Source of the DNA: Pseudoflavonifractor sp. Marseille-P3106
GTDB taxonomy: Bacteria > Bacillota > Clostridia > Oscillospirales > Oscillospiraceae
Direction of reading: 5' to 3'
Length of the DNA: 64,000 bases
Assembly (NCBI GenBank): GCA_900169975.1
Contig: LT827119.1
Location: 62,001 to 126,000, forward strand
Shown: in pieces, positions 1-64,000 of the stretch
How positions within the stretch are numbered: the first letter of the stretch is position 1
How the letters are laid out: every line of letters begins with the position of its first letter
Position numbers and translations under genes: made by a program
The notes under the pieces: generated by a model
Database searches by the model: none
The model's input: only the letters and a program-made list of their open reading frames with translations
What the model was told of the DNA's origin: nothing

Positions 1-102
1 AGAGAGCCCGGACACCGCCGCCGGACAGGCCCCCCCGTCCAGGGCGGCCAGGAGAGATCGGAATTCAGGGACCGCGCTGAGCGCGGAGAGCAGCAGCTTC
101 AT
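1..102 (-). CDS. mfd: Mfd transcription-repair coupling factor, N-terminal fragment
   Basis: The first 34 residues of a protein that runs off the left edge. It starts at the ATG complementary to 100-102, with GGGAGG about 5 bases upstream. The sequence begins MKLLLSALSAVPEFRSLLAA and continues with a CPAAVSGLS stretch, which I recognise as the N-terminus of clostridial Mfd, the ATPase that removes stalled RNA polymerase and recruits UvrA. No motor domain lies inside the window, so the call rests on this short N-terminus. It is read in the same direction as the dehydrogenase operon, separated from it by about 300 bases of hairpins. Confidence 0.65.
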   Translation of the reverse strand, partial: MKLLLSALSAVPEFRSLLAALDGGACPAAVSGLS

Positions 103-403
103 GGGCACCTCCCGGACAGACATCGATGGTTATGGAAACGGCGAAAGCCCCCGCTCCGGGGAGGAGGGGGGTGTTGTGAAGGTAGTATATCCCTTTTTGG
201 GGGGAGGGTCAAGGGAAAGGCGGCGAGCGTGGGGGAAAATGTCCGCAAAGATCCACATCAATGTGGATCTGAGACGGTCGAAAAAGTGGCGCAGCCACTT
301 TTTCGAGATGGATGGCGGGCAGGCGGCCGGAAAAGGCAGCGGCCTTTTGGACAGCTTGAGATACCCGGCGGCCACTGGCCGCCGGATATCCCCATTTCCA
401 CAT
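103..403. repeat. Gene-free stretch with a cluster of palindromes
   Basis: No convincing gene lies between mfd and the iron-sulfur subunit gene. The stretch holds a series of stem-loops: a palindrome at 249-270 (AGATCCACAT and its inverse), a perfect 13-bp inverted repeat with a 3-base loop at 278-306 (TCGAAAAAGTGGC, loop GCA), and a third at about 363-393. The 278-306 hairpin ends in five T/A pairs and could end transcription in either direction. A near-copy of it occurs at 45969-45997, so it belongs to a dispersed repeat family. Confidence 0.6.
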
Positions 404-888
<485 letters not shown>

Positions 889-892
<4 letters not shown>

Positions 893-1770
893 ATCTGCGC
901 GCCCCCTTTCCGCGCCGCCTCAGCCAGCGCCCGGCCGGACAGCTCCCGGGCCAGCTGGATGCGGAACGCCTTGGAGGCCCGCCAGCTGTCCCGGGGATGG
1001 ATCTCTTTCAGCGCCGAGGCCCCGATCTGTTTGACGGCTTCCCCGATGGGCAGCCCTGTCATGGCCTTTTCGGTCTCCAGGCAGCGGAAGGGCACCGGCC
1101 CGGCCACGCCGAAGGCCAGCCGCAGGTCCTCCACCACGGTCTTGTCGGCGGAGAGCTTTACCAGGCAGCTCACGCCCAGAGTGGCGATGTCCATGGCGCT
1201 GCGCATGGCGTACTTGATATAGTGGCCGCTCCAGCCCTCGTAGTGGGATTTGGGAATGACGATCTTCACCAGCAGCTCGTCATGCGCCAGAGCCACCTTG
1301 CCCACGCCCCGATACCAGTCGTTGATGGAGATCTCCCGCTCCCCTTCCGGCCCCCGCACCCGGAGGATGGCCCCGAAGGCCATCTGGGTGGAGGCGGTGT
1401 CGGCGGAGGTGATGCCGTTGCAGAGGTTGCCTCCCAGCGTCCCCGCCGCCCGGAGCTGGGGCCCGCCCGCCATGTCGGCGGCCTCCCCCAGCACCGGGAC
1501 CGTGGCGCGGATCACATCGCTGAAGGTGCAGCCCCGGAAGGTGGTGAGCGGCCCGATCTCCACGTCGCCGTTGGGAGCCAGGGCCACGCCCTCCAGCTCC
1601 TCCCGCAGCTCATGGATGGAGACCAGACGGCACCCGGCGTCTTTCCCCTCCCGGATCTTGATGAGCACGTCGGTGCCCCCGGCAATGACCAGGGCCTCAG
1701 GATCGCTTTTCAGGGCCGAAATGGCGTCGTCTACGCTCCGGGCCTGATAAATAGATGTAATATCGTACAC
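889..1770 (-). CDS. xdhB: Xanthine-dehydrogenase-type hydroxylase, FAD subunit
   Basis: A 293-residue FAD-binding subunit of the CO-dehydrogenase/xanthine-dehydrogenase medium-chain family. The N-terminal PCMH-type FAD-binding motif VIAGGTDVLIKIREGK lies at about residues 29-44, and the second FAD contact AAGTLGGNLCNGITSAD at about 108-124. The rest forms the C-terminal CO_deh_flav_C domain. It lies 55 bases downstream of the Mo subunit and overlaps the FeS subunit by four bases, as expected for a heterotrimeric enzyme. It takes electrons from the iron-sulfur subunit and passes them to NAD+ or another acceptor. Confidence 0.93.
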
Positions 1771-1825
1771 GATAACACCCCTTTGTAATCAAAGTTGCGG
1801 TTCCAAACCCCGGATCTTCTCTGTT

Positions 1826-4137
1826 TCAGGAGAGAAGCCCGGCCCTGGCAAATGCCTCCACCAGCTTTTGAGGGCTCAGGGGAAGCGTGTTGACGGCCAC
1901 ACCGGTGGCGTGGAGCAGCGCGTTGCGCACTGCCGGAGCCACCGGGATCGCGGGAGGCTCGCCCAGGGCCTTGTTGCCGAAGGGGGCGGAGGGATCTTCA
2001 GTCTCCACGAAGAGGGCGGTGAGCTCCGGGTGATCCATGGCGGTGGGGAGCTTGTAGTCCAGCAGGTTGCCGTTCAAAAGCCGGCCCTTGCCGTCGAACT
2101 TCATCTCCTCGCTGAGGGCGTAGCCCAACCCCATGGACATACCGCCGTGGACCTGGGCCTCGGCCAGCTGGGGATTGATGAGCCTTCCCGAGTCGTGGAC
2201 GTTGACGATGCGCAGCACCTTCACTTTGCCCAGGGGAACGTCCACCTCCACCTCGGCAAAGCAGCAGCCGAAGGCAAAGGTGTTGTCCCTGCACTGGTGG
2301 GTGGTCTCGGCGGCAATATGCACCGAGTGGCGGAAGGAGTAGAAGGCCTCCTGGGCCAGGTCATGGAGGGTCAAGACCAGCGCGCCGGTCCCGGCGTCCA
2401 CGATCTCCCCGTCCCGTACATCCAGCTCCTCCGCGGGCCGCTCCAGCAGCTCGGAGGCGTAGTCCAGCAGCTTGCGCTTGAACGCCTCGCCGGTCTGCTT
2501 GATGGCCATACCGGTGACGTAGGTCTGCCGGGAGGCGTAGGCCCCGGTGTCGAAGGGGGCGGTGTCGGTGTCCTGGAAGGAGACGATGTGTACCCGCGCG
2601 CTGGGGAAGCCGATGCTCTCGGCGGCCATCTGGGTGAACACGGTGTCGCCCCCCTGGCCGATCTCGGTGGCGCCCAGCTGGAGCTGCACCGAGCCGTCCT
2701 GGTTGAGCACCATCCGGGCGGAGGCGGTTTCCAGGGAAATGGGCCACACGCCGGTCTTGTAGGAGAACACGGCCATGCCCACGCCCCGGCGCACCGGGCC
2801 GGTCTGGTTTTCATATTTCTCCCGCAGCTCATCCCAGTGGATGAAAGCGCGCCCCTTCTCCATGCACTCTCTCAGGCCGGTGGAGTGGCAGGTGATGCCG
2901 TTGAAGGGATCCACATACCCCAGAGGCATGAGGTTCTGCAGCCGGAACCGGTAGGGGTCCAGGCCGAATTTCAGCGCCATATCGTCCATCATGCACTCCA
3001 CGGCGAAGTTGGCCTGAGGAATGCCGTAGCCCCGCATGGCGCCTGGGGCGGGGAGATTGGTGTAGACGGTGTATGCCTCGGAGTGGTGGCCCAGCCGGTC
3101 GGGATAGAGCTGCCGGAAGGCGGTGATGGCGTTGGCCACGATGGCGTTGCCGTGGGAGGCGTAGGAGCCCTGGGTGGAGACCGCCCGGCACCACCGGGCC
3201 ATGATGGTCCCGTCTTTGTCCACCGCGGCCTTCACGTCGAAGGAGATGGCGTGGCGGGAGCGGGTGTTCTCAAAAACTTCCTCCCGGGTGAGCTCCAGCT
3301 TGACGCAGCGCCCGCCCACCGCCCGGGTGAGGAAGGCGTTCAGAGGCTCGTACAAAACCTCCTGCTTGTTGCCGAAGCCGCCGCCGATGTATGGCTTGAT
3401 GACCCGGATGTCCCCCCAGGGGATCCCCAGGGCCTGGCCGCACACCCGCCGGACGATGTGGGGGATCTGGGTGGAGGAGACCACCACGATGCGGCCCCCC
3501 TCCATGTAGGCGTAGGACACGGCGGGCTCGATGTGGCAGTGCTGCACCATTTGGGTGGCGTAGCGGCCCTCAAACTGGAAGTAGGAGTCGCAGGCAAGCA
3601 CGTCCTCCACGCTCTGGAAGCCGCTCTCGGGGGGCATGGGGGTGCGCAGGTCCATGTGCCTGAGGATGTTGTCCGGGCACTCGTCGTGGACGGCCCGGGC
3701 GCCGGGGGCCATGGCGGCCTCGGGGGTGAGCAGGGGCTCATACTCCTCATACTCCACCCGGATGGCCTTCAGGGCCCGCTGGGCGGAGACCTCGTCCTCG
3801 GCCACCACGGCGGCCACGTCGTCGCCGTAATAGCGGATCCGGTCGGTGAGGAGCCGCCGGTCGGACACGTCCTGATGGGCGGCCTCCACGCTCCAGGGAT
3901 GGCCGGGGGTGGGATACTGGTGCCTGCGTAGGCCGCGTAAAATGGGTATAAGAGCAAGACCCCGGGGAGCCGGGCGGCCTCCTCCGTGTGGATGGATTTG
4001 ACCCGTCCGTTGGCGATGGTGCTGTGGAGCAGCTTCGCCACCAGATGGGGGCGGGGGATGAGGTCGTCGGTGTATTTGGCCCGCCCGGCGGCCTTGTCAA
4101 CGGCATCGACCCGGATCAGGCGCTTGCCAACTTCCAT
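1826..4137 (-). CDS. xdhA: Xanthine-dehydrogenase-type molybdopterin subunit, reading frame broken near 3926-3958
   Basis: Catalytic large subunit that binds molybdopterin. The start is the ATG complementary to 4135-4137, preceded by AAGGAGG. The first ~60 residues (MEVGKRLIRVDAVDKAAGRA onward) are in one frame. From about 3925 downward the protein continues in another frame (YPTPGHPW, then YYGDDVAAVVAEDEV) to 1826, with Mo-site sequences such as GGGFGNKQE, GAMRGYG and GATEIGQGGDT. The combined length of about 770 residues is normal. Total length is not a multiple of three. The break coincides with a sequence resembling a Nextera adapter, so the frameshift is probably not biological. It is the first gene of the operon, divergent from the hydantoinase. 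Confidence 0.85.
3926..3958 (+). other. Degraded Nextera transposase adapter-like segment (suspected assembly artefact)
   Basis: Ungapped comparison with the 33-base Nextera read-1 transposase adapter gives 25 identities, including the exact 9-mer GTATAAGAG of the mosaic end at 3946-3954. The xdhA frame is lost exactly here. Flanking residues on both sides fit the family, so roughly the right length of coding sequence seems to have been replaced by adapter-derived bases. The second, much clearer adapter at 49231-49292 supports this reading. Confidence 0.6.
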
Positions 4138-4178
4138 AGAGGAACCCTCCTTCATATGCTTGTTGGCATCATTGTATC

Positions 4179-4261
4179 GCATCCGTTTTCAAAAAGAAAG
4201 TCAGTTTACAAAAAATTTTGATTTTGCATCCGTTGACCCCGGCGGGCCCCCGGTGTACAAT
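4179..4261 (+). promoter_or_regulatory. Divergent xdhA / hydantoinase promoter region with 9-bp direct repeats
   Basis: A sigma-A-type promoter for the hydantoinase: TTGACC at 4233-4238, a 17-base spacer, TACAAT at 4256-4261. The 9-mer GCATCCGTT occurs at 4179-4187 and 4226-4234, 47 bases apart; the second copy overlaps the -35 box. Such placement suggests half-sites of an operator shared by both divergent units, but this is inference. A possible minus-strand -10 (TACAAT) for xdhA lies near 4170-4177. Confidence 0.55.
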
Positions 4262-4294
4262 GGGGGCACCATGACCGGAAAGGAGCGTCTCACC

Positions 4295-5671
4295 ATGTCC
4301 ATTCTCATCCGAAACGGCACCCTCATTCTCCCGGACGGCCCCCGGCAGGCCGACCTGCGGACGGAGGGGGGCGTCATCACCCAGATCGGCCCCGGGCTGC
4401 CCGCGGGGGACAGTCAGGTCCTGGACGCGTCCGGAAAGCTGGTCTTTCCCGGCTTTATCGACACCCACACCCACTTTGAGATGAATAAGGGGCAGCCCAA
4501 CGAGACCGCCGACAACTGGGCTTCCGGCACCCGCTCCGCCCTGTGCGGCGGCACCACTACGGTGCTGGATTTTGCCGAGCCGGTCCGGGGGGCCTCCCTC
4601 CAGTCTGCTTTGGACGAGTGGCACGCCCGGGCGGATGGGAAGGCCGCCTGCAACTACTCCTTCCACATGACCATCAAGGACTGGACCCCCGCCATCCGCG
4701 CCGAGCTCCCGGCCATGACGGCCCAGGGTATCACCTCCTACAAGGTCTACATGGCCTATCCCATCGGGATTTCCGACGTGGAGATCTACGAGGCCCTTCA
4801 GGCCATCGGGGCGGAGGGGGGCGTCTGCGGCTGCCACTGCGAAAACGGCCCCCTGGCCGACGCGCGGATCGCCCGGCTCCTGGCGGAGGGCCGCACCGGC
4901 CCGGACGCCCACCCGGAGGCCCGCCCCGTCCAGATCGAGGCCGAGGCCGTTGTCCGTTACCTCACCATTGCCGAGCTGGCGGGGGTGCCGGTGAACATCG
5001 TCCACCTCTCCGCGGCCCGCTCCCTGGAGGCCGTCCGGGCCGCCAGGGCCAGAGGGCAGAAGCTCTATGTGGAGACCTGCCCCCAGTATCTGCTGCTGGA
5101 CGACGGCGTCTATCATCTCCCCGGCTTTGAGAGCGCCAAGTACATCTTCGCGCCCCCCGCCCGCCCCGCGGGAAATCAGGAGGCGCTCTGGCAGGGGCTG
5201 GCCGACGGCACGGTGGACACCATCGGCACCGACCACTGCTCCTTTACCACCGCCGTCAAGGCCCTGGGCCGGGATGACTTCTCCAAGATCCCCGGGGGCC
5301 TGCCCGGCACAGAGGACCGGGGGATCCTGCTGTATACTTACGGCGTGGCATCCGGGCGGATCACGCCTCACCGCATGATGGAGCTCCTCTCGGCCAACCC
5401 GGCCAGGCTCTTCGGGATGTACCCCCAAAAGGGTGCGCTGCAGGTGAATTCCGATGCCGATATTGTAATATACGATCCAAATAAAACCGGACGTATTTGC
5501 GCCGCGGTCAATCACTCGGCCTGCGACTACGATCCCTACGAGGGGATGGAGACGGTGGGCGGGGTGGACGCCGTCCTGCTCAACGGCGTGCCGGCGGTGG
5601 AGAACGGCGAGCCTCTGGGCGGCCCCGGCGGCCGCTTCGTTCCCCGGGGCCCGTCCCAGTTCTGGCGATGA
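4295..5671 (+). CDS. hydA: Hydantoinase / dihydropyrimidinase (amidohydrolase family)
   Basis: A 458-residue cyclic-amide hydrolase that opens hydantoin, dihydropyrimidine or similar rings. Metal-site residues are visible: the HxH pair in DTHTHF, the lysine that is carboxylated in SYKVYMAY, histidines in GCHCENG and NIVHLSAA, and the late Asp in GTDHCSF. Length fits the dihydropyrimidinase/allantoinase group. The ATG at 4295 has AAAGGAG upstream; an in-frame ATG at 4271 has no better ribosome site. It is divergent from the molybdenum hydroxylase and overlaps the MocA-like gene, suggesting a role in purine or hydantoin breakdown. The substrate is not certain from sequence. Confidence 0.88.
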   Translation: MSILIRNGTLILPDGPRQADLRTEGGVITQIGPGLPAGDSQVLDASGKLVFPGFIDTHTHFEMNKGQPNETADNWASGTRSALCGGTTTVLDFAEPVRGASLQSALDEWHARADGKAACNYSFHMTIKDWTPAIRAELPAMTAQGITSYKVYMAYPIGISDVEIYEALQAIGAEGGVCGCHCENGPLADARIARLLAEGRTGPDAHPEARPVQIEAEAVVRYLTIAELAGVPVNIVHLSAARSLEAVRAARARGQKLYVETCPQYLLLDDGVYHLPGFESAKYIFAPPARPAGNQEALWQGLADGTVDTIGTDHCSFTTAVKALGRDDFSKIPGGLPGTEDRGILLYTYGVASGRITPHRMMELLSANPARLFGMYPQKGALQVNSDADIVIYDPNKTGRICAAVNHSACDYDPYEGMETVGGVDAVLLNGVPAVENGEPLGGPGGRFVPRGPSQFWR

Positions 5672-6246
5672 GCGGGTTGAAGCTCTCCGCCGTCCTTCTG
5701 GCCGCCGGGCTCTCCCGGCGGTACGGCGCCAACAAGCTGCTGGCCGAGGTGGACGGCCTGCCCCTCTACCGCCGGGCCTTTGCCGCCCTCCCCCCCTCCC
5801 TGTTCGCCCAGGCTGCGGTGGTGAGCTGCTACGACGAGATCCTGGCGGCGGCGGCCGCCGCGGGCTACCTCCCCGTCCGGAACCCCGACCCGGCCGCGGG
5901 CCAGTCCGGCTCTGTGCGCCTGGGCCTTGCCGCCCTGGACGCCCCGGACGCCGTCCTTTTCGCGGTCTGCGACCAGCCCCGGCTCACCCGGGAGAGCGTG
6001 GCCGGACTGATCGCCGCCCACCGGGCCGCCCCCGAACACATTACCGCCCTTTCCTGCCGGGGCCGCCGGGGCAACCCGGTGATCTTTCCCGCCCGCTGGT
6101 TTCCCGCGCTGGCGGCCCTCACCGGAGACGTGGGGGGCGGCGCGGTGCTCCGGGCCCACCCCGAGGCCCTTCGGCTGTGGGAGGCGCGATCTCCCGAGGA
6201 GCTGGATGATCTGGATACCCCTTTGCCGGGGCTGTCCGCTGAATGA
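5668..6246 (+). CDS. mocA: MocA-like molybdenum cofactor cytidylyltransferase
   Basis: A 192-residue nucleotidyltransferase with the N-terminal signature LLAAGLSRRYGANKLL, the metal-binding CDQPRL motif at about residues 98-103, the GRRGNPVIF segment and GDVGGGAVLR near the C-terminus. These match MocA, which adds CMP to molybdopterin for xanthine-dehydrogenase-family enzymes. The start overlaps the hydantoinase stop codon (ATGA). Its position beside a molybdenum hydroxylase operon supports a role in maturing that enzyme. MobA is less likely because the adjacent enzyme belongs to the cytosine-dinucleotide cofactor family. Confidence 0.88.
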   Translation: MSGLKLSAVLLAAGLSRRYGANKLLAEVDGLPLYRRAFAALPPSLFAQAAVVSCYDEILAAAAAAGYLPVRNPDPAAGQSGSVRLGLAALDAPDAVLFAVCDQPRLTRESVAGLIAAHRAAPEHITALSCRGRRGNPVIFPARWFPALAALTGDVGGGAVLRAHPEALRLWEARSPEELDDLDTPLPGLSAE

Positions 6247-6248
6247 CC

Positions 6249-6290
6249 AAAAAGGGAGCGCCGGTGGTTTTCCACCGGCGCTCCCTTTTT
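6249..6290 (+). terminator. Rho-independent terminator after mocA
   Basis: A strong inverted repeat, AAAAAGGGAGCGCCGGTGG, with a short TTTT loop and its complement ending in TTTTT. It starts three bases after the mocA stop codon. The A-run on the other side lets it also stop transcription from the minus-strand small gene. Confidence 0.9.
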
Positions 6291-6298
6291 GGTTTGAA

Positions 6299-6430
6299 TT
6301 AGTTTTCTGTGATCGGCTTGGCCTTTTTGTCGGAATGCTTGGCCTTGCCCTGGGGCTCCTGAGGCTGCTGTCCCTGACCCTGGGGTTTGCCGTGGGAGCG
6401 CTCGGGGCGCTTCATGTCCTGCTTTGCCAT
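6299..6430 (-). CDS. Small basic Gln/Pro/Lys-rich protein (43 residues)
   Basis: An open frame starting at the ATG complementary to 6428-6430 with GAGGTGATTTT directly upstream, a good ribosome site. It encodes 43 residues beginning MAKQDMKRPERSHGKPQGQG and ending AKPITEN. It is strongly basic, rich in Gln, Pro and Lys, has no membrane segment and is probably disordered. It sits downstream of the symporter gene on the same strand, and its stop codon lies against the terminator at 6249-6290. I do not recognise a family. Support comes from the ribosome site and the fit between two terminators. Confidence 0.55.
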   Translation of the reverse strand: MAKQDMKRPERSHGKPQGQGQQPQEPQGKAKHSDKKAKPITEN

Positions 6431-6488
6431 AAAATCACCTCGGGGGCAGTATATCCAACCCCCGGAAATCTCATACAGTTATGCCAAA

Positions 6489-7838
6489 TTATTTTTTGAT
6501 GGTTTTCGCCGCCACGCCGCTGAGGGCCAGCAGGGCCAGAAGGTTGGGGATGACCATGAGACCGTTGAACATGTCGCTCATGTCCCACACCAGATCCACA
6601 TGCAGCATGGACCCCGCAAAGATGAACAGCACCACGATCACGGCGTACACTTTTACGCTTTTGGGCCCGAAAAGGGCCTTCATGTTGGCCTCCCCGAAGA
6701 AGTACCAGCTGATGATGGTGGAAAAGGCGAAGAAGAGCATACAGATGGCCACGAACACGTTGCCGAAGCTGCCGAAAGCCTGATTAAAGGCGGCCTGAGC
6801 CAGGGGGGTGCCCTTGAGCGCGCCGGTGACCGGTTCCAGCACGCCGGAGGAGAGGATGACCAGCGCAGTCATGGTCAGGACGATAAAGGTGTCGATAAAC
6901 ACGCCCATCATGGCCACGATGCCCTGATCCTCGGGCTTTTCCACATTGGCCAGAGCGTGGGCATGGGGGGTGGAGCCCATGCCGGCCTCGTTGGAGAATA
7001 GGCCCCGGGCCACGCCGAAGCGCATGGCTTCCTTCACGCCCAGCCCCAGGGCTCCGCCGAACACGGCCTGGGGGTTGAAGGCGCAGACGAAGATGGATTT
7101 CAGCGCCCCCAGGACCGCGGCGTGGTTGATGAACAGAATGACGATGCAGCCGGCCACATAGAAGCAGGCCATGACCGGCACGATCTTCTCGGTAAAGGAA
7201 GCGATCCGCTTCACCCCGCCCAGGAAGATGAAGGCGGCGATGAGAGCCACCGACGCGCCCACCGCCCACTTGGGCAGGCCGAAGGCGGTGTGGAAGGCGT
7301 CCCCGATGGAGTTGGACTGCACCATGTTGCCCATAAAGCCCAGGGCCAAAATAATGGCTACGGAGAAGAAGGCGGCGAGGAACTGGCCCGGCTTTCCATG
7401 GAAGGCAGCCTTGATGTAGTAGATGGGCCCGCCGGTGGCATGCCCCTGGGCGTCCCGGGTCTTGTAGGTCTGGGCCAGTACTGCCTCGGAGTAGATGGTG
7501 GCCATGCCGAAGAAGGCGGAGACCCACATCCAGAAAATGGCGCCCGGGCCGCCGGAGTAGAGGGCGGTGGCGCAGCCGGTGATGTTGCCGGTGCCCACCT
7601 GGGCGGCGATGGCGGTGGTGAGGGCCTGGAAGGAGCTCATGCCGTGGGCCCCCGCCTTCTCACCCCGGAGGTTGATGCTGCCGAAGAGGCGCTTCCACCC
7701 CTCTCTGAACTTCCGCACCTGCACAAATTTCAGGCGGAAGGAGAAAAAGACCCCTGTGCCCACCAGCAGGAACAGCAGCAGATTTTTGTCCCACAGGACC
7801 CCGTTGATCACGCCGACGATTTTGTTGAGCAGTTCCAT
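6489..7838 (-). CDS. Sodium:alanine/glycine symporter (AGCS family)
   Basis: A 449-residue inner-membrane amino acid:cation symporter with about ten hydrophobic segments. Typical AGCS sequences are present: TTAIAAQVGTGNITGCATAL, GPGAIFWMWVSAFFGMATIY, GGPIYYIK, and RGLFSNEAGMGSTPHAHA. These mark it as an AlsT/DagA-type carrier for alanine or glycine driven by sodium or protons. The leader carries a tandem glycine riboswitch, which points to glycine as the main ligand or substrate. No other transporter component is adjacent, as expected for a single-polypeptide carrier. Confidence 0.95.
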   Translation of the reverse strand: MELLNKIVGVINGVLWDKNLLLFLLVGTGVFFSFRLKFVQVRKFREGWKRLFGSINLRGEKAGAHGMSSFQALTTAIAAQVGTGNITGCATALYSGGPGAIFWMWVSAFFGMATIYSEAVLAQTYKTRDAQGHATGGPIYYIKAAFHGKPGQFLAAFFSVAIILALGFMGNMVQSNSIGDAFHTAFGLPKWAVGASVALIAAFIFLGGVKRIASFTEKIVPVMACFYVAGCIVILFINHAAVLGALKSIFVCAFNPQAVFGGALGLGVKEAMRFGVARGLFSNEAGMGSTPHAHALANVEKPEDQGIVAMMGVFIDTFIVLTMTALVILSSGVLEPVTGALKGTPLAQAAFNQAFGSFGNVFVAICMLFFAFSTIISWYFFGEANMKALFGPKSVKVYAVIVVLFIFAGSMLHVDLVWDMSDMFNGLMVIPNLLALLALSGVAAKTIKK

Positions 7839-7925
7839 TTTTTGTCTCTCTTTCCCGGCGCCGGCCCGGAGAACAGAAACAAAAATGAAAAAAGCAGAAC
7901 CTGCCCGCAGGCAGCGTTCCGCTCA

Positions 7926-8150
7926 ATCAAAAAAGCCGCATGGCCCCATGCAACGCGGGTCCATCCGTCTTTACTCTGTCCTTTTACCTGAGAGATTCAG
8001 CGGAAAACCGCCTTGCACCTTCGGTACTCGTAATTGAGCTTCTCCAGAGCCACATCCGCTTTTAGTCCTCACCCGGATCTCCGGGCGCCTGAGAGTGTTA
8101 TTCCTTCGGCAGGCCCTGCGGCCATTTCCCTAAAAGCTTCGTATGCCGTT
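7926..8150 (-). ncRNA. Tandem glycine riboswitch upstream of the symporter
   Basis: On the minus strand two glycine aptamers follow each other. The first contains GCCGAAGGAATAACACTCTC and a following AGG with GAGGAC; the second contains CTCTGGAGA, ACCGAAGGTGCAA and CTCTCAGGTAAAAGGACAGA. These are the conserved core elements of the class. About 20 bases on, a GC-rich hairpin (GCATGG and CCATGC) with TTTTTT at 7926-7957 forms a likely transcription terminator as the expression platform. Glycine importers under this control may be either repressed or activated; the direction is not decided here. Confidence 0.9.
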
Positions 8151-8248
8151 ATGTAATTTTCCAAGTTTTTATTAAAGATACCATGCGGGGGCGCGTGTGT
8201 CAATATCCTTTCGCAAATCAGCGGAAGAGCGTTTTTCGCCCAGGAAGA

Positions 8249-8294
8249 GATCCGCTGTCCGGGCCGTGTGAAGGGGCGGCCCGGGCAGCGGATC
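8249..8294 (-). terminator. Long GC-rich hairpin after the nucleoside-type ABC permease gene
   Basis: An inverted repeat of about 19 bp (GATCCGCTG... with GGGCC and its complement) sits 16 bases beyond the permease stop codon. It has no clear T-run, so it may work as a 3' end stabiliser as well as a terminator. Confidence 0.6.
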
Positions 8295-8310
8295 TTCAGA
8301 AGGAAAAAGG

Positions 8311-9294
8311 TCAGCGCTCTTCCCGGAAATAGGCGTTGCCCAGGCTGGCGGGGGGCTGATTCTCCCGCTTCTGCCGCATGGACACCGCCACCAGCACCAC
8401 CACCGTGACCACATAGGGCAGGATCTTGTAGAGCTGGGTGGGGAAAAAGGGCAGCACCAGGCGCAGGTAAAGGATCATCAGTCCGCCGAAGAGGGCGGAG
8501 CCCCACAGGGCCCGCAGGGGACTCCACAGGCAGAAGATGACCAGAGCCACCGCCAGCCAGCCCTCGCCGGACAGGCCCTCGTGGTTCCACACCGCGCCCG
8601 CCACCGTCATGATGTACACCATGCCGCCGATGGCCGAGATGCCGCCGCCCAAAATGGTGGCCAGGTACTTGTACCGGGTGACGTTGATGCCCGCGGCGTC
8701 CGCCGTGGCGGGGGACTCCCCCACCGACCGCAGCTGGAGCCCGGAGCGGGTGCGGCTGAGGTAGAGGGCCATGATCACGGCCACCGCCACGCCCAGATAC
8801 ACAAAGATATTGTAGCCGAAGAGCAGGGGCCCGGCCACGGGCAGCTCCTGCAAAAATCTCGGGAAGGGGGAGTTTTGGAAGGCGGATTTCAGGCTGTTGC
8901 CCACCGCCACATAGGTGCCCTCCCGCACCCGCATGTACTCGCCCAGGAACTGGCCCACGCCGGTGCCGAAGATGGTGAGGGCCAGGCCGGTGACGTTCTG
9001 GTTGGCCCGGAGGGTGACGGTGAGGAAGCTGAACACAAGGGCCCCCAGTGCGCCCGCCAGGAAGGAGAACAGGATGGCCAGGACCACGGCTACCGGTCCG
9101 GAGGCAGCGGCTCCGGCGAGCTTTTCGTAGTAGAAGGCTGCGCCCAGACCCAGCGCGCCGCCCATGTACATCATGCCCTCCACGCCCAGGTTCAGGTTGC
9201 CCGACTTCTCAGTGAGCACCTCGCCCACGGTGCCGTAGAGCAGTGGGATGCCGGTGAGGACGGCCGCCACGATGAATTTCAGCAGATCGTTCAT
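8311..9294 (-). CDS. ABC transporter permease, nucleoside/BMP type (second permease)
   Basis: A 327-residue membrane protein with about eight to ten hydrophobic helices. It belongs to the branched-chain-like permease family used by BmpA/NupN-type importers, and corresponds to NupQ/YufQ of Bacillus subtilis. Recognisable parts are the N-terminal LTGIPLLYGTVGEVLTEKSG with NLNLGVEGMMYMGG, and the central EAA-like loop LRSVGESPATADAAGINV. It overlaps the first permease by four bases and is the last gene in the lipoprotein-ATPase-permease-permease operon. Likely imports purine nucleosides; the substrate is inferred from the family and from the nearby xpt and xanthine-dehydrogenase genes. Confidence 0.9.
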   Translation of the reverse strand: MNDLLKFIVAAVLTGIPLLYGTVGEVLTEKSGNLNLGVEGMMYMGGALGLGAAFYYEKLAGAAASGPVAVVLAILFSFLAGALGALVFSFLTVTLRANQNVTGLALTIFGTGVGQFLGEYMRVREGTYVAVGNSLKSAFQNSPFPRFLQELPVAGPLLFGYNIFVYLGVAVAVIMALYLSRTRSGLQLRSVGESPATADAAGINVTRYKYLATILGGGISAIGGMVYIMTVAGAVWNHEGLSGEGWLAVALVIFCLWSPLRALWGSALFGGLMILYLRLVLPFFPTQLYKILPYVVTVVVLVAVSMRQKRENQPPASLGNAYFREER

Positions 9295-10385
9295 TTCGCC
9301 GCCTCCTTTTCCTCGTGTCCCCGGACAATGACCCGGTACTGGATAAAGAATTCACACCCCAGCATAAAGAAGAGCAGGATGCCGGTGATGACGTCGGAGA
9401 TGGCCACCGGGACCCCCATCCGGGTCTGGAGGGTATCTGCGCCCTTCTCCAATACGGCCAGCATGGCGGAGATGGCCGCCATCCCGAAGGGATTGAGCTG
9501 GGCCAGCCAGGCCACGGTGATGGCGGTGAAGCCCACGCCGCCCGCCACGCCGTCGTAGAGGGTGTTGTTGGCGCCCGAGACCAGCAGGAAGCCCACCAGT
9601 CCGGCCACGGCCCCGGAGAGGGACATGGTCCGCATGATGATCCTGCCCACATTCATGCCCGCGTACCGGGCGGTGGCCTCGGACTCGCCCACCACGGCGA
9701 TCTCATAGCCCTGCTTGGTGTACTTCATGTAGAGGAACATGAGCACCATCAGTACCAGCACGATGATCCAGCCGCAGTACACCCCCGCCACCTTAGGCAG
9801 GCAGGCGTTTTCGGCGAACTGGGCGATCTGCTGGCTGCCCTTGGGCTGCTTTTCCCAGGGCCCGCCCTGGAGCCATTTGACAAAGCCGATGATGATGTAG
9901 TTCATCATCAGGGTGAAGAGGGTCTCATTGGTTCCCCACCGGGCCTTGAAGAAGGCGGGGACCAGGGCCCACAGCCCGCCGCCCACCATGCCCGCCAGGG
10001 CCATCACCAGCAGCAGGGGGACCTGGGGCAGCCGGCCGGCCCAGAAGAGGGCGAAATAGGTGGCGCACACCGCGCCCGCGGTGATCTGTCCCTCGGCGCC
10101 GATGTTCCAGAACTTCATTTTGAAGCAGGGGGCGATGGCCAGTGCGGTACCCAGCAGGGGGATGAAGTTTTTCACCGTCTGCCGGACGGCGGTCTTTTTG
10201 CCCAGGGCGCCGTCCAGAATGGTGGCGTAGGCGGCAAAGGGATTGTTGTTTCCCGCCAGAGCCATGACGATGCCGCCCGCCAGCAGGGCCAGGGCAATGG
10301 CGGCGATGCGGATGGCCCAGCGCTTTCCGGAGGACATGGCCTCCCGCTTGGCCAGGCGCAGCAGAGGGGTGTGTTTTTCGTTCAT
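9291..10385 (-). CDS. ABC transporter permease, nucleoside/BMP type (first permease)
   Basis: A 364-residue permease of the same family (NupP/YufP type). The start is placed at the ATG complementary to 10383-10385 (MNEKHTPLLRLAKREAMSSG), which overlaps the ATPase stop as ATGA; an upstream in-frame start lies inside the ATPase gene and is unlikely. Membrane segments run from about residue 25. The motif VVGESEATARYAGMNVGRII is the cytoplasmic coupling loop that contacts the ATPase. It forms the membrane pore together with the second permease. Confidence 0.9.
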   Translation of the reverse strand: MNEKHTPLLRLAKREAMSSGKRWAIRIAAIALALLAGGIVMALAGNNNPFAAYATILDGALGKKTAVRQTVKNFIPLLGTALAIAPCFKMKFWNIGAEGQITAGAVCATYFALFWAGRLPQVPLLLVMALAGMVGGGLWALVPAFFKARWGTNETLFTLMMNYIIIGFVKWLQGGPWEKQPKGSQQIAQFAENACLPKVAGVYCGWIIVLVLMVLMFLYMKYTKQGYEIAVVGESEATARYAGMNVGRIIMRTMSLSGAVAGLVGFLLVSGANNTLYDGVAGGVGFTAITVAWLAQLNPFGMAAISAMLAVLEKGADTLQTRMGVPVAISDVITGILLFFMLGCEFFIQYRVIVRGHEEKEAAK

Positions 10386-11965
10386 TTTGGCTCCTCCTCT
10401 CTGCCGCCCACGTGGGTCATGTAGAGACCTACTTCCTCCTTGGAGGTCTCCCGGGCATCCACGATGGCCGAGACCTTGCCGCCGCAGAGCACCAGGATCC
10501 GGTCGCACAGCTCCAGCAGCACGTCCAGATCCTCGCCCACCAGCAGCACCGCCACGCCCTTCATCTTCTGCTCATTGAGCAGGCGATAAATGGTGTAGGA
10601 GGAGTTGATGTCCAGGCCCCGCACCGGATAGGCGGTCATGAGCACCGTGGGGCTGGAAGCGATCTCCCGCCCCACCAGCACCTTCTGCACGTTGCCGCCC
10701 GAGAGCCGCCGCACGGGGGTGGACACCCCCGGAGTCACGATCTCCAGCTCGTCGATGAGCCGCCGGGCCAGCTCCTTGGGAGGCTTGCGGTCCACAAAGG
10801 GGCCGTTTCCCTGGACATAGGTCTTGAGCATCATGTTGTCCACCATGTCCATCCCGGCCACCAGACCCATGCCCAGCCGGTCCTCGGGGACAAAGGCCAG
10901 GGAGACGCCGATCTTCTGGATCTGAGCGGGGGTCTTGCCCAGCAGCTCCTCCCCGTCCCGGTCCACCGGCACATGCTGTCCGGCCAGATCGGAATTGGGG
11001 TGAGGGGGATAGTAGAGGACGCTGCCCGCGCCCTTTTGCAGCCCGGCGATGGCCTCCAGCAGCTCTTTCTGGCCGCTGCCCGCCACCCCGGCGATCCCCA
11101 GGATCTCCCCGCCCCGGGCCAGGAAGGAGACGTCGTCCAGCATCCGGACGCCCTCCTTGTTCAACACGGTGAGGTGCCTGGCCTCCAGCCGGGGATCCCG
11201 GTACCGGGCCTCCGGCCGGTCGATGTTCAGGCTCACGGCGTGGCCCACCATCATCTCGGTGAGCTTCTGGGCGTCGGTCTCGGCGGTGTTGACCGTGCCG
11301 ATGTACTTGCCCTTCCGGAGCACCGCCACCTGGTCGGAGATGTCCAGCACCTCGTGGAGCTTGTGGGTGATGATGACGATGGCCTTTCCGTCGGCCTTCA
11401 TGTTCCGCAGCACGGCGAAGAGCTTGTCGGTCTCCTGGGGGGTGAGGACGGCGGTGGGCTCATCCAGGATGAGGATGTCGGCGCCCCGGTAGAGCACCTT
11501 GACGATCTCCACCGTCTGCTTTTCCGAGACCGACATGTCGTAGATCTTCTTGTCCGGATCGATGTCGAAGCCGTAGCGCTCGCTGATCTGGCGCACCTTC
11601 TGGGCGATGGCCCGCTTGTCGAACTTTCCCTTTTCGGGCAGGCCCAGCACGATGTTCTCGGCGGCGGTGAACACGTCCACCAGCTTGTAGTGCTGGTGGA
11701 TCATGCCGATGCCCAGGTCAAAGGCGTCCTTGGGGGAGCGGATGGTGACCTCCCGCCCGCCCACAAAGATCTGCCCTTCGTCGGGGAAGTAGATGCCGGA
11801 GATCATATTCATGAGGGTGGTCTTGCCGCTTCCGTTTTCCCCCAGCAGGGCCAGGATCTCACCCCGGCCCAGCTCCAGGTCGATCTTGTCGTTGGCCACC
11901 ACGGACCCAAATCGCTTGGTCAGGCCCTTGAGACAGATAGCGCCTTCCTGTTCCACACACATCAT
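10382..11965 (-). CDS. ABC transporter ATPase with two nucleotide-binding domains, nucleoside/BMP type
   Basis: A 527-residue double ATPase of the sugar/nucleoside (NupO/YufO, RbsA-like) class. The first half has Walker A GENGSGKTT at about residues 41-49 and Walker B with ILILDEPTAVLTPQE at about 166-180. The signature of this half is degenerate (DMSVSEKQTVEI), as is common here. The second half has a divergent Walker A (GVAGSGQKELLEA) and signature LSGGNVQKVLVGREI. Such proteins power uptake with two permeases. The ATG ATG at its start sits close behind GAGAGG, so the exact first codon is uncertain. Confidence 0.92.
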   Translation of the reverse strand: MMCVEQEGAICLKGLTKRFGSVVANDKIDLELGRGEILALLGENGSGKTTLMNMISGIYFPDEGQIFVGGREVTIRSPKDAFDLGIGMIHQHYKLVDVFTAAENIVLGLPEKGKFDKRAIAQKVRQISERYGFDIDPDKKIYDMSVSEKQTVEIVKVLYRGADILILDEPTAVLTPQETDKLFAVLRNMKADGKAIVIITHKLHEVLDISDQVAVLRKGKYIGTVNTAETDAQKLTEMMVGHAVSLNIDRPEARYRDPRLEARHLTVLNKEGVRMLDDVSFLARGGEILGIAGVAGSGQKELLEAIAGLQKGAGSVLYYPPHPNSDLAGQHVPVDRDGEELLGKTPAQIQKIGVSLAFVPEDRLGMGLVAGMDMVDNMMLKTYVQGNGPFVDRKPPKELARRLIDELEIVTPGVSTPVRRLSGGNVQKVLVGREIASSPTVLMTAYPVRGLDINSSYTIYRLLNEQKMKGVAVLLVGEDLDVLLELCDRILVLCGGKVSAIVDARETSKEEVGLYMTHVGGREEEPK

Positions 11966-12075
11966 CCTCTCTTCGTCCGGACGGAGCCGGACGGGACTTC
12001 AGTTGTTCCGAACCGCTCTGCGGAGTCCCGGAAGCCCGCCTGCGGGACGGGTTTCCGGCGCTGCGCAGAACAGGC

Positions 12076-12108
12076 AAAGGCGGACCGCGCTGTTCACGAT
12101 CCGCCTTT
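12076..12108 (-). promoter_or_regulatory. Intercistronic hairpin between lipoprotein and ATPase genes
   Basis: A 9-bp stem AAAGGCGGA/TCCGCCTTT in the 218-base gap between the lipoprotein gene and the ATPase gene, with a second GC hairpin at about 12138-12157 (CCGGCCCGGCGGGCCGG). Without a long T-run these are more likely mRNA-stabilising or partial-termination elements that raise the amount of binding protein over transporter, a common arrangement in importer operons. Confidence 0.5.
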
Positions 12109-12183
12109 GACCCGGTGTTCCTTGTTCCCAAGATCATCCGGCCCGGCGGGCCGGGCATTCCCAGGGAAATGAAGACGGGGAGC

Positions 12184-13416
12184 TTACTCCTGGGTGATCC
12201 CGTCGATGATCCAGTAGAAGTAGGGCGCGGAGGTCTTGCCGCCGGCCACGTCGGACTCCCGGAAGAAGTCGCCCTCGGCCACGGTCAGGGTGTCGGGCGC
12301 GCTGGCGCCGAAGGCGGTGCCGGTGCCGGTGAAGGGGCCGGCGAAGGGATGGATGGTGCCGTCGGCCAGGCCCTTCTCCACTTCGGCCAGCTTCTCGGCG
12401 GTGCCGGGGGCGGCGATCTTCTCATTGAGGGTGGTGAGCACCACGGAGCCCTCGGCCATGCCCTGGGTCCAGTCCTTGTCAAAGCTCTCGCCGTTGACCA
12501 CGGACTTGATGGCGTACTGGAAGTAGGGGGACCAGTCGATGCGGCAGGAGACGAGGCTGGCCTCGGGGGCCACGCCGGTCATGTCGTTGTTGTAGCCGCA
12601 GTGATACACACCGGCGGTCTGGGCCGCGGTGGCGGGGGTGGTGTTGTCGGAGTGCTGGGAGATGAGCTTGCAGCCCTCGTCTGCCAGAGCGGTGGCCGCG
12701 TTGGCCTCCTCCGTGGCGTTGGACCAGGAGTTGACGTACTTGACCTTCATGGTGGCACTGGGGCAGACGCTCCGGGCGCCCAGATAGAAGGAGGTAAAGC
12801 CGGAGATGACCTCGGCGTAGGGGAAGGCGCCCACATAGCCGATGACGGCCTGGTCGGCGGTGATGTCGCCGGCGTCGATCATCTCCTGGAGCTTCAGTCC
12901 GCCCACCACGCCGGCCAGGTAGCGGCCTTCGTAGATGTTGGCGAACGCGTTATGGACGTTCTTCAGCTCGGAGAAAGAGGAGTTGAGGTTGGTGCAGGCG
13001 ACGAACTGGACGTCCTCGTAGTCGGGGGCCACTTTGAGCATGTAGTCCTCGAAGCCGTAGGAGTTGTTGATGATGAGCTCGCAGCCCTCTTCGGCCAGTT
13101 CGATGTTGGCGTCCTCACAGGAGGAGTCCTCGCCGATGTTGTACTTGACCACCCAGTCGACGTTGATGCCCTCGGCGGCCAGAGCCTCGGTGGCGGCGTC
13201 CTTGCCGCGGATAAAGTTGTAGGTGTAGCCCTGATCGTTCTCATCGCCGATGCAGATGAGGCCGACCTTGATGGTCTTGCCCTCGGCGGCGGCAGACTCC
13301 GCAGCGGCGGACTCGGCGGGGGCTTTGGATTCCGCGGGGGTGCCGGACCCGCCGCAGGCGGCCAGAGACAGGGAAAGGGCTCCCGACAGGAGCAGCGCCA
13401 GATACTTCTTGTTCAT
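12184..13416 (-). CDS. BMP-family substrate-binding lipoprotein, nucleoside-type importer
   Basis: A 410-residue secreted lipoprotein. The N-terminus MNKKYLALLLSGALSLSLAA is a lipoprotein signal peptide followed by Cys-Gly-Gly (lipobox LAAC), then an Ala/Glu/Ser-rich linker. The mature part starts with TIKVGLICIGDENDQGYTYN, typical of BmpA/NupN/Med proteins that bind nucleosides. The ATG complementary to 13414-13416 has AAGGAGG at a normal distance, better than the TTG two codons upstream. It is the first gene of the importer operon. The roughly 190 bases to xpt hold a small hairpin (GGGCTGCC and GGGCAGC) but no purine riboswitch that I can recognise. Confidence 0.93.
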   Translation of the reverse strand: MNKKYLALLLSGALSLSLAACGGSGTPAESKAPAESAAAESAAAEGKTIKVGLICIGDENDQGYTYNFIRGKDAATEALAAEGINVDWVVKYNIGEDSSCEDANIELAEEGCELIINNSYGFEDYMLKVAPDYEDVQFVACTNLNSSFSELKNVHNAFANIYEGRYLAGVVGGLKLQEMIDAGDITADQAVIGYVGAFPYAEVISGFTSFYLGARSVCPSATMKVKYVNSWSNATEEANAATALADEGCKLISQHSDNTTPATAAQTAGVYHCGYNNDMTGVAPEASLVSCRIDWSPYFQYAIKSVVNGESFDKDWTQGMAEGSVVLTTLNEKIAAPGTAEKLAEVEKGLADGTIHPFAGPFTGTGTAFGASAPDTLTVAEGDFFRESDVAGGKTSAPYFYWIIDGITQE

Positions 13417-13612
13417 GTACAAAAGTTCCTCCTTACCAAATTTCCATTCATCCTAAAATCCTTATATAAACGGCCTCACGGCCGGAATTTCAAATGGAAG
13501 GAGTCGGCGCTGCCCGTTTCGGCAGCCCTCGTCATCATCCACTCATCACGCCCTTGTAAAAAGGCCGCCTGTGGCAGCAAAAGGTCTTGTCAGTGCCCAT
13601 CCGGGCGGATTC

Positions 13613-14188
13613 TCAGCAGAAGGTCACGCCCTCTGTCTCACTCATACTCTTGATCCGGGCCAGAGATTCCACCCGAATGCCCTGACCGCGGATCAAATCT
13701 CCGCCGGGCTGGAAAGCCTTCTCCACGCAGATCCCCGCGCCCACAACGGTGGCGCCGGCTCCCTTTACCACCTGAATGAGGCCGTTGAGGGCCGCGCCGT
13801 TGGCCAGGAAGTCGTCGATGAGGAGCACCCGGTCCCCCGGCCTGAGAAACTCCTTGGCCACCATAATGTCGTATACCTTGCCGTGGGTGAAGGACTCCAC
13901 CTTGGCGGTATACACGCTGCCGTCGATGTTCTTGGTCTTGCTCTTCTTGGCAAAGATGACAGGCACGTTGAAATACTGCCCGGCAATGCAGGCGATCCCG
14001 ATGCCCGAGGCCTCGATGGTCAGGATCTTTGTGACGTTTTCACCCCCGAACAGCCGGAAAAATTCTTTTCCGATCTCGTTGTAGAGCTCCACGTCGATCT
14101 GATGGTTCAAAAAGCTGTCCACTTTCAGCACTGCTCCGCCGTTGCGGATCTTTCCGTCCTTCTGGATGCGATCCTCCAGTAGTTTCAT
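13613..14188 (-). CDS. xpt: Xanthine phosphoribosyltransferase
   Basis: A 191-residue purine-salvage enzyme that joins xanthine to PRPP to give XMP. The start MKLLEDRIQKDGKI matches the family N-terminus; an earlier in-frame start five codons upstream is less likely. The PRPP-binding motif is seen as VLLIDDFLANGAA, with the purine-site segment EASGIGIA. Length is normal. It is read in the same direction as the nucleoside importer operon, 197 bases upstream of it, so import and salvage are probably expressed together or under similar control. Confidence 0.95.
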   Translation of the reverse strand: MKLLEDRIQKDGKIRNGGAVLKVDSFLNHQIDVELYNEIGKEFFRLFGGENVTKILTIEASGIGIACIAGQYFNVPVIFAKKSKTKNIDGSVYTAKVESFTHGKVYDIMVAKEFLRPGDRVLLIDDFLANGAALNGLIQVVKGAGATVVGAGICVEKAFQPGGDLIRGQGIRVESLARIKSMSETEGVTFC

Positions 14189-14340
14189 CTCAGCCACTCC
14201 CAATCCCCAGTTCTGATTTATTTATTGTACCTGATATACCGTAAAAATGCAAGCAGAGAGGAACGGATTCTTCCCGCTGTTTCGACGGTGTTTGCTTTTT
14301 TGAATGGCGGCCGTCTTGTCGCCTTTTCCGGTTTTGGAGG

Positions 14341-14384
14341 AAGGGAGGCGCGCTCCAGCACGAAGCGCGCCTCCCTTCTTTTCC
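14341..14384 (+). terminator. Hairpin terminator or leader attenuator before the SLH/GH18 gene
   Basis: A 14-bp stem AAGGGAGGCGCGCT/AGCGCGCCTCCCTT with a CCAGCACGA loop, followed by a T-rich run on the plus strand. No gene ends just upstream on this strand, so it may end a short leader transcript or insulate the following promoter. Confidence 0.65.
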
Positions 14385-14393
14385 CTTCTCCCC

Positions 14394-14422
14394 TTGCGGC
14401 CGGGCCTGCCAGGCATTATAAT
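14394..14422 (+). promoter_or_regulatory. Sigma-A-like promoter of the SLH/GH18 gene
   Basis: TTGCGG at 14394-14399, a 17-base spacer and a perfect TATAAT at 14417-14422, 43 bases before the start codon, with AAAGGAG as ribosome site between. Confidence 0.65.
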
Positions 14423-14464
14423 AGGCAGGTAACCAAACGCCTTACATCTGTAAAGGAGATTGAC

Positions 14465-16090
14465 ATGGGCAAACAAAAACGCCGCTTTGTCTCCGCCCTG
14501 CTGGCGGGACTCATTGCTTTTACCTGTTCCCCCCTCTCCCCCGCCGCCCGGGCCTATACCGATACGGACGCCACCTGGGCCGCCGAGGTCATTGAGAAGG
14601 CTGGGGCCTACGGCCTGATGGAGGGCTACCCGGACGGCCGCTTCGGTGTGGGAGAGAACATGAGCCGGGCCGAGTTCGTCACCGTTCTGGGCCGCATGTT
14701 CGGCTGGCAGAGCGCCTCTCCCGCCGCGCCCACCTACATCGACTGCCCCGCCTCGGCCTGGTACTACTCCGCCGTGGAGACTGCCGCCGCCCACGACGTC
14801 ACCGATCCCGGCGGGGCCTTCCGTCCCGGGGACTACATCAGCCGCGCCGAGATGGCCCAGATGCTGGTCCGGGCCCTGGGGTACAGCCGCCTGGCCCAGT
14901 CCCTGTCCGGCGCCGCCCTTCCCTTCCCAGACGTCGCCGGGGACAAGGGGTACATCGCCATCGCCTACGACCTGGGCATCATCAACGGCGTGGAGGCCAA
15001 CGGAACGCTGAACTTCCTCCCGGGTTTTTCCGCCCCCCGGGAGCAGGCGGCCGCCATGCTGGTGCGCACTTATGAGCGCTACACCTCCCGGACCCAGTGG
15101 CTCCACGGCTTTTACGCCGCCTCCTCCTACTCCCAGATCGGCTACACCGACTCCATGGACGCCGTCAGCGTGGGCTGGGCCCGTCTGGAGGTGAGTGACG
15201 GAGCGATCGCGCTCAACGAGACTTCCGCCAACGGCAACGGCTGGGTCAAGCCCGAGGGCTCGGAACTGGTCACCGACCGGCTGGCGGCCAACTCCATCCC
15301 CTGCAACCTGTGCGTCTTTGCCTCGGCCTCCACGTTCTCTGCCCTCTCCGCCGGCGGGACGCAGACCGAGGTCATCAACCGCCTGGTCTCCGCCGCCCGC
15401 CCCTACGCCGGACTTACCATCGACTTTGAAGGGCTGAAAAGCGCCCAGAGGGAGCCCTTTACCGCCTTTATGACCGCTCTCCGTGCCGCCCTTCCCGCCG
15501 GGCAGAGCCTTTATGTCTGCGTCCAGCCCGACACCTGGTACGGCGGCTTTGACTACCGCGCCCTGGGAGAGCTGTGCGACAAGGTCATCCTTATGGCCCA
15601 CGACTACCAGTGGTCGTCCATCCCCGACTACTATGTGGGCACCTCCAATACTTACTGCCCGGTGACGCCCTTCGACAAGGTCTACACCGCCCTCCGGCAC
15701 GTCACAGACCCTGTCACCGGCGTACAGGACAAGTCCAAGCTGGCGCTGGCCATCTCCTTCAACACCACCGGCTTCCATGTGGACGCCTCCGGGAATCTGA
15801 TGGACACTACCTTCTATCACCCTTCGGCGGCCACCATTGCCCAGCGCCTCCGGCAGGCCGATTCGGTCCGCACCTGGGATGAGGCCAGCCACAACCCCTG
15901 CCTGAGCTACACCGCCGAGGACGGCGAGCGCTACAAGCTCTGGTATGAGGACGCCCAGAGTGTGTCGGACAAGCTCCAGCTGGCCCGGATGTTCGGGATC
16001 ACCGGTGTTTCGGTGTGGCGTTTGGGAGCCATTCCCGCCGATCCCGGCAGCCCCAATTATGACGTCTGGTCCGTGCTCTCCGCCCGTTGA
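14465..16090 (+). CDS. Secreted protein with S-layer homology domains and GH18-like glycosidase domain
   Basis: A 541-residue exported protein. A signal peptide (about residues 1-30) is followed by three SLH-like repeats at about residues 33-205 (for example the GLMEGYPDGRFGVGENMSRA segment), which anchor proteins to cell-wall polymers. The C-terminal half resembles the glycoside hydrolase 18 / YaaH barrel: GLTIDFEGL carries the DxE-type catalytic residues, and VILMAHDYQW follows. It may cleave peptidoglycan or a spore-cortex or septal glycan. AAAGGAG precedes the ATG. The gene is monocistronic or cotranscribed with yitT, which starts 41 bases downstream. Confidence 0.85.
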   Translation: MGKQKRRFVSALLAGLIAFTCSPLSPAARAYTDTDATWAAEVIEKAGAYGLMEGYPDGRFGVGENMSRAEFVTVLGRMFGWQSASPAAPTYIDCPASAWYYSAVETAAAHDVTDPGGAFRPGDYISRAEMAQMLVRALGYSRLAQSLSGAALPFPDVAGDKGYIAIAYDLGIINGVEANGTLNFLPGFSAPREQAAAMLVRTYERYTSRTQWLHGFYAASSYSQIGYTDSMDAVSVGWARLEVSDGAIALNETSANGNGWVKPEGSELVTDRLAANSIPCNLCVFASASTFSALSAGGTQTEVINRLVSAARPYAGLTIDFEGLKSAQREPFTAFMTALRAALPAGQSLYVCVQPDTWYGGFDYRALGELCDKVILMAHDYQWSSIPDYYVGTSNTYCPVTPFDKVYTALRHVTDPVTGVQDKSKLALAISFNTTGFHVDASGNLMDTTFYHPSAATIAQRLRQADSVRTWDEASHNPCLSYTAEDGERYKLWYEDAQSVSDKLQLARMFGITGVSVWRLGAIPADPGSPNYDVWSVLSAR

Positions 16091-16131
16091 GCGGGCGTTA
16101 TCTCATCACCTTTGAATCGAGGGATCTTCCC

Positions 16132-16989
16132 ATGAACACCAAACTTACCCCCGCCGAATTGGGCCGCATGACGCTGGGCTCGGCAATGGTGGCGGTGGGC
16201 GTCTACTTCTTTAAATTCCCCAATCATTTTTCTATGGGCGGGGTCTCCGGCCTGTCTATTCTGCTGGGCCAGCTCATCCCTTCCGATCTCCTCACTCCGG
16301 GCGCCATCAACATGGGGATCAACGTGATCTATCTGATCCTGGGCTTTTTGATCCTCAACAAGGGATTTGGAGTCCGCACGGTGTACTGTTCCCTGCTTTA
16401 TTCCGCCCTGGTCCAGGGGCTGGAATGGATCTGTCCCCTGACCCGTCCCCTTACCGACCAGAAGATGCTGGAGCTCTTTTTTGCCGTCATTCTCCCCGCC
16501 CTGGGCTCGGCGATCCTCTTTAACACCAACGCCTCCACCGGCGGCACCGACATCATGGCGATGATCCTGAAGAAATTCACCGGCCTGGATGTGGGGCGGG
16601 CGCTGCTGGTCTCAGACGTGGCCATCGCCGGCGCCGCCTTGGTGATCTTCAATATTGAGACCGGCCTCTTTTCCCTGCTGGGTCTCGCCCTCAAATCTGT
16701 GCTGGTGGACTCGGTGATCGAATCTCTCAACCGCAAGAAGGCTTTTACGGTGGTCACCCAGGACCCGGAAAAGGTCTGCCACTTTATCAACGAGAGCATG
16801 GCCCGTGGGGCCACGGTCTGGAAGGGCCAGGGCGCCTATACCGGGCAGGATCAGTACATCGTCCTCGCCGCCCTCTCCCGGCACCAGGCGGTGGTCCTGC
16901 GCAACTTTCTCCGGGCCGAGGATCCCCACGCCTTTATGGTCATCACCAATTCCAGTGAGATCTTCGGCAAGGGATTTCTCCGCGCCTGA
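16132..16989 (+). CDS. YitT-family membrane protein with C-terminal DUF2179 domain
   Basis: A 285-residue integral membrane protein. Five or six hydrophobic segments occupy the first ~200 residues, with the family segments GGVSGLSILLGQ and NTNASTGGTDIMAMIL. The C-terminal soluble DUF2179 domain starts near KAFTVVTQDPEKVCHFI. The start is set at the ATG at 16132 behind GAGGG; an upstream ATG at 16087 overlaps the previous stop and has no ribosome site. YitT proteins are widespread in Firmicutes; their function is unsettled. Confidence 0.88.
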   Translation: MNTKLTPAELGRMTLGSAMVAVGVYFFKFPNHFSMGGVSGLSILLGQLIPSDLLTPGAINMGINVIYLILGFLILNKGFGVRTVYCSLLYSALVQGLEWICPLTRPLTDQKMLELFFAVILPALGSAILFNTNASTGGTDIMAMILKKFTGLDVGRALLVSDVAIAGAALVIFNIETGLFSLLGLALKSVLVDSVIESLNRKKAFTVVTQDPEKVCHFINESMARGATVWKGQGAYTGQDQYIVLAALSRHQAVVLRNFLRAEDPHAFMVITNSSEIFGKGFLRA

Positions 16990-17159
16990 CAGAGCGCAAT
17001 GCCGCTCTGATTCCTCCGCGGGCTGCCCCTTTGATGCTCCGTGGAGAAGCTTCCCTGGAAAAAGGAAATATTTCCCTCTCGACAGATTTCCCCTTTTTTC
17101 GAAAATGAATATGGTAAAATATGGTTATCCAATCCATTTTACGAAAGAGGGGTCTGAAC

Positions 17160-17957
17160 ATGGCGTTTCTCCGCAAAAGAGGTCTTTTTGAGAGCAACAG
17201 GGTCGTTTTCCTCCCTGTGGCTGCCCTGGCCCCCAATCCCGGGCAGCCCCGCAAGCGCTTTTCCCGGGAAGGGCTGGAGGAGTTGGCCGCCAGTATTTCT
17301 GAGCACGGGATTCTGCAGCCTCTCTCGGTCCGGAGGACAGGGACCAACGGCTATGAGCTGATTTCCGGAGAGCGCCGCCTGCGGGCGGCCCATATGGCGG
17401 GGCTGACCGAGGTCCCCTGCATCGTGGTGACGGTGGACGCCGCCCAGTCCTCCCTGCTGGCCCTCATCGAAAACGTCCAGCGCCGGGACCTGGACTTTGT
17501 GGAGGAGGCCCAGGCCCTCCAGGCGCTGCTGGACGCCACGGGGGCCTCTCAGGAGACCGTGGCCCGCCAGATCGGAAAATCCCAGTCCGCGGTGGCCAAC
17601 AAGCTGCGCCTGCTCAAGCTCACGCCGGAAACGCTGCGCCTTCTCCGGGAGGCGGGGCTGACCGAGCGCCATGCCCGTGCGCTGCTTCGGCTGGAGATTC
17701 CTGCGCAGCAGGAGTCTGCGGCCCGTTATGTGATCGAACATAATCTCACTGTGGCCCGGACGGAGGACTATGTCCAGAGCCTGCTCTGCCCGCCGCCCCG
17801 GCGGAGCAAGCCAACCTTTATCATTAAGGATGTCCGCCTGTTCCTGAACACGGTCACCCGGGGCCTTTCCATGATGCAGAGCGCAGGGGTCCACGCCGAC
17901 TGCTCCCGGCAAGATACTGACGAGGAGATCCTGCTCACCATTCGAATTCCCCGTTGA
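17160..17957 (+). CDS. noc: Noc/ParB-family DNA-binding protein (nucleoid occlusion type)
   Basis: A 265-residue ParB-like CTPase fold protein. The N-terminal domain holds the CTP-binding box (GYELISGERRLRAAHMAG at about residues 62-79), then the central helix-turn-helix around QETVARQIGKSQSAVANKLR, then a dimerisation domain. A second parB gene follows soj, so this copy, located first and separately, corresponds to Noc of other Firmicutes, which links chromosome position to division. The N-terminal FLRKRG stretch could help membrane contact. The start ATG at 17160 has AAAGAGGGG. Two parS-type sites lie directly after the gene. Confidence 0.85.
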   Translation: MAFLRKRGLFESNRVVFLPVAALAPNPGQPRKRFSREGLEELAASISEHGILQPLSVRRTGTNGYELISGERRLRAAHMAGLTEVPCIVVTVDAAQSSLLALIENVQRRDLDFVEEAQALQALLDATGASQETVARQIGKSQSAVANKLRLLKLTPETLRLLREAGLTERHARALLRLEIPAQQESAARYVIEHNLTVARTEDYVQSLLCPPPRRSKPTFIIKDVRLFLNTVTRGLSMMQSAGVHADCSRQDTDEEILLTIRIPR

Positions 17958-17967
17958 ACCCGTGGAG

Positions 17968-17983
17968 TGTTTCACGTGAAACA
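17968..17983. promoter_or_regulatory. parS centromere-like site 1
   Basis: The exact 16-bp palindrome TGTTTCACGTGAAACA known as the ParB binding site of Firmicutes, 11 bases after the noc stop codon. Confidence 0.95.
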
Positions 17984-18016
17984 ATTCCATGCGGGATGAG
18001 AGTTTCCGCCCCCCCA

Positions 18017-18062
18017 AAAAAAGGCGCGGCATGTTTCACGTGAAACATGCCGCGCCTTTTTT
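18017..18062. terminator. parS site 2 nested in the noc terminator hairpin
   Basis: A perfect 46-bp palindrome whose centre (18032-18047) is again the exact parS sequence TGTTTCACGTGAAACA. The flanks (AAAAAAGGCGCGGCA and complement) give a stem with an A-run on one side and a T-run on the other, so the same DNA can serve as bidirectional rho-independent terminator and as ParB site. Confidence 0.9.
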
Positions 18063-18084
18063 CTGTTCCTTTTTGCTTCCCCTA

Positions 18085-18113
18085 TTGAAAAGAAGTAGTT
18101 TGACGGGTATAAT
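18085..18113 (+). promoter_or_regulatory. Sigma-A-like promoter of soj-parB
   Basis: TTGAAA at 18085-18090, 17-base spacer, TATAAT at 18108-18113, 44 bases before the soj start codon. Confidence 0.75.
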
Positions 18114-18156
18114 AAACCGTATAACAACTCATTTTCGCGAGAAAGGGCAGTGCGTT

Positions 18157-18915
18157 ATGGCAAAACGAATTGCGATCGTAAATCAGAAGGGCGGCGTGGG
18201 CAAGACCACTACCTGCGTCAATCTGGCCTCCGCGCTCCGTGCCCAGGGGAAGCGGGTGCTGGTGTGCGATTTTGACCCACAGGCCAACGCCACCTCTGGG
18301 TTCGGCATCGACAAGACCACGGCCAACCCCAGCATTTATGAGGTGCTCATCGCCGGGACGGAGTGCCGGAAGGCCATTCTTCACACGCCCTACTGCGACG
18401 TGATCCCGGTGAACAAGGCCCTGGCGGGGGCCGGGATCGAAATGATCGGGATGCCCGACCGGGAGCATCTGCTCCGCCGGGCACTGGATTCCGTGGCGGA
18501 GGATTACGATTATATCCTGATTGACTGCCCTCCCTCCCTGGAGCTCTTGACGCTGAACGCCCTGTGCGCGGCCGACTCTGTGCTGGTTCCGGTGCAATGT
18601 GAATACTACGCGCTGGAGGGCCTGAGCGATCTGCTGGGCACCGTTCGGATCGTAAAGCGGTCTTTGAATCCGGGGCTTTCTCTCCAGGGGGTGGTGCTCA
18701 CCATGTTTGACAGCCGGACGAACCTCTCCATGCAGGTGGCGGAAGAAGTGAAACGCCACTTTCCCGGACTGGTCTACGCCACGGTCATTCCCCGGAACGT
18801 CCGGCTCTCTGAGGCGCCCAGCCACGGCAAGCCCATTGATGCCTACGACCCCATCTCCAGGGGCGCCGAGTCCTACGCGGCGCTGGCAGAAGAGGTCATT
18901 GAACAGGGTACATAG
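18157..18915 (+). CDS. soj: ParA-family ATPase Soj
   Basis: A 252-residue chromosome-partition ATPase. The deviant Walker A motif KGGVGKTTT is at about residues 11-19, DFDPQANATS (A' motif) follows, and IDCPPSLELLTLNAL is the Walker B region. Length matches the chromosomal Soj/ParA group. It is upstream of parB (66-base gap) and flanked by parS sites, so it segregates the origin region and probably affects DnaA activity and sporulation as in Bacillus. The window is therefore likely near the replication origin, although no dnaA or gidA is seen. Confidence 0.95.
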   Translation: MAKRIAIVNQKGGVGKTTTCVNLASALRAQGKRVLVCDFDPQANATSGFGIDKTTANPSIYEVLIAGTECRKAILHTPYCDVIPVNKALAGAGIEMIGMPDREHLLRRALDSVAEDYDYILIDCPPSLELLTLNALCAADSVLVPVQCEYYALEGLSDLLGTVRIVKRSLNPGLSLQGVVLTMFDSRTNLSMQVAEEVKRHFPGLVYATVIPRNVRLSEAPSHGKPIDAYDPISRGAESYAALAEEVIEQGT

Positions 18916-18981
18916 AGAAACGGGGATTTGAGGCTTCGGCAGAACAATTCTGTATGACTCCCACAGAAAGAAGGAATGAAT

Positions 18982-19875
18982 ATGGCATTGGAACATGGCC
19001 TCGGCAAGGGCCTTGGGGCGCTGCTGGGCGACGCCGCCCTCCAGACGCAGAGCGAGGGGGCCCTCTCCCTCCCCATCTCCCAGGTCCAGCCCGGCCTGAA
19101 TCAGCCCAGAAAGCGGTTTGACGAGGAGACTCTGGCCGATCTGGCCGACTCCATCCGTGTCCACGGCGTGATCCAACCCCTCACCGTACGGCGGCTGTCC
19201 TCCGGCTACTATCAGATCATCGCCGGGGAGCGCCGGTGGCGGGCCGCCAAGCTGGCGGGGCTGTCAGAAGTCCCGGCGGTGGTCATTGAGGCTGACGACA
19301 AAAAGGTCATGGAATTGGGCCTCATTGAAAACCTCCAGCGGGAGGATCTGAATCCCATTGAAGAGGCCAACGGATACCTGGTCCTCATGCGGGACTACGG
19401 GCTGACTCAGGAAGAGGTGTCCAAGCGGGTGGGTAAATCCCGCCCCGCCGTAGCCAACGCCATCCGCCTGCTGGATCTGCCCGATCCGGTGCGGCAGCTG
19501 CTGGAAGAGGGCAGGCTTACCGCCGGACATGCCCGGGCCATTCTCTCTGCCCCATCCGGTTCTTTTCAGCGGACACTGGCGCAGCGGGTGGTGGAGGAGG
19601 ATCTCTCTGTCCGTCAGACAGAGGCCCTGGCCCGCCGCATGGCAAAATCCGCGGCAGAGGACGGCAAGGAGACAAAAGAGGAGGACCCCTATCGGATCTA
19701 TCGGGATGCGGCGGCCAAGGACCTTTCCGACCGGTTCGGCCGCCGGGTCTCCATCGTCCAGGGGGCGAAAAAGGGGAAAATTGAACTGGAATATTATGAC
19801 GACAACGATTTGAACGCTCTGCTGGACCTGCTGGAGCAAGTCCGCTCCGCACCGAAGGGAGGGCCCGTCCGGTGA
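18982..19875 (+). CDS. parB: Chromosome-partition protein ParB (Spo0J)
   Basis: A 297-residue ParB. It starts MALEHGLGKGLGALLGD, the standard N-terminal box that stimulates Soj. The CTP-binding motif GERRWRAAKLAG is at about residues 78-89, the HTH around EEVSKRVGKSRPAVANAIRL, and the C-terminal dimerisation segment near FGRRVSIVQG. The second ATG at 18982 is chosen because AGAAGG lies 7 bases before it; the first ATG at 18976 is too close. It binds the three exact parS copies nearby. Confidence 0.95.
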   Translation: MALEHGLGKGLGALLGDAALQTQSEGALSLPISQVQPGLNQPRKRFDEETLADLADSIRVHGVIQPLTVRRLSSGYYQIIAGERRWRAAKLAGLSEVPAVVIEADDKKVMELGLIENLQREDLNPIEEANGYLVLMRDYGLTQEEVSKRVGKSRPAVANAIRLLDLPDPVRQLLEEGRLTAGHARAILSAPSGSFQRTLAQRVVEEDLSVRQTEALARRMAKSAAEDGKETKEEDPYRIYRDAAAKDLSDRFGRRVSIVQGAKKGKIELEYYDDNDLNALLDLLEQVRSAPKGGPVR

Positions 19876-20399
19876 ACGAACCCAATTCCCAGCCCCCGGT
19901 TACACCGCCCCGCCGAAAGGAGCGGAAACGTCACCGCATGTCAGTGATGGGTTATCTGGCCATTCTTTTCGCCGTGGCCTTTCTGCTGCTGCTGCTGGCC
20001 TACTTTCAACAGCAGCGGGCCAACACGGAGGCCACAGACGCGCTGAAGCAGTCGGTCTCTACAGTGGAGTCCATTCAGAACCTGATGAAGGAAAACGACC
20101 AGCTTCAGGACCGGGTGGACGGACTTCAGGAGCAGCTGCTGCAAATCAAGGAAAAAAACACGCTGGCCACTGCGCAGATCACCAGCCAGGAGCAGGCCCT
20201 TCAGGCCATGGACTGGCTGCGGGAGATCCAGTCTCTCTATGAAAAGCAGTATTACAAGGCCTGCCGGGCGATGATCTCCGAGTTCGAGAATACCGGTCTG
20301 GTCTCAGCCCTGCCCCAGGATGGGCTGCACGCATACAATGACGAGCAGGTCCCCTCCCCTGCCCAGACCTATGCCGACATCAAAGAGGCGCTGTTCTGA
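19872..20399 (+). CDS. Single-pass membrane protein with coiled coil
   Basis: A 175-residue protein of unknown function. A basic, Pro-rich N-terminus (about 1-25) precedes one transmembrane segment (YLAILFAVAFLLLLLAYF, about 28-45) and a long coiled coil (about 50-115, heptads around LMKENDQLQDRVDGLQEQLL). The C-terminal part is a small helical domain. The GTG start overlaps the parB stop, with AAGGGAGGG upstream, so translation is coupled to parB. I recognise no named family. Its layout resembles membrane-anchored division or chromosome-organisation helpers, which is inference. Confidence 0.8.
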   Translation: MNEPNSQPPVTPPRRKERKRHRMSVMGYLAILFAVAFLLLLLAYFQQQRANTEATDALKQSVSTVESIQNLMKENDQLQDRVDGLQEQLLQIKEKNTLATAQITSQEQALQAMDWLREIQSLYEKQYYKACRAMISEFENTGLVSALPQDGLHAYNDEQVPSPAQTYADIKEALF

Positions 20400-20400
20400 T

Positions 20401-20416
20401 TGTTTCACGTGAAACA
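20401..20416. promoter_or_regulatory. parS centromere-like site 3
   Basis: A third exact TGTTTCACGTGAAACA, starting two bases after the stop codon of the coiled-coil membrane protein and before serS. Confidence 0.95.
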
Positions 20417-20468
20417 GCGGGATGGTTTAAAAAGGAAAACAGGAATGTAAAATAAGGAGAGAACAGAC

Positions 20469-21782
20469 ATGCTGGATATTCGTTTTATTCGGGAGAACCC
20501 CGAGGTTGTCAAGGAGAACATCAAGAAGAAGTTCCAGGACGAGAAGCTGCCTCTGGTGGACAAGGTCCTGGAGCTGGACAAGGAGAACCGGGACACCATT
20601 CAGGCCGCGCAGGACCTGCGGACCCAGCGCAACGCCCTGTCCAAGCAGGTGGGCATGCTGATGGGACAGGCCAAAAAGACCAACGACCCCTCCAAGCTGG
20701 AGGAGGCCGAGGCCCTGAAGAAACGGGTCTCCGACGACGCGGAGAAGCTGGCCGGGTTGGAGAAGAAGGAAGAGGAGCTGGCTGCCGAGCTCCACAAGAT
20801 CATGCTGGTCATCCCCAACATCATCGATCCCTCCGTTCCCATCGGGCCGGACGACTCCGCCAACGTGGAGGTCCAGCGCTTCGGCGAGCCGGTGGTGCCC
20901 GACTTTCCCATCCCCTACCACACCGAGATCATGGAGTCCTTTGACGGGATCGACATGGACGCCGCCGGCCGGGTCTCCGGCAACGGCTTCTACTATCTGC
21001 TGGGCGATATCGCCCGCCTCCACGAGGCCGTGCTGGCCTACGGCCGGGACTTTATGATCGACAAGGGCTTCACCTATTGCATTCCCCCCTTCATGATCCA
21101 CGGCAACGTGGTGGAGGGCGTCATGAGCCAGACCGATATGGACGCCATGATGTATAAGATCGAGGGCGAGGACCTCTACCTCATCGGCACCTCCGAGCAC
21201 TCCATGATCGGCCGGTTCATCGACCAGATCCTCCCTGAGGAGAAGCTGCCCCAGACCCTTACCTCCTACTCCCCCTGCTTCCGCAAGGAGAAGGGCTCCC
21301 ACGGCATCGAGGAGCGGGGCGTCTACCGCATCCACCAGTTCGAGAAGCAGGAGATGATCGTGGTCTGCAAGCCCGAGGAGTCCAGGGACTGGTATGAGAA
21401 GCTCTGGCAGTTCTCCGTGGAACTCTTCCGCAATTTCGACATCCCCGTCCGCCAGCTGGAGTGCTGCTCCGGCGACCTGGCCGACCTGAAGGTCAAGTCC
21501 TGCGACATTGAGGCCTGGAGCCCCCGCCAGCAGAAGTATTTCGAGGTCTGCTCCTGCTCCAACCTGGGCGACGCCCAAGCAAGACGGCTGAAGATCCGGG
21601 TCCGGGGCGAGGACGGCAAGACCTATCTGGCCCACACCCTGAACAACACCTGCGTGGCCCCGCCCCGGATGCTCATCGCCCTGCTGGAGAACAACCTCCA
21701 GGCCGATGGCTCTGTGAAGATCCCCAAGGTGTTGGTGCCCTATATGGGCGGCAAGGAAATTCTGGTGCCCAAGGCAAAATAA
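20469..21782 (+). CDS. serS: Seryl-tRNA synthetase
   Basis: A 437-residue class II synthetase that charges tRNA-Ser (and tRNA-Sec where present). The N-terminal antiparallel coiled-coil arm covers about residues 1-110 (MLDIRFIRENPEVVKENIKK). The catalytic core has motif 2 (FRKEKGSHGIEERGVYRIHQ) and motif 3 (NNTCVAPPRMLIALLENN). Length is normal. AAGGAG precedes the ATG. No T-box leader fits in the short gap behind parS site 3. A GC-rich hairpin follows the stop at about 21802-21831. Confidence 0.97.
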   Translation: MLDIRFIRENPEVVKENIKKKFQDEKLPLVDKVLELDKENRDTIQAAQDLRTQRNALSKQVGMLMGQAKKTNDPSKLEEAEALKKRVSDDAEKLAGLEKKEEELAAELHKIMLVIPNIIDPSVPIGPDDSANVEVQRFGEPVVPDFPIPYHTEIMESFDGIDMDAAGRVSGNGFYYLLGDIARLHEAVLAYGRDFMIDKGFTYCIPPFMIHGNVVEGVMSQTDMDAMMYKIEGEDLYLIGTSEHSMIGRFIDQILPEEKLPQTLTSYSPCFRKEKGSHGIEERGVYRIHQFEKQEMIVVCKPEESRDWYEKLWQFSVELFRNFDIPVRQLECCSGDLADLKVKSCDIEAWSPRQQKYFEVCSCSNLGDAQARRLKIRVRGEDGKTYLAHTLNNTCVAPPRMLIALLENNLQADGSVKIPKVLVPYMGGKEILVPKAK

Positions 21783-21868
21783 GATCCCCTCCCCGCCGTC
21801 TGCCCCGCCCCCGGTCGATCCGGGCGGGGCGGGGCGGCAAAAAGAAAATAAGCAGGAGGTGCAGCGCT

Positions 21869-22288
21869 GTGTCTGCAAAAGAAAAAACCACCGGTTTTCT
21901 GGCCGAATTCAAACAGTTTATCGCCCGGGGAAATGTGATGGATATGGCGGTGGGCGTCATTGTGGGCGGCGCCTTTAAGGCGATCGCAGATTCCCTCACC
22001 GCCGACATCATCATGCCCGTCATCGGGATCTTCGTCCGTGAAAATTCCTTCGCGAATCTCAGCGTCACCATTGGTTCCGCTGTGATTACATATGGAAATT
22101 TTATCCAGGCGATATTGAACTTTCTTATTATGGCGCTGGTGGTGTTCTGCCTGGTAAAATCCATCAATCGCTTCCACCGCAAGAAGGAGGCCGCGCCTCC
22201 CCCTCTCCCGCCGGAGCCCTCCGCCGAAGAAAAGCTGCTTATGGAGATCCGGGATCTGCTGAAGGAAAACAGGGGAGAGCAAGGCTGA
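21869..22288 (+). CDS. mscL: Large-conductance mechanosensitive channel MscL
   Basis: A 139-residue channel that opens under membrane tension during osmotic downshock. TM1 contains GNVMDMAVGVIVGGAFKAI (about residues 20-38), and the second helix FIQAILNFLIMALVVFCLVK lies near 75-94; the C-terminal helix bundle is acidic (EEKLLMEIRDLLKENRG). The GTG start at 21869 is preceded by AGGAGG. Length and layout are normal. Confidence 0.96.
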   Translation: MSAKEKTTGFLAEFKQFIARGNVMDMAVGVIVGGAFKAIADSLTADIIMPVIGIFVRENSFANLSVTIGSAVITYGNFIQAILNFLIMALVVFCLVKSINRFHRKKEAAPPPLPPEPSAEEKLLMEIRDLLKENRGEQG

Positions 22289-22307
22289 TATCAGGAGGAA
22301 CGCTCAT

Positions 22308-22628
22308 TTGAACGAAGAAGAAAAGAAGGACGAGGTCGTCTACGCCACGCCGATGAAACGGCTCTGGGCCTGGGTTGGGGTGGTCTACATGGTCATCCTG
22401 GTGCTCCTGTCCACCTATGGGCTGGCCCACGGCTATTATCTGCGGGGGATCGCGCCGCTGATGATGGTGCCCGCCCTCTGCGGTGTGGGGGGCTCCGCCA
22501 TTCTGCGCTATCGCTCGGGCTGGGGACGGGGCGGGCTGCCCGCCTGCATCCTGATCTCGGGGGCCAGTTTCCTGCTGGCCCTTCTGGATCTGGTCCGGGG
22601 CATCCCTGTCCTGATCGCCCAACTGTGA
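22308..22628 (+). CDS. Small membrane protein of unknown function
   Basis: A 106-residue protein starting at TTG (22308) behind AGGAGG. After an acidic-basic N-terminus (NEEEKKDEVVYATPMKR) there are three hydrophobic segments, roughly residues 20-40, 50-65 and 80-100. No catalytic motif is visible. It lies between mscL and rsmG on the same strand with short gaps, so it is probably cotranscribed. I do not recognise the family. Confidence 0.75.
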   Translation: MNEEEKKDEVVYATPMKRLWAWVGVVYMVILVLLSTYGLAHGYYLRGIAPLMMVPALCGVGGSAILRYRSGWGRGGLPACILISGASFLLALLDLVRGIPVLIAQL

Positions 22629-22638
22629 GGTGGAGTCT

Positions 22639-23361
22639 GTGAGAGAAATTTTGATTCCCGGGCTGGACGAGATGGGGCTCACCCCGCCGGCTGGGGCCGT
22701 GGAAGCGCTGGAGCGCTACGCGGAGCTCCTGCTTGAGCAGAACAGGGTGATGAACCTTACCGCCATCACTCAGCCGGAGGCCGTGGCCCGGCTGCATTTT
22801 CTGGACTCCGCGGGACTGCTGTCCCGGGGCGGAGGAGGCCCCGGATGGTGGAGCGGAAAACGAGTCATCGACGTGGGTACCGGGGCCGGGTTTCCGGGGC
22901 TGGTGCTCAAGCTGCTGGAGCCTTCCATCTCCCTCACCCTGCTGGACAGCCTGGGCAAGCGGGTGACCTGGCTGGAGGGCGTCTGCCATGCGCTGGGGCT
23001 GGAGGGGGTGCAGTGTCTCCATGCCAGGGCGGAGGAGCAGGCCTTGGAGCCGGGTTTCCGGGACGCCTTCGACGTGGCGGTCTCCCGGGCGGTGGCCTCT
23101 CTTCCCCTGCTGTGCGAGCTGTGTCTGCCCTATGTGAAGGTGGGCGGCGTGTTTTTCGCCATGAAGAGCGTGGAGAGCGGCGAGGAGACGCAGGCGGCCC
23201 AGCGGTCGGTGAAGCGGCTGGGGGGCGAACTGCTGGGGACGGTGGACTACGCCGTCCCGGGTACCGATGTGATCCACCGGCTGGTGCCGGTGCGCAAGAC
23301 GGCGCAGACGCCCAAGGGCTATCCCCGGAAGTGGGCCAAAATAAAAAAAGAGCCTCTTTGA
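22639..23361 (+). CDS. rsmG: 16S rRNA (guanine-N7) methyltransferase RsmG
   Basis: A 240-residue SAM-dependent methyltransferase (GidB) that modifies the 530 loop of 16S rRNA. The SAM-binding motif is VIDVGTGAGFPGLVLKLLEP (about residues 73-92), followed by LLDSLGKRVTWLE and the VSRAVASLPLLCELC segment. The first GTG (22630) has no room for a ribosome site after the previous stop; GTG at 22639 has GAGGTGG upstream and is preferred. Loss of RsmG is known to give low-level streptomycin resistance in other bacteria. Confidence 0.95.
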   Translation: MREILIPGLDEMGLTPPAGAVEALERYAELLLEQNRVMNLTAITQPEAVARLHFLDSAGLLSRGGGGPGWWSGKRVIDVGTGAGFPGLVLKLLEPSISLTLLDSLGKRVTWLEGVCHALGLEGVQCLHARAEEQALEPGFRDAFDVAVSRAVASLPLLCELCLPYVKVGGVFFAMKSVESGEETQAAQRSVKRLGGELLGTVDYAVPGTDVIHRLVPVRKTAQTPKGYPRKWAKIKKEPL

Positions 23362-23440
23362 CTTCGGGAAGGCGGAGCGGGAGCACTCTGTAAAAAAGAA
23401 AAACTGGATGGTTTTCTGCCCGTTCCCGTGGAAAAAGGCA

Positions 23441-23469
23441 TTGAAGGCCCCAAATTCCTATGCTATAAT
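23441..23469 (+). promoter_or_regulatory. Sigma-A-like promoter of minD
   Basis: TTGAAG at 23441-23446, 17-base spacer, TATAAT at 23464-23469, 26 bases before the start codon. Confidence 0.75.
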
Positions 23470-23495
23470 ACTTTGCAAGTGGGAGGTTTTTGGCT

Positions 23496-24233
23496 ATGGC
23501 AACCGTGATCGCCGTCACCTCCGGAAAAGGGGGAACGGGAAAGACCTCCCTGACCGGAGCGGTCTCCTCCTGTCTGGCCGCGCTGGGTCACCGCACGCTG
23601 TGCATCGACATGGACGTGGGGCTGCGGAACCTGGATCTGTCTCTGGGCCTGGCCGACCGGGCGCTGATGGATTTCACCGACGTGCTCCAGGGGCGCTGCC
23701 CGCTGGAACGGGCGGCGGTGGAGCATCCCGACATTCGGGGCCTTTTCCTGCTGACCGCCCCCCTCACCCTCCCCGACGGCCTCACTGAGGAGGCCATGAG
23801 AGGCCTGCTGCGGCAGGCCAGAGAGCGGTTTGACTACATCCTTTTGGACGCCCCCGCCGGACTGGGGCCCGGCTTCCAGCTGGCCGTATGCGGCTGCGAC
23901 CGGGCGGTGGTGGTCTCCACCTCCGACGCCTCTGCGCTGCGGGACGCCCAGCGGACAGTGAGCGAGATGGGGGGCCGGACGGAGCGCATCCATCTGGTGG
24001 TCAACCGGGTGCAGCCCAAGCTGCTGCGGCGGCTCCATGCCACCATTGACGACGCCATGGACGCTGCCGGCCTGCCCCTGCTGGGCGTGGTGCCCGAGGA
24101 CAGCCGGGTGATGCTGGCCGCCAACCGGGGAAAACCCCTGATCCTCTGCGCCAACAAGGGCGCGGCGGTGGCGTACCTGAACATCGCGCGGCGTATTCAG
24201 GGGCAAAAAGTGCCCCTGATGCGCATTCGGTAA
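23496..24233 (+). CDS. minD: MinD-like septum-site-determining ATPase
   Basis: A 245-residue ParA/MinD ATPase. It has the deviant Walker A KGGTGKTSL (about residues 11-19), the MinD-type CIDMDVGLRNLDLSLGL, and ILLDAPAGLGPGFQLAV as Walker B region. The order of motifs fits MinD, not ParA. The usual C-terminal amphipathic membrane helix is short or absent (ends PLMRIR), and no minC or minE is adjacent, so a divergent MinD-like role is possible. ATG at 23496 is preceded by GGGAGG and its own promoter. Confidence 0.85.
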   Translation: MATVIAVTSGKGGTGKTSLTGAVSSCLAALGHRTLCIDMDVGLRNLDLSLGLADRALMDFTDVLQGRCPLERAAVEHPDIRGLFLLTAPLTLPDGLTEEAMRGLLRQARERFDYILLDAPAGLGPGFQLAVCGCDRAVVVSTSDASALRDAQRTVSEMGGRTERIHLVVNRVQPKLLRRLHATIDDAMDAAGLPLLGVVPEDSRVMLAANRGKPLILCANKGAAVAYLNIARRIQGQKVPLMRIR

Positions 24234-24308
24234 AAGAAACTTGTGGCTTCCCCCATGCGGGGGGCCCTCACACCGTGGGAGTTTCCCATTTGAAAGAAGG
24301 GTTTTGGG

Positions 24309-24725
24309 ATGAATATCGCGCTTTTGAGTCACGACCGGAAAAAAGAACTGATGGTGCAGTTCTGCATCGCCTACTCCGGGATTTTGTCCAAGCACCACAT
24401 CTGCGCTACCAACACCACCGGGCGACTGGTGGCCGAGGCCACGGGCCTGCCCGTGACCCTGTATCTCTCCCACGAGCACGGGGGCAGCCAGCAGATCGGC
24501 GCCCGCATCGCCTACAATGAGATCGACATGGTCCTCTTTTTTACCGATCCCCAGTCCCACAACCTGGATGATGATCTGGACTATATCTCCCGGTTGTGCG
24601 ATCAGTACAACATCCCCATCGCCACCAACGTGGCCACCGCGGAAATGCTGATCCTGGGCCTGGCCCGGGGCGATCTGGACTGGCGCGACATCATCAAGCC
24701 GGGCCCCTCCCCTTTCCCCACTTGA
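24309..24725 (+). CDS. mgsA: Methylglyoxal synthase
   Basis: A 138-residue enzyme converting dihydroxyacetone phosphate to methylglyoxal and phosphate, an overflow route of glycolysis. Family features seen: MNIALLSHDRKKELMVQFC with the N-terminal HDRKK phosphate-site residues, TNTTGRLV, and the catalytic Asp in FFTDP, followed by IPIATNVATAEMLI. Length is normal. Its stop codon lies inside the -35 box of the promoter for the hisS leader, so hisS has its own transcription start. Confidence 0.95.
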   Translation: MNIALLSHDRKKELMVQFCIAYSGILSKHHICATNTTGRLVAEATGLPVTLYLSHEHGGSQQIGARIAYNEIDMVLFFTDPQSHNLDDDLDYISRLCDQYNIPIATNVATAEMLILGLARGDLDWRDIIKPGPSPFPT

Positions 24726-24750
24726 CACAGGGACGCTTTTGCGATAGGAT
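24722..24750 (+). promoter_or_regulatory. Promoter of the hisS T-box leader
   Basis: A consensus TTGACA at 24722-24727, 17-base spacer and TAGGAT at 24745-24750. The -35 box overlaps the mgsA stop codon. Confidence 0.8.
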
Positions 24751-24751
24751 G

Positions 24752-25015
24752 CAGATTGACCGCGCAGAGCGGGCAGGAGTACCGCTGACACCGCCGGACA
24801 GAGAGGGGCCCCCCGGCTGAAAGGGCTTTGCGGCAAGGACAGAGGGAAAGACGGCCCGGGAGCGGGGGCGGAGACGCCCACGGCGACCTCCCCGTACCAG
24901 GAGGCGAAAGGGCGGCGCCGGCGTGTTCCGGCCCCGCCGAACATGGGTGGCACCACGGAGGCAGGCGTCTTCGTCCCGTGACTGGGATGGGACCCTGTCT
25001 TTTTTTATCTTGAGA
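24752..25015 (+). ncRNA. T-box leader of hisS
   Basis: A roughly 260-base leader precedes hisS. The conserved T-box bulge sequence TGGGTGGCACCACGG lies at 24943-24957, followed by a hairpin region and TTTTTTT at about 24999-25005. This is the usual layout of leaders that sense uncharged tRNA. The specifier should be a His codon (CAC or CAU) in stem I; I could not fix its position by eye. Confidence 0.85.
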
Positions 25016-25039
25016 TTCACACGAGAGGAAGCGACGACA

Positions 25040-26383
25040 ATGGGACGAATCAAGGCACGGACCCTGTCCGGGTTTATGGAGCTGCTGCCCGCCCGGCAGG
25101 CCCAGTTTGAACGGGTGAGAGACACCCTGGCCAAAACTTACGAGCTCTACGGCTTCACCCCCCTGGACACCCCCGTGATCGAGTCCAGCGAGGTCCTGCT
25201 GGCCAAAGCCGGCGGCGAAACTGAGAAGCAGATCTACCGCTTTACCAAGGGGGACAGCGACCTGGCCCTGCGCTTCGACCTGACGGTGCCCCTGGCCAAA
25301 TATGTGGCCCTTCACCAAAACGAGCTGGCCTTCCCCTTCCGGCGCTACCAGATCGGCAAGGTCTACCGGGGCGAGCGGGCCCAGCGGGGGCGGTTTCGGG
25401 AGTTCTATCAGGCCGACATCGACGTCATCGGCGACGGAGCCCTGGACATCATCAACGAGGCGGAGATCCCCGCCATCATCTACAAGACCTTTACCTCCCT
25501 GGGCCTGGAGCGGTTCCGCATCCGGCTCAACAACCGGAAGATCCTCAACGGCCTCTTTGCCGTTCTGGGACTCACCGAGCGGGCCGGGGACGTGATGCGC
25601 ACCATCGACAAGCTGGATAAGATCGGGCCCGAGAAGGTCAAGACCATCCTGGTGGAGGACTTCTCTGTTCCCGCTGCGGCCGCCGACCGGCTCCTGGCCG
25701 TCATTCAGTCGGAGGATCCGCTGGCGGCGGTGGAGAGCTTCCAGGGGAAGGACGAGACCTTCGATCTGGGCGTGGCCGAGCTGTCCACCGTGGTGAAGTA
25801 CCTGGGGGACTTCGGCGTCCCCGCCGACCACTTCGCGGTGGATCTCACCATCGCCCGGGGGCTGGACTACTACACCGGAACCGTGTACGAGACCGTGCTG
25901 CTGGATCACCCCGAGGTGGGAAGCGTGTGTTCCGGCGGCCGATATGATAACTTGGCGGAATATTACACAGAAAAAAAACTTCCGGGAGTCGGAATTTCCA
26001 TCGGATTGACCCGGCTCTTCTATGTGCTCCAGGAGCAGGGGATGCTCAACGAGGCCCTGCCCACCGCCCCCGCCGACGTGCTGGTGCTGCCTATGACGGA
26101 CGACCTCTCTCCCGCCATCGCCTTTGCCACCGCCTGCCGGGCCGCCGGGGTGCGGGCCCAGCTCTACACCGAGCCCAAGAAGTTCAAGGCCAAGATGAAC
26201 TACGCCGATAAGCTGGGGGTGCCCTTCGTGGCCTTCCTGGGCGAGGACGAGGTGCGGGACGGTGTGGTCTCCCTGAAGGACATGGTCTCGGGGGAGCAGG
26301 AGAAGGTGGCCCTGAGCGAGGCCCCCGGCTGGCTGCGGAAGCGGGTGGAGGAGCGCAGCGCCGGCGCGCCCATCCGGGAGTGA
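25040..26383 (+). CDS. hisS: Histidyl-tRNA synthetase
   Basis: A 447-residue class II synthetase. Motif 2 is seen as QIGKVYRGERAQRGRFREFY (about 108-127). The histidine-specific sequence LDYYTGTVYE (HisA motif 1) lies near residue 275 and GGRYDNLAEYY near 300, and the C-terminal anticodon-binding domain follows. The ATG at 25040 is behind AGAGGAAG. Expression should depend on the T-box leader. The HisRS core motifs distinguish it from HisZ. Confidence 0.95.
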   Translation: MGRIKARTLSGFMELLPARQAQFERVRDTLAKTYELYGFTPLDTPVIESSEVLLAKAGGETEKQIYRFTKGDSDLALRFDLTVPLAKYVALHQNELAFPFRRYQIGKVYRGERAQRGRFREFYQADIDVIGDGALDIINEAEIPAIIYKTFTSLGLERFRIRLNNRKILNGLFAVLGLTERAGDVMRTIDKLDKIGPEKVKTILVEDFSVPAAAADRLLAVIQSEDPLAAVESFQGKDETFDLGVAELSTVVKYLGDFGVPADHFAVDLTIARGLDYYTGTVYETVLLDHPEVGSVCSGGRYDNLAEYYTEKKLPGVGISIGLTRLFYVLQEQGMLNEALPTAPADVLVLPMTDDLSPAIAFATACRAAGVRAQLYTEPKKFKAKMNYADKLGVPFVAFLGEDEVRDGVVSLKDMVSGEQEKVALSEAPGWLRKRVEERSAGAPIRE

Positions 26384-26425
26384 CCGAAGCCCTGTCCGCT
26401 GATCGACGACGACAAGGAGAGTTTT

Positions 26426-27433
26426 ATGAAACATCGCGTCTTTGCCTCAGCGCTGGCCCTGTCCCTGGCCCTCACCCTCTCCCCTGCTCTGGCGGCGGAG
26501 GGGGACGGGCGCTTCCCCGCGGTGAATTCCTATCCCGGCTATGCCGACGTGAAGGAGAGCGACTGGTTTTACGACAACGCCAGGCTCTGCTTCGAGATCG
26601 GCCTGATGCAGGGCACCCAGAACGGCTTTGAACCCAATAAGACTTTGACCATCGCGGAGTTGGCCGCCATCACCGCCCGGGTGCGCTCCGCGTTCATTGG
26701 CGTACCGATTCCCGATACCGGCCCCGCCCAGCCTTGGTATCAGGTCTATTTTGACTATCTGAGCGCGCCCGATGACAAAGCGGTTTCCAGCATCTGGGGC
26801 TTGGTAACACAGCGTTTTGACACGCCGGAGCTGGAGGCTACCCGGTACGACATGCTTTATTTCCTCGCCGCCGCTCTGGACAGCTTTACGGAGGAATTGC
26901 CCGCCATCAACAACATTCAGAACCTGCCTGACGTAGAGAGCGACAACCTCATCCTCTACTTCTACAACCGGGGCATTTTGACCGGCACCGACATCTATGG
27001 CACCTTCGCGGGGGACCGCACCCTCATGCGATCCGAGTGCGCTGGCATGGTGTCCCGCATCGCCCGGAGCGAGCTGCGGATGCCCTTCGTCCCAGCCGAT
27101 CATACCCTCTTCACCGCCGCCGGGGTCTCCCCCGACACGGTGCTTTTCCGGAATGGCCTGACTGCCGCCGATTACCTGCCCAGGGTGATGGCCCGCATCC
27201 AGACGATGGAACAGCGGGACGCGGCCTTGGGGGTGGCGTTCAACTGGTTCCACAAGGCTGAGGACGGTTCGACCTATTTAGACAGTGTAAAGCAGGGGGC
27301 CTTGTCGGATCTTGGCGTAACCAGGGCCGATGGGACCCAGGCCTATGCCGATTTTGATGTGCAGGTGTTTTACAGCCGGTATCTGGATCTGAGCGGGGCG
27401 GTGGATGAAATCGCCCCCGCTTCGCCCCGCTGA
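26426..27433 (+). CDS. Secreted protein with S-layer-homology-like domain
   Basis: A 335-residue exported protein. A clear signal peptide (KHRVFASALALSLALTLS, cleavage near ALA-AEG) is followed by SLH-like repeats: YADVKESDWFYDNARLCFEI with GLMQGTQNGFEPNKTLTIAE, and a later GILTGTDIYGTFAGDRTLMR segment. The C-terminal part has no motif I recognise. It probably binds the cell wall. It is 42 bases after hisS on the same strand and may be cotranscribed. Confidence 0.8.
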   Translation: MKHRVFASALALSLALTLSPALAAEGDGRFPAVNSYPGYADVKESDWFYDNARLCFEIGLMQGTQNGFEPNKTLTIAELAAITARVRSAFIGVPIPDTGPAQPWYQVYFDYLSAPDDKAVSSIWGLVTQRFDTPELEATRYDMLYFLAAALDSFTEELPAINNIQNLPDVESDNLILYFYNRGILTGTDIYGTFAGDRTLMRSECAGMVSRIARSELRMPFVPADHTLFTAAGVSPDTVLFRNGLTAADYLPRVMARIQTMEQRDAALGVAFNWFHKAEDGSTYLDSVKQGALSDLGVTRADGTQAYADFDVQVFYSRYLDLSGAVDEIAPASPR

Positions 27434-27568
27434 CGGCGCGCGCCGGACCGGCCGGAGGAGGGCTCCCCTTTTCTGCGTATGCCCCGCAGCCTCTGCCAGC
27501 GGGCCCTTCTTTGGAGCATCCCAATCGTACGCTAAAAGACAAATGATATAATTTGGAGATGATTTTGC

Positions 27569-29365
27569 ATGGATCAAGTGAAAACTGCCTACCGCAGCCA
27601 CACCTGCGGCGAGCTGCGGATGGCCCAGGCGGGCCAGAGCGTGACTCTGGCGGGCTTTTTGGAGAACTTCCGGGAAGTGGGCGCGGGCCTCGGCTTTGCC
27701 GTGCTGCGGGACTTCTACGGTACCACACAGGTGGTGTGTGAGACCGAGGAGATGGTGAAGACCTTCAAAGCCCTCAACAAGGAGTCCACCGTGCAGGTGG
27801 CGGGCACGGTGCGGGAGCGGGATTCCAAGAACCCCAAGCTGCCCACCGGCGAGATCGAGGTGGTGCCCACCGCCGTTACCGTCCTGGGAAAGTGCCGCCA
27901 CAATGAGCTTCCCTTCCCCGTCAACCGCAGCCGGGAAGCCGACGAGGCCGCGCGGCTCAAGTACCGCTACCTCGACCTGCGCAACCCTGATGTGAAGAAG
28001 AATATCCTTCTCCGCTCCCAGGTGGTGGCCGCCCTGCGGTCGGCCATGATCGACCACGGCTTCCTGGAGATCACCACCCCCATTCTCACCGCCTCCTCTC
28101 CCGAGGGCGCGCGGGACTATCTGGTGCCCTCCCGGAAGCACCCGGGCAAGTTCTACGCTCTGCCACAGGCTCCCCAGCAGTTCAAGCAGCTGCTGATGGC
28201 CTCCGGCTTCGACAAGTATTTCCAGATCGCCCCCTGCTTCCGGGACGAGGACGCCCGGGGCGACCGCTCCCCCGGCGAGTTCTACCAGCTGGACATGGAG
28301 ATGGCCTTCGCCGGACAGGAGGACGTGTTCGCGGTGCTGGAGGACGTGCTGCCGCCGGTGTTCGCCAAGTACGGCGCCTACGGCACCGCCTCCTCCGCCC
28401 CCTTTGTCCGCATCCCCTACGCCGAGGCCATGGAGAAATACGGCTCGGACAAGCCCGACCTGCGGATCGACCTCACCGTTCAGGACGCCACCGGGCTTCT
28501 GGCCGACTGCGGCTTTGAGCCCTTTGCCGGGAACACGGTGAAGGCCGTGGTGGTCAGCGGCTTTGCCGGCACCCGGAAGCAGATCGACAAGCTGTGCGCC
28601 GACGTGGAGGTGCAGGCCGGGAACAAGGCCTACTGGTTCCGGCTGGACGAGAACGGCGAGCTGGTGGGCGGCATCTCCAAGTTCGTGCAGGAGAAGAAGG
28701 CGGCCGTGATCGAGGCCCTGGGCCTCACCCCCGGCTGCTTCGTGGGCCTGTCCGCCGGGAAGCCGGGCGCGGCACAAAAGACCGCGGGCGTGCTGGTCAA
28801 GACGCTGGGCGCTTTCTGCCCCAATCACTTCAAGAAAGAGCAGTACGCCTTCTGCTGGATCGTGGACTTCCCCATGTACGAGATCGGCGAGGAGTCCGGG
28901 GCGCTGGAATTCTGCCACAATCCCTTTTCCATGCCCGCCGGCGGTCTGGAGGTGCTGAAGCAGGCGGCCGACGGGGCCGTCGATCCCCTCACCATCACCG
29001 CCGACCAGTACGATCTGGTGTGCAACGGCGTGGAGCTCTCCTCCGGCGCGGTGCGGAACCACGACCCGGAGATCATGGTGGAGGCCTTCCAGCTGGTGGG
29101 CCTGGGCGAGGAAGACGTAAAGGCCAAGTTCCCCGCCATGTATAACGCCTTTACCTACGGAGCGCCCCCCCATGCCGGGATCGCCCCGGGGGTGGACCGC
29201 ATGGTGATGCTCCTGGCCGGCGAAGACTCCATCCGGGAGATCATCCCCTTCCCCATGAACAAGAACGCCCAGGACCTGATGATGGACGCCCCCGGGGTGG
29301 TCACCCAGGCTCAGCTGGACGAGCTGCACATCACCATCGCCAAGACCGGCGCGGAATCAATCTGA
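27569..29365 (+). CDS. aspS: Aspartyl-tRNA synthetase (AspRS, bacterial type)
   Basis: A 598-residue class II synthetase of bacterial size. The N-terminal OB-fold anticodon domain (about 1-110) starts YRSHTCGELRMAQAGQSVTL. The catalytic domain holds the motif 2 region QIAPCFRDEDARGDRSPGEF and the bacterial GAD insert domain (about 290-420). Motif 3 is GIAPGVDRMVMLLAGEDSIR. Whether it is discriminating or also charges tRNA-Asn cannot be told by eye. A good terminator follows at 29370-29409. A TATAAT at 27547-27552 may be its -10 box, but no clear -35 is seen. Confidence 0.96.
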   Translation: MDQVKTAYRSHTCGELRMAQAGQSVTLAGFLENFREVGAGLGFAVLRDFYGTTQVVCETEEMVKTFKALNKESTVQVAGTVRERDSKNPKLPTGEIEVVPTAVTVLGKCRHNELPFPVNRSREADEAARLKYRYLDLRNPDVKKNILLRSQVVAALRSAMIDHGFLEITTPILTASSPEGARDYLVPSRKHPGKFYALPQAPQQFKQLLMASGFDKYFQIAPCFRDEDARGDRSPGEFYQLDMEMAFAGQEDVFAVLEDVLPPVFAKYGAYGTASSAPFVRIPYAEAMEKYGSDKPDLRIDLTVQDATGLLADCGFEPFAGNTVKAVVVSGFAGTRKQIDKLCADVEVQAGNKAYWFRLDENGELVGGISKFVQEKKAAVIEALGLTPGCFVGLSAGKPGAAQKTAGVLVKTLGAFCPNHFKKEQYAFCWIVDFPMYEIGEESGALEFCHNPFSMPAGGLEVLKQAADGAVDPLTITADQYDLVCNGVELSSGAVRNHDPEIMVEAFQLVGLGEEDVKAKFPAMYNAFTYGAPPHAGIAPGVDRMVMLLAGEDSIREIIPFPMNKNAQDLMMDAPGVVTQAQLDELHITIAKTGAESI

Positions 29366-29369
29366 CAGA

Positions 29370-29409
29370 AAACGCGGAGCTCTCACCTGTGGGCGAGAGC
29401 TCCGCGTTT
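29370..29409 (+). terminator. Terminator after aspS
   Basis: A 15-bp stem AAACGCGGAGCTCTC/GAGAGCTCCGCGTTT with a ten-base loop, starting a few bases after the aspS stop codon. Confidence 0.85.
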
Positions 29410-29467
29410 CTCATTGATAAGGGGAAGGAGGGAAATGCTCTGGAACGCGACCGAAATCCGGAAAAAT

Positions 29468-29776
29468 TTATTCCGATCTGTCCTCCAGCATAGCATCCAA
29501 AAAACGGAAAAGCGCGTTCTTTTGGTAAGGGGTCAACTGCTCCAGACGGCGGTCGAACCCATCTTCAGGGGGTTCTTCCCCCGGCCAGTCAAAAAAGGTC
29601 TTCAGGGAGATCCCCATGGCGTCGCACACCAAGGCAAGGCTCTCCACCGAGATGCCCTTTTCTCCCAGTTCCACCGCCCGCAGAAAGCTCTGGGAAAGCC
29701 CGCACAGATTGGCCAGCCGATTGGTGCTCCAGCCCTTTCTCTCCCGCAGGACGATGATCCGCTTTCCTATCTCCAT
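29468..29776 (-). CDS. XRE-family helix-turn-helix regulator (102 residues)
   Basis: A small cytoplasmic DNA-binding protein. The HTH covers about residues 8-62 (IVLRERKGWSTNRLANLCGL then SQSFLRAVELGEKGISVESL), the Cro/CI type fold. A short acidic C-terminal tail (about 65-102) may mediate dimerisation. It is divergent from a 65-residue gene across a 115-base AT-rich gap, a layout typical of a regulator next to its own target. Its target is unknown. Confidence 0.85.
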   Translation of the reverse strand: MEIGKRIIVLRERKGWSTNRLANLCGLSQSFLRAVELGEKGISVESLALVCDAMGISLKTFFDWPGEEPPEDGFDRRLEQLTPYQKNALFRFLDAMLEDRSE

Positions 29777-29891
29777 AAAAATACCTCAATCTTTTTTATT
29801 ATAACAATAGCAAAAAAGACGCCCTATATTTACATCTATAAAAATATATGCTATATTTATAGATATTATCATAGCGTGGAGGAGGAGACGC

Positions 29892-30089
29892 ATGGATCAA
29901 GACAGGAAACCACGGGCACAATCGTTCTCTGGCCGGGAGATGCCCCTGGCCCAGATGGATGAACTGGATGCGCTTATGGAGCGGTATCAGGCGTTCAGCG
30001 ATGAAACGCTGGCCCGGTGGATGAGCGTGGTCACAGGCACCCACCGCCGCGCCATGGCCGCTGTCCTGAAGGAGCGGGGGCAGAATTGA
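29892..30089 (+). CDS. Small soluble protein of unknown function (65 residues)
   Basis: An open frame with GGAGGAGGAG just before the ATG and a terminator directly after the stop. It encodes a charged 65-residue helical protein (MDELDALMERYQAFSDETLA central). It is divergent from the XRE regulator and probably controlled by it. No known family is recognised; no toxin or antitoxin signature is evident. Confidence 0.65.
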   Translation: MDQDRKPRAQSFSGREMPLAQMDELDALMERYQAFSDETLARWMSVVTGTHRRAMAAVLKERGQN

Positions 30090-30097
30090 ACAGCAGC

Positions 30098-30134
30098 AAA
30101 AGGGATCCCCGCCAGCGGCGGGGATCCCTTTTTT
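30098..30134. terminator. Bidirectional terminator
   Basis: A 16-bp stem AAAAGGGATCCCCGCC/GGCGGGGATCCCTTTT with a 3-base loop and T-runs on both strands, between the 65-residue gene and the converging LtaS-like gene. Confidence 0.9.
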
Positions 30135-32113
30135 ATCTGTTTTCAAAATCATAGGCAAAATGGTGGTGCCAGAAGTAATCCATTGCCCGATAGCGGCGGA
30201 TCAGCTCCGCGTTCTCCGGGGTCAGTTCGGTGGTGAGGACGCCGTCCTCCAGATAGCGGCCGGAGGCGTGGACCACGCTCACCCGGTCCAGAACGGGATC
30301 GATGGCCTGGAGATAGGCCGGGCCCTCCCAGCCGCAGAGGCGAAAGACCTCGTTCATCAGAAAGCTGGGGCCCAGCGTGGGGCCCTCGCCCTGAAAGCCG
30401 TTCCCCAGGACCGCCTTGGCGGCGTCGTTGGCCCAGATGATGTACCGGGTGGAGTAGTAGTTCAGGAAGCCGTCCTGGCTGTCCAGGTCAAAGTCCAGCC
30501 CCATGGCCTTGTAGACGCTGTTGCCGTCTCCCATCCAGGGGTTGTGGTCCCCGAAGAGGACCAGCACCACCGGCTCGGCGTCGGCCCGCAGGGCGTCGGT
30601 GAGGGCCTTCAGATGTTTGCCCGTGTTGGCGATGGAGCCGAAGTAGTTTTCCAGAATGCACTGTTCCTCGGCGGTGTAGCGGCCGTCGTTGACCACATAG
30701 TCGCCCGGCTCGCCCCAGTAGAGCTGCCCGCTGTCGTAGGGGCCGTGGCCCTGGTAGGTGACGGAGAAGCTGAAGTAAGGCCGCTCCCCCGCCGTGCCCG
30801 CCCGGTAGGCCTCCAGAAGCTCCGGGAAAAAGACGTCGTCCATGGCCAAGCCGCCGCCCGTGAGTTCCCCAAAGTGGTTTTCCACATAGGCGTATCGCGC
30901 AAAGCCCAGGTTCTCGTTGATGTTCTTCCGGTTATAGAACCAGTTGTAGCAGGGGTGCATCCCCTCCACCGTGTAGCCCTGGGAGCGGAAGTACCAGGGG
31001 TAGGAGTTGGTGTCGCTCCGGAAGGAGCCCAGCGCGCTGCTGCCGGTGAGGAAGCACCGCTCGGTGTCCACCGTGCCCCCGGCGAAAATATTGGTCACCA
31101 GGGTGCCGGACACCCCTTCGGCTTCCAGCGCGTGCCAGGCGGCATAGACGTCGGAGGAGAGCTCGGGCACCCCAAACCGGGTGAAGTCGTTATAGGCCTC
31201 CAGCATGATGCCCATCACGTTGACCTTCTTGTCCTCCGGGATGTCGGCGTCGGCATAGCGGCCCAGAAGCTCCGCGGCCTCCTGCGCCCGGTAGCCCGCG
31301 GGGGGCGTATCCACGGCGGCGGTGACGCTGTGGAAAAAGGGATAGAGAAAGCCCCGGGCCAGATACTGCTGGGTGGAGGACCAGCGGTTGACCAGCCGTT
31401 CATAATAGGCAGTGTGGACGTCATAGATCACATCGTCCAGGCATACCGCCGTGGTCAGAGCGGCTCCTGTGGCCGCCAGCAGGACTCCCGCGGCCCGGCC
31501 CCGCCTCCCCCAGTCCAGCCTTGTAGAAGATGTAGATCCTGATGATTTTTTTTTATAAGGGAAAGAGCGGAAAAGAACGGAACCCCATGTCCGTTGGGGA
31601 GGAAATTGTGAAAAAAAAAAAGAGCTGCCCCGGGCCGAGGAAGAGTGAGGACACCCACCCCCCCGCCACGGTGAAGATGACGAGCCCGAGCTTCCAGTCC
31701 AGAAACAGGCGGTACTTGCCCGCCATATCCCGCACCTCCTTGAGCAGCAGCAGGTCGCCGAACATGAGGGGGTCGTCCCGGAACATCAGCTTGTAGTAGT
31801 TGCCCGCGGAGAGGCCCAGCAGGACCCCGGCGGTGAAGCCGAAGGAGGCCCCCGGCCGGCCGGTGAGCGCGTAGAGGAGCAGGATCATGACCACAGGTGG
31901 CAGGAGGTTCAAAAGGAGGATCCGGGGACATTCCAGATATCCCAGCGCCAGGCGCAGGCTGTACGGGCCCGGGGCCAGCAGCAGGGAATCAAGGCCGACC
32001 CCCACGCCCGCCAGCGCCATGATCCCGACGTTCCACGTCCAGAAGGCCGCCCGGCGCCCCCGGGAGGCGCCGGGCTCCGGCCGGGTCTGGAACAGAAACG
32101 GACGGCCCGTCAA
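30133..32113 (-). CDS. LtaS-family membrane phosphoglycerol transferase / sulfatase-like protein, reading frame broken
   Basis: Two frames together make one lipoteichoic-acid-synthase-like protein. The 5' part (32113 to about 31625) encodes membrane helices ([38 protein letters not shown]). The 3' part (from about 31520 to 30133) continues with another helix ([14 protein letters not shown]) and the extracellular alkaline-phosphatase-fold domain: [14 protein letters not shown], with the expected Thr nucleophile, and [15 protein letters not shown] with metal-site residues. Between them lies an AT-rich patch that breaks the frame. Removing it would join LFLGPGQ to LDWGRRG. The TTG start overlapping the glyS stop is uncertain. 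In cells such proteins polymerise wall glycerol-phosphate or modify lipids. Confidence 0.75.
31523..31622. other. AT-rich homopolymer patch interrupting the LtaS-like gene
   Basis: Within a gene of about 65 % GC there are roughly 100 bases that are AT-rich, with runs of nine T (about 31546-31554) and eleven A (about 31611-31621). Neither reading frame across it is plausible protein. The minus strand has a CTTTCCCTTATAAAAA segment that loosely resembles the Nextera mosaic end, and GGATCTACAT resembles the P5 end, but the match is too weak to call. It is most likely sequencing or assembly noise. Confidence 0.5.
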
Positions 32114-33528
32114 AACCGGATCTTCTCCTGAAGATACGTCTTGAGCGCGGTGACGGGGATCCGGGTCTGCTCCATGGAATCCCGCTCCCGGATGGTGACG
32201 CAGTGGTCGGCCTCCTCGGTCTCGCTGCCCACGGTCTGGAAGTCCACGGTGATGCAGAAGGGGGTGCCGATCTCGTCCTGACGGCGGTAGCGCTTGCCGA
32301 TGGAGCCGGCGTCGTCGAAGTCCACCATGAAGTCGCCGGAGAGCTCCTCAAAGATCTTGCGGGCGGGCTCGGAGAGCTTCTTGGACAGGGGCAGGACGGC
32401 CGCCTTGAAGGGAGCCAGAGCGGGATGGAGCCGCAGGACGGTGCGCACGTCGTTCTTGGCGGCGTCCACCACCTCCTCGTCGTAGGCTTCCACCAGGAAA
32501 GCCAGAGCCATCCGGTCGGCGCCCAGAGAGGGCTCGATGACGTAGGGGATATAGTGCTCGTTCTTCTCCTGATCGTAGTAGGTCAGGTCCTTACCCGAGT
32601 GTTCCTGATGCTGCTTGAGGTCGTAGTCGGTGCGGTCGGCCACGCCCCACAGCTCGCCCCAGCCGAAGGGGAACAGGAACTCGAAGTCGGTGGTGGCCTT
32701 GGAGTAGAAGGCCAGCTCCTCGGCCTCGTGGTCTCTCAGCCGGAGGTTTTCCTCCTTGATGCCCAGGTTGATGAGCCAGTCGTGGCAGTAGGAGCGCCAG
32801 TACTGGAACCACTCCAGGTCGGTGCCGGGCTGGCAGAAGAACTCCAGCTCCATCTGCTCAAACTCCCGGATGCGGAAGATGAAGTTGCCCGGGGTGATCT
32901 CGTTGCGGAAGGACTTGCCCACCTGGCAGACGCCGAAGGGCAGCTTCTTCCGGGTGGTCCGCTGGATGGCCGGGAAGTTGACAAAGATGCCCTGGGCGGT
33001 CTCGGGCCGGAGGTAGACCTCGGAGGAGTTGTCCTCGGTGACGCCCTGGTGGGTCTTGAACATAAGGTTGAACTTGCGGATGTCGGTGAAATCGGACTTG
33101 CCGCAGCCCGGGCAGGTGACGCCGTTGTCCCGGATGAAGGCCACCAGCTCTTCGTTGGTCATGGCCTCCACATTCACGTCGGCGCGGGCGTTCCCGGCGC
33201 ACCAGGCCTCGATGAGCTTGTCGGCCCGGTGGCGCATCTTGCACGCCTTGCAGTCGATGAGGGGGTCGTTGAAGGTGGAGACGTGGCCGGAGGCCACCCA
33301 CACCTCGGGGTTCATGAGGATGGCGGCGTCCAGGCCCACGTTGTAGGGGCTCTCCTGGACAAACTTTTTCCACCAGGCCCGCTTGACGTTGTTTTTGAAC
33401 TCCACGCCCAGAGGGCCGTAGTCCCAGGAGTTGGCCAGGCCGCCGTAGATCTCGCTGCCGGGGTAGACAAAGCCGCGGCCCTTGCAGAGGGCCACGATCT
33501 GGTCCATGGTTTTTTCGGTGTTTTTCAT
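32110..33528 (-). CDS. glyS: Glycyl-tRNA synthetase, single-chain (alpha2) type
   Basis: A 472-residue class II GlyRS of the eukaryote/archaea-like type, used by many Firmicutes instead of GlyQ/GlyS. The start [19 protein letters not shown] is at the ATG complementary to 33526-33528 with AGGAGTG upstream. The catalytic core has [20 protein letters not shown], the motif 2 region [20 protein letters not shown] and the motif 3 region [17 protein letters not shown]. The C-terminal anticodon-binding domain is HGTP type. A T-box leader precedes it. Confidence 0.96.
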
Positions 33529-33589
33529 GGGGAACACTCCTCGCTCTATTTTAAATTTGGTTTTTCGTGTGACGGCGGAAGCCTCAGGC

Positions 33590-33858
33590 AAAAAAGAACG
33601 CCCCGAGCCGCTTGGCTCAGGGCGAACAGATTGTCCGTGTTTCCACCTGAATTCGGAGAGGTGTCTCTCCGCTCTCATACCCGGTAACGGCGGGGTCCGG
33701 CAGGGCATTTCCGCCCCGCGGTTCGCGGGCGCCTTCCACACTCCCCAGGGGGCCTTGCAGCTTCCGGCCTCTCTCTGCTGCTGGGGCGGGCGTGTACTCT
33801 TCCCGGTCATCACTTTGATATCGTGAGGTATTCTATCACCTTTTGCCGGCAGCGTCAA
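33590..33858 (-). ncRNA. T-box leader and promoter of glyS
   Basis: On the minus strand: a promoter TTGACG (33853-33858), 17-base spacer, TAGAAT (33830-33835); then a 5' stem I region containing GTGATGACCGGGAAGAGTA; the T-box sequence CAGGTGGAAACACGG (about 33635-33650); and a terminator stem GAACGCCCCGAGCC with TTTTTT near 33590-33624. This is the standard layout for control by uncharged tRNA-Gly. The specifier is expected to be a glycine codon (GGC); its exact position was not fixed. Confidence 0.85.
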
Positions 33859-34372
33859 GAGGGGAGGGCGGTTCGGCGCCGGCGCCTTTCCCGGGGAATT
33901 TCTCCATCCAGTAGTGGTCGTGGTCCTCTTCCCGTTTCACGCCGTTTTCGTATGTGTAGCCCAGCTTTTGATAAAACGTGTGGGCGGTGAGGGAGGCGGA
34001 GACCACTACCCGCGCGGCGCGTTGGAAAGCGGGGTCGGCCTCCAGCACGGCCATCATCTCCCGGCCGATGCCCTTCCCCTCCAGGTCTGGGCGGACGTAG
34101 ACCGAGCGGATCTCCAGCGCGCCGGGCCGGCCCTCCGAGGGGGCCACTGCCCCGCAGGCGGCCAGCTTGCCCTCCCAAAGCCCCACGTAAAAATGGCAGT
34201 CAGGGCTGTCGGCGAAGGCGGCCAGCTGGGCGGGGCCGTAGCGCTTGACATAGTCCAGGAGGTAAGCTTCCTCATAGTCCCGGATGTTGACCTCCAGCAT
34301 GACTCGCCGGATCAGTTCCACCACCTGGGGATACTCAGCCCGCCAAACAGGCCGGATCACGAGCTTATCCAT
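33836..34372 (-). CDS. GNAT-family N-acetyltransferase
   Basis: A 178-residue acetyltransferase. The start is the ATG complementary to 34370-34372 with GGGAGG upstream; an earlier in-frame ATG lies within the previous gene. The acetyl-CoA-binding motif A is [20 protein letters not shown] (about residues 86-105), and YQKLGYTYE near 140 is motif B. N-terminal residues [18 protein letters not shown] fit RimI-like enzymes. The acceptor substrate is unknown. Its 3' end overlaps the glyS promoter spacer and its start overlaps the YihY gene end. Confidence 0.87.
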
Positions 34373-35246
34373 GGTTTTCCTCCCTTCGGATGATATGCCC
34401 CTGGGCACGGCGCTTTTTTCGGCCGTACCAGACGCGGTTGACGCAGTTGCCCAGAATCAGGATGTTGCCGCACAGGTAGAGCCAGACCATGAGGATGATC
34501 ACCGAGGCCAGGGACCCGTAGACCAGGGAGTAGCGGGAGGACAGGCCGATAAACCAGGAGAAGAGCACCGAGGCCAGCACCAGGGCCGCCGAGGCCAGCA
34601 GGGCCCCGGTGAAGAGCGGGGCGGCGGGCTTTTCCCGGGGCGCGGTGGCCCGGTAAAGGAGCATCACAAAGGCCAGCACCAGACAGAACAGGATCAAAAA
34701 GCGCATCCACTGCCAGTTCCAGGGCAGGACTACATTTTGCAGGCGGGGGATCTGCTGGATCAAATTTTCCAGCAGGTGAAAGAACCAGCTTCCGGTGAGC
34801 ACCACCGCCAGAGACAGGTAGATGGTCAGCAGAAACAGGATGGAAAAGGCCACGCTGGCTACGATCTGCCAAAGGCCGGTGTAGCTCTTCCGGCCGTAAA
34901 TGTCGTCCATCACATTCATGAGGGAGCGCATGGCCGCTGAAGCGGAGAACAGCATCATCATGATGCCGCCCACCAGCAGGGCGTGGGACTGGTTGGTGGT
35001 GATGTAGCCCACATACTCGGTCAACACCGCCAGCGCCTCTTCTGGAATAATGAGCTCGGCCTCCCGCAGCAGACCCGCCACATCCAGGTGAAGGGTGCCG
35101 ATGACCGCGTTGATGCAGATAAGAGCTGGAAAAAAGGAGAGGATCAGAAAGTAAGCCAGCTCCGCCGCCGAGCGGGACACCCGCTTGGTGAAATAGAGAT
35201 CGGCGATTTCCAGCATAAATCGGATCAAGTTTCCCACTCTGCGCAA
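34365..35246 (-). CDS. YihY/BrkB-family membrane protein
   Basis: About 293 residues with six membrane segments. The conserved first helix is AELAYFLILSFFPALICINA, then SHALLVGGIMMMLFSASAAM, and a C-terminal pair ending with SVIILMVWLYLCGNILILGN. This family was once called ribonuclease BN by mistake; its role is unsettled. The start is uncertain: TTG at 35246 has GGAAGGGGG at good distance and is chosen; a longer version from TTG at 35285 would begin at the rpsT terminator. Confidence 0.85.
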   Translation of the reverse strand: MRRVGNLIRFMLEIADLYFTKRVSRSAAELAYFLILSFFPALICINAVIGTLHLDVAGLLREAELIIPEEALAVLTEYVGYITTNQSHALLVGGIMMMLFSASAAMRSLMNVMDDIYGRKSYTGLWQIVASVAFSILFLLTIYLSLAVVLTGSWFFHLLENLIQQIPRLQNVVLPWNWQWMRFLILFCLVLAFVMLLYRATAPREKPAAPLFTGALLASAALVLASVLFSWFIGLSSRYSLVYGSLASVIILMVWLYLCGNILILGNCVNRVWYGRKKRRAQGHIIRREENHG

Positions 35247-35287
35247 GCGGTTTTCCCCCTTCCAAAAACTGCGCACAAAAGACAAAA

Positions 35288-35313
35288 AACCGCCTGCTCC
35301 AGAGCAGGCGGTT
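35288..35313 (-). terminator. Terminator after rpsT
   Basis: An 11-12-bp stem AACCGCCTGCT/AGCAGGCGGTT followed by TTTTTT on the minus strand, 24 bases past the rpsT stop codon. Confidence 0.9.
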
Positions 35314-35336
35314 CGTTGCTACCTGAATTGCAAGCC

Positions 35337-35600
35337 TTAAGCCAGCTTGGTGAGCTTCAGGGTCATGCCGCTCTTCTTGTGCGCGGCGTTGTTCTTGTGC
35401 AGAATCCCGTGGCAGACAGCCTTATCCACAGCCTTGACAGCCATCTTGTAAGCGCCCTCGGCCTCGCTGCGGTTGCCTTCCGCCACCGCGGCCTCGAACC
35501 TCTTGATGTCGGTCTTCAGGGCAGACCGAGCGGCCTTGTTCTGCAGAGCCTTGGCCTTGTTCACCAGAACACGCTTTTTGGCAGACTTAATGTTCGGCAA
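35337..35600 (-). CDS. rpsT: Ribosomal protein S20
   Basis: An 87-residue, lysine- and alanine-rich protein of the 30S subunit. The start is TTG at 35600, giving (M)PNIKSAKKRVLVNKAKALQN, the usual S20 N-terminus, with AGGAGG 8 bases upstream; the GTG three codons earlier would add residues not seen in the family. Weak start codons are common for S20 and are linked to autogenous control. It has its own terminator. Confidence 0.96.
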   Translation of the reverse strand: MPNIKSAKKRVLVNKAKALQNKAARSALKTDIKRFEAAVAEGNRSEAEGAYKMAVKAVDKAVCHGILHKNNAAHKKSGMTLKLTKLA

Positions 35601-35796
35601 ACCAAACACCTCCTCCGAATGACGAATTTGAGACGTAGAATCTCCATGCAGGTATCTATTCTAGCAGACATTCTCTTAGAAATCAAGATTTATTTTAAAT
35701 TTTTCTGATTTTTTCGGATAGGAGAAGGATTTTCGCAAAAAATAGTACCGTTGTTTGGATAAAATACTATATCTTGGGGGACAAGGAGGACAAAAT

Positions 35797-36693
35797 ATGC
35801 TGGAACGACGGACTGATCTGGCGCTGGAGGCCAGAGAACTGCGGGCGGGGGCCTCTGACCTGCCTGGAGTGTCCAGTGAGGAGGGACGGGCGGAAGCCTT
35901 TCCCCTCACCACTGTGCGGGTGACCAGCCAGGCCGGAGCCCGGGCGCTGGGAAAGCCCCAGGGCACCTACCACACCTTGGATCTGACCGGGCTGGGGCGT
36001 CGGGAGCAGAAGGCCTTCCCCCGGGCGGTGAAGGCCCTGGCAGGGCTCCTCTCCCCCCTGATCGCGGGAGAGCGCAGCGACTGCGTTTTGGTGGTGGGGC
36101 TGGGCAACCGGGCCATGACTCCGGACGCCGTGGGGCCGAAAGCGGCCGACCGGACCCTGGTGACCCGGCATCTGGTGACCATGGCGCCCAGTCAGTTCGG
36201 CTCCTTCCGGCCGGTGGCGGTGCTGGCGGCGGGCGTGCTGGGCACCACCGGAGTGGAGAGCGGGGAGATCGTAAAGGCAGTGGCCGATCAGATCAGGCCC
36301 AAAGCCATTGTGGCGGTGGACGCTCTGGCCGCCCGGCGGCTGGAGCGTCTGTGCACCACCGTGCAGGTTTCAGACACGGGGATTTCCCCGGGCTCCGGCG
36401 TGGGGAACCACCGGTTTTCTCTGGATCGGGAGAGCATGGGCGTGCCGGTGATCGCGGTGGGGGTCCCCACGGTGGTGGACGGGGCCACCCTGGCCGCCGA
36501 CCTTCTGGAGGAGGCCGGACGGGACGGCTTTGACCCGGCGGCGCTGGCCAAGGGCTCCGGCGCCACTCTGATGGTTTCCCCCAGAGACATCGACCAGCGG
36601 GTGGAGGATATGGCCAAGGTCATCGGCTACGGGGTGAGCCTCGCCCTTCAGCCCGAACTGAGCCTGGAGGATCTGGAGATGCTGGTGGAGTGA
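35797..36693 (+). CDS. gpr: Germination protease GPR
   Basis: A 298-residue aspartic-type protease that degrades small acid-soluble spore proteins during germination. Typical segments are RTDLALEARELRAGASDLPG (the propeptide and start of the mature enzyme), VVGLGNRAMTPDAVGPKAAD, SDTGISPGSGVGNHR and MVSPRDIDQRVEDMAKVIGY. Length is slightly short but in range. AAGGAGG precedes the ATG at 35797. It is divergent from rpsT, a common gene order. It proves that the host lineage makes endospores. Confidence 0.96.
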   Translation: MLERRTDLALEARELRAGASDLPGVSSEEGRAEAFPLTTVRVTSQAGARALGKPQGTYHTLDLTGLGRREQKAFPRAVKALAGLLSPLIAGERSDCVLVVGLGNRAMTPDAVGPKAADRTLVTRHLVTMAPSQFGSFRPVAVLAAGVLGTTGVESGEIVKAVADQIRPKAIVAVDALAARRLERLCTTVQVSDTGISPGSGVGNHRFSLDRESMGVPVIAVGVPTVVDGATLAADLLEEAGRDGFDPAALAKGSGATLMVSPRDIDQRVEDMAKVIGYGVSLALQPELSLEDLEMLVE

Positions 36694-36702
36694 CGGCATA
36701 AA

Positions 36703-36734
36703 AAAGAGACGGGAGCAGCTGCTCCCGTCTCTTT
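36703..36734. terminator. Bidirectional terminator between gpr and the M23 peptidase gene
   Basis: A perfect palindrome (AAAGAGACGGGAGCAG and complement) with A/T runs on both sides, placed between two converging genes. Confidence 0.9.
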
Positions 36735-36744
36735 GGACGCAAAT

Positions 36745-38304
36745 TCAGGGAAGATAATTGTAGGGATTGACCGTAGTGCCGTTCACCTTGACCTGGAAGT
36801 GGCAGTGGTTGCCGGTGGAGCGGCCGGTGGAGCCCACCCGGGCGATGGTCTGGCCCTGATAGACCCGGTCCCCCGCCTTGACATTCAGGCTGGAGCAGTG
36901 GGCGTAAATGGTCTGGATCCCGTTTTCGTGGTCGATGACCACATATTTTCCGTAGCTCCAATAGCTGCCGCTGCCGGTGCCCGCGTAGATCACCCTGCCG
37001 CCGTCGGAGGCGGCGATGGGGGCGCCGTAGGAGCCGGTGATGTCCAGTCCGGTGTGGAAGCTGTACGAGCCGAAGATGGAGCGGTAGCCGTAGCCGGAGG
37101 TGATGCGTCCATAAATGGGCCATTTCAGATTTCCGGTGGCCATGGTGCGGGGCCGCTCCTTGGTACCCACCGCCACCACCTGGGGCACAGGCTGGGCGAG
37201 CACGGAGGTGGAGTTGATGACTCTGGACTGCTCCACGCCGTTGAGGTAGGTCACATTTGCGCTGTAGGTGGCAAGACCGTCCACCCCGGCGGTGAGGATC
37301 TTGGTGTCGCCCTGATACATGGAGCTGTCAGGCACCTCTTCCACGGTAAAGGGCACCGGGCCGTCATAGGTCAGGGCATCCACCGTCTGCACGGACAGGA
37401 AGGGCACAGCCTGGCTGAGGGTGAGGGTCTGCCCCACCATCAGGCGGTTGACATCCACGCCCGGGTTCAGGGCCTGAAGCTCCGACATGAGCATCCCGTG
37501 GCTGTTGGCGATCCCGGAGAAGGTCTCCCCCGCCTGCACGGTGTAATCTACCCGCTCCATGCTGTTGGCGGTGAGCGCCGCGCGCATGGATTCCACGTCC
37601 TTGAGCGCGCTGGTGGAGGTGTACTCCTTGGATACCACCACCGGCTGGACGAATTCCGCGGAGATGGTGTTGGCGTTGACATAGGGGGCCTTGATGGAGG
37701 CCAGCAGCTCATCCAGAGCGGCCGGGTCGTCGGCCGCGCCGATGAGCTCGCCGTTCACCGTCAGCACTGAGGTCTTCATCACCTCGCCGATCTGGTCGAA
37801 CAGGTAAGTCTCCACCTGGGTGACGGGGATGCGCTCCTCCCGCTGGCTGAGCGCGAACTGATAGGACACGTCCTGCTCCAAGGTGTAGGAATGGCCCAAA
37901 ATGCTGCCGGCCCGGGCCTCCACCCGGTCAATGGCGGCCTCTACCGACTGGCGGCTCTGCACCAATCCCAGCTCCACACCGTCCACCGACACCTCATAGC
38001 TGGGCCCGTAGAGGCTCCCCAGCACCGCCGCGGAGGCCACGGACAGGGCGGCCACCACATAGATGAGCGGATCCAGGGGAGAACGGCGCTCCCAGAGGTC
38101 GTGGTGCGAGAGGGAGCGAAGGCCCGCCTGAATGTCCTGCCAGGAAGGAATGCGAAACCGGGCCGCACCCCCGGCTGCGGCCGAAAGGGGTCCGCGAGAG
38201 TGCTCTGGATCAAGCAGGATCTCATCCACGGGAATAACCTTCTTTCTGTCCGGAGTCAAATCGTTTTTGAAGTCTCTCCGTCGATTATTACGAGGGGGAA
38301 ACAA
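36745..38304 (-). CDS. M23-family metallopeptidase with LysM and G5 domains
   Basis: A 519-residue membrane-anchored cell-wall enzyme. Residues 1-75 are cytoplasmic; one transmembrane helix is near 80-100 (LIYVVAALSVASAAVLGSLY). Next comes a LysM domain (YTVQAGETFSGIANSHGMLM, about 230-275), a G5-type domain (about 280-365), and the C-terminal lysostaphin-like M23 peptidase with zinc ligands in FHTGLDI (HxxxD) and HCHFQVK (HxH). It probably cleaves peptidoglycan cross-bridges during growth or spore formation. Start and length are plausible; the gene is preceded by a gene-free region. Confidence 0.9.
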   Translation of the reverse strand: MFPPRNNRRRDFKNDLTPDRKKVIPVDEILLDPEHSRGPLSAAAGGAARFRIPSWQDIQAGLRSLSHHDLWERRSPLDPLIYVVAALSVASAAVLGSLYGPSYEVSVDGVELGLVQSRQSVEAAIDRVEARAGSILGHSYTLEQDVSYQFALSQREERIPVTQVETYLFDQIGEVMKTSVLTVNGELIGAADDPAALDELLASIKAPYVNANTISAEFVQPVVVSKEYTSTSALKDVESMRAALTANSMERVDYTVQAGETFSGIANSHGMLMSELQALNPGVDVNRLMVGQTLTLSQAVPFLSVQTVDALTYDGPVPFTVEEVPDSSMYQGDTKILTAGVDGLATYSANVTYLNGVEQSRVINSTSVLAQPVPQVVAVGTKERPRTMATGNLKWPIYGRITSGYGYRSIFGSYSFHTGLDITGSYGAPIAASDGGRVIYAGTGSGSYWSYGKYVVIDHENGIQTIYAHCSSLNVKAGDRVYQGQTIARVGSTGRSTGNHCHFQVKVNGTTVNPYNYLP

Positions 38305-38716
38305 AAAATTACAAATGGTTACAACTGTGTATCATACACGTTTTTGGCAAACTCGTCAAGAGGCTTTGGCTTTTTCAGCATATTATCTTCCATATATTGG
38401 GCATTTTCGATATGTTGTGGAGGGCAAACTTCAAAAGTCCAAGATGCGGGCGGGGAGTTGACACCGGGGTGTGGGGACTAACCAGGACGCTGCCCTGAAG
38501 GGATGGGCCTTATAAAAACTGAACCGGCATGACCGATCGGGCACACCGGTCTATTTATAAAACAGCTGCGCAGGAACGCAATAGGTACAGACCTTGACCG
38601 GAACACAGTGACGTAAAACAGCCCCGACGGATCCAGTCGGGGCTGCTGCTTCGAAGCGTGCGCGATACAGGGAAAAATCCATGGATGGGGGGCATTCTTG
38701 TTGCCGGGGGAGAAGG
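38305..38716. other. Gene-free region with one minus-strand terminator
   Basis: No supported gene. At 38619-38645 there is a hairpin (CAGCCCCGAC/GTCGGGGCTG) followed by TTTT on the minus strand, which would end transcription of the small gene at 38717-39013. The 5' end of the peptidase gene must have its promoter near 38305-38400; TGTATCATACA at about 38328-38338 is a short palindrome there. Confidence 0.5.
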
Positions 38717-39013
38717 TTAAGGACGAAACGTTTCATCCCGACGCAAAAAGGATCGGATGAGCACCGCAAGGCATGGATCGATTCCCTCGTAATCAAACCC
38801 GATGAATTCCACTTCCGCCCGATAAATATCACGGCAGTTATAGCCTGCGAGATAGAATAGGCCCCACTGGGTATCCCTTGGCGTGAAGCTTGCCCCGTAC
38901 AGTCCGCCGGTATAGGGGGATGAAGAAATATCAGCTTCAATGGTTCGGTATTTTCCGTTCAGCCCTTTGACGAGATGAATGATTCCGTGGACGTTTTCGG
39001 AATTGTCGGCCAT
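38717..39013 (-). CDS. Small protein of unknown function, possibly degraded
   Basis: An open frame of 98 residues (MADNSENVHGIIHLVKGLNG at the start, ETFRP at the end) with a terminator behind it. The ATG lacks a good ribosome site at normal distance. A GGGAGGAAGG sequence at about 39075-39085 precedes a different open frame (IPGVRLSADIEALEEEG) that overlaps the start, so the gene may be frameshifted or the true start missed. I recognise no family. Confidence 0.4.
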   Translation of the reverse strand: MADNSENVHGIIHLVKGLNGKYRTIEADISSSPYTGGLYGASFTPRDTQWGLFYLAGYNCRDIYRAEVEFIGFDYEGIDPCLAVLIRSFLRRDETFRP

Positions 39014-39207
39014 ATGGCGATCCGGACGATGATTCCTTCTTCCTCAAGCGCTTCGATGTCAGCCGAAAGCCTTACACCAGGAATCCTTCCTCCCACAACT
39101 TTTATGATTGACCCAAATTTTATAAGGAGTGTATCATACGAGGCTCTTTGAATCTGCGTTTGGTTCCGCAGGTACCTTCATAAGGGGATCTTGCCGCAGA
39201 ACAAAAA

Positions 39208-39243
39208 TAAGCGGTACCCGGCCCCAAAGCCAGGTACCGCTTA
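39208..39243. terminator. Terminator after pta
   Basis: An 11-bp stem TAAGCGGTACC/GGTACCGCTTA with a 14-base loop, downstream of pta on the minus strand, followed by TTTTTG. Confidence 0.75.
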
Positions 39244-39288
39244 TCTTCTTGTTGATGAGCCTATTCTGAAAATGCGGGGGACGAAAAC

Positions 39289-40275
39289 TCAGCTCAGCGC
39301 GGCGGTGATGATCGCCATGGAATAGACCTCCTGGGCGTTGCAGCCGCGGGAGAGGTCATTCACAGGGGCGTTCAGGCCCAGCAGGATGGGGCCGTAAGCG
39401 TCAAAGGAACCCAGGCGCTGGGCGATCTTGTAGCCGATGTTGCCGGCGTTGATGTCGGGGAAAATAAAGGTGTTGGCGTGGCCGGCCACCTTGGAGTCAG
39501 GGCACTTGGTGTGGGCCACGGCGGGAGAGACGGCGGCGTCGAACTGCAGCTCGCCGTCCACGTCGAAATCGGGGCTGGTGGCCATCAGCTTTTCATAGGC
39601 GTGGCGCATCTTGTCCACATCCTCGCCGGAGCCGGAGCCGTGAGTGGAGTAGGACAGGAAGGCCACCTTGGGGTCGATCCCGAAGACCCGGCCGCAGTGG
39701 GCCACTTCGGTGGCGATCTCCACCAGCTCGTCCTCATTGGGCTTGATGTTGATGGCGCAGTCGCCCATGGCCAGCACGTCGTTGCCGCCGGTGGCGGAGG
39801 GACGGACCAGAATGAAGCAGGAGGAGACGATCTTGCTGCCCGGCTTGGTCTTGATCAGCTGCAGGGCGGGACGGACGGTGTCGGCGGTGGAATAGGTGGC
39901 GCCGCCCAGCAGGCAGTCGGCCTCGCCCATCTTCACCAGCATGGTGCCGAAGTAGTTGGCCTGGCGCAGCATCTTGCGGCAGTCGTCGGCGGTCAGCTTG
40001 CCCTTGCGCAGCTCCACCATTTCGGCCACCATCTCGTCCATTTTCTCGTAGGTGTCCGGATCGATGATGCGGGCGCCGCGAATGTTGTAGCCGGCCTCTT
40101 CGGCGGCGGCCTTCACTGCGTCCTCATTGCCCACCAGGATGGGAGTCAGCCAGGTTCCGGCCAGCAGGCGGGCGCTGGCTTCCAGGATACGGGCATCAGT
40201 GCCCTCAGTCAGCACGATGGTCTTGGGCGACTTCTTCAGCCGCTCGATCATCGCGCCAAATCCAAAACTTTCCAT
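39289..40275 (-). CDS. pta: Phosphate acetyltransferase
   Basis: A 328-residue short-form Pta that interconverts acetyl-CoA and acetyl phosphate, giving ATP with acetate kinase during fermentation. The start MESFGFGAMIERLKKSPKTI lies behind GGAGGG. Family features include VLTEGTDARILEAS, LLGGATYSTADTVRPALQLI, and the C-terminal FPDINAGNIGYKIAQRLG. No ackA is adjacent, unlike many relatives. An in-frame upstream extension to 40320 is AT-rich and unlikely. Confidence 0.95.
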   Translation of the reverse strand: MESFGFGAMIERLKKSPKTIVLTEGTDARILEASARLLAGTWLTPILVGNEDAVKAAAEEAGYNIRGARIIDPDTYEKMDEMVAEMVELRKGKLTADDCRKMLRQANYFGTMLVKMGEADCLLGGATYSTADTVRPALQLIKTKPGSKIVSSCFILVRPSATGGNDVLAMGDCAINIKPNEDELVEIATEVAHCGRVFGIDPKVAFLSYSTHGSGSGEDVDKMRHAYEKLMATSPDFDVDGELQFDAAVSPAVAHTKCPDSKVAGHANTFIFPDINAGNIGYKIAQRLGSFDAYGPILLGLNAPVNDLSRGCNAQEVYSMAIITAALS

Positions 40276-40392
40276 ATATGCTACCCTCCAAAAAATATCT
40301 TGATACGCAAGCATCAACATTGTTCCATATTATACACCCAGCCACTGAGAAAACTCAACGGTGCAAAACATATTTTTTCAGAAAATTTTCGC

Positions 40393-40421
40393 TTTACATG
40401 ATGTATTGTTTTGTCTATACT
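40393..40421 (+). promoter_or_regulatory. Sigma-A-like promoter of the HTH regulator
   Basis: TTTACA at 40393-40398, 17-base spacer, TATACT at 40416-40421, 31 bases before the start codon. Confidence 0.7.
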
Positions 40422-40452
40422 ATACTTATTGTTTTTAAATGGAGTGTGTGTT

Positions 40453-41166
40453 ATGGAAACCGCCAATGACTTTGCCCGTTCACTCTCCCTGCTGCGGCGG
40501 GAGAAGGGCGTCAGCCAGCGCGCCGCCGCCAAGGAGCTGGGGATCAGCCAGGCGCTGCTCTCCCACTATGAAAACGGCGTGCGGGAACCGGGGCTGGCCT
40601 TTGTCCGAAAAGCCTGTGATTACTACCGGGTCTCTGCCGACTTTCTGCTGGGCCGGACCCTGAGCCGGGACGGCACCACCATCGGGGCCGAGGAACTCTA
40701 CGATTATTCCGCGGAAAAGGACAACGTCCTCCACGGGAGCATTATGGCCACGCTGAACAAAAAGCTGCTGGTCAACTCGGTGGGGGTGCTCTTCGACCTG
40801 CTGGGCAAGACCGGCTGTAAGGGGGCCATCCAGGCCGCCTTCCAATATCTCTCCGCCGCCGTCTATCAGCTTTTCCGGTACCTCTACCGCACCCCGGGCA
40901 GACAGAGCGAGGACTTTTTCGCCGTGACCGCCTCCCACTTCGCCGTGGGCTGTGCCGGGGCCGATATGACATACTCCGAGGCCGATTATGTGGACGCGCT
41001 GGCCGAGCAGCTCCGGGAGAACGGCGCGGAGTCCTTCCCCCCCATGAACAACGACGCCTTGGCCGAGGCCTATCCCGGGACCTACCAGTCCCTGCTCCAA
41101 ATCGTCCATGCCACCGGGGAACGGATCAACTACAATCTGGGGAACCGGTGGAAGGGGAAAAAGTAA
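40453..41166 (+). CDS. XRE-type transcriptional regulator with C-terminal helical domain
   Basis: A 237-residue regulator. The N-terminal HTH covers about residues 7-65 (SLLRREKGVSQRAAAKELGI then SQALLSHYENGVREPGL). The remainder (about 75-237) is an alpha-helical domain of unknown ligand with KLLVNSVGVLFDLLGKTG. Regulators of this form are frequent in Oscillospiraceae. It is divergent from pta and 53 bases before lepA, so it could regulate either; no evidence decides. Confidence 0.8.
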   Translation: METANDFARSLSLLRREKGVSQRAAAKELGISQALLSHYENGVREPGLAFVRKACDYYRVSADFLLGRTLSRDGTTIGAEELYDYSAEKDNVLHGSIMATLNKKLLVNSVGVLFDLLGKTGCKGAIQAAFQYLSAAVYQLFRYLYRTPGRQSEDFFAVTASHFAVGCAGADMTYSEADYVDALAEQLRENGAESFPPMNNDALAEAYPGTYQSLLQIVHATGERINYNLGNRWKGKK

Positions 41167-41219
41167 ACGCCGCCGTCCCGTTTTAAATTTTGGCGCTCCG
41201 CGCCTGAGAGGGAGAACAT

Positions 41220-43031
41220 ATGACAGACCAATCCAAAATTCGCAACTTCTCCATTATTGCCCACATCGACCACGGAAAATCCACCCTGTCCGACCGGCTC
41301 ATCGAGGCCTGCGGCGCAGTGGAGCAGCGGGAGATGGAATCCCAGCTTCTGGACAACATGGATCTGGAGCGGGAGCGGGGCATCACCATCAAGGCCCGGG
41401 CGGTGAAGCTCAACTACAGGGCCCTGGATGGGGAGACCTACGAGCTCAACCTCATCGACACCCCGGGCCACGTGGACTTCAACTACGAAGTCAGCCGCTC
41501 TCTGGCCGCCTGCGAGGGGGCGGTGCTGGTGGTGGACGCCGCCCAGGGCATCGAGGCCCAGACCCTGGCCAACACCTATCTGGCCATGGAGCATGACCTG
41601 GAGATCCGCCCGGTGGTGAACAAGATCGATCTGCCCGCCGCCGAGCCCGCACGGGTAAAAAAGGAGATCGAGGACGTCATCGGCCTGGAGGCACAGGACG
41701 CCCCCGAGATCTCCGCCAAGATGGGCATCAACATCCAGGCGGTGCTGGAGGACGTGGTCACCCACGTCCCCGCCCCTGTGGGAGATCCCGCCGCGCCCCT
41801 GAAGGCCCTTATTTTCGACAGCCAGTACGACCCCTACCGGGGCGTCGTGGTCTACTTCCGGGTGGTGGAGGGCACCGTCAAAACCGGCATGCCTATCCGC
41901 ATGATGGCATCCGGCGCGGAATATGAGGTCATCGAGTGCGGGCACCTTCTGCCCCTGGGCATGGAACCCTGCGGGGAGCTCATCGCGGGGGAGGTGGGCT
42001 ATTTCACCGCCTCCATCAAAAATGTGAAGGACACCCGTGTGGGCGACACCGTCACGGGCGCCGAGCGCCCGGCGGCCGAGGCCCTGCCCGGCTACCGGCC
42101 CGCCCAGGCCATGGTCTACTGCGGCATCTACACGGAGGACGGCTCCAAGTTCCCCGACCTGCGGGACGCCCTGGAGAAGCTTCAGCTCAACGACGCCTCC
42201 CTCTCCTTCGAGCCCGAGTCCTCCGCCGCCCTGGGCTTCGGCTTCCGGTGCGGCTTTTTGGGGATGCTCCACATGGAGATCATCCAGGAGCGGCTGGAGC
42301 GGGAGTTCGACCTGGACCTCATCACCACCCTCCCCTCGGTCATCTACAAGATCACAAAAACCGACGGCAAGGTGGTCATGGTGGACAATCCCCACAACTA
42401 CCCCGACCCCGGCGCCATCGCCGAGGCCGAGGAGCCCTATGCCAAGGTGTCCATCATCGCGCCTCCGGATTATGTGGGCAATATCATGCCCCTCTGCCAG
42501 GACCGGCGGGGCGAGTTCAAGGACATGCAGTATCTGGACACCAACCTGGTGGAGATCCACTACTCCATGCCCCTGGGCGAGATCATCTACGACTTTTTCG
42601 ACACCCTCAAGGCCCGCACCAAGGGCTACGCCTCCCTGGACTACGAGCTGGAGAGCTACCGCCCCAGCGAGCTGGTGAAGGTGGACCTGCTCCTCAACGG
42701 CGACCAGGTGGACGCCCTGAGCTTCATCGCCCACCGGGAGAAGGCCTACGCCCGGGCGAGAAGGCTGTGCGAGAAGCTCAAGGACAACATTCCCCGCCAG
42801 CTCTTCGAGGTGCCCGTCCAGGCCGCCATCGGCGGAAAGGTCATCGCCCGGGAGACCATCCGGGCCATGCGCAAGGACGTGCTGGCCAAGTGCTACGGCG
42901 GAGACATCACCCGGAAGAAGAAGCTGCTGGAAAAGCAGAAAGAGGGCAAAAAGAAGATGCGCTCCCTGGGCAGTGTGCAGATCCCCACCGAGGCGTTTAT
43001 GGCGGTGCTCAAGCTGGACGAGGAGAACTGA
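41220..43031 (+). CDS. lepA: Elongation factor 4 (LepA)
   Basis: A 603-residue translational GTPase. The G1 motif is AHIDHGKST (about residues 15-23), G3 is DTPGHVDF, and G4 NKIDLPAA. The EF-G-like domains and the LepA-specific C-terminal domain with the RRRCEKLKDN-like segment ([20 protein letters not shown]) complete it. Length is standard. The protein acts on ribosomes under stress conditions. GAGGGAG precedes the ATG. Confidence 0.97.
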
Positions 43032-43304
43032 GACGGGGAGATTCCGTTTGGGGGGAACGTGATTGTTCCTCCTGCGTGTGTGCTCAGAAAGACCATTCTT
43101 TTCTCTGAGAAAGGAATGGCCTCTCGAACTGCGCACCCACAAGATTGCAATCACACAGCAGCCAAGCAGCACGTCCCAAAGACCCACTCCCCCGCCCATC
43201 CCCGTCAGGATAAAAAAGTGGTAGCCGAAACGTCCTCTTTGGGTTATAATAGGGTATAAGATACAGACTGGCGCTGTGTGTCCGCCGGTCCAGGAGGGAT
43301 TCCT
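43032..43304. other. Gap between lepA and darA with one hairpin
   Basis: No gene is supported. An imperfect inverted repeat at about 43089-43122 (GACCATTC and GAATGGCC) may end lepA transcription. TATAAT at 43245-43250 could be the -10 box for darA, but the -35 region is poor. Confidence 0.45.
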
Positions 43305-43628
43305 ATGAAACTGATCCTTGCCATCATCAACCACGACGACGCGGGGGCCGTGACCCAGAGCCTCACCAAAAAGGGCTTCTCCTCCACCAAGCTGGCCACC
43401 ACCGGCGGCTTTCTCATGGCCGGGAACGTCACCATTCTGGTGGGCGTTGACGAGGAGAAGGTCCAGACCGTCATCGACATCATCAAGGAGCACTCCCACT
43501 CCCGCAAGCAGATGATCCCCACCACCACCGAGATGAGCTACGGCTACTATCCCAGTATGCCGGTGGAGGTCACTGTGGGCGGCGCCACCATCTTTGTGGT
43601 GGACATCGAGCGCTTCGAGCGGGTCTGA
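43305..43628 (+). CDS. darA: Cyclic-di-AMP-binding PII-like protein DarA (PstA)
   Basis: A 107-residue trimeric PII-like signal protein. The start MKLILAIINHDDAGAVTQSL is diagnostic for DarA, and the G-rich loop TTGGFLMAGNVTILVGV and the C-terminal EVTVGGATIFVVDIERFE match the family. In other Firmicutes it binds cyclic di-AMP; the downstream target is unknown. It sits one base upstream of holB, an arrangement common in Firmicutes. Confidence 0.93.
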   Translation: MKLILAIINHDDAGAVTQSLTKKGFSSTKLATTGGFLMAGNVTILVGVDEEKVQTVIDIIKEHSHSRKQMIPTTTEMSYGYYPSMPVEVTVGGATIFVVDIERFERV

Positions 43629-43629
43629 C

Positions 43630-44616
43630 ATGCGGCTGGACGCCCTGGCAGGCAACGAGGCCCTCAAGCGTCAGCTCTCCGCCCAGGAGGCGGGCCGGGG
43701 GCTCTCCCATGCCTATCTCATCAGCGGAAGCGCCGGGTCGGGGAAGCGCACTCTGGCCCGGCTGCTCGCCGCTGCCTTTGTGTGCTCGGGCTCCGGCGCG
43801 GTTCCCTGCGGGGCCTGCCCCGGGTGCCGGAAGGTGCTGGGGGGCATCCACCCCGATGTGATCACCATCGGGGACGACGGAAAGGGGATCACCGTGGCCC
43901 AGAGCCGGCAGATCCGTGCCGACGCCTATGTGCGGCCCAACGAGGCGCCCCGGAAGGTGTATATCATCCAAAACGCCCAGACCATGAACGCCAGCGCCCA
44001 GAACGCGCTGCTCAAGCTGCTGGAGGAGGGACCGGCCTATGCGGCCTTCCTCCTCCTCACCGACAATCCCGCCGCCCTGCTGCCCACCGTCCGTTCCCGA
44101 TGTGAGGGCCTTGCCCTCTCGCCGGTGCCGAGGGCGGAGGCCGAGGCGTGGCTGATCCGGCGTTTTCCCGGGAAAGAGCCGGAGGAGATCCGGAACGCGG
44201 CCGCCGGGTGCGGCGGGCTTTTGGGCCGGGCGGTGGAACGTCTGGAGGGGGCCCAGGGAGACGGCGCGGCCGCCGAGGCGGCCCGCATCCTCGTTGCTCT
44301 CCTGGCCAAGGGGGACGAGCTTGCCCTGGCCGCCTACTGCGTGTCTCTGGAAAAGTGGGACCGGGAAGCGCTGGCCGCACTGCTGGATCACTCGGTGGCC
44401 CTGCTGCGGGATGCACTGGCGTTCCAGGCGGGGGCCGGACAGAACGTGGGCCCGGAGGAGCGTGAGACGGCCCGGCAGGCCGCGGAGCTGTCCCGAAAGA
44501 CGCTGCTGGAGAGCGCCGGGGTGCTGGAGGCTCTGCGGGACGCGGCAGAGTTCCATGTGGGAGCCGGACATCTGTGCGGTGCGCTGTCCGCCGGACTGGG
44601 ACAGGCAGGCGGGTGA
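43630..44616 (+). CDS. holB: DNA polymerase III subunit delta'
   Basis: A 328-residue clamp-loader subunit of the AAA+ fold. It starts MRLDALAGNEALKRQLSAQE. The P-loop-like SGSAGSGKRTLA is present, followed by a zinc module with four cysteines in CSGSGAVPCGACPGCRKVL. The IQNAQTMNASAQNALLKLLE segment is the sensor region typical of delta'. It loads the sliding clamp with DnaX and HolA. It follows darA and precedes ricT, as in Bacillus (holB-yaaT). Confidence 0.93.
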   Translation: MRLDALAGNEALKRQLSAQEAGRGLSHAYLISGSAGSGKRTLARLLAAAFVCSGSGAVPCGACPGCRKVLGGIHPDVITIGDDGKGITVAQSRQIRADAYVRPNEAPRKVYIIQNAQTMNASAQNALLKLLEEGPAYAAFLLLTDNPAALLPTVRSRCEGLALSPVPRAEAEAWLIRRFPGKEPEEIRNAAAGCGGLLGRAVERLEGAQGDGAAAEAARILVALLAKGDELALAAYCVSLEKWDREALAALLDHSVALLRDALAFQAGAGQNVGPEERETARQAAELSRKTLLESAGVLEALRDAAEFHVGAGHLCGALSAGLGQAGG

Positions 44617-44656
44617 GCGGCGCGGCGCGCTTTTTCATTTGAGTAGGAGGTTCCAC

Positions 44657-45922
44657 ATGACAGAGATCATCGGGGTCCGCTTTAAAAGCGGCGGAAAAGA
44701 ATACTATTTCGACCCCAGGGGCACCCGGGTGGCCCCGGGGGAGGAGGTCATCATCGAGACCGCCAAGGGCCTCGAGTTCGGCGTCTGCTCTCAGGCCAAC
44801 ACCCAGGTGGAGGACGACAGCGTGGTGCAGCCTCTGCGCCCGCTCATCCGCCTGGCCACCGACCGGGACCGGGAGGTCCTGCTGCGCAACCGGGAAAAGG
44901 AGAAGTCCGCCCTGGAGATCTGCGAGGCGAAGGTGCTCGAGCACAAGCTGGACATGAAGCTGGTGCGCTGTGAGTGCAGCTTCGACGGCAACAAGCTCCT
45001 CTTTTTCTTTACCAGTGAGGGGCGGGTGGATTTCCGGGCCCTGGTCAAGGATCTGGCGTCCACCTTTCACTCCCGTATCGAGCTCAGACAGATCGGCGTG
45101 CGGGACGAGTCCAAGATGGTGGGCGGACTGGGCATCTGCGGACGGCCCTTTTGCTGCAACGCCTTCCTGGAGCAGTTCCAGCCGGTGTCCATCAAGATGG
45201 CCAAGACCCAGGGGCTCTCCCTCAACCCGGCCAAGATCTCAGGGGCCTGCGGGCGGCTGATGTGCTGCCTGAAATACGAGCAGGATGCCTATGAGGACGC
45301 CGTGAAGCGGATGCCCAAAAACGAGTCTTTCGTTGAGACCCCCGATGGTGCCGGCACCATCAGCTCGGTGGACTATCTGCGGGAGACGGTGAAGGTGCGG
45401 CTGGAGGACACCCCGGACGCCCCTCAGAGCTATGCCGCCACCGAGCTCAACGTCATCCGCAGCGGCAAGGGCCGCCGCCCGGAGGGGTATGTGGCGCCTC
45501 CCAGGGAGCAGCTGGAGCGGCTGCGCCGGGTCACACCGCCGCCCGCCGCGCCGGAGGAATTTTCTCTCAGCGGGAGCATTGACGCGGCGCTGTCCGCCCT
45601 GGGCGGCGGAGAGCCGCGCAAGGGGGGCCAGGGCCGAAATGCCGGCCGCCGCAGGAGCGACAAGCCCCGCCAGGAGGGGCAGAGCAAGGCGGACGGCAAG
45701 CCGCGCCAGGAAAACAAGCCCAAGCAGGAGAACCGGCCCAAACAGGACGGCAGGCCCCGGCAGGAGAACCGGCCCGGGCCGAAGCCCCAGAGCAAGGAGG
45801 GCGTGCGCCCCGGCAAGAGCCCGGAGGGGCAGAGCGAGACGCCCGGCCGGAACCGGCGGCGGAGACGCCGGGGGGGCGGGAAGCCCAAAGAGGGCGGCGC
45901 GCCTGCAGGCACACAGGAGTAA
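44657..45922 (+). CDS. ricT: RicT (YaaT), PSP1-domain protein with long basic tail
   Basis: A 421-residue protein. Residues about 1-275 are the conserved PSP1 core, with cysteine pairs in GICGRPFCCNAFL and GACGRLMCCLKYE that bind [4Fe-4S] clusters in the RicAFT complex of Bacillus, which controls mRNA processing with RNase Y and affects sporulation. The C-terminal ~130 residues are disordered and highly charged with repeats such as KPRQENKPKQENRPKQ, rich in Arg, Lys, Gln, Pro and Gly. This tail is much longer than in Bacillus YaaT. It may bind RNA or ribosomes (inference). Confidence 0.92.
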   Translation: MTEIIGVRFKSGGKEYYFDPRGTRVAPGEEVIIETAKGLEFGVCSQANTQVEDDSVVQPLRPLIRLATDRDREVLLRNREKEKSALEICEAKVLEHKLDMKLVRCECSFDGNKLLFFFTSEGRVDFRALVKDLASTFHSRIELRQIGVRDESKMVGGLGICGRPFCCNAFLEQFQPVSIKMAKTQGLSLNPAKISGACGRLMCCLKYEQDAYEDAVKRMPKNESFVETPDGAGTISSVDYLRETVKVRLEDTPDAPQSYAATELNVIRSGKGRRPEGYVAPPREQLERLRRVTPPPAAPEEFSLSGSIDAALSALGGGEPRKGGQGRNAGRRRSDKPRQEGQSKADGKPRQENKPKQENRPKQDGRPRQENRPGPKPQSKEGVRPGKSPEGQSETPGRNRRRRRRGGGKPKEGGAPAGTQE

Positions 45923-46331
45923 TCGAAAGCGGGGGAGACGGCTCAGGCCGGCTCCCCCGCTTAGGCTGTCGAAAAAGTGGCGAAGCCGCTTTTTCAAGCA
46001 GGATGCAGCCCGTTGCGCGCACGCATGGTCCGCCTTTGGCGGACCATGCGCACACTTACGGGCCGAGATGTGTTTTCTGCCACGTACACGCCGCGGCAGA
46101 AAACGGATCCCACCTCTTTCGCGCCTGCGGGCGCGAAACTCTGCGAGGCTTTTTCGACGGGCTGAGCGGGGGAGACGGCGCAGGCCGCCTCCCCCGCTTC
46201 TGGTTGTGAAAACAGGCTCCGGACCGGAAACATCCCGCGGCGTCCGGCAGGATGTTCACAAATTCTTCCTTTCTTTTCTGCTTTTCCGTGGTATACTAAA
46301 TCACAATGCTTTTCAACAAAGGAGAATCGCT
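45923..46331. repeat. Gene-free region with repeated hairpins
   Basis: About 410 bases without a supported gene, made of several inverted repeats: a GC hairpin near 45931-45961, the TCGAAAAAGTGGC-type hairpin at 45969-45997 (near-copy of 278-306), a palindrome around CATGGTCCGCC/GGCGGACCATG at about 46023-46047, TTTTCTGCC/GGCAGAAAA at about 46073-46101, GCGCCTGCGGGCGC, and a second copy of the GGGGGAGACGGC motif at about 46168. The two GGGGGAGACGG copies flank the middle part as direct repeats, suggesting a small non-coding mobile or duplicated repeat unit. Confidence 0.6.
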
Positions 46332-47513
46332 ATGAAGGAACTGTCCTGGCATGACCGGGGACGGCTTTGGCTGCGTCTGGGCGTGCGGCTGGCGCTTACC
46401 CTGCTGGGGCTTTGGGCCATCGCCCGACTGGGGCCGCCGCTCATCTCCCTCTTTGCCCCCTTCCTGCTGGCCGCCGTGATGGCATGGATGCTCAGCCCGG
46501 TGGTAAAGTGGCTCAACCGCAGACTGCGGCTGCCTCGAAAGGCCCTTTCTCTGGCGCTGCTTCTGCTGGTCTTTGCGGCGCTGGGGGCCGGACTGTGGGC
46601 CCTGCTGGCCGGGATCGGCCGAGAGATCATTACGCTGGCTGGGAACTGGGAGAGCCTGGTGGCCAGCCTCCAGGCCACCTCTGAGGCTGTGGGGAACCTC
46701 TTTTCCAGGGGAATGGCCCTCCTCCCCGCTGCCGCGCAGGCCACGGTGGACGGACTGGTGAGCCAGTTCTTCACCTGGCTGGAGACCGTCATCCCCCGGA
46801 TCCTCTCCACCGCCGTAGACTCCCTGACCGCAGTGGCCAAGGGCCTGCCCTCCTTCACCGTGGCCACGGTGGTCTTTATCATGGCCTCCTACTTTATCAC
46901 GGCCGACTATCCCCGGCTGCGCAGCGGCCTGGCCGACCGGCTCCCGAACGGTCCCAGGGCCTTTTTGGGGCAGGTGAAACGGGCTGCCTCAGCCGGGTTC
47001 GGCGGCTATGTCAAGGCCCAGGTCATCCTCTCCATCGGCGTTTTCTTCATCCTGGTGGGCGGTTTCCTGCTCATCCGGCAGCCCTATGCCCTGCTGCTGG
47101 CCCTGGGTCTGGCCGTGCTGGACTTTATCCCCATTCTGGGGGCGGGGACCGTCATGGTCCCCTGGGCCGTGGTGGATCTCTTTACCGGAAATCCCCGGGG
47201 CGCGCTGGGGCTGATGGTGGTGTGGGGGCTGGTGGCCCTCTTCCGCCGGGTGGCCGAGCCCAAGGTGCTGGGGGATCAGACCGGCCTCTCCCCCATCCTC
47301 TCTCTTGTCAGCGTCTATGTGGGCATGCAGGTGGGCGGCGTGGCCGGGATGATCCTGGGCCCCGTGCTCTGCCTGGTGGTCATCAATGTGTGCCGCTCCG
47401 GTGTGCTGGACAACACTCTGCGGGACGTGAAGCTGGCCGCCGCCGACCTCTCCGCCATTTTGAAAAGCGGGAAGCCGGAAGAATCCGAAACGGAATTTTC
47501 AGACAGAGATTGA
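46332..47513 (+). CDS. ytvI: AI-2E-type membrane protein (YtvI-like sporulation protein)
   Basis: A 393-residue integral membrane protein of the AI-2E transporter superfamily. Two N-terminal helices (about 15-55) are followed by a soluble coiled stretch, then five or six helices at the C-terminal half, with the family segments VKAQVILSIGVFFILVGGFL, LDFIPILGAGTVMVPWA and VAEPKVLGDQTGLSPILSL. The latter resemble YtvI, a sporulation integral membrane protein. Transport has not been shown for this subgroup. ATG at 46332 is behind AAAGGAG. Confidence 0.85.
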   Translation: MKELSWHDRGRLWLRLGVRLALTLLGLWAIARLGPPLISLFAPFLLAAVMAWMLSPVVKWLNRRLRLPRKALSLALLLLVFAALGAGLWALLAGIGREIITLAGNWESLVASLQATSEAVGNLFSRGMALLPAAAQATVDGLVSQFFTWLETVIPRILSTAVDSLTAVAKGLPSFTVATVVFIMASYFITADYPRLRSGLADRLPNGPRAFLGQVKRAASAGFGGYVKAQVILSIGVFFILVGGFLLIRQPYALLLALGLAVLDFIPILGAGTVMVPWAVVDLFTGNPRGALGLMVVWGLVALFRRVAEPKVLGDQTGLSPILSLVSVYVGMQVGGVAGMILGPVLCLVVINVCRSGVLDNTLRDVKLAAADLSAILKSGKPEESETEFSDRD

Positions 47514-47632
47514 CCGGAGAAAAAGTTCAAAAACGTTCCGATTTTTCTTCATTCTTTGGACACAATTCCAAGGTATTTTATAAACTGTTCCAGGAAGAAA
47601 AGAAAAAACGCAGTCAAAAGGAGCGAGACGAT

Positions 47633-48958
47633 ATGTACTACAACGACTATAATCGGGTGCATGAGGAAGACCCCATCATTACGAACAATTTCAGGGTGGA
47701 CGGCGCGGAAGCCGCTCCCGGGAAGCGGAAAAAGAACGCCGGGGTGAAGATCGCCGCTCTGTGTTTGGCCTGCGCTTTGGTGGGCGGTGCGGTGGGCGGC
47801 GCCGCCGTCCACTTCCTCCCCGGCGGCGGGCAGACCACTCTCTACGAGGGCACGCACACGCCGGTTGCGGTGACCATGTCCAGCACCTCCACCGATCAGG
47901 TGCTGACCATTCCCCAGATCTACGCCAACAACGTGGGTTCCACCGTGGGCATCACCACCGAACTGGTGACCACCAATTTCTGGGGGCAGCCCGTGAAATC
48001 CGCAGCTGCGGGCTCCGGCTTCGTCGTGACGCAGGATGGCTATATCCTGACCAACTACCATGTCATTGCCGGCGCGTCCTCCATCAAGGTGGCCTTTGTG
48101 GACGGGACCACCTATGATGCCGCGCTGGTGGGCGGGGAGGAGGCCAACGATATCGCTGTGCTGAAGATCGAGGCCGCCGGCCTCACCCCCGTCACCCTGG
48201 GCGACTCTGACAATCTGGTGGTGGGCGAGCAGGTGGCCGCCATCGGCAATCCCCTGGGCGAGCTGACGTATACCCTCACCGCCGGCTACGTCTCCGCCAA
48301 GGACCGCTCCATCACCATGGAAAACGGCGAGATCATGAATATGATCCAGACCGACACCGCCATCAACTCCGGCAACTCCGGCGGACCGCTGTTCAACATG
48401 TACGGCCAGGTGGTGGGCATCACCAGCGCCAAATACTCCAGCTCCGCCAGTTCATCCAACGCCTCCATTGAGGGCATCGGCTTCGCCATCCCCATCAACG
48501 ACGTGAAGGACATGGTCAAATCCATTATGGAGAACGGATACGTCACCGGCAAGCCCAACGTGGGCATCCTGATGAACGATGTCTCCAGCGACGCCACCCA
48601 GCGCTACGGCATCCCCGCGGGCGCCTACGTGGAGGCCGTGCTGGAGGGTTCCTGCGGTGAGAAGGCCGGACTTAAGACCGGCGACGTCATCACCGCCGTG
48701 GGCGACACCGCGGTCACCAGCAGCGATCAGCTCAAGTCCATTGTGAAAAACTACAAGGCTGGGGACACGGTCTCCTTCACCATCTACCGGGGCGGCAAGA
48801 CCCAGACCCTTTCCATCGTTCTGGACGAGAACAACAAGGAGCGGGAGCAGGCCATGTCCCAGCTCCAGCAGAGCTATCAGAACACCCAGCAACAGCAGTC
48901 CTCCGCCCAGCACCAGCAGCAGGGCGGCTATTCCTGGCCCTTCGGCTTCGGCTGGTAA
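47633..48958 (+). CDS. htrA: HtrA/DegP-type S1C serine protease
   Basis: A 441-residue envelope quality-control protease. One transmembrane anchor is near residues 40-62 (VKIAALCLACALVGGAVGGA). The catalytic triad is seen as His in TNYHVIAGA, Asp in EEANDIAVLKI, and Ser in NSGNSGGPLFN. A C-terminal PDZ domain (about 325-410, GEKAGLKTGDVITAVGDTAV) and a Gln-rich tail complete it. The start is the ATG at 47633 behind AAAGGAG. A terminator follows. Confidence 0.95.
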   Translation: MYYNDYNRVHEEDPIITNNFRVDGAEAAPGKRKKNAGVKIAALCLACALVGGAVGGAAVHFLPGGGQTTLYEGTHTPVAVTMSSTSTDQVLTIPQIYANNVGSTVGITTELVTTNFWGQPVKSAAAGSGFVVTQDGYILTNYHVIAGASSIKVAFVDGTTYDAALVGGEEANDIAVLKIEAAGLTPVTLGDSDNLVVGEQVAAIGNPLGELTYTLTAGYVSAKDRSITMENGEIMNMIQTDTAINSGNSGGPLFNMYGQVVGITSAKYSSSASSSNASIEGIGFAIPINDVKDMVKSIMENGYVTGKPNVGILMNDVSSDATQRYGIPAGAYVEAVLEGSCGEKAGLKTGDVITAVGDTAVTSSDQLKSIVKNYKAGDTVSFTIYRGGKTQTLSIVLDENNKEREQAMSQLQQSYQNTQQQQSSAQHQQQGGYSWPFGFGW

Positions 48959-48971
48959 GACAGGTTTTTTC

Positions 48972-49002
48972 CCCCGGCGGTCTGAGACCGCCGGGGTTTT
49001 TC
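48972..49002 (+). terminator. Terminator after htrA
   Basis: A 12-bp stem CCCCGGCGGTCT/AGACCGCCGGGG with one-base loop followed by TTTTT. Confidence 0.93.
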
Positions 49003-49030
49003 ACGTTCCCGGGTCAAAGCGGCGGGACGT

Positions 49031-49058
49031 CATATCCATCCCTCCAGGCGCATACAGT
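49031..49058 (+). promoter_or_regulatory. Putative sigma-E promoter of spoIIP
   Basis: CATATC at 49031-49036, a 14-base spacer and CATACAGT at 49051-49058, close to the sigma-E consensus (CATATT, 14, CATACAAT). In Bacillus spoIIP is expressed by sigma-E in the mother cell (and sigma-F-dependent copies exist). Confidence 0.7.
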
Positions 49059-49094
49059 GTAACACAAACCAAAGAACTGCGGGAGGGACAAGCA

Positions 49095-50311
49095 ATGAGA
49101 AAAAAAATCAAATGGGGGCGGCTGTTTCGGCGGTCGGCCGCTCTGTTTCTGGCCACCATGGGACTGTGGCTGCTTCTCATAGGCGCCGGGGCGGGCGCAG
49201 CGTCGGGGGCGGCCGAGGCGCTGGGGGTGGCTCCTATACACATCTCCGAGCCCACGGGGCTAGGCATTATTCCGTATGCCGTCCTTTTCTTTGAAAATTT
49301 GTCAGCGCCGCCCTGCGCACCGAGCTGGGGCCCGCCCGGGCCGACCCCCTCTCCTTCTGGGGGCGGCTGGCGGTGGACCAGTCGCCTCTGCTGGTCGCCA
49401 ATCCCGGGCGGGAGACGGAGCCTGCGCCCTCTGTGGAGCCCCTTCCCAACGCGCAGCCCGCCCCCGACCACGACGACATCACCGAGGCACCTGAGACCAC
49501 CACCGCGCCGGGGGACATCGTAGAGCGCACCCTGGTGCCCACCACCACCGAGGGCTATGTCACGGGAGCGGGGCTCTACCTGTATAACCGAACCGACCTC
49601 CCGGTGGATCTGCTGGGGGTGCTGAAGCAGAGCCTGAGCTTTACCCTGGCTCCCGCCCCGGACGGTCCGCAGATCCTCATCATTCACACCCACGCCACGG
49701 AAGCGTATACCCAGGACGGCACCGATATATATACCCCCAGCGACAACAATACCCGCACCCTGGATGAGGCCCACAACATGATCCGGGTGGGGGACGAGAT
49801 GGAGCGGGTCTTTACCGAGATGGGCCTGTCGGTCCTCCACGACCGGAGCGTCTACGACTATCCTCAGTACAACGGCTCCTACGGCCGGTCGGGCCCGGCG
49901 GTGCAGAACTATCTGGCCCAGTACCCCACCATCCGCCTGGTGCTGGATGTTCACAGGGACGCCCTGGTGGGAAGCGACGGTACGGTGTACAAAGCGGTGA
50001 CCACCGTGGACGGGGTCAAAACAGCCCAGGTCATGCTGGTGGTGGGCAGCAGCGCGGGAGGGGGCGAGCACCCCAACTGGATGCAAAATCTGGCCCTGGC
50101 CGCCCGGCTGCAAAAGAGCCTGGACACCCTCTACCCCACCCTGGCCCGGCCCATGACCCTGCGGCAGTCAGTCTACAACCAGAACCTCTCCCCCGGCTCT
50201 CTTCTGGTGGAGGTGGGCAGTCACGGCAATACCCTTCAGGAGGCGCTGGCCGGGGCCCGGCTCTTTGCCCGGGCGGCCGGGTCCGTGTTCCTCTCCCTGG
50301 CGGCGGAGTGA
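49095..50311 (+). CDS. spoIIP: Stage II sporulation protein P, reading frame broken by adapter-like insert
   Basis: SpoIIP, an amidase/endopeptidase that thins septal peptidoglycan during engulfment. The N-terminus (MRKKIKWGRLFRRSAALFLA, then a transmembrane helix) begins at 49095 behind GGGAGG. The frame is lost at 49231-49292, where the sequence matches a Nextera adapter; it resumes in another frame at about 49299 (SAALRTELGPARADPLSFWG). The catalytic domain follows: IIHTHATEAY with the zinc-binding His/Glu, LVLDVHRDAL, and VEVGSHGNTLQEAL. Apart from the insert the gene is complete and ends at a terminator. The break is very probably an artefact. Confidence 0.92.
49231..49292 (+). other. 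Nextera read-through adapter with i7 index (assembly contamination)
   Basis: 49231-49250 reads CTCCTATACACATCTCCGAG; the Nextera adapter has CTCTTATACACATCTCCGAG, one difference. The next ten bases (CCCACGGGGC against CCCACGAGAC) complete 27 of 30 identities. 49261-49267 TAGGCAT equals the first seven bases of index N706 as I know it, and 49272-49282 CCGTATGCCGT matches the P7 part, followed by degraded sequence and an A-run. Order and spacing are those of a read running past its insert into the adapter. Confidence 0.93.
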
Positions 50312-50325
50312 CGGCTTCTCCAGCA

Positions 50326-50366
50326 AAAATCCCCGCGGCTCTCCTGGCGGGAGCCGCGGGGATTTT
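50326..50366. terminator. Bidirectional terminator between spoIIP and the YcdB/SLH gene
   Basis: An 18-bp stem AAAATCCCCGCGGCTC and complement, with A and T runs on both sides, between converging genes. Confidence 0.9.
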
Positions 50367-50372
50367 CCTGTC

Positions 50373-52508
50373 TTATCGTCTCAGGTAGTTCCAGAGCATC
50401 GTTGCGCCCTCGGCCCGGACTGCGGGACGGTCCGGGGCAAAGTTTCCGGCAGAGTCGCCCGTTACCACGCCCAGGCCCTGGGCCAGGGCGGCATAGCCCA
50501 GATCGGCCGCCGGAATGGCGGCGGCGTCCTTGAAATCACAGCGGTAGATCCCATGCAGACGGGCCACGCTGCCGTAACCCAGGCTGTTGAGCAGCAGCCT
50601 GACCGCGTCCATGCGGGTGAGAAGCGCCTCGTCCGCCCGTTCCTCCCGGGAGAGGATGCCCTGCCGGAAGGCGTAGCGGTAGAGATCGTCCACATCCCCG
50701 GTCTCGGGGTCGAAGAGATAGCCGCCGGCACTGGCCAGCAGCGCCACATAGTCCAGCTGGGTCAGGGGCTGGCCGGGGCGGGCCTTGCCGCCCAGCCAGC
50801 CCACCCGGTAATCGGCCAGCTGGAGGAGTGCGGAGCGGGCCCAGTGGCCGTCCAGATCGTCGTAGCGGACAGACACTGCCTCCCAGGTGTCCGCCGCGAT
50901 CAGCGCTCCGGTCCGGGCATCCACCCCGGTGTACCAGAGATCCTGTTCTCCCAAAGCGTAGCCGGGCTTGAGGGCGTTGAAATAGCGGTATCCCGCTTCC
51001 AGCAGAGGGGCAAATTCCTCGGCGGACAGGTCCAGCTCCACCGGGACGGCCACATAGGCCAGTTCCACGGGATAGCTGCCCGCCCAGATGTCCAGCGCGG
51101 CCGATTCGCTGATGAGGCCGTCGGCGGGGGCAAAGGTCACGGAGTCGTCAAAGGTCCGGGAGAAACCCACGATAGAGCCGTCCAGAGCACTGACCTCCAC
51201 CTGGAGAGCGTTGTCCGGGAAGAAATAGCCGTTTGCCTTCTGCGCGAAGGTGAAAATGTTGACAGGCTCGCCGCTCTGCTGTGCCTCCGGCTGGTAAAGA
51301 GCGGTCTTGGCAAACTGGTCGGGCCAGAGCGCCTTGAAAAAGGCCTCACCCCTGGCCTGGGAGGCGGATGGGGTGAGCTTGAAGACAGCGGACTCGTCAT
51401 AGGGATCGTAGCCGGACATGGACTCCAGCGCGCCGGTCCGGGCATCCACCGATACCATCCGGCGGCAGATCCCCAGGGCGGTTTTTTTGCCATAGGTCAG
51501 CCGGGCGGTGACTTCATCGGTCTCCCGATCCACAAAGTAGCGGGTCTCGGAGAGCTGATAGGCGCTCAGTCCCAGCTCTTTCCAGGCCCGGACGGCCTGG
51601 TCCAGCGCTGCCTGATCCAGAGTTCCCTTCAGCTGCGCGGCACCCTCCAGCTCCGCCTCGGTCAGGCCGCTGTCGGCGGCAGACTCGGCGGCGTTGGCCT
51701 TGTCGGCGCCGCCCGCCCCGCCCGTCTGGGCCAGCTTTTCCCGGAGCGCGGTCAGATCCACCAGAGCGCCTGAAGCGGCGTCCACGTAAAAGTCATGTCC
51801 GCTCTCGGGCAGATAGCGGAGAACCGCCGGTTCTCCCTCCCCCGCCCGGACATATTCCAGCCGCAGAGACAATGTGGTCTTTAAGAGCGCGGCGGCCGCG
51901 GAAGCATCGAGCTTCGCCGCAGGCGCGGGGAGCGCCCCGGCGTATTCAGAGGGATCGTCCCGCCAGAAAGAGGTCACCGCGCCGTCGGACAGCCGGACCC
52001 GGAGACGGAAATTCAGCGGCGCAGGCAGGCCGTTGAGGCGGATGCTTCCCCAGAAGGAGCGGGCGGAGGAAGAAAGGGATTCGTCTCCCCCCTCCTCAAA
52101 AACGGCCGCCTCCCCGTCTGTCAGCACGCGATCCAAAAATGCTTCGGCATAGGTCCGGGCCTGGGCGCGGCCCATGGCGGGAAAGCTGGGACCGAAATCA
52201 CTTTGCCCGCCATGAGTCTCTTCCCAGAGATCCATGGAGAGGACCTTGCCCGCCTCAGTGGCGGTGACCGAGAGATTTTTGTCCTCCCCGCTCCAGCTCA
52301 GCTCCCAGCGGGTCCCCAGCGGAGTCTCGGTGGGCTCCCCGGAAAATTGGGCGTAGTCGTCCGGTATGGACAGTGTGCTTTTTACCGCCTGGGTCACCCG
52401 GATCAGACGGGCGTCTGAGGCCTTTGCTCCCTCGGCGAGAGCAGAGGTTCCCAGAGATGTGCCCAGGACCACCGCCAGTGCGGCGGCGGCAAGTCTGCGC
52501 AATTTCAT
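50373..52508 (-). CDS. Secreted protein with YcdB/YcdC (PepSY-like) repeats and SLH domains
   Basis: A 711-residue exported protein. The signal peptide is LRRLAAAALAVVLGTSLG with cleavage near SALA-EG. The middle part holds repeated YcdB/YcdC domains, for example around ELSWSGEDKNLSVTATEAGK, SGHDFYVDAASGALVDLTAL and KTALGICRRMVSVDARTGAL, related to PepSY propeptide folds. The C-terminal ~190 residues carry SLH repeats (YDDLDGHWARSALLQLADYR to the end). It is probably a cell-wall-bound protein, perhaps a protease inhibitor or chaperone. Upstream, a TTG-rich AT stretch (52560-52670) contains its promoter region. Confidence 0.82.
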   Translation of the reverse strand: MKLRRLAAAALAVVLGTSLGTSALAEGAKASDARLIRVTQAVKSTLSIPDDYAQFSGEPTETPLGTRWELSWSGEDKNLSVTATEAGKVLSMDLWEETHGGQSDFGPSFPAMGRAQARTYAEAFLDRVLTDGEAAVFEEGGDESLSSSARSFWGSIRLNGLPAPLNFRLRVRLSDGAVTSFWRDDPSEYAGALPAPAAKLDASAAAALLKTTLSLRLEYVRAGEGEPAVLRYLPESGHDFYVDAASGALVDLTALREKLAQTGGAGGADKANAAESAADSGLTEAELEGAAQLKGTLDQAALDQAVRAWKELGLSAYQLSETRYFVDRETDEVTARLTYGKKTALGICRRMVSVDARTGALESMSGYDPYDESAVFKLTPSASQARGEAFFKALWPDQFAKTALYQPEAQQSGEPVNIFTFAQKANGYFFPDNALQVEVSALDGSIVGFSRTFDDSVTFAPADGLISESAALDIWAGSYPVELAYVAVPVELDLSAEEFAPLLEAGYRYFNALKPGYALGEQDLWYTGVDARTGALIAADTWEAVSVRYDDLDGHWARSALLQLADYRVGWLGGKARPGQPLTQLDYVALLASAGGYLFDPETGDVDDLYRYAFRQGILSREERADEALLTRMDAVRLLLNSLGYGSVARLHGIYRCDFKDAAAIPAADLGYAALAQGLGVVTGDSAGNFAPDRPAVRAEGATMLWNYLRR

Positions 52509-52753
52509 GTTTTCGACCTCCCAGTTCAGGCAGTCAGCCTGTTTTGACCATTTAGACGCATAGAAGTTAAAAAAGTTTCCACAACTGGAAGATTTTTAAA
52601 AAATTGAAAAAACTGCTTGACAGGATAGAACAAATGTTGTATATTTTGGAGGAACGGATGTTCTAACAATGATTGGAAATAGAAAAAGTCCTCTTTTTGG
52701 GACTCTTTCTTTGCTATACTGGGGTCAAATCAGCAGAACAGGAGGTCGCGCAT

Positions 52754-53083
52754 ATGGATACGGTCTATTATAATCTCACGGCCCGCAGGGTCAGGGTCAG
52801 CGGAGGACCCGATTTGCTGAAATTTTCCCCCGCTCCGGCCGAAGCGCCCGCCGGTGAGGTGCTGGACTTTCAGCGCTGCCGCCGAAAGCTGGAGACCAAA
52901 GCTGCGCTGGCGCAGCTCCGGGAAGCAGAGGAAGAAAGCCGGGATTCGGAAACGGAGGAATCGGAGGTTTCCTTTCCCGGGCTTCGCCGGGAGCGTGCGG
53001 CGGGCTGGCTGGAGCTGTGCGCCTCCCTTTCCGTGATTGCGGTGAGTGCCGCTGCAGTGGCCGCTTTTCTTATTACTATATAA
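52754..53083 (+). CDS. Small tail-anchored protein of unknown function (109 residues)
   Basis: Starts at ATG 52754 behind AGGAGG. The N-terminus MDTVYYNLTARRVRVSGGPD is followed by a charged helical middle (AQLREAEEESRDSETEESE) and a C-terminal hydrophobic helix (LCASLSVIAVSAAAVAAFLI) that would anchor it in the membrane from the cytoplasmic side. TGCTATACT at about 52711-52719 may be its -10 box. No known family is recognised. Confidence 0.7.
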   Translation: MDTVYYNLTARRVRVSGGPDLLKFSPAPAEAPAGEVLDFQRCRRKLETKAALAQLREAEEESRDSETEESEVSFPGLRRERAAGWLELCASLSVIAVSAAAVAAFLITI

Positions 53084-53151
53084 ATGCGGTGTAAATGGAG
53101 AGACCGCGGCCTTTCTGACGGACGAAAAGGGTGCGGTGTGCTGAAAAACAG

Positions 53152-53198
53152 AAAAGATACAGCGACGGGGCCGCAGCCCTGCCGCTGTATCTTTTTTT
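53152..53198. terminator. Bidirectional terminator between the tail-anchored gene and spoIIID
   Basis: A 13-bp stem AAAAGATACAGCG/CGCTGTATCTTTT with runs of T on both strands. It ends spoIIID transcription on the minus strand and the small gene on the plus strand. Confidence 0.85.
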
Positions 53199-53207
53199 GC
53201 GCTGCCG

Positions 53208-53346
53208 TTATCTGCCTTTGTATTTTCGACGGGTGGCGATCCCGCCCCGTATGTGCCGTTCGGCCTTGTTCTCCTCCAGCACCGCCTTGGCCTGGAGGTA
53301 AAGGGGGCGGTTAAATGTGGGCAGCCGCTCCGACAGGTCTTTATGT
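53208..53346 (-). CDS. spoIIID: spoIIID, 3' part (gene interrupted by the mobile element)
   Basis: On the minus strand the sense reads CAT AAA GAC CTG and on: HKDLSERLPTFNRPL, YLQAKAVLEENKAERH, IRGGIATRRKYKGR, stop at 53208-53210. This is the second half of SpoIIID: the C-terminal part of the DNA-binding helix-turn-helix and the conserved RHLRGG-like tail (here RHIRGG). It has no start codon of its own. It begins exactly at the 5-bp core shared with the 5' part at 62482-62486, 9,140 bases away. Joining gives KSTVHKDLSERLP, the expected recognition-helix sequence. A terminator follows at 53152-53198. Confidence 0.92.
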
Positions 53347-54876
53347 TTCGTCGTGACGAATTAGAACGGTTTCGTCCAAGCCCAAATCACCGAACAGGCG
53401 CAGATAAATATCTACATTCCCGTCCTTGTCCACCTCGATCTTCTGGATGATCCGCTTGAGCTGGGCGTTGGTCATCTGTCGCACATCGGTGATGTCCTCA
53501 ATTTCCTTGAAAGTCTGTTGCAGGACGCCTTCCAGCTGCTCACCTTTTGTCAGATGGTAAGACACCATTTTCAGCTCGTTTTCCAGCCGCTCGATCTCTT
53601 TGCGCATCCCGCCGATCTTATCATTGAGTTCCTCGCGGGAGATTAAATCGTCGGCGTACATATCCATATATTTTTGCCGGGTCTTTTGCAGCCTGGCAAG
53701 CTGGGCGGTCAGTTCCTTTTCATAGTTCAGGTTTTCATCCTTTGCTTTATAGACCCGCTGGAATTCCCCCACTACATAGCGGATGACATTTTTCTTTGCT
53801 TTCAGCAGCCCGGTGAAATATTCCTGCAAAACCTCAATGAGTTCGTCCTCGTCCACCGTCACGGCGTTGGGGCAGTTGTCCGCCCCGCGCCCGTTGTGGC
53901 CGGAGCAGACCCAGCGGACATAGGTGTTTTTGTAGGTGCGGACGGTGCGCCGGAAGGACCAGCCGCACTCCTTACACTTGATGAGGGTGGAGAACAGGTA
54001 TTTGTTGCTTTGCCGTTCCTTGTCCACCTTGAACGCCTTGCCGCGGGACTGCATGATCTGCTGGGCCCGCTCAAAGGTTTCCGGGTCAATGATCCGCAGG
54101 TCTGGCCGCTCCACCACCATCCATTCCGAAGCGTCCTTGTCCGCCCGCTGGCCGGTTAAAAAGTCGGTCACTTCCTGTTTGCCATTGATGATTTTCCCGG
54201 TATAGAGTTCGTTGGTGAGGATGCGACAGACACCGTTCTGGCTCCATTGGCAGTTCCGCTTTGTCCGCAACCCCCGCTCATTGAGGAAGATGGAGATCTT
54301 TGCCGCCCCATAGCCGTCCTTAATATACCACTCATAAATCTGGCGGACAACCGCCGCTTCCTCCTCGTTGATCGCAAGGTTGAAGTAATCCCCGATGGTC
54401 TTATCATACCCGTAGACGATGTTGGGGACGCGGCCTTTTTCCGCATTCATTTTCTTACCGAACTTCACCCGCTTAGAGGTATTGGCGCTTTCTTCCTGGG
54501 CAAGGGCCCCGAAGATCGTCAGCACAAATTCGCTATTGCCCATACTGGTCATGTTGGCGGTCAAAAACTGGGTTTCGATTCCCAACGCTTTCAGCTTGCG
54601 GACATTTTGCAAGAGGTCAACCGTGTTCCGGGCGAAACGAGAAATGTCCTTGACCACTACCATGTCAAAGAGGCCGTGCTCTGCATCCGCCATCATCCGC
54701 AAAAACTCCTTGCGGTTTTTGATTTTGGTACCGGAGATGCCCTCGTCTGCGTAAAGGCGCACAAGGTTGTCCCCGGTGCGTTTGGTATATTCGGAGAAGA
54801 ATTCTTTCTGCGCTTCCAGGCTGTTAAGCTGATCTTCTTTATCGGTGGAAACGCGGCAGTAAGCGGCGATGTTCAT
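53341..54876 (-). CDS. Large serine recombinase of the spoIIID element
   Basis: A 511-residue site-specific recombinase that would integrate and excise the element. The N-terminal resolvase domain starts MNIAAYCRVSTDKEDQLNSL, with catalytic Ser in CRVST. The Recombinase domain follows (about 165-275, NLAINEEEAAVVRQIYEWYI). A zinc-ribbon has C-x2-C (LIKCKECGWSF) and a later Cys pair around VCSGHNGRGADNCPN. A long coiled coil (about 375-450) and a C-terminal tail end the protein. In the integrated state it ends HDET; in an excised circle it would read through attP to add YGSDKLERLIWAIQ. A sigma-A-like promoter precedes it. Confidence 0.95.
   Translation of the reverse strand: MNIAAYCRVSTDKEDQLNSLEAQKEFFSEYTKRTGDNLVRLYADEGISGTKIKNRKEFLRMMADAEHGLFDMVVVKDISRFARNTVDLLQNVRKLKALGIETQFLTANMTSMGNSEFVLTIFGALAQEESANTSKRVKFGKKMNAEKGRVPNIVYGYDKTIGDYFNLAINEEEAAVVRQIYEWYIKDGYGAAKISIFLNERGLRTKRNCQWSQNGVCRILTNELYTGKIINGKQEVTDFLTGQRADKDASEWMVVERPDLRIIDPETFERAQQIMQSRGKAFKVDKERQSNKYLFSTLIKCKECGWSFRRTVRTYKNTYVRWVCSGHNGRGADNCPNAVTVDEDELIEVLQEYFTGLLKAKKNVIRYVVGEFQRVYKAKDENLNYEKELTAQLARLQKTRQKYMDMYADDLISREELNDKIGGMRKEIERLENELKMVSYHLTKGEQLEGVLQQTFKEIEDITDVRQMTNAQLKRIIQKIEVDKDGNVDIYLRLFGDLGLDETVLIRHDET
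53342..53369. repeat. att site at the recombinase end (att core plus element arm)
   Basis: Core TATGT at 53342-53346, followed inside the element by an arm that ends in AATTAGAACGG at 53359-53369. The last codons and stop of the recombinase lie in this site: the stop codon TAA uses 53341-53343, so its final base comes from spoIIID. Confidence 0.85.
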
Positions 54877-54920
54877 AGCAAAACCTCTCTGTTAAAATAA
54901 AACCGTTCTGTTACAACCCT

Positions 54921-54949
54921 ATTTTATCATGTGCTGTTTTGGATTGCAA
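54921..54949 (-). promoter_or_regulatory. Sigma-A-like promoter of the recombinase gene
   Basis: On the minus strand TTGCAA (54944-54949), 17-base spacer, TAAAAT (54921-54926), 44 bases before the start codon. No sigma-E-type sequence is evident here, unlike in front of spoIIID and spoIIP. Confidence 0.6.
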
Positions 54950-54969
54950 TAGGGAAAGGGGCGCCCCGC

Positions 54970-55149
54970 TTATGCAGGGCGCCCCTCGTTTTCCTTTTTG
55001 CCGGAACCGTCCGCCGTATCTGCGGCAGACTGAATGGCAAGCTGTACCTTTTCCTGGTTTGCTTCCATAAAGATTTTCAGTAAGTAATCGGCGGTAGCTG
55101 CCGTCGGGTTAGGGTTATGGAAGCGGTAATTGAGTTTCCTCTTTTTCAC
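54970..55149 (-). CDS. Small element-encoded protein (59 residues)
   Basis: GTG start complementary to 55147-55149 behind GGGAGGTGGG, encoding 59 residues: KKRKLNYRFHNPNPTAATA, then DYLLKIFMEANQEKVQLAIQ and an acidic tail. Proteins with the RYHNPNPTA motif are common in clostridial integrative and mobilizable elements next to recombinases and relaxases. Function unknown; position beside the recombinase makes it a candidate recombination directionality factor, which is only inference. A terminator stem (GGGGCGCCC/GGGCGCCCC, 54959-54987) overlaps its stop. Confidence 0.75.
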   Translation of the reverse strand: MKKRKLNYRFHNPNPTAATADYLLKIFMEANQEKVQLAIQSAADTADGSGKKENEGRPA

Positions 55150-55233
55150 AGCAGCATTCCCACCTCCCTCTTGCTGCCTGTCCTTTGTCCATGTCTATGA
55201 AAACAAGGCGGAAAATAGTACCTGATAGGGTTG

Positions 55234-56181
55234 TCAAAGATCATGCCCCTGGTAGGGTCGCTGTGCCTGCCCTAATTCCCTGCGGATTTCCGGCGGGATG
55301 CGGTCAAGCAGCCGCTGCATATCGTGCAATTCACTTTCCAGCTTTGCCCGCTCCATGCGGTCTTTCATCTTCCCGCTTTCACTGGCCTTTGCCCTTGCTT
55401 CCAGCTTTTGATTTTCTTCCAAAAGGTCTTTGATCGTGATCTTGTACTTTTTCAGCTGCCCGGAGAAGTCCTCCATCTGCGGGAACCACTTTTTCAGCAG
55501 GGAGAGGGCTTCTTCCTTTTTCTTTCCGGCGTTCAGCGGGTTCATGCCGTCAAGGATGGCTTCAATGGCTCTGGCCTGTTTGGAAAGGGAAACCGCCTGC
55601 TTGAAAAGCCGGGTGGGGATATGCTTCCGGCCTGTCTTGCTGGCGCTCTCCCCACGCTCCAAATCCGGGTATTTCTCCACCATGTAGGCGTGAAAGTCAT
55701 CCTGCCACTTCGTCAGGTTTGCCCGGTTGCCGATGATTTCTTTGGCGCACAGGCGGTTGTCCTTTGTCAGCGGCACAAAGGTCAAATGCAGGTGGGGCGT
55801 TTTCTCGTCCATGTGTACCACAGCCGACACGATATTTTCCCGGCCTACCTGGTCAATGAGGAAATCCGCTGCCCGCTGGAAAAACGCCTGTATTTCCTTT
55901 GGGGATTTCCCTTTGAAAAACTCCGGGCTGGCGGTTATCAGCGTATCGACAAACCGTGTACTGTCTTTCCTTGTCCGGCATCCGGCCTGCTCAATTCGGC
56001 TCTGAATGAAGCGGTAATAGCGTCCCTCCGGCTTGACGATATGGAAGTTGTACTTGCTCTTGGCGGTGTCAATGTCGGGATTGCTGGCATACTGCTCTTT
56101 CTGCCGTTCGTGATGGGCTTCCAGCGGCCTTGCCGGGTTGCCCTTGTGCTTCTCAAAACGCAAAATTGCGTGTTGTGCCAT
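55234..56181 (-). CDS. MobV-family relaxase (Pre/Mob type)
   Basis: A 315-residue plasmid mobilization relaxase. It starts MAQHAILRFEKHKGNPARPL behind AAGGAG. Family motifs include the HERQKEQYASNPDIDTAKSK region and the HMDEKTPHLHLTFVPL motif with the HxDExxPHxH metal site of MobV. A coiled-coil C-terminus ends the protein (about 230-315). It should nick the oriT-like site at 62245-62283 and allow transfer by a conjugative helper. It is slightly shorter than plasmid Mob proteins, as is common in IMEs. Confidence 0.93.
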   Translation of the reverse strand: MAQHAILRFEKHKGNPARPLEAHHERQKEQYASNPDIDTAKSKYNFHIVKPEGRYYRFIQSRIEQAGCRTRKDSTRFVDTLITASPEFFKGKSPKEIQAFFQRAADFLIDQVGRENIVSAVVHMDEKTPHLHLTFVPLTKDNRLCAKEIIGNRANLTKWQDDFHAYMVEKYPDLERGESASKTGRKHIPTRLFKQAVSLSKQARAIEAILDGMNPLNAGKKKEEALSLLKKWFPQMEDFSGQLKKYKITIKDLLEENQKLEARAKASESGKMKDRMERAKLESELHDMQRLLDRIPPEIRRELGQAQRPYQGHDL

Positions 56182-56316
56182 GAAACTCCTTTCCCCATTC
56201 CTTTCCCATCCGGGGTTTTCCACAGGGAAAATCCTGCCAGAAAAAGCTCGGATAGGATTGGAATGGATAGAATCTAAATCAATCTCTTAATCTTTGTATT
56301 TCTATATACCGTCCGG

Positions 56317-56350
56317 TTTCCGTACTTCTCAAGGGTGATTTCCGTACTTC
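56317..56350. repeat. Two 12-bp direct repeats upstream of the relaxase gene
   Basis: TTTCCGTACTTC occurs at 56317-56328 and 56339-56350, 22 bases apart (about two helical turns), between the relaxase and initiator-like genes. This spacing is typical of iterons bound by a replication initiator; alternatively an operator. Confidence 0.5.
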
Positions 56351-56363
56351 ATGGGCACAGTTT

Positions 56364-56759
56364 TCAATCCTCCGGCGTACCATAACCGGATTTCTTGAAG
56401 TCGGTGTTTGAAACCGCTTCATAGGATTTTGGGTAAATGCGGTTGGGTTTTCCACAGCCCTGCTTCTGGATCTCCACCAGCCCGGCGTATTGCAGTTCCC
56501 GCAGGGTATTCACCGCCTTTTGCCGCCCACAGCAGAGCAGGTCAACCATCTCGCAGATGGGATAGTACAGATAAATCCGCCCGTACTCGTCCGCCCACCC
56601 ATTTTTCCGGGATAACTCCGCCCGTCGCAGGATAAAGGCGTACAGTAGCTTTGCCTCGTTGGATAGAGGCTGGAATGTAGGGGCTTCAAAGAGAAAATTG
56701 GGGAGCCGGGTGAAGCTGAACGCCTGTTCCGGCTGATGAATGTAAATCGTGTTTGTCAT
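56364..56759 (-). CDS. Replication-initiator-like winged-helix protein (RepA N-terminal type)
   Basis: A 131-residue protein starting MTNTIYIHQPEQAFSFTRLP. The stretch NFLFEAPTFQPLSNEAKLLY, FILRRAELSRKNGW and YYPICEMVDLLCCGRQKAVN corresponds to the N-terminal domain of RepA initiators of Gram-positive plasmids. The C-terminal part found in full initiators is missing, as often in IMEs, so it may act as regulator or as a circle-stage initiator together with the repeats at 56317-56350. Confidence 0.82.
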   Translation of the reverse strand: MTNTIYIHQPEQAFSFTRLPNFLFEAPTFQPLSNEAKLLYAFILRRAELSRKNGWADEYGRIYLYYPICEMVDLLCCGRQKAVNTLRELQYAGLVEIQKQGCGKPNRIYPKSYEAVSNTDFKKSGYGTPED

Positions 56760-56869
56760 AGCGTGTTTTGTGGACGGTTAGAAGCCCGTTTTCTGGGGTG
56801 GGCGATAGTTTATACCACCCGCCCCGGTTTCGGGCCTGTGAAGCCTGATAAATCAAGGCTTTTTTGCTC

Positions 56870-57217
56870 CTAACTGTCCACACAAGACCTCCTTTTCCGT
56901 TCACTTTCTGTTTTCTGCCGCCTGTGAACTTTGGCGGCGCAGCCGGGGCAGTATTTAGCCCGGTTGGATTTGGGGACGAATACGCCGCCGCAGACTGCAC
57001 AGCGTTTCAAGTCCTTATCCCGGAAAATCTCTGCTTCCAACGCCCCGTCCAGCGGCAAGACCGCCCACCGGAACCACTTGCAGCAGACCGAGAAAGAAAC
57101 CGTCTGCGGGCAGGTGCAGGCGTCCCCATCGTCAAGGGCAATACAGTTGCCGTCTTCACAGCAACAGCACTCCCGGCGTATCCGGGCGCTTGCCCGTTTC
57201 CGCTGCGCTGGTGTCAT
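56870..57217 (-). CDS. Cysteine-rich zinc-ribbon protein of mobile elements (cysteine-rich VLP type)
   Basis: About 115 residues from the ATG complementary to 57215-57217 (MTPAQRKRASARIRRECCCC). Clusters of cysteines (ECCCCEDGNC, CTCPQ) and a C-terminal zinc finger (RCAVCGGVFVPKSNRAKYCP) are present, the pattern of element proteins annotated as cysteine-rich VLP. The conserved VLPLD box is present. The start is uncertain: the frame is open to 57349 but its 5' part overlaps a hairpin at 57334-57370. Function unknown, probably DNA binding. Confidence 0.75.
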   Translation of the reverse strand: MTPAQRKRASARIRRECCCCEDGNCIALDDGDACTCPQTVSFSVCCKWFRWAVLPLDGALEAEIFRDKDLKRCAVCGGVFVPKSNRAKYCPGCAAKVHRRQKTESERKRRSCVDS

Positions 57218-57333
57218 GCGGTAAAGGGAACCGTCTGGCCTGCGTTCCAGCGGCGGCAAAGTTTTGGTAGGATGGATGCTGACCCCTCTTTTCTTGTTGT
57301 ATTCAACCGATTGTGAGATCAGTTTATCATGAA

Positions 57334-57370
57334 AAAATGCAATTCCCATTTTTCTGCGGGAATTGCATTT
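57334..57370. promoter_or_regulatory. Palindrome in the divergent region of the element
   Basis: A 13-bp inverted repeat AAATGCAATTCCC/GGGAATTGCATTT with an 11-base spacer, between the Cys-rich gene and the XRE regulator. It may be an operator for the regulator or a terminator of the divergent transcript. Confidence 0.55.
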
Positions 57371-57475
57371 ATGCCATCGTGTAGACCTTCAAAATTGTAA
57401 ATCTGCAATTACTGCTATTCCTAAATGTGGAATGGTGTGGTAAACTGAAAGAAATACAGGCAAGGAGGGGGAAAT

Positions 57476-58288
57476 ATGGCGGCAAAACAGTTTGAGGAAC
57501 ATCCAGGCGACCGGATTGGCGATTTGAGGACGAACCTGGGGATGACAAAGAAAGAATTGAGCCGGAAAACCGGGATCGATGCATCCCAGATCACCCGCAT
57601 TGAAAATGGCAGCCTCAACACTATCAGCAGCGATTATCTGATAAAGCTGGCAAAGGAATTGAAAACATCTACGGATTATATCCTGGGTCTTACCCCTGTC
57701 AGCGTCCCGAAAAGCTATGATATTTCTGAACTGGGCCTGTCTAATGAAGCGGTTAAAAGGCTTGTCACGGGCGCTGTCGATGTACAAATCCTCAATCGGT
57801 TGTTAGAACACAGGAATTTCCCCAAACTGATAGATTTGATACGGATATATTTTCAGGACACGGCAGCAAAGGGGATAATGGCACGAAACCAGATTATCGA
57901 GATGGCAACGGCTTCCCTGTCTGACCTGATGAAAGAACACCCGGAATATCGGGCAGGAGCAAAGCCGGATTTGCAGCTTTTGAACGCCCAAAAGATGGGG
58001 GAACATGAGGCGGAGATTGAAAAAATCAAAAATGTGTTCCTTGCCATCCTGCGAGATATTAAAAAAGATATGGATAGCGGTGGACAGCCGGGAGGAGTAG
58101 CCACCGCCGCAATGCTTCAAACCATGAGGGACGCGCTGGCTGGGCAACAGCAGGAGCCGGTGTCAATGGACGATGTGACTGCGATGATTGCTAGGCAGAT
58201 TGGGCAGATTATCCCAATGGATGAGGAAACAGCAGAGGAGTTTCAACGATTGGCGATAAAAATGATAGAACAAGTGCGAGACACCTAA
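57476..58288 (+). CDS. XRE-family regulator of the element
   Basis: A 270-residue regulator starting at ATG 57476 behind AAGGAGG. The HTH covers about residues 14-68 (LRTNLGMTKKELSRKTGIDA then SQITRIENGSLN). The remainder is helical, with QNISHG-free linker and KNVFLAILRDIKKDMDSGGQ. Such proteins repress element genes in the integrated state. It is read away from the mobilization genes and towards the restriction cargo. Confidence 0.87.
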   Translation: MAAKQFEEHPGDRIGDLRTNLGMTKKELSRKTGIDASQITRIENGSLNTISSDYLIKLAKELKTSTDYILGLTPVSVPKSYDISELGLSNEAVKRLVTGAVDVQILNRLLEHRNFPKLIDLIRIYFQDTAAKGIMARNQIIEMATASLSDLMKEHPEYRAGAKPDLQLLNAQKMGEHEAEIEKIKNVFLAILRDIKKDMDSGGQPGGVATAAMLQTMRDALAGQQQEPVSMDDVTAMIARQIGQIIPMDEETAEEFQRLAIKMIEQVRDT

Positions 58289-58397
58289 AAATGTATTCGT
58301 TTTCTATCAAAAGAATCCCTTGTGTAATTTCGCTTAAACGAATATAATATAGACAGTTAATAGCTTCTCCCCCAAAAACTCTGCTGAGGTAATATAA

Positions 58398-58592
58398 ATG
58401 AACGGATATATTACGGTTCAAGAAGCGGCACAAAAATGGGGAATAACCCCGCGCCAAGTTCAGATTCTCTGTAAAGAAGAACGTATAATTGGAGCAACTC
58501 GAATGAGTCGCATCTGGGTTATTCCAGAGAATGCAGAGAAACCGACAAAAAAACTAAAGAAACAATATCGTATGTTTAAGGAGCAAAAATGA
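58398..58592 (+). CDS. Small helix-turn-helix DNA-binding protein (64 residues)
   Basis: Starts MNGYITVQEAAQKWGITPRQ and has a MerR/excisionase-like fold (YITVQEAAQKWGI, then ICKEERI-like recognition part VQILCKEERIIGATRMSRIW). Small proteins of this type often precede restriction-modification genes in Firmicutes and may time their expression like C proteins, or act as excisionases. It overlaps the methyltransferase start by four bases. Confidence 0.8.
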   Translation: MNGYITVQEAAQKWGITPRQVQILCKEERIIGATRMSRIWVIPENAEKPTKKLKKQYRMFKEQK

Positions 58593-59461
58593 AAATGGGC
58601 GATATTACATATAAAAAAATTACAACAACCCCTATTAATCTCGATAACTCGATTATAATTGAAAGTGATGCTATACTTGCTTTACAAAAACTTCCATCGG
58701 CTTCAGTGCAGTGCATTGTTACTTCACCGCCATATTGGGGACTTCGAGATTATGGTATTAAAGGTCAAATTGGCCTGGAGGAAAAATTACAGCAGTACAT
58801 TAATAAATTAGTATCTGTTTTTGCTGAAGCAAAAAGAGTTTTACGAGATGATGGTGTGTTTTGGTTAAATATTGGTGATGGGTATACTAGCGGAAATCGT
58901 GGGTATAGAGCACCTGACAAAAAGAATCCAGCTAGAGCAATGAGTGTTCGTCCCGACACTCCAGAAGGATTGAAACCAAAAGATTTGTTAGGAATTCCGT
59001 GGAGGCTGGCCCTAGCCTTACAAGCTGATGGTTGGTTTTTGCGTAGTGATATTATTTGGAACAAACCTAATGCTATGCCAGAAAGCGTGAAAGATCGGCC
59101 AACACGTTCCCACGAATATGTTTTTATGCTTACAAAAAAAGAAAAATATTATTACGATTACCAAGCCATAAAAGAAAATGGACGCAACAAGCGCACAGTT
59201 TGGAATGTAAACACCGCGCCGTTTGCAGAAGCCCACTTTGCAACATTCCCTCCTGCTTTGATAGAACCATGTATTCTTGCCTCAACTAAAGAGAATGATT
59301 TTGTGCTTGACCCATTTTTTGGTTCTGGAACAGTTGGCGTTGTTTGTCAAGAATTTAATAGACAATTTGTTGGCATAGAGTTAAACGATGAGTATGTTAA
59401 AATTGCAAGAACACGATTGGATATTTTAGAACTTCCAGTGTTGAAAGTTGTAGGTGAATAA
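58589..59461 (+). CDS. DNA (cytosine-N4 or adenine-N6) methyltransferase, SPPY type
   Basis: A 290-residue DNA methyltransferase with catalytic motif IV CIVTSPPYWGLRDYG (about residues 44-58) before the SAM-binding motif I DPFFGSGTVGVV (about 236-247), i.e. the beta-class order. SPPY is typical of N4-cytosine enzymes. Together with the XcyI-type endonuclease it should protect CCCGGG, as in the XcyI/Cfr9I group. GC content is low, about 38 %, which sets it apart from host genes. Confidence 0.92.
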   Translation: MKMGDITYKKITTTPINLDNSIIIESDAILALQKLPSASVQCIVTSPPYWGLRDYGIKGQIGLEEKLQQYINKLVSVFAEAKRVLRDDGVFWLNIGDGYTSGNRGYRAPDKKNPARAMSVRPDTPEGLKPKDLLGIPWRLALALQADGWFLRSDIIWNKPNAMPESVKDRPTRSHEYVFMLTKKEKYYYDYQAIKENGRNKRTVWNVNTAPFAEAHFATFPPALIEPCILASTKENDFVLDPFFGSGTVGVVCQEFNRQFVGIELNDEYVKIARTRLDILELPVLKVVGE

Positions 59462-59462
59462 G

Positions 59463-60425
59463 ATGGCAATAATATTTGACTTGCCCAATACCCAGGTCGG
59501 TTTTGCTAATACATTGAAAGAATTACGAGAGACGTTTCTTCAGGATGCCTTGGCTACGACAGTTGCAGTAATGGAAATTAATATACTTGATTCAGAGCTA
59601 CATGAGTATGTTAACAATGGTTCTCTACAAACTCTTGCCACGCATGGAATGAGAGGCGAATTATTGTTTGCGGTTCCAAGTATTTTGGAAAAGAACCCTA
59701 GATTACTGGGCTATTATCGTCTTTTGCTAGGTTACAGTCAAAAAGGCTTTTACACTGCCGCCACTGGCGCAGGGATGTTCAAATCATTAGAGGAAAAGGG
59801 CTCCCTTTCGCAAAAGCAACGTAGTGCTCTACCAGAATTATGCCGAGCATTAAATCTCAGTGCAAAATATATGTTGGAGCATCTTGAGGACCAAATGATC
59901 AGTTCCGGATTCTTTGATCAGTTGACCCTTTTGACATTGGGACCACAACTTCGTGGCGGGGCTAATGTCCAAAAAGGGACTTCTGCTATTTCACAAGTAT
60001 TCGATGTAGTTTATCAAATTGTAAGCGCATCTGTTGTTCGCTCTAACTCAAGATGCATTGAATTAAAGAATAATTCAGGCCGTACCGTATACATACAATT
60101 TGCAGCTGATCCCGATATTGTGATAAGGGAAGAATTAGCAACAGACAAATACCGAAATTTAGTTGCAATCGAGGTTAAAGGAGGACAAGACTACTCGAAT
60201 ATTCACAACCGAGTGGGAGAGGCCGAAAAAAGCCATCAGAAGGCAAAAAAAGATGGTTATGTAGAGTGCTGGACAGTAGTTAATGTTGACCGCATTGATA
60301 TGAACATGGCACAAAAAGAATCTCCGACTACAAACAAATTTTACCGAATATCTGAACTTTTGAATCAAAGCAGCGCTGAATATAGAGATTTTTCGTTGCA
60401 AATTTTATCTATTGCAGGCATTTAA
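59463..60425 (+). CDS. XcyI-family type II restriction endonuclease
   Basis: A 320-residue restriction endonuclease. Family landmarks are GMRGELLFAVPSILEKNPRL, YYRLLLGYSQKGFYTA, the LGPQLRGGANVQKGTSAI stretch and the catalytic region DPDIVIREELAT with IAIEVKGGQDYSN (PD...ExK), ending EAEKSHQKAKKDGYVECWTV. XcyI and relatives cut CCCGGG; the same specificity is likely but not proven. The ATG at 59463 with AGGTG upstream is one base after the methyltransferase stop. Confidence 0.92.
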   Translation: MAIIFDLPNTQVGFANTLKELRETFLQDALATTVAVMEINILDSELHEYVNNGSLQTLATHGMRGELLFAVPSILEKNPRLLGYYRLLLGYSQKGFYTAATGAGMFKSLEEKGSLSQKQRSALPELCRALNLSAKYMLEHLEDQMISSGFFDQLTLLTLGPQLRGGANVQKGTSAISQVFDVVYQIVSASVVRSNSRCIELKNNSGRTVYIQFAADPDIVIREELATDKYRNLVAIEVKGGQDYSNIHNRVGEAEKSHQKAKKDGYVECWTVVNVDRIDMNMAQKESPTTNKFYRISELLNQSSAEYRDFSLQILSIAGI

Positions 60426-60463
60426 CCTTCACTAGATATTATTTGCAAAAACGAGGTGTTGGT

Positions 60464-62101
60464 ATGCCACGAAAGAGAGACGATAAACCGCTCTATGACT
60501 ACAATATATACCGCATTCTTCCAGAAAAAGCAGAGAGCTTCAAGTCGTTCTTGGAAGATCGAAGATTTGAAGAAATACCATTGAAACCGGAGTGTATTCA
60601 AAACCCCTCTGGATATACATTTACCCTCATGTTTTGCGATAAAGACAACCGAAAGGGCTCTCCTTGGGTAAATTTATTATCCACCTGTACCGAATGGGAT
60701 TTGAGCCAAGAATTAAAAATATATGGAGCAGCCTTAATTTGTTATAGGGAAGACTCTTGTTTTGTTGTTTCTTATGGCAATGCACACTTTTATGTGAGCG
60801 ATTATTGTGATTTTAATTTTGGAGTGGCTGTTGCAGAACGACTAATTGATTTAGACCAGGTTCGAGCACAACAAAATATTTCTCATGGTAGCAAGCTAAG
60901 TAAAATGCACATGGATTACTTGGGCGGTACAGTGCTGTCCTATCGTAGCGGAGAGATACCTACCTATATTCGAGGAACAAGTCTTGATCCAGAGTTATGG
61001 GGAACTACTATTAACTGCGGCACCTCTGCACAATTCAAATGGGAAGAGAAGCCAACTGAAATCGGCGAAAAATTGAATCTCCTAAATGAAATAATAAAAG
61101 CAGATAGCTCGATTTCTCTACCGAGATTAACTTTTTTGGATGTAGAAGAAGATGCAGAAAAAATTGAAAGCCTTTATCATCAATTAGCTGTTGCTATTGA
61201 GCAATATGACGGAGCCGCTAACGATGGAAACTTAATAAATGTTCCATCTTTCTACATGATGGGAACACGGCTAATACAGAACGATTCTGTCCGTTTCAAA
61301 TTAAGCTGTAATCATAAAAGCCTTGAATTCGATGGTGAATTATCCATAACTGCAATTAATGAGTTTGTTAGGGAAAAAGAATTTGCGCTACAAGAAGTAA
61401 TTCAGAAAATTAACATCTCTATTGAATACGCCAATGATGCATGGACAAACCGCAAACCTATCACGGAGTATCTGGAATTTATCACAGAAGATAATTTTTG
61501 CTTGCGCAATGGCAAATGGTGCTCCTTTAACATTGCATATCTTGACCGTATCTTCCAAGAAGCCAAAAGGGTTGCTTTTATAAATCATTCTCAAGACGAG
61601 TTTGCACTATCTAAAGACGATGTCATTCAATTTGCAAGGGAAAACGGTTTTTATGACGAAACAAACAGCAGGCAACCATATGAAACTTTCTACAATCAGA
61701 ACATTTCGCAGCTGATAGGGGCAATTTGTTTACACCCGCGAACCGTACCTGTTGATCCGGAAGGTAATGGCCGATACAGATATGAAGTGTGCGACTTTTG
61801 CAAGGATCAGACCCTATACTTTGTGAAGATAGGAAAGCCGAATGATTTTGCGTATGCCATTGACCAAGCTATGCTGACACTCGAAAAATGTGAAGCAGGT
61901 ATGGGTTCTTTAACATTGCCAGGAGATTTAGCTGTTTCTCCCACAGAGTTTAGAATGGTATTAATCTTTGATGGGCGTGCTAATATGGTAGAAAAATGGG
62001 AAGATGTTTTTTCTATCAATTTCCTTATCCATCTAACAGAATTGAAGCGGCGTTTGAGCAGTACAGACATATCTCTTACAATCGATTTTGTTTACTGGTG
62101 A
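60464..62101 (+). CDS. TIGR04141 / DUF6119-like protein next to a restriction system
   Basis: A 545-residue protein. The N-terminal part YNIYRILPEKAESFKSFLED and the segment YGNAHFYVSDYCDFNFGVAV then RLIDLDQVRAQQNISHGSKL resemble sporadically distributed TIGR04141/DUF6119 proteins that often occur in defence loci. No catalytic motif is obvious to me. AT-rich like the two genes before it, with 38 bases between, so cotranscribed as a third member of the restriction operon. Its role (endonuclease accessory, anti-phage or other) is unknown. Confidence 0.75.
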   Translation: MPRKRDDKPLYDYNIYRILPEKAESFKSFLEDRRFEEIPLKPECIQNPSGYTFTLMFCDKDNRKGSPWVNLLSTCTEWDLSQELKIYGAALICYREDSCFVVSYGNAHFYVSDYCDFNFGVAVAERLIDLDQVRAQQNISHGSKLSKMHMDYLGGTVLSYRSGEIPTYIRGTSLDPELWGTTINCGTSAQFKWEEKPTEIGEKLNLLNEIIKADSSISLPRLTFLDVEEDAEKIESLYHQLAVAIEQYDGAANDGNLINVPSFYMMGTRLIQNDSVRFKLSCNHKSLEFDGELSITAINEFVREKEFALQEVIQKINISIEYANDAWTNRKPITEYLEFITEDNFCLRNGKWCSFNIAYLDRIFQEAKRVAFINHSQDEFALSKDDVIQFARENGFYDETNSRQPYETFYNQNISQLIGAICLHPRTVPVDPEGNGRYRYEVCDFCKDQTLYFVKIGKPNDFAYAIDQAMLTLEKCEAGMGSLTLPGDLAVSPTEFRMVLIFDGRANMVEKWEDVFSINFLIHLTELKRRLSSTDISLTIDFVYW

Positions 62102-62464
62102 GTTTTATATACCTGCTGCCACTCCCGAAACCGCCCAGCTTTTTGCTCACCCCTATCCGCAAAAACCTGTCCGTTTTCCTGCCGGGCAAAGTGAGCGTTT
62201 CCATCCGGCGAAACTCTCATTTTACCCGCCAGCCGTGACAGCAGGTATAACACACTACACTTTGCGTTGCAAAGTCGTGTGCCAAAGGGGAAGCCCCTTT
62301 GGAAACCCCGATTTTGTCGGGAAGCTGGTACAGCCTGCATAGGTGCAGCTGTACCCCTTCCTTCCAAAACGAAATAGGCGGCATAGGTCAGCCCGTCCCC
62401 GGTGCTGATCTATGCCGCCTATTTGCTTATATGGGCGCTTACTGTATCGCCCATATCAACCGTT
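62102..62464. other. Right end of the element: oriT-like site and hairpins
   Basis: No gene is supported. The region holds the oriT-like site (62245-62283), a palindrome GGTACAGC/GCTGTACC near 62328-62356, and a long terminator-like hairpin AAATAGGCGGCATAG and complement at about 62370-62423, which would end transcripts of the cargo operon and protect spoIIID-direction reading. Confidence 0.6.
62245..62283 (-). promoter_or_regulatory. oriT-like site of the pMV158/MobV type
   Basis: On the minus strand: GCACACGACTTTGC, a short loop, GCAAAGTGTAGTGTGTTATAC. It matches the pMV158 origin of transfer, which has ACTTTAT loop ATAAAGTATAGTGTGTTATAC, including the nick region TAGTGTG/TTA. The hairpin ACTTTGC/GCAAAGT precedes the nick site as in MobV plasmids. 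The relaxase gene is in the same element but about 6 kb away. Confidence 0.85.
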
Positions 62465-62486
62465 CTAATTTATCACTTCCGTATGT
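62460..62486. repeat. att site at the other end (element arm plus att core)
   Basis: The arm CCGTTCTAATT at 62460-62470 is the inverted complement of AATTAGAACGG at 53359-53369; the core TATGT is at 62482-62486. In the circular form the two arms would flank the core symmetrically in a site of about 50 bp, the size of serine-integrase attP sites. Confidence 0.85.
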
Positions 62487-62596
62487 ACGGTCGATTTGCT
62501 GACGCCGAACTTGGCCGCGGCCGCGCGGACGGTGGCCCGGTTCTCTATGATGTACTGGGCGAGCCGGACGGCCCGCTCCTCCATGTTCCCTTTCAC
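62465..62596 (-). CDS. spoIIID: spoIIID, 5' part (gene interrupted by the mobile element)
   Basis: Starts at GTG (62594-62596), 8 bases after GGGGAG. It encodes (V)KGNMEERAVRLAQYIIEN, then RATVRAAAAKFGVSKSTVH, after which the element adds TEVIN and a stop at 62465-62467. This is the N-terminal part of SpoIIID, up to the recognition helix of its HTH. Joined to the part at 53208-53346 it gives an 82-residue protein, close to the 84-93 residues known for SpoIIID. A sigma-E-like promoter precedes it. In the integrated state only a truncated 43-residue product could form. Confidence 0.92.
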   Translation of the reverse strand: MKGNMEERAVRLAQYIIENRATVRAAAAKFGVSKSTVHTEVIN

Positions 62597-62629
62597 GCGC
62601 AACACTCCCCATGTGTTCGTCCTGTGAAA

Positions 62630-62657
62630 GGTATATGTGGCACAGTCAGAAAATATG
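62630..62657 (-). promoter_or_regulatory. Putative sigma-E promoter of spoIIID
   Basis: On the minus strand CATATT (62652-62657), a 14-base spacer and CATATACC (62630-62637), close to the sigma-E consensus. Sigma-E drives spoIIID in Bacillus. It lies 33 bases before the GTG start. Confidence 0.7.
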
Positions 62658-62715
62658 AAACGCCCGAGCGCTTCTTTAAAGGCCCAACCGCATCTGCGGC
62701 AGCGCGATGTGGCCG

Positions 62716-63612
62716 TTATACCCAATCATGCTCAGAAAGGAGAGTGTCCCGAAATTTAGCGGTCATGGGGGAGAGGGCTTCATTCTTCCTCCACACCAGA
62801 CTGATGTCCCGTGTCAAAGGGAAGTCTACATCCAGGGAGATGGGAACCACATTGCTGGTGTTGGCGCCGGAGTGGACAGGGATAATGGCGATCCCCTCGC
62901 CCATAGCAACCATACTCAAAACCCCGTAGTCGTTGTACGCCTCTGCGGTAATGTTGGGCTCAAAGCCAAAACGGCCGCACAGATCCGCCAAGAGCTTATT
63001 GGTTCCCAGCTTGCTGCGGACCCAGACAATAAAATGCTCGTCCCGAAGTTCTCCCACCGGGATATTCTGCCGCCCCGCCAGACGGTGTCCCTTTCCGACA
63101 ATGAGCTCCACCGGCTCCTGAAACAAGGTGTGCTTTTCCAGACAGGAAAACTCGCCCTCGGGAGTAAAATCGCTGCATACGCCCAGCTCAAACCGCCCCT
63201 GCATAACGTCCTTCAGAACGGCAGAGGTGTATTTATACTCCATCCGAAAGCGGCAATCGGGGTATAGACGGCGAAAAGCCAAAATTTTATCCGGCAGATA
63301 GATGGCATAGAGAGAGTAGAGCGCGGAGACAAAGATGGTGTTGCGCTCAATTTCGATCTCCCGGCGAACTGCTGCGATGCCTTGATCGATCTCGTTCAGA
63401 GAGCGGTTGATATACTCGTAAAACAGGCTGCCGGTGCGGGTGAGCTCCACATTTCGTCCGTTTTTTTGAAAGAGCGCGGTCCCCAGCTCGCTCTCCAGGT
63501 TATGAATGGCCTTGGACAAAGCGGGCTGGCTGATATAGAGGGCGTCGGCAGCCCGCGTGTAGTGCTGGAGCTCCGCCACGGTTTTAAAATAAATTAAAGC
63601 CTGGTAGTTCAT
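62716..63612 (-). CDS. LysR-family transcriptional regulator
   Basis: A 298-residue LysR regulator. The start MNYQALIYFKTVAELQHYTR is behind GAGGGGGG; an ATG three codons earlier is possible. The winged HTH has AADALYISQPALSKAIHNLE (about residues 20-39). The C-terminal periplasmic-binding-like effector domain runs from about residue 90 (FVSALYSLYAIYLPDKILAF). It is divergent from a lipoprotein gene that starts at 63912, which it probably controls; the effector is unknown. Confidence 0.92.
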   Translation of the reverse strand: MNYQALIYFKTVAELQHYTRAADALYISQPALSKAIHNLESELGTALFQKNGRNVELTRTGSLFYEYINRSLNEIDQGIAAVRREIEIERNTIFVSALYSLYAIYLPDKILAFRRLYPDCRFRMEYKYTSAVLKDVMQGRFELGVCSDFTPEGEFSCLEKHTLFQEPVELIVGKGHRLAGRQNIPVGELRDEHFIVWVRSKLGTNKLLADLCGRFGFEPNITAEAYNDYGVLSMVAMGEGIAIIPVHSGANTSNVVPISLDVDFPLTRDISLVWRKNEALSPMTAKFRDTLLSEHDWV

Positions 63613-63911
63613 TTCAGACATGCCCCCCTCTAAAAACTGCATCAAAGAAAGTGGTGAAACTGCACAAAAAATAGAGGTAAAATTCTAACTGCATTTCCAG
63701 AAGTGATGAATTGATATATAAAAGGTGTTGGACGCACAGAAAGAGCACTGCTATACTGTAATGCAGTAAGACGGCGAGACAAAATTCCAAAAAATACGAC
63801 AACTCTTAGCTTTTAGGATAGCACGGGGAAGTCAAAAAAGCAAACAGAAAGCACCGCACCCGGAATTTTCCTTGCCGAAGAGGGACTTGAAGATGAAAGG
63901 GGAAAAACAAC
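63613..63911. promoter_or_regulatory. Divergent AT-rich regulatory region
   Basis: About 300 bases of lower GC between the LysR gene and a lipoprotein gene. No gene is supported. It should contain promoters for both and LysR binding sites; I saw no clear T-N11-A palindrome that I would assign. Confidence 0.4.
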
Positions 63912-64000
63912 GTGAACAAGAACTTGAAACGAGTGCTGACCGGTGCGCTCTCCCTGGCGATGACACTTTCTCTTGCCGCCTGCGGCGGAGGGCAAAACGC
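63912..64000 (+). CDS. Substrate-binding-type lipoprotein, N-terminal fragment
   Basis: Starts at GTG 63912 behind AAAGGGG and runs off the right edge. It encodes a lipoprotein signal peptide (NKNLKRVLTGALSLAMTLSL, then AAC with lipobox LAAC, then GGGQN). Divergent from a LysR regulator, so probably the binding protein of an ABC or TRAP importer. The ligand is unknown. Confidence 0.65.
   Translation, partial: MNKNLKRVLTGALSLAMTLSLAACGGGQN

Follow-up and report, generated by a model that had tools for sequence, protein, structure and literature searches.

spoIIID is a recurrent target of a widespread serine recombinase unit of the skin kind

A split spoIIID and the element inside it

The gene for the sporulation regulator SpoIIID is a new target of a widespread, skin-like recombinase unit, and its interruption is real and recurrent. 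One case lies in a 64,000-nucleotide stretch of the genome of Pseudoflavonifractor sp. Marseille-P3106 (the window), where spoIIID is split into two halves by an insert of about 9.1 kb, as had been claimed in an earlier note on this DNA. We consider it probable that such inserts are excised during development, in the mother cell and driven by sigma-E, and that excision restores spoIIID.

In the window spoIIID lies on the minus strand and is interrupted at a single codon (STVH|KD), with the core ACATA flanking the insert on both sides (62482..62486 at the N-half junction and 53342..53346 at the C-half junction, both minus strand); the distance between the two cores is 9,140 bp. The cut, H34|K35, falls inside what we take to be the helix-turn-helix of SpoIIID. 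The N-terminal half (62465..62596, minus strand; PF12116, E 7e-14) starts at the GTG at 62596, or alternatively at the ATG at 62584, reads to ...GVSKSTVH, ending with H34, and past the core continues for five foreign codons to a stop at 62465. The C-terminal half (53208..53345, minus strand; PF12116, E 1e-16) reads HKDLSERLP...KYKGR to its stop; beyond it lies a terminator-like hairpin (53152..53195, minus strand), recognized by reading the sequence and unscored. A sigma-E-like motif, CATATT...CATATA, is found upstream of the gene (62630..62660, minus strand). Each half separately exceeds the PF12116 cut-off. Joined at the 5-bp core, they give an in-frame SpoIIID of the 82 residues predicted by the note when counted from the GTG, or of 78 from the ATG, and the joined protein matches the solved Bacillus subtilis SpoIIID (2l0k) end to end (E 8e-22). 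The arrangement is that of a skin-type element: an insert within a sporulation gene, a short core at each end and precise joining that restores the frame. No intact second spoIIID, on the absence of which the note had made its reading depend, was found by a PF12116 profile search of the genome (3.12 Mb, 20 contigs, 99% complete); besides the two halves it gave one sub-threshold match (E 0.01), in a 377-aa open frame.

The serine recombinase already reported in the element is a protein of 511 aa in the integrated state (53341..54876, minus strand), whose Resolvase, Recombinase and zinc ribbon domains (PF00239, PF07508, PF13408) identify it as a large serine recombinase; SprA is among its nearest solved relatives. 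The skin-like logic of a split gene together with a serine recombinase holds. Also on the minus strand are a 59-aa ORF that may encode a recombination directionality factor (54970..55149), a sigma-E-like motif ahead of it, GGTACTATTTT-N-TTTTCATAGACATGG (55183..55222), and profile matches to a MobV/Mob_Pre relaxase (55234..56223), a RepA_N replication protein (56364..56759) and a Cys_rich_VLP protein (56870..57349). The plus strand carries profile matches to an HTH regulator (57476..58288), an N6/N4 DNA methyltransferase (58589..59461), an XcyI-type restriction endonuclease (59454..60425; PF09571, E 1e-117) and a DUF6119/TIGR04141 protein (60443..62101), as well as a small HTH protein with a weak excisionase-like PHROG match (58398..58592). 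No coupling or VirB4-like family was found in the 10 element ORFs scanned; the MobV relaxase is present. On account of its content (recombinase, MobV, RepA_N, the XcyI-type restriction-modification pair and DUF6119) we class the insert as an integrative mobilizable element. Its G+C content is 46%; the flanking DNA has 63% over 13 kb past the C-half and 51% over 1.4 kb past the N-half.

The attachment sites are attL (62460..62488, minus strand), the junction with the element arm ...CTAATTTATC and its GAACGG half-site, and attR (53338..53369, minus strand), the junction with the arm bearing the CCGTTC half-site. The arms, CCGTTC-N17-ACATA and ACATA-N17-AACGG, form imperfect inverted repeats around the core (34/50 positions). 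The reading frame of the recombinase runs across attP, so that integration replaces its last 14 residues with a stop codon to which the host supplies the missing base (in the window, ACA|TAA). Judging from the frame, circularization would restore this tail through the codons YGSDKLERLIWAIQ-stop (62439..62486, minus strand), lengthening the recombinase to about 525 aa; the N-side arm codons T/A-Y/Q...E-R are kept in the recombinase frame in 33 of 37 arms. A metagenomic phage contig of 62.4 kb (L205), with a recombinase 72% identical, holds a contiguous joined attP with the core GCATA, spanned by a recombinase ORF of 528 aa with the small ORF and the motif upstream. A joined attP of the form CCGTTC-N17-ACATA-N17-AACGG, a pattern limited to the core ACATA, was found in none of 400 assemblies of the host's family. 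The same pattern matched five viral contigs, which we take for chance in view of the size of the viral collection, and it missed L205 because of that contig's GCATA core.

Recurrence at one codon and a dedicated recombinase family

The earlier note had proposed that interrupted and intact spoIIID be sought in relatives, and both occur. Of 400 genomes from the host's own family (Oscillospiraceae), 326 had a PF12116 match. Inspection covered 36 genomes whose matches were weak or multiple and 11 in which a strong match was accompanied by another; genomes with a single strong match were counted as intact uninspected. Twenty-six of the 36 are splits at the H34|K35 codon with element arms, having both halves on one contig (14), on two contigs (6), the C-half only (4) or the N-half only (2). 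The remaining 10 comprise three ambiguous cases (G095, G108, G318), four contig-edge pieces (G111, G136, G259, G288), one intact gene (G164) and two weak unrelated matches (G350, G391). Including the window, 27 of the 400 genomes, in 23 genera, have a split spoIIID, and several of them have species with intact spoIIID within the same genus. Elements at spoIIID are therefore recurrent, not a one-off: the split gene that the note described in one genome was confirmed there, and the element in it turned out to be one of many across many genera.

In all 15 same-contig pairs the cut lies at H34|K35 and the halves join in frame, a recurrence that excludes chance. It also leads us to reject an assembly artefact or chimaeric bins, to which we give a negligible probability; several split genomes are indeed metagenome bins with the halves on different contigs, but the 15 pairs share the same cut and arms, and C-half junctions occur in isolate records such as those of Flavonifractor sp. 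An82, Angelakisella massiliensis and Schaedlerella arabinosiphila. What is inserted at the shared codon differs between genomes, in cargo and in length (about 2.6-53 kb): 11 elements in one piece measure 2,565-19,192 bp, and four longer ones, by match positions, about 20-53 kb. The relaxase, RepA_N and VLP proteins of the window element have no relatives in the other spoIIID elements by tblastn. A second junction class, KD|GG, was seen in G095, G278 and contig C159 of G058, incomplete since the contigs end there. An order-level survey of 394 genomes gave split-like PF12116 patterns, at the level of matches only, in eight further families.

The common component is the recombinase. Those of 15 other elements are 43-94% identical to that of the window, and in 15 of the 16 elements the recombinase gene ends at the spoIIID C-half or within about 30 bases of it, the exception being G254, in which it lies next to the N-half and its start is missing. 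Searching GTDB contigs for this family gave at least 376 confirmed relatives, the best 80 of which, each at least 80% identical, were analysed. In 73 of these best 80 a SpoIIID C-half lies no more than 300 bases away, and three more were seen on inspection to adjoin one (L150, L185, L156 (cut by contig end)); the contig of L160 is too short to assess, and L127, L134 and L144 are located elsewhere. Hence 76 of the 79 assessable among the best 80 of at least 376 relatives lie beside a C-half, and a dedicated recombinase family accounts for the recurrent cut at one spoIIID codon. These are spoIIID-specific large serine recombinases, used by mobilizable, phage-like and metabolic elements. Record titles among the best 80 include Oscillospiraceae, Lachnospiraceae (Blautia, Roseburia, Schaedlerella), Agathobaculum, Anaerotignum and [Ruminococcus] torques; two members that the tree places in Bacteroidota (L137, L165) are taken as binning or naming slips.

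A quick tree near the window protein, with often low branch support, mixes species and families, which indicates that the recombinase unit moves. The window recombinase is 100% identical to that of L125, although the C-half of L125 differs, and recombinases 96-100% identical were found in different species, so some insertions may be too young to show decay. A phage origin of the whole family was considered and found weak: the best 80 viral contigs hold one close recombinase, that of L205, the next being 46% identical. All 569 matching phage records and all 541 matching plasmid records are below 60% identity to the family.

This mobility suits a reading that we hold to be rather unlikely, the main rival of developmental excision. 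It says that these are ordinary mobile elements using a conserved sporulation gene as their site, with rare or stress-induced excision, in hosts that often do without spores, the carriers being sporulation-defective at no cost or a mild one in the gut. The mobility genes of the window element and the near-identical recombinases in different species and families are as it would have them, and so is the lack of any SpoIIID match in 74 of the 400 family genomes. A second sporulation gene, spoIVA, is moreover split in the window genome, as might equally be expected of a lineage no longer forming spores; the spoIVA halves (C20:236830-237291 and 489485-490537) lie about 252 kb apart, with phage-like ORFs between them, recognized by eye, and, next to the half at 489485-490537, a 644-aa ORF bearing a serine-recombinase motif. 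Joining spoIVA at the longest shared string gave the wrong frame and was rejected; by eye the shared core is about GG.

The small ORF, its upstream motif and the state of the gene

Four observations speak against such plain mobility, beginning with the motif ahead of the small ORF. An ORF of about 59 residues (KKRKLNYRFHNPN...EANxxKV) lies upstream of the recombinase, on the same strand, in 75 of 96 loci, and 9 of the 21 loci lacking it have less than 1 kb of contig before the recombinase. Its profile gave 10 matches in 120 family genomes, nine of them in spoIIID splits and the tenth in G110 (E 1e-4); in G033 and G035, which are split, the match is on the opposite strand from the C-half. A Fisher test of small ORF against split is given no weight here, because it presupposed which 14 split genomes belonged to the 120. 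The window ORF matched nothing in Pfam, NCBIfam or PHROGs, and the profile gave nothing of note against PDB sequences, SprB included (best E 0.6). We take it as a candidate excision or directionality factor.

In the window the 59-aa ORF is preceded by GgacTATTTT-N-TTTCATAG. The broad pattern NNNTAW-N14-16-CATA, defined after the regions had been read, occurs upstream of the small ORF in 64 of 71 regions (4 of the 75 were too short and left out) and, after removal of near-duplicates, in 47 of 54, where dinucleotide shuffles give 5.0 +- 1.9; a stricter pattern fixed beforehand occurs in 10 of 72 regions against 0.9 expected. In sets not used in shaping it, the broad pattern was found upstream of spoIVA (17/29 against 1.8 expected; 30 loci given), of intact spoIIID (23/37 against 3.4; 40 given) and of split spoIIID (10/14 against 1.4; G015, with no upstream DNA, left out). 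It was not enriched upstream of the recombinase where the small ORF is far (8/35 against 6.1) or inside recombinase coding DNA (8/80 against 4.5). The -35 part of the motif reads CTATT, compared with ATATT in the host form. Weak enrichment was also seen for a SpoIIID box downstream of the motif (12/54 against 1.8 expected), on which we do not rely. The enrichment of the sigma-E-like pattern suggests that sigma-E may drive the small ORF. According to passages of PMC5025042, the factor of the Clostridioides difficile skin element needs both sigma-E and SpoIIID; since SpoIIID itself is missing here, sigma-E alone would be the logical driver.

The second observation concerns the interrupted gene, and it bears equally on the idea that the elements are dead relics, the gene having been broken once and its halves decaying. 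In the named loci all 75 C-halves keep an uninterrupted frame, 60 of them judged by pattern and 15 by eye; the 16 C-halves of the family survey are also stop-free, one running off its contig. Pooled C-half pN/pS is 0.106 for split against intact species and 0.096 among intact ones, values obtained from short sequences and from pairs sharing members in five genera (g22, g29, g74, g5, g64), on which the comparison rests because the strict pattern missed the window's same-genus relatives. The C-halves are thus under constraint equal to that in intact species. Most of the best 80 recombinases give a full alignment, although the first residues are missing in G254 and G038, as relics might have it. 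Decay is largely refuted by these frames, and we regard it as very improbable.

Thirdly, split genomes mostly retain other sporulation genes: spoIVA is kept in 26 of 27 (the window's own being itself split) and SASP in 22 of 27, as compared with 26 of 28 intact genomes for each; missing copies may reflect incomplete bins. Fourthly, some elements appear to contain the sole copy of a metabolic gene. The cargo of G044 is a riboflavin operon, identified by profile for ribBA and by eye for the other genes, and that genome gave no further DHBP synthase match; the DHBP synthase of the cargo is 57-60% identical to the copies of seven same-genus species, themselves 73-94% alike. In G058 the cargo looks like a full F1Fo ATP synthase operon, with alpha and gamma identified by profile and the other genes by eye, and no other F-type gamma match was found in this assembly, which is 94% complete. 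Excision confined to the mother cell would matter most for these two, as loss from the germ line would cost a pathway. Elsewhere the DNA separating the spoIIID halves encodes, among other things, an FtsK/TrwB-like coupling protein (G015), a baseplate protein (G368) or GGDEF/EAL and CheB/CheR proteins (G182). In 13 genomes searched for sigK, with all matches below the family cut-off, two halves lie 7 kb apart on one contig in G150 and on separate contigs in G029 and G368.

Proposed mechanism and comparison with known systems

Developmental excision, the reading we prefer, would proceed as follows. The recombination unit would consist of the large serine recombinase, a small partner protein and attP, here holding an integrative mobilizable element whose attachment site is the H-K codon pair in the spoIIID helix-turn-helix. 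In the mother cell sigma-E would drive expression of the partner protein, which would turn the recombinase toward attL x attR, much as in skin and one step earlier in the cascade. The element would leave as a circle and make spoIIID, itself behind a sigma-E-type motif, whole, while the element would still be inherited because the forespore chromosome keeps it.

If excision is developmental, it would be a widespread tier of control over sporulation in gut Clostridia, caution against annotating such genomes as asporogenous and make an order of excisions, spoIIID before sigK, testable. More tentatively, and with somewhat less than even confidence, spoIIID may be a general landing site in Clostridia for a dedicated, sigma-E-wired recombinase unit, with apparent sole copies of metabolic genes deleted in the mother cell and several cuts stacked in one cascade; almost any DNA would be tolerated there at little cost, because the cut is mended only in a doomed cell. 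Riboflavin synthesis (G044) and F1Fo ATP synthase (G058) would then be deleted developmentally, a bacterial counterpart of programmed DNA elimination, and the stacked cuts would be those of spoIIID with sigK or with spoIVA. The recombinase and its att sites are also possible integration tools for commensal Clostridia.

The note knew of no described element in spoIIID, and we found no report of one in the open-access literature, a scope outside which most subscription papers and all preprints lie; in the recombinase catalogue PMC10083194 the word spoIIID is absent from the main text. Known splits of sporulation genes, as far as portions of PMC6957869 and PMC10747680 describe them, are scattered cases: sigK, spsM, spoVFB, spoVR, gerE and yabG. 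In the present case a single recombinase family has occupied one and the same codon of an early regulator across 23 genera of Oscillospiraceae, and in other families besides, with mobilizable, phage-like and metabolic cargo.

Among integrative mobilizable elements, the window element is typical in packing a relaxase, RepA_N, restriction-modification and a serine recombinase into 9 kb, and unusual in attaching midway through a developmental gene and in the sigma-E-like motif ahead of its small ORF. The gin element in gerE of Bacillus cereus (PMC5595907, in part) is likewise a non-phage element that carries restriction-modification and a serine recombinase and splits a small regulator gene; a different gene, three recombinases, a length of 28.6 kb and demonstrated excision set it apart. 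The yin element in yabG of Clostridium botulinum resembles the present ones in having a serine recombinase and in interrupting a conserved sporulation gene in a clostridial species, but the passages of PMC10747680 that describe it report it as unique to one strain, whereas the spoIIID unit is widespread. With SPbeta, which occupies spsM and uses SprA and SprB, the likeness lies in the SSR-unit idea as outlined in parts of PMC6957869, an interchangeable unit of recombinase, factor and att sites on different kinds of element; the target gene differs, and the small ORF has no PDB relative, SprB included. Closest in logic is skin in sigK of B. subtilis and C. difficile, for which the sections of PMC5025042 on this element describe a split mother-cell regulator, a serine recombinase with a small directionality factor, and excision shown in the mother cell. 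The spoIIID elements share the split mother-cell regulator and the serine recombinase with a small candidate factor, and their excision, by analogy, would follow the same course. Unlike skin, they target spoIIID, one step upstream, and a single recombinase family is shared by numerous unrelated elements from many genera.

Contents of the insertions and reach of the recombinase family

Metabolic operons lie between the two halves of spoIIID in two of the surveyed genomes, an F1Fo ATP synthase operon in G058 that appears to be complete (stretch L074, 1213-7436) and a riboflavin operon in G044 (L072, 1857-5256), and no second copy of the one cargo gene tested in each (F-type gamma in G058, DHBP synthase in G044) was found there. 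In the genome G368, the recombinase frame continues in frame into the C-terminal half of SpoIIID to give a 560-aa fusion frame (L082, 13730-15412). The recombinase family of the spoIIID elements also occurs in a record from human faeces that is catalogued as a bacteriophage (MT838016.1, stretch L344). Because the recombinase there adjoins a SpoIIID C-terminal half (3626-3763), this record is at least partly bacterial chromosome.

Additional N-terminal halves and another junction

In six genomes, additional copies of the spoIIID N-terminal half are located apart from the gene and end at or near the core: the stretches concerned are L094/L107 in G278, L095/L105 in G262, L096/L108 in G211, L097/L109 in G124, L110 in G015 and L111 in G058. 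The extra copy and the intact gene share about 200 bp, including the promoter region, at 94-99% identity in G278 and G262, and in the latter they lie on one contig in inverted orientation. Another class of junction in spoIIID, KD|GGTGGTGTCATAATAAGAATAG, is placed 6 bases further on (L373 in G095, L107 in G278 and L111 in G058), and perhaps represents an unrelated mobilizable element also targeting this gene.

Interruption of spoIVA and, apparently, of sigK

The window's own genome has spoIVA likewise interrupted, with its halves on contig C20 (236830-237291 and 489485-490537; L315 and L316) separated by a gap of about 252 kb. This insert may be a giant prophage that has entered a second gene acting in the mother cell. 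A 644-aa serine-recombinase-like ORF adjoins the spoIVA C-terminal half, and ORFs of phage-like look, as judged by eye, occur within the insert. In three genomes with a split spoIIID, G150 (contig C4, 133835-141469), G029 and G368, sigK is apparently split too, by matches below the family cut-off. Since sigK thus seems split besides spoIIID, two excisions may be needed in one cascade.
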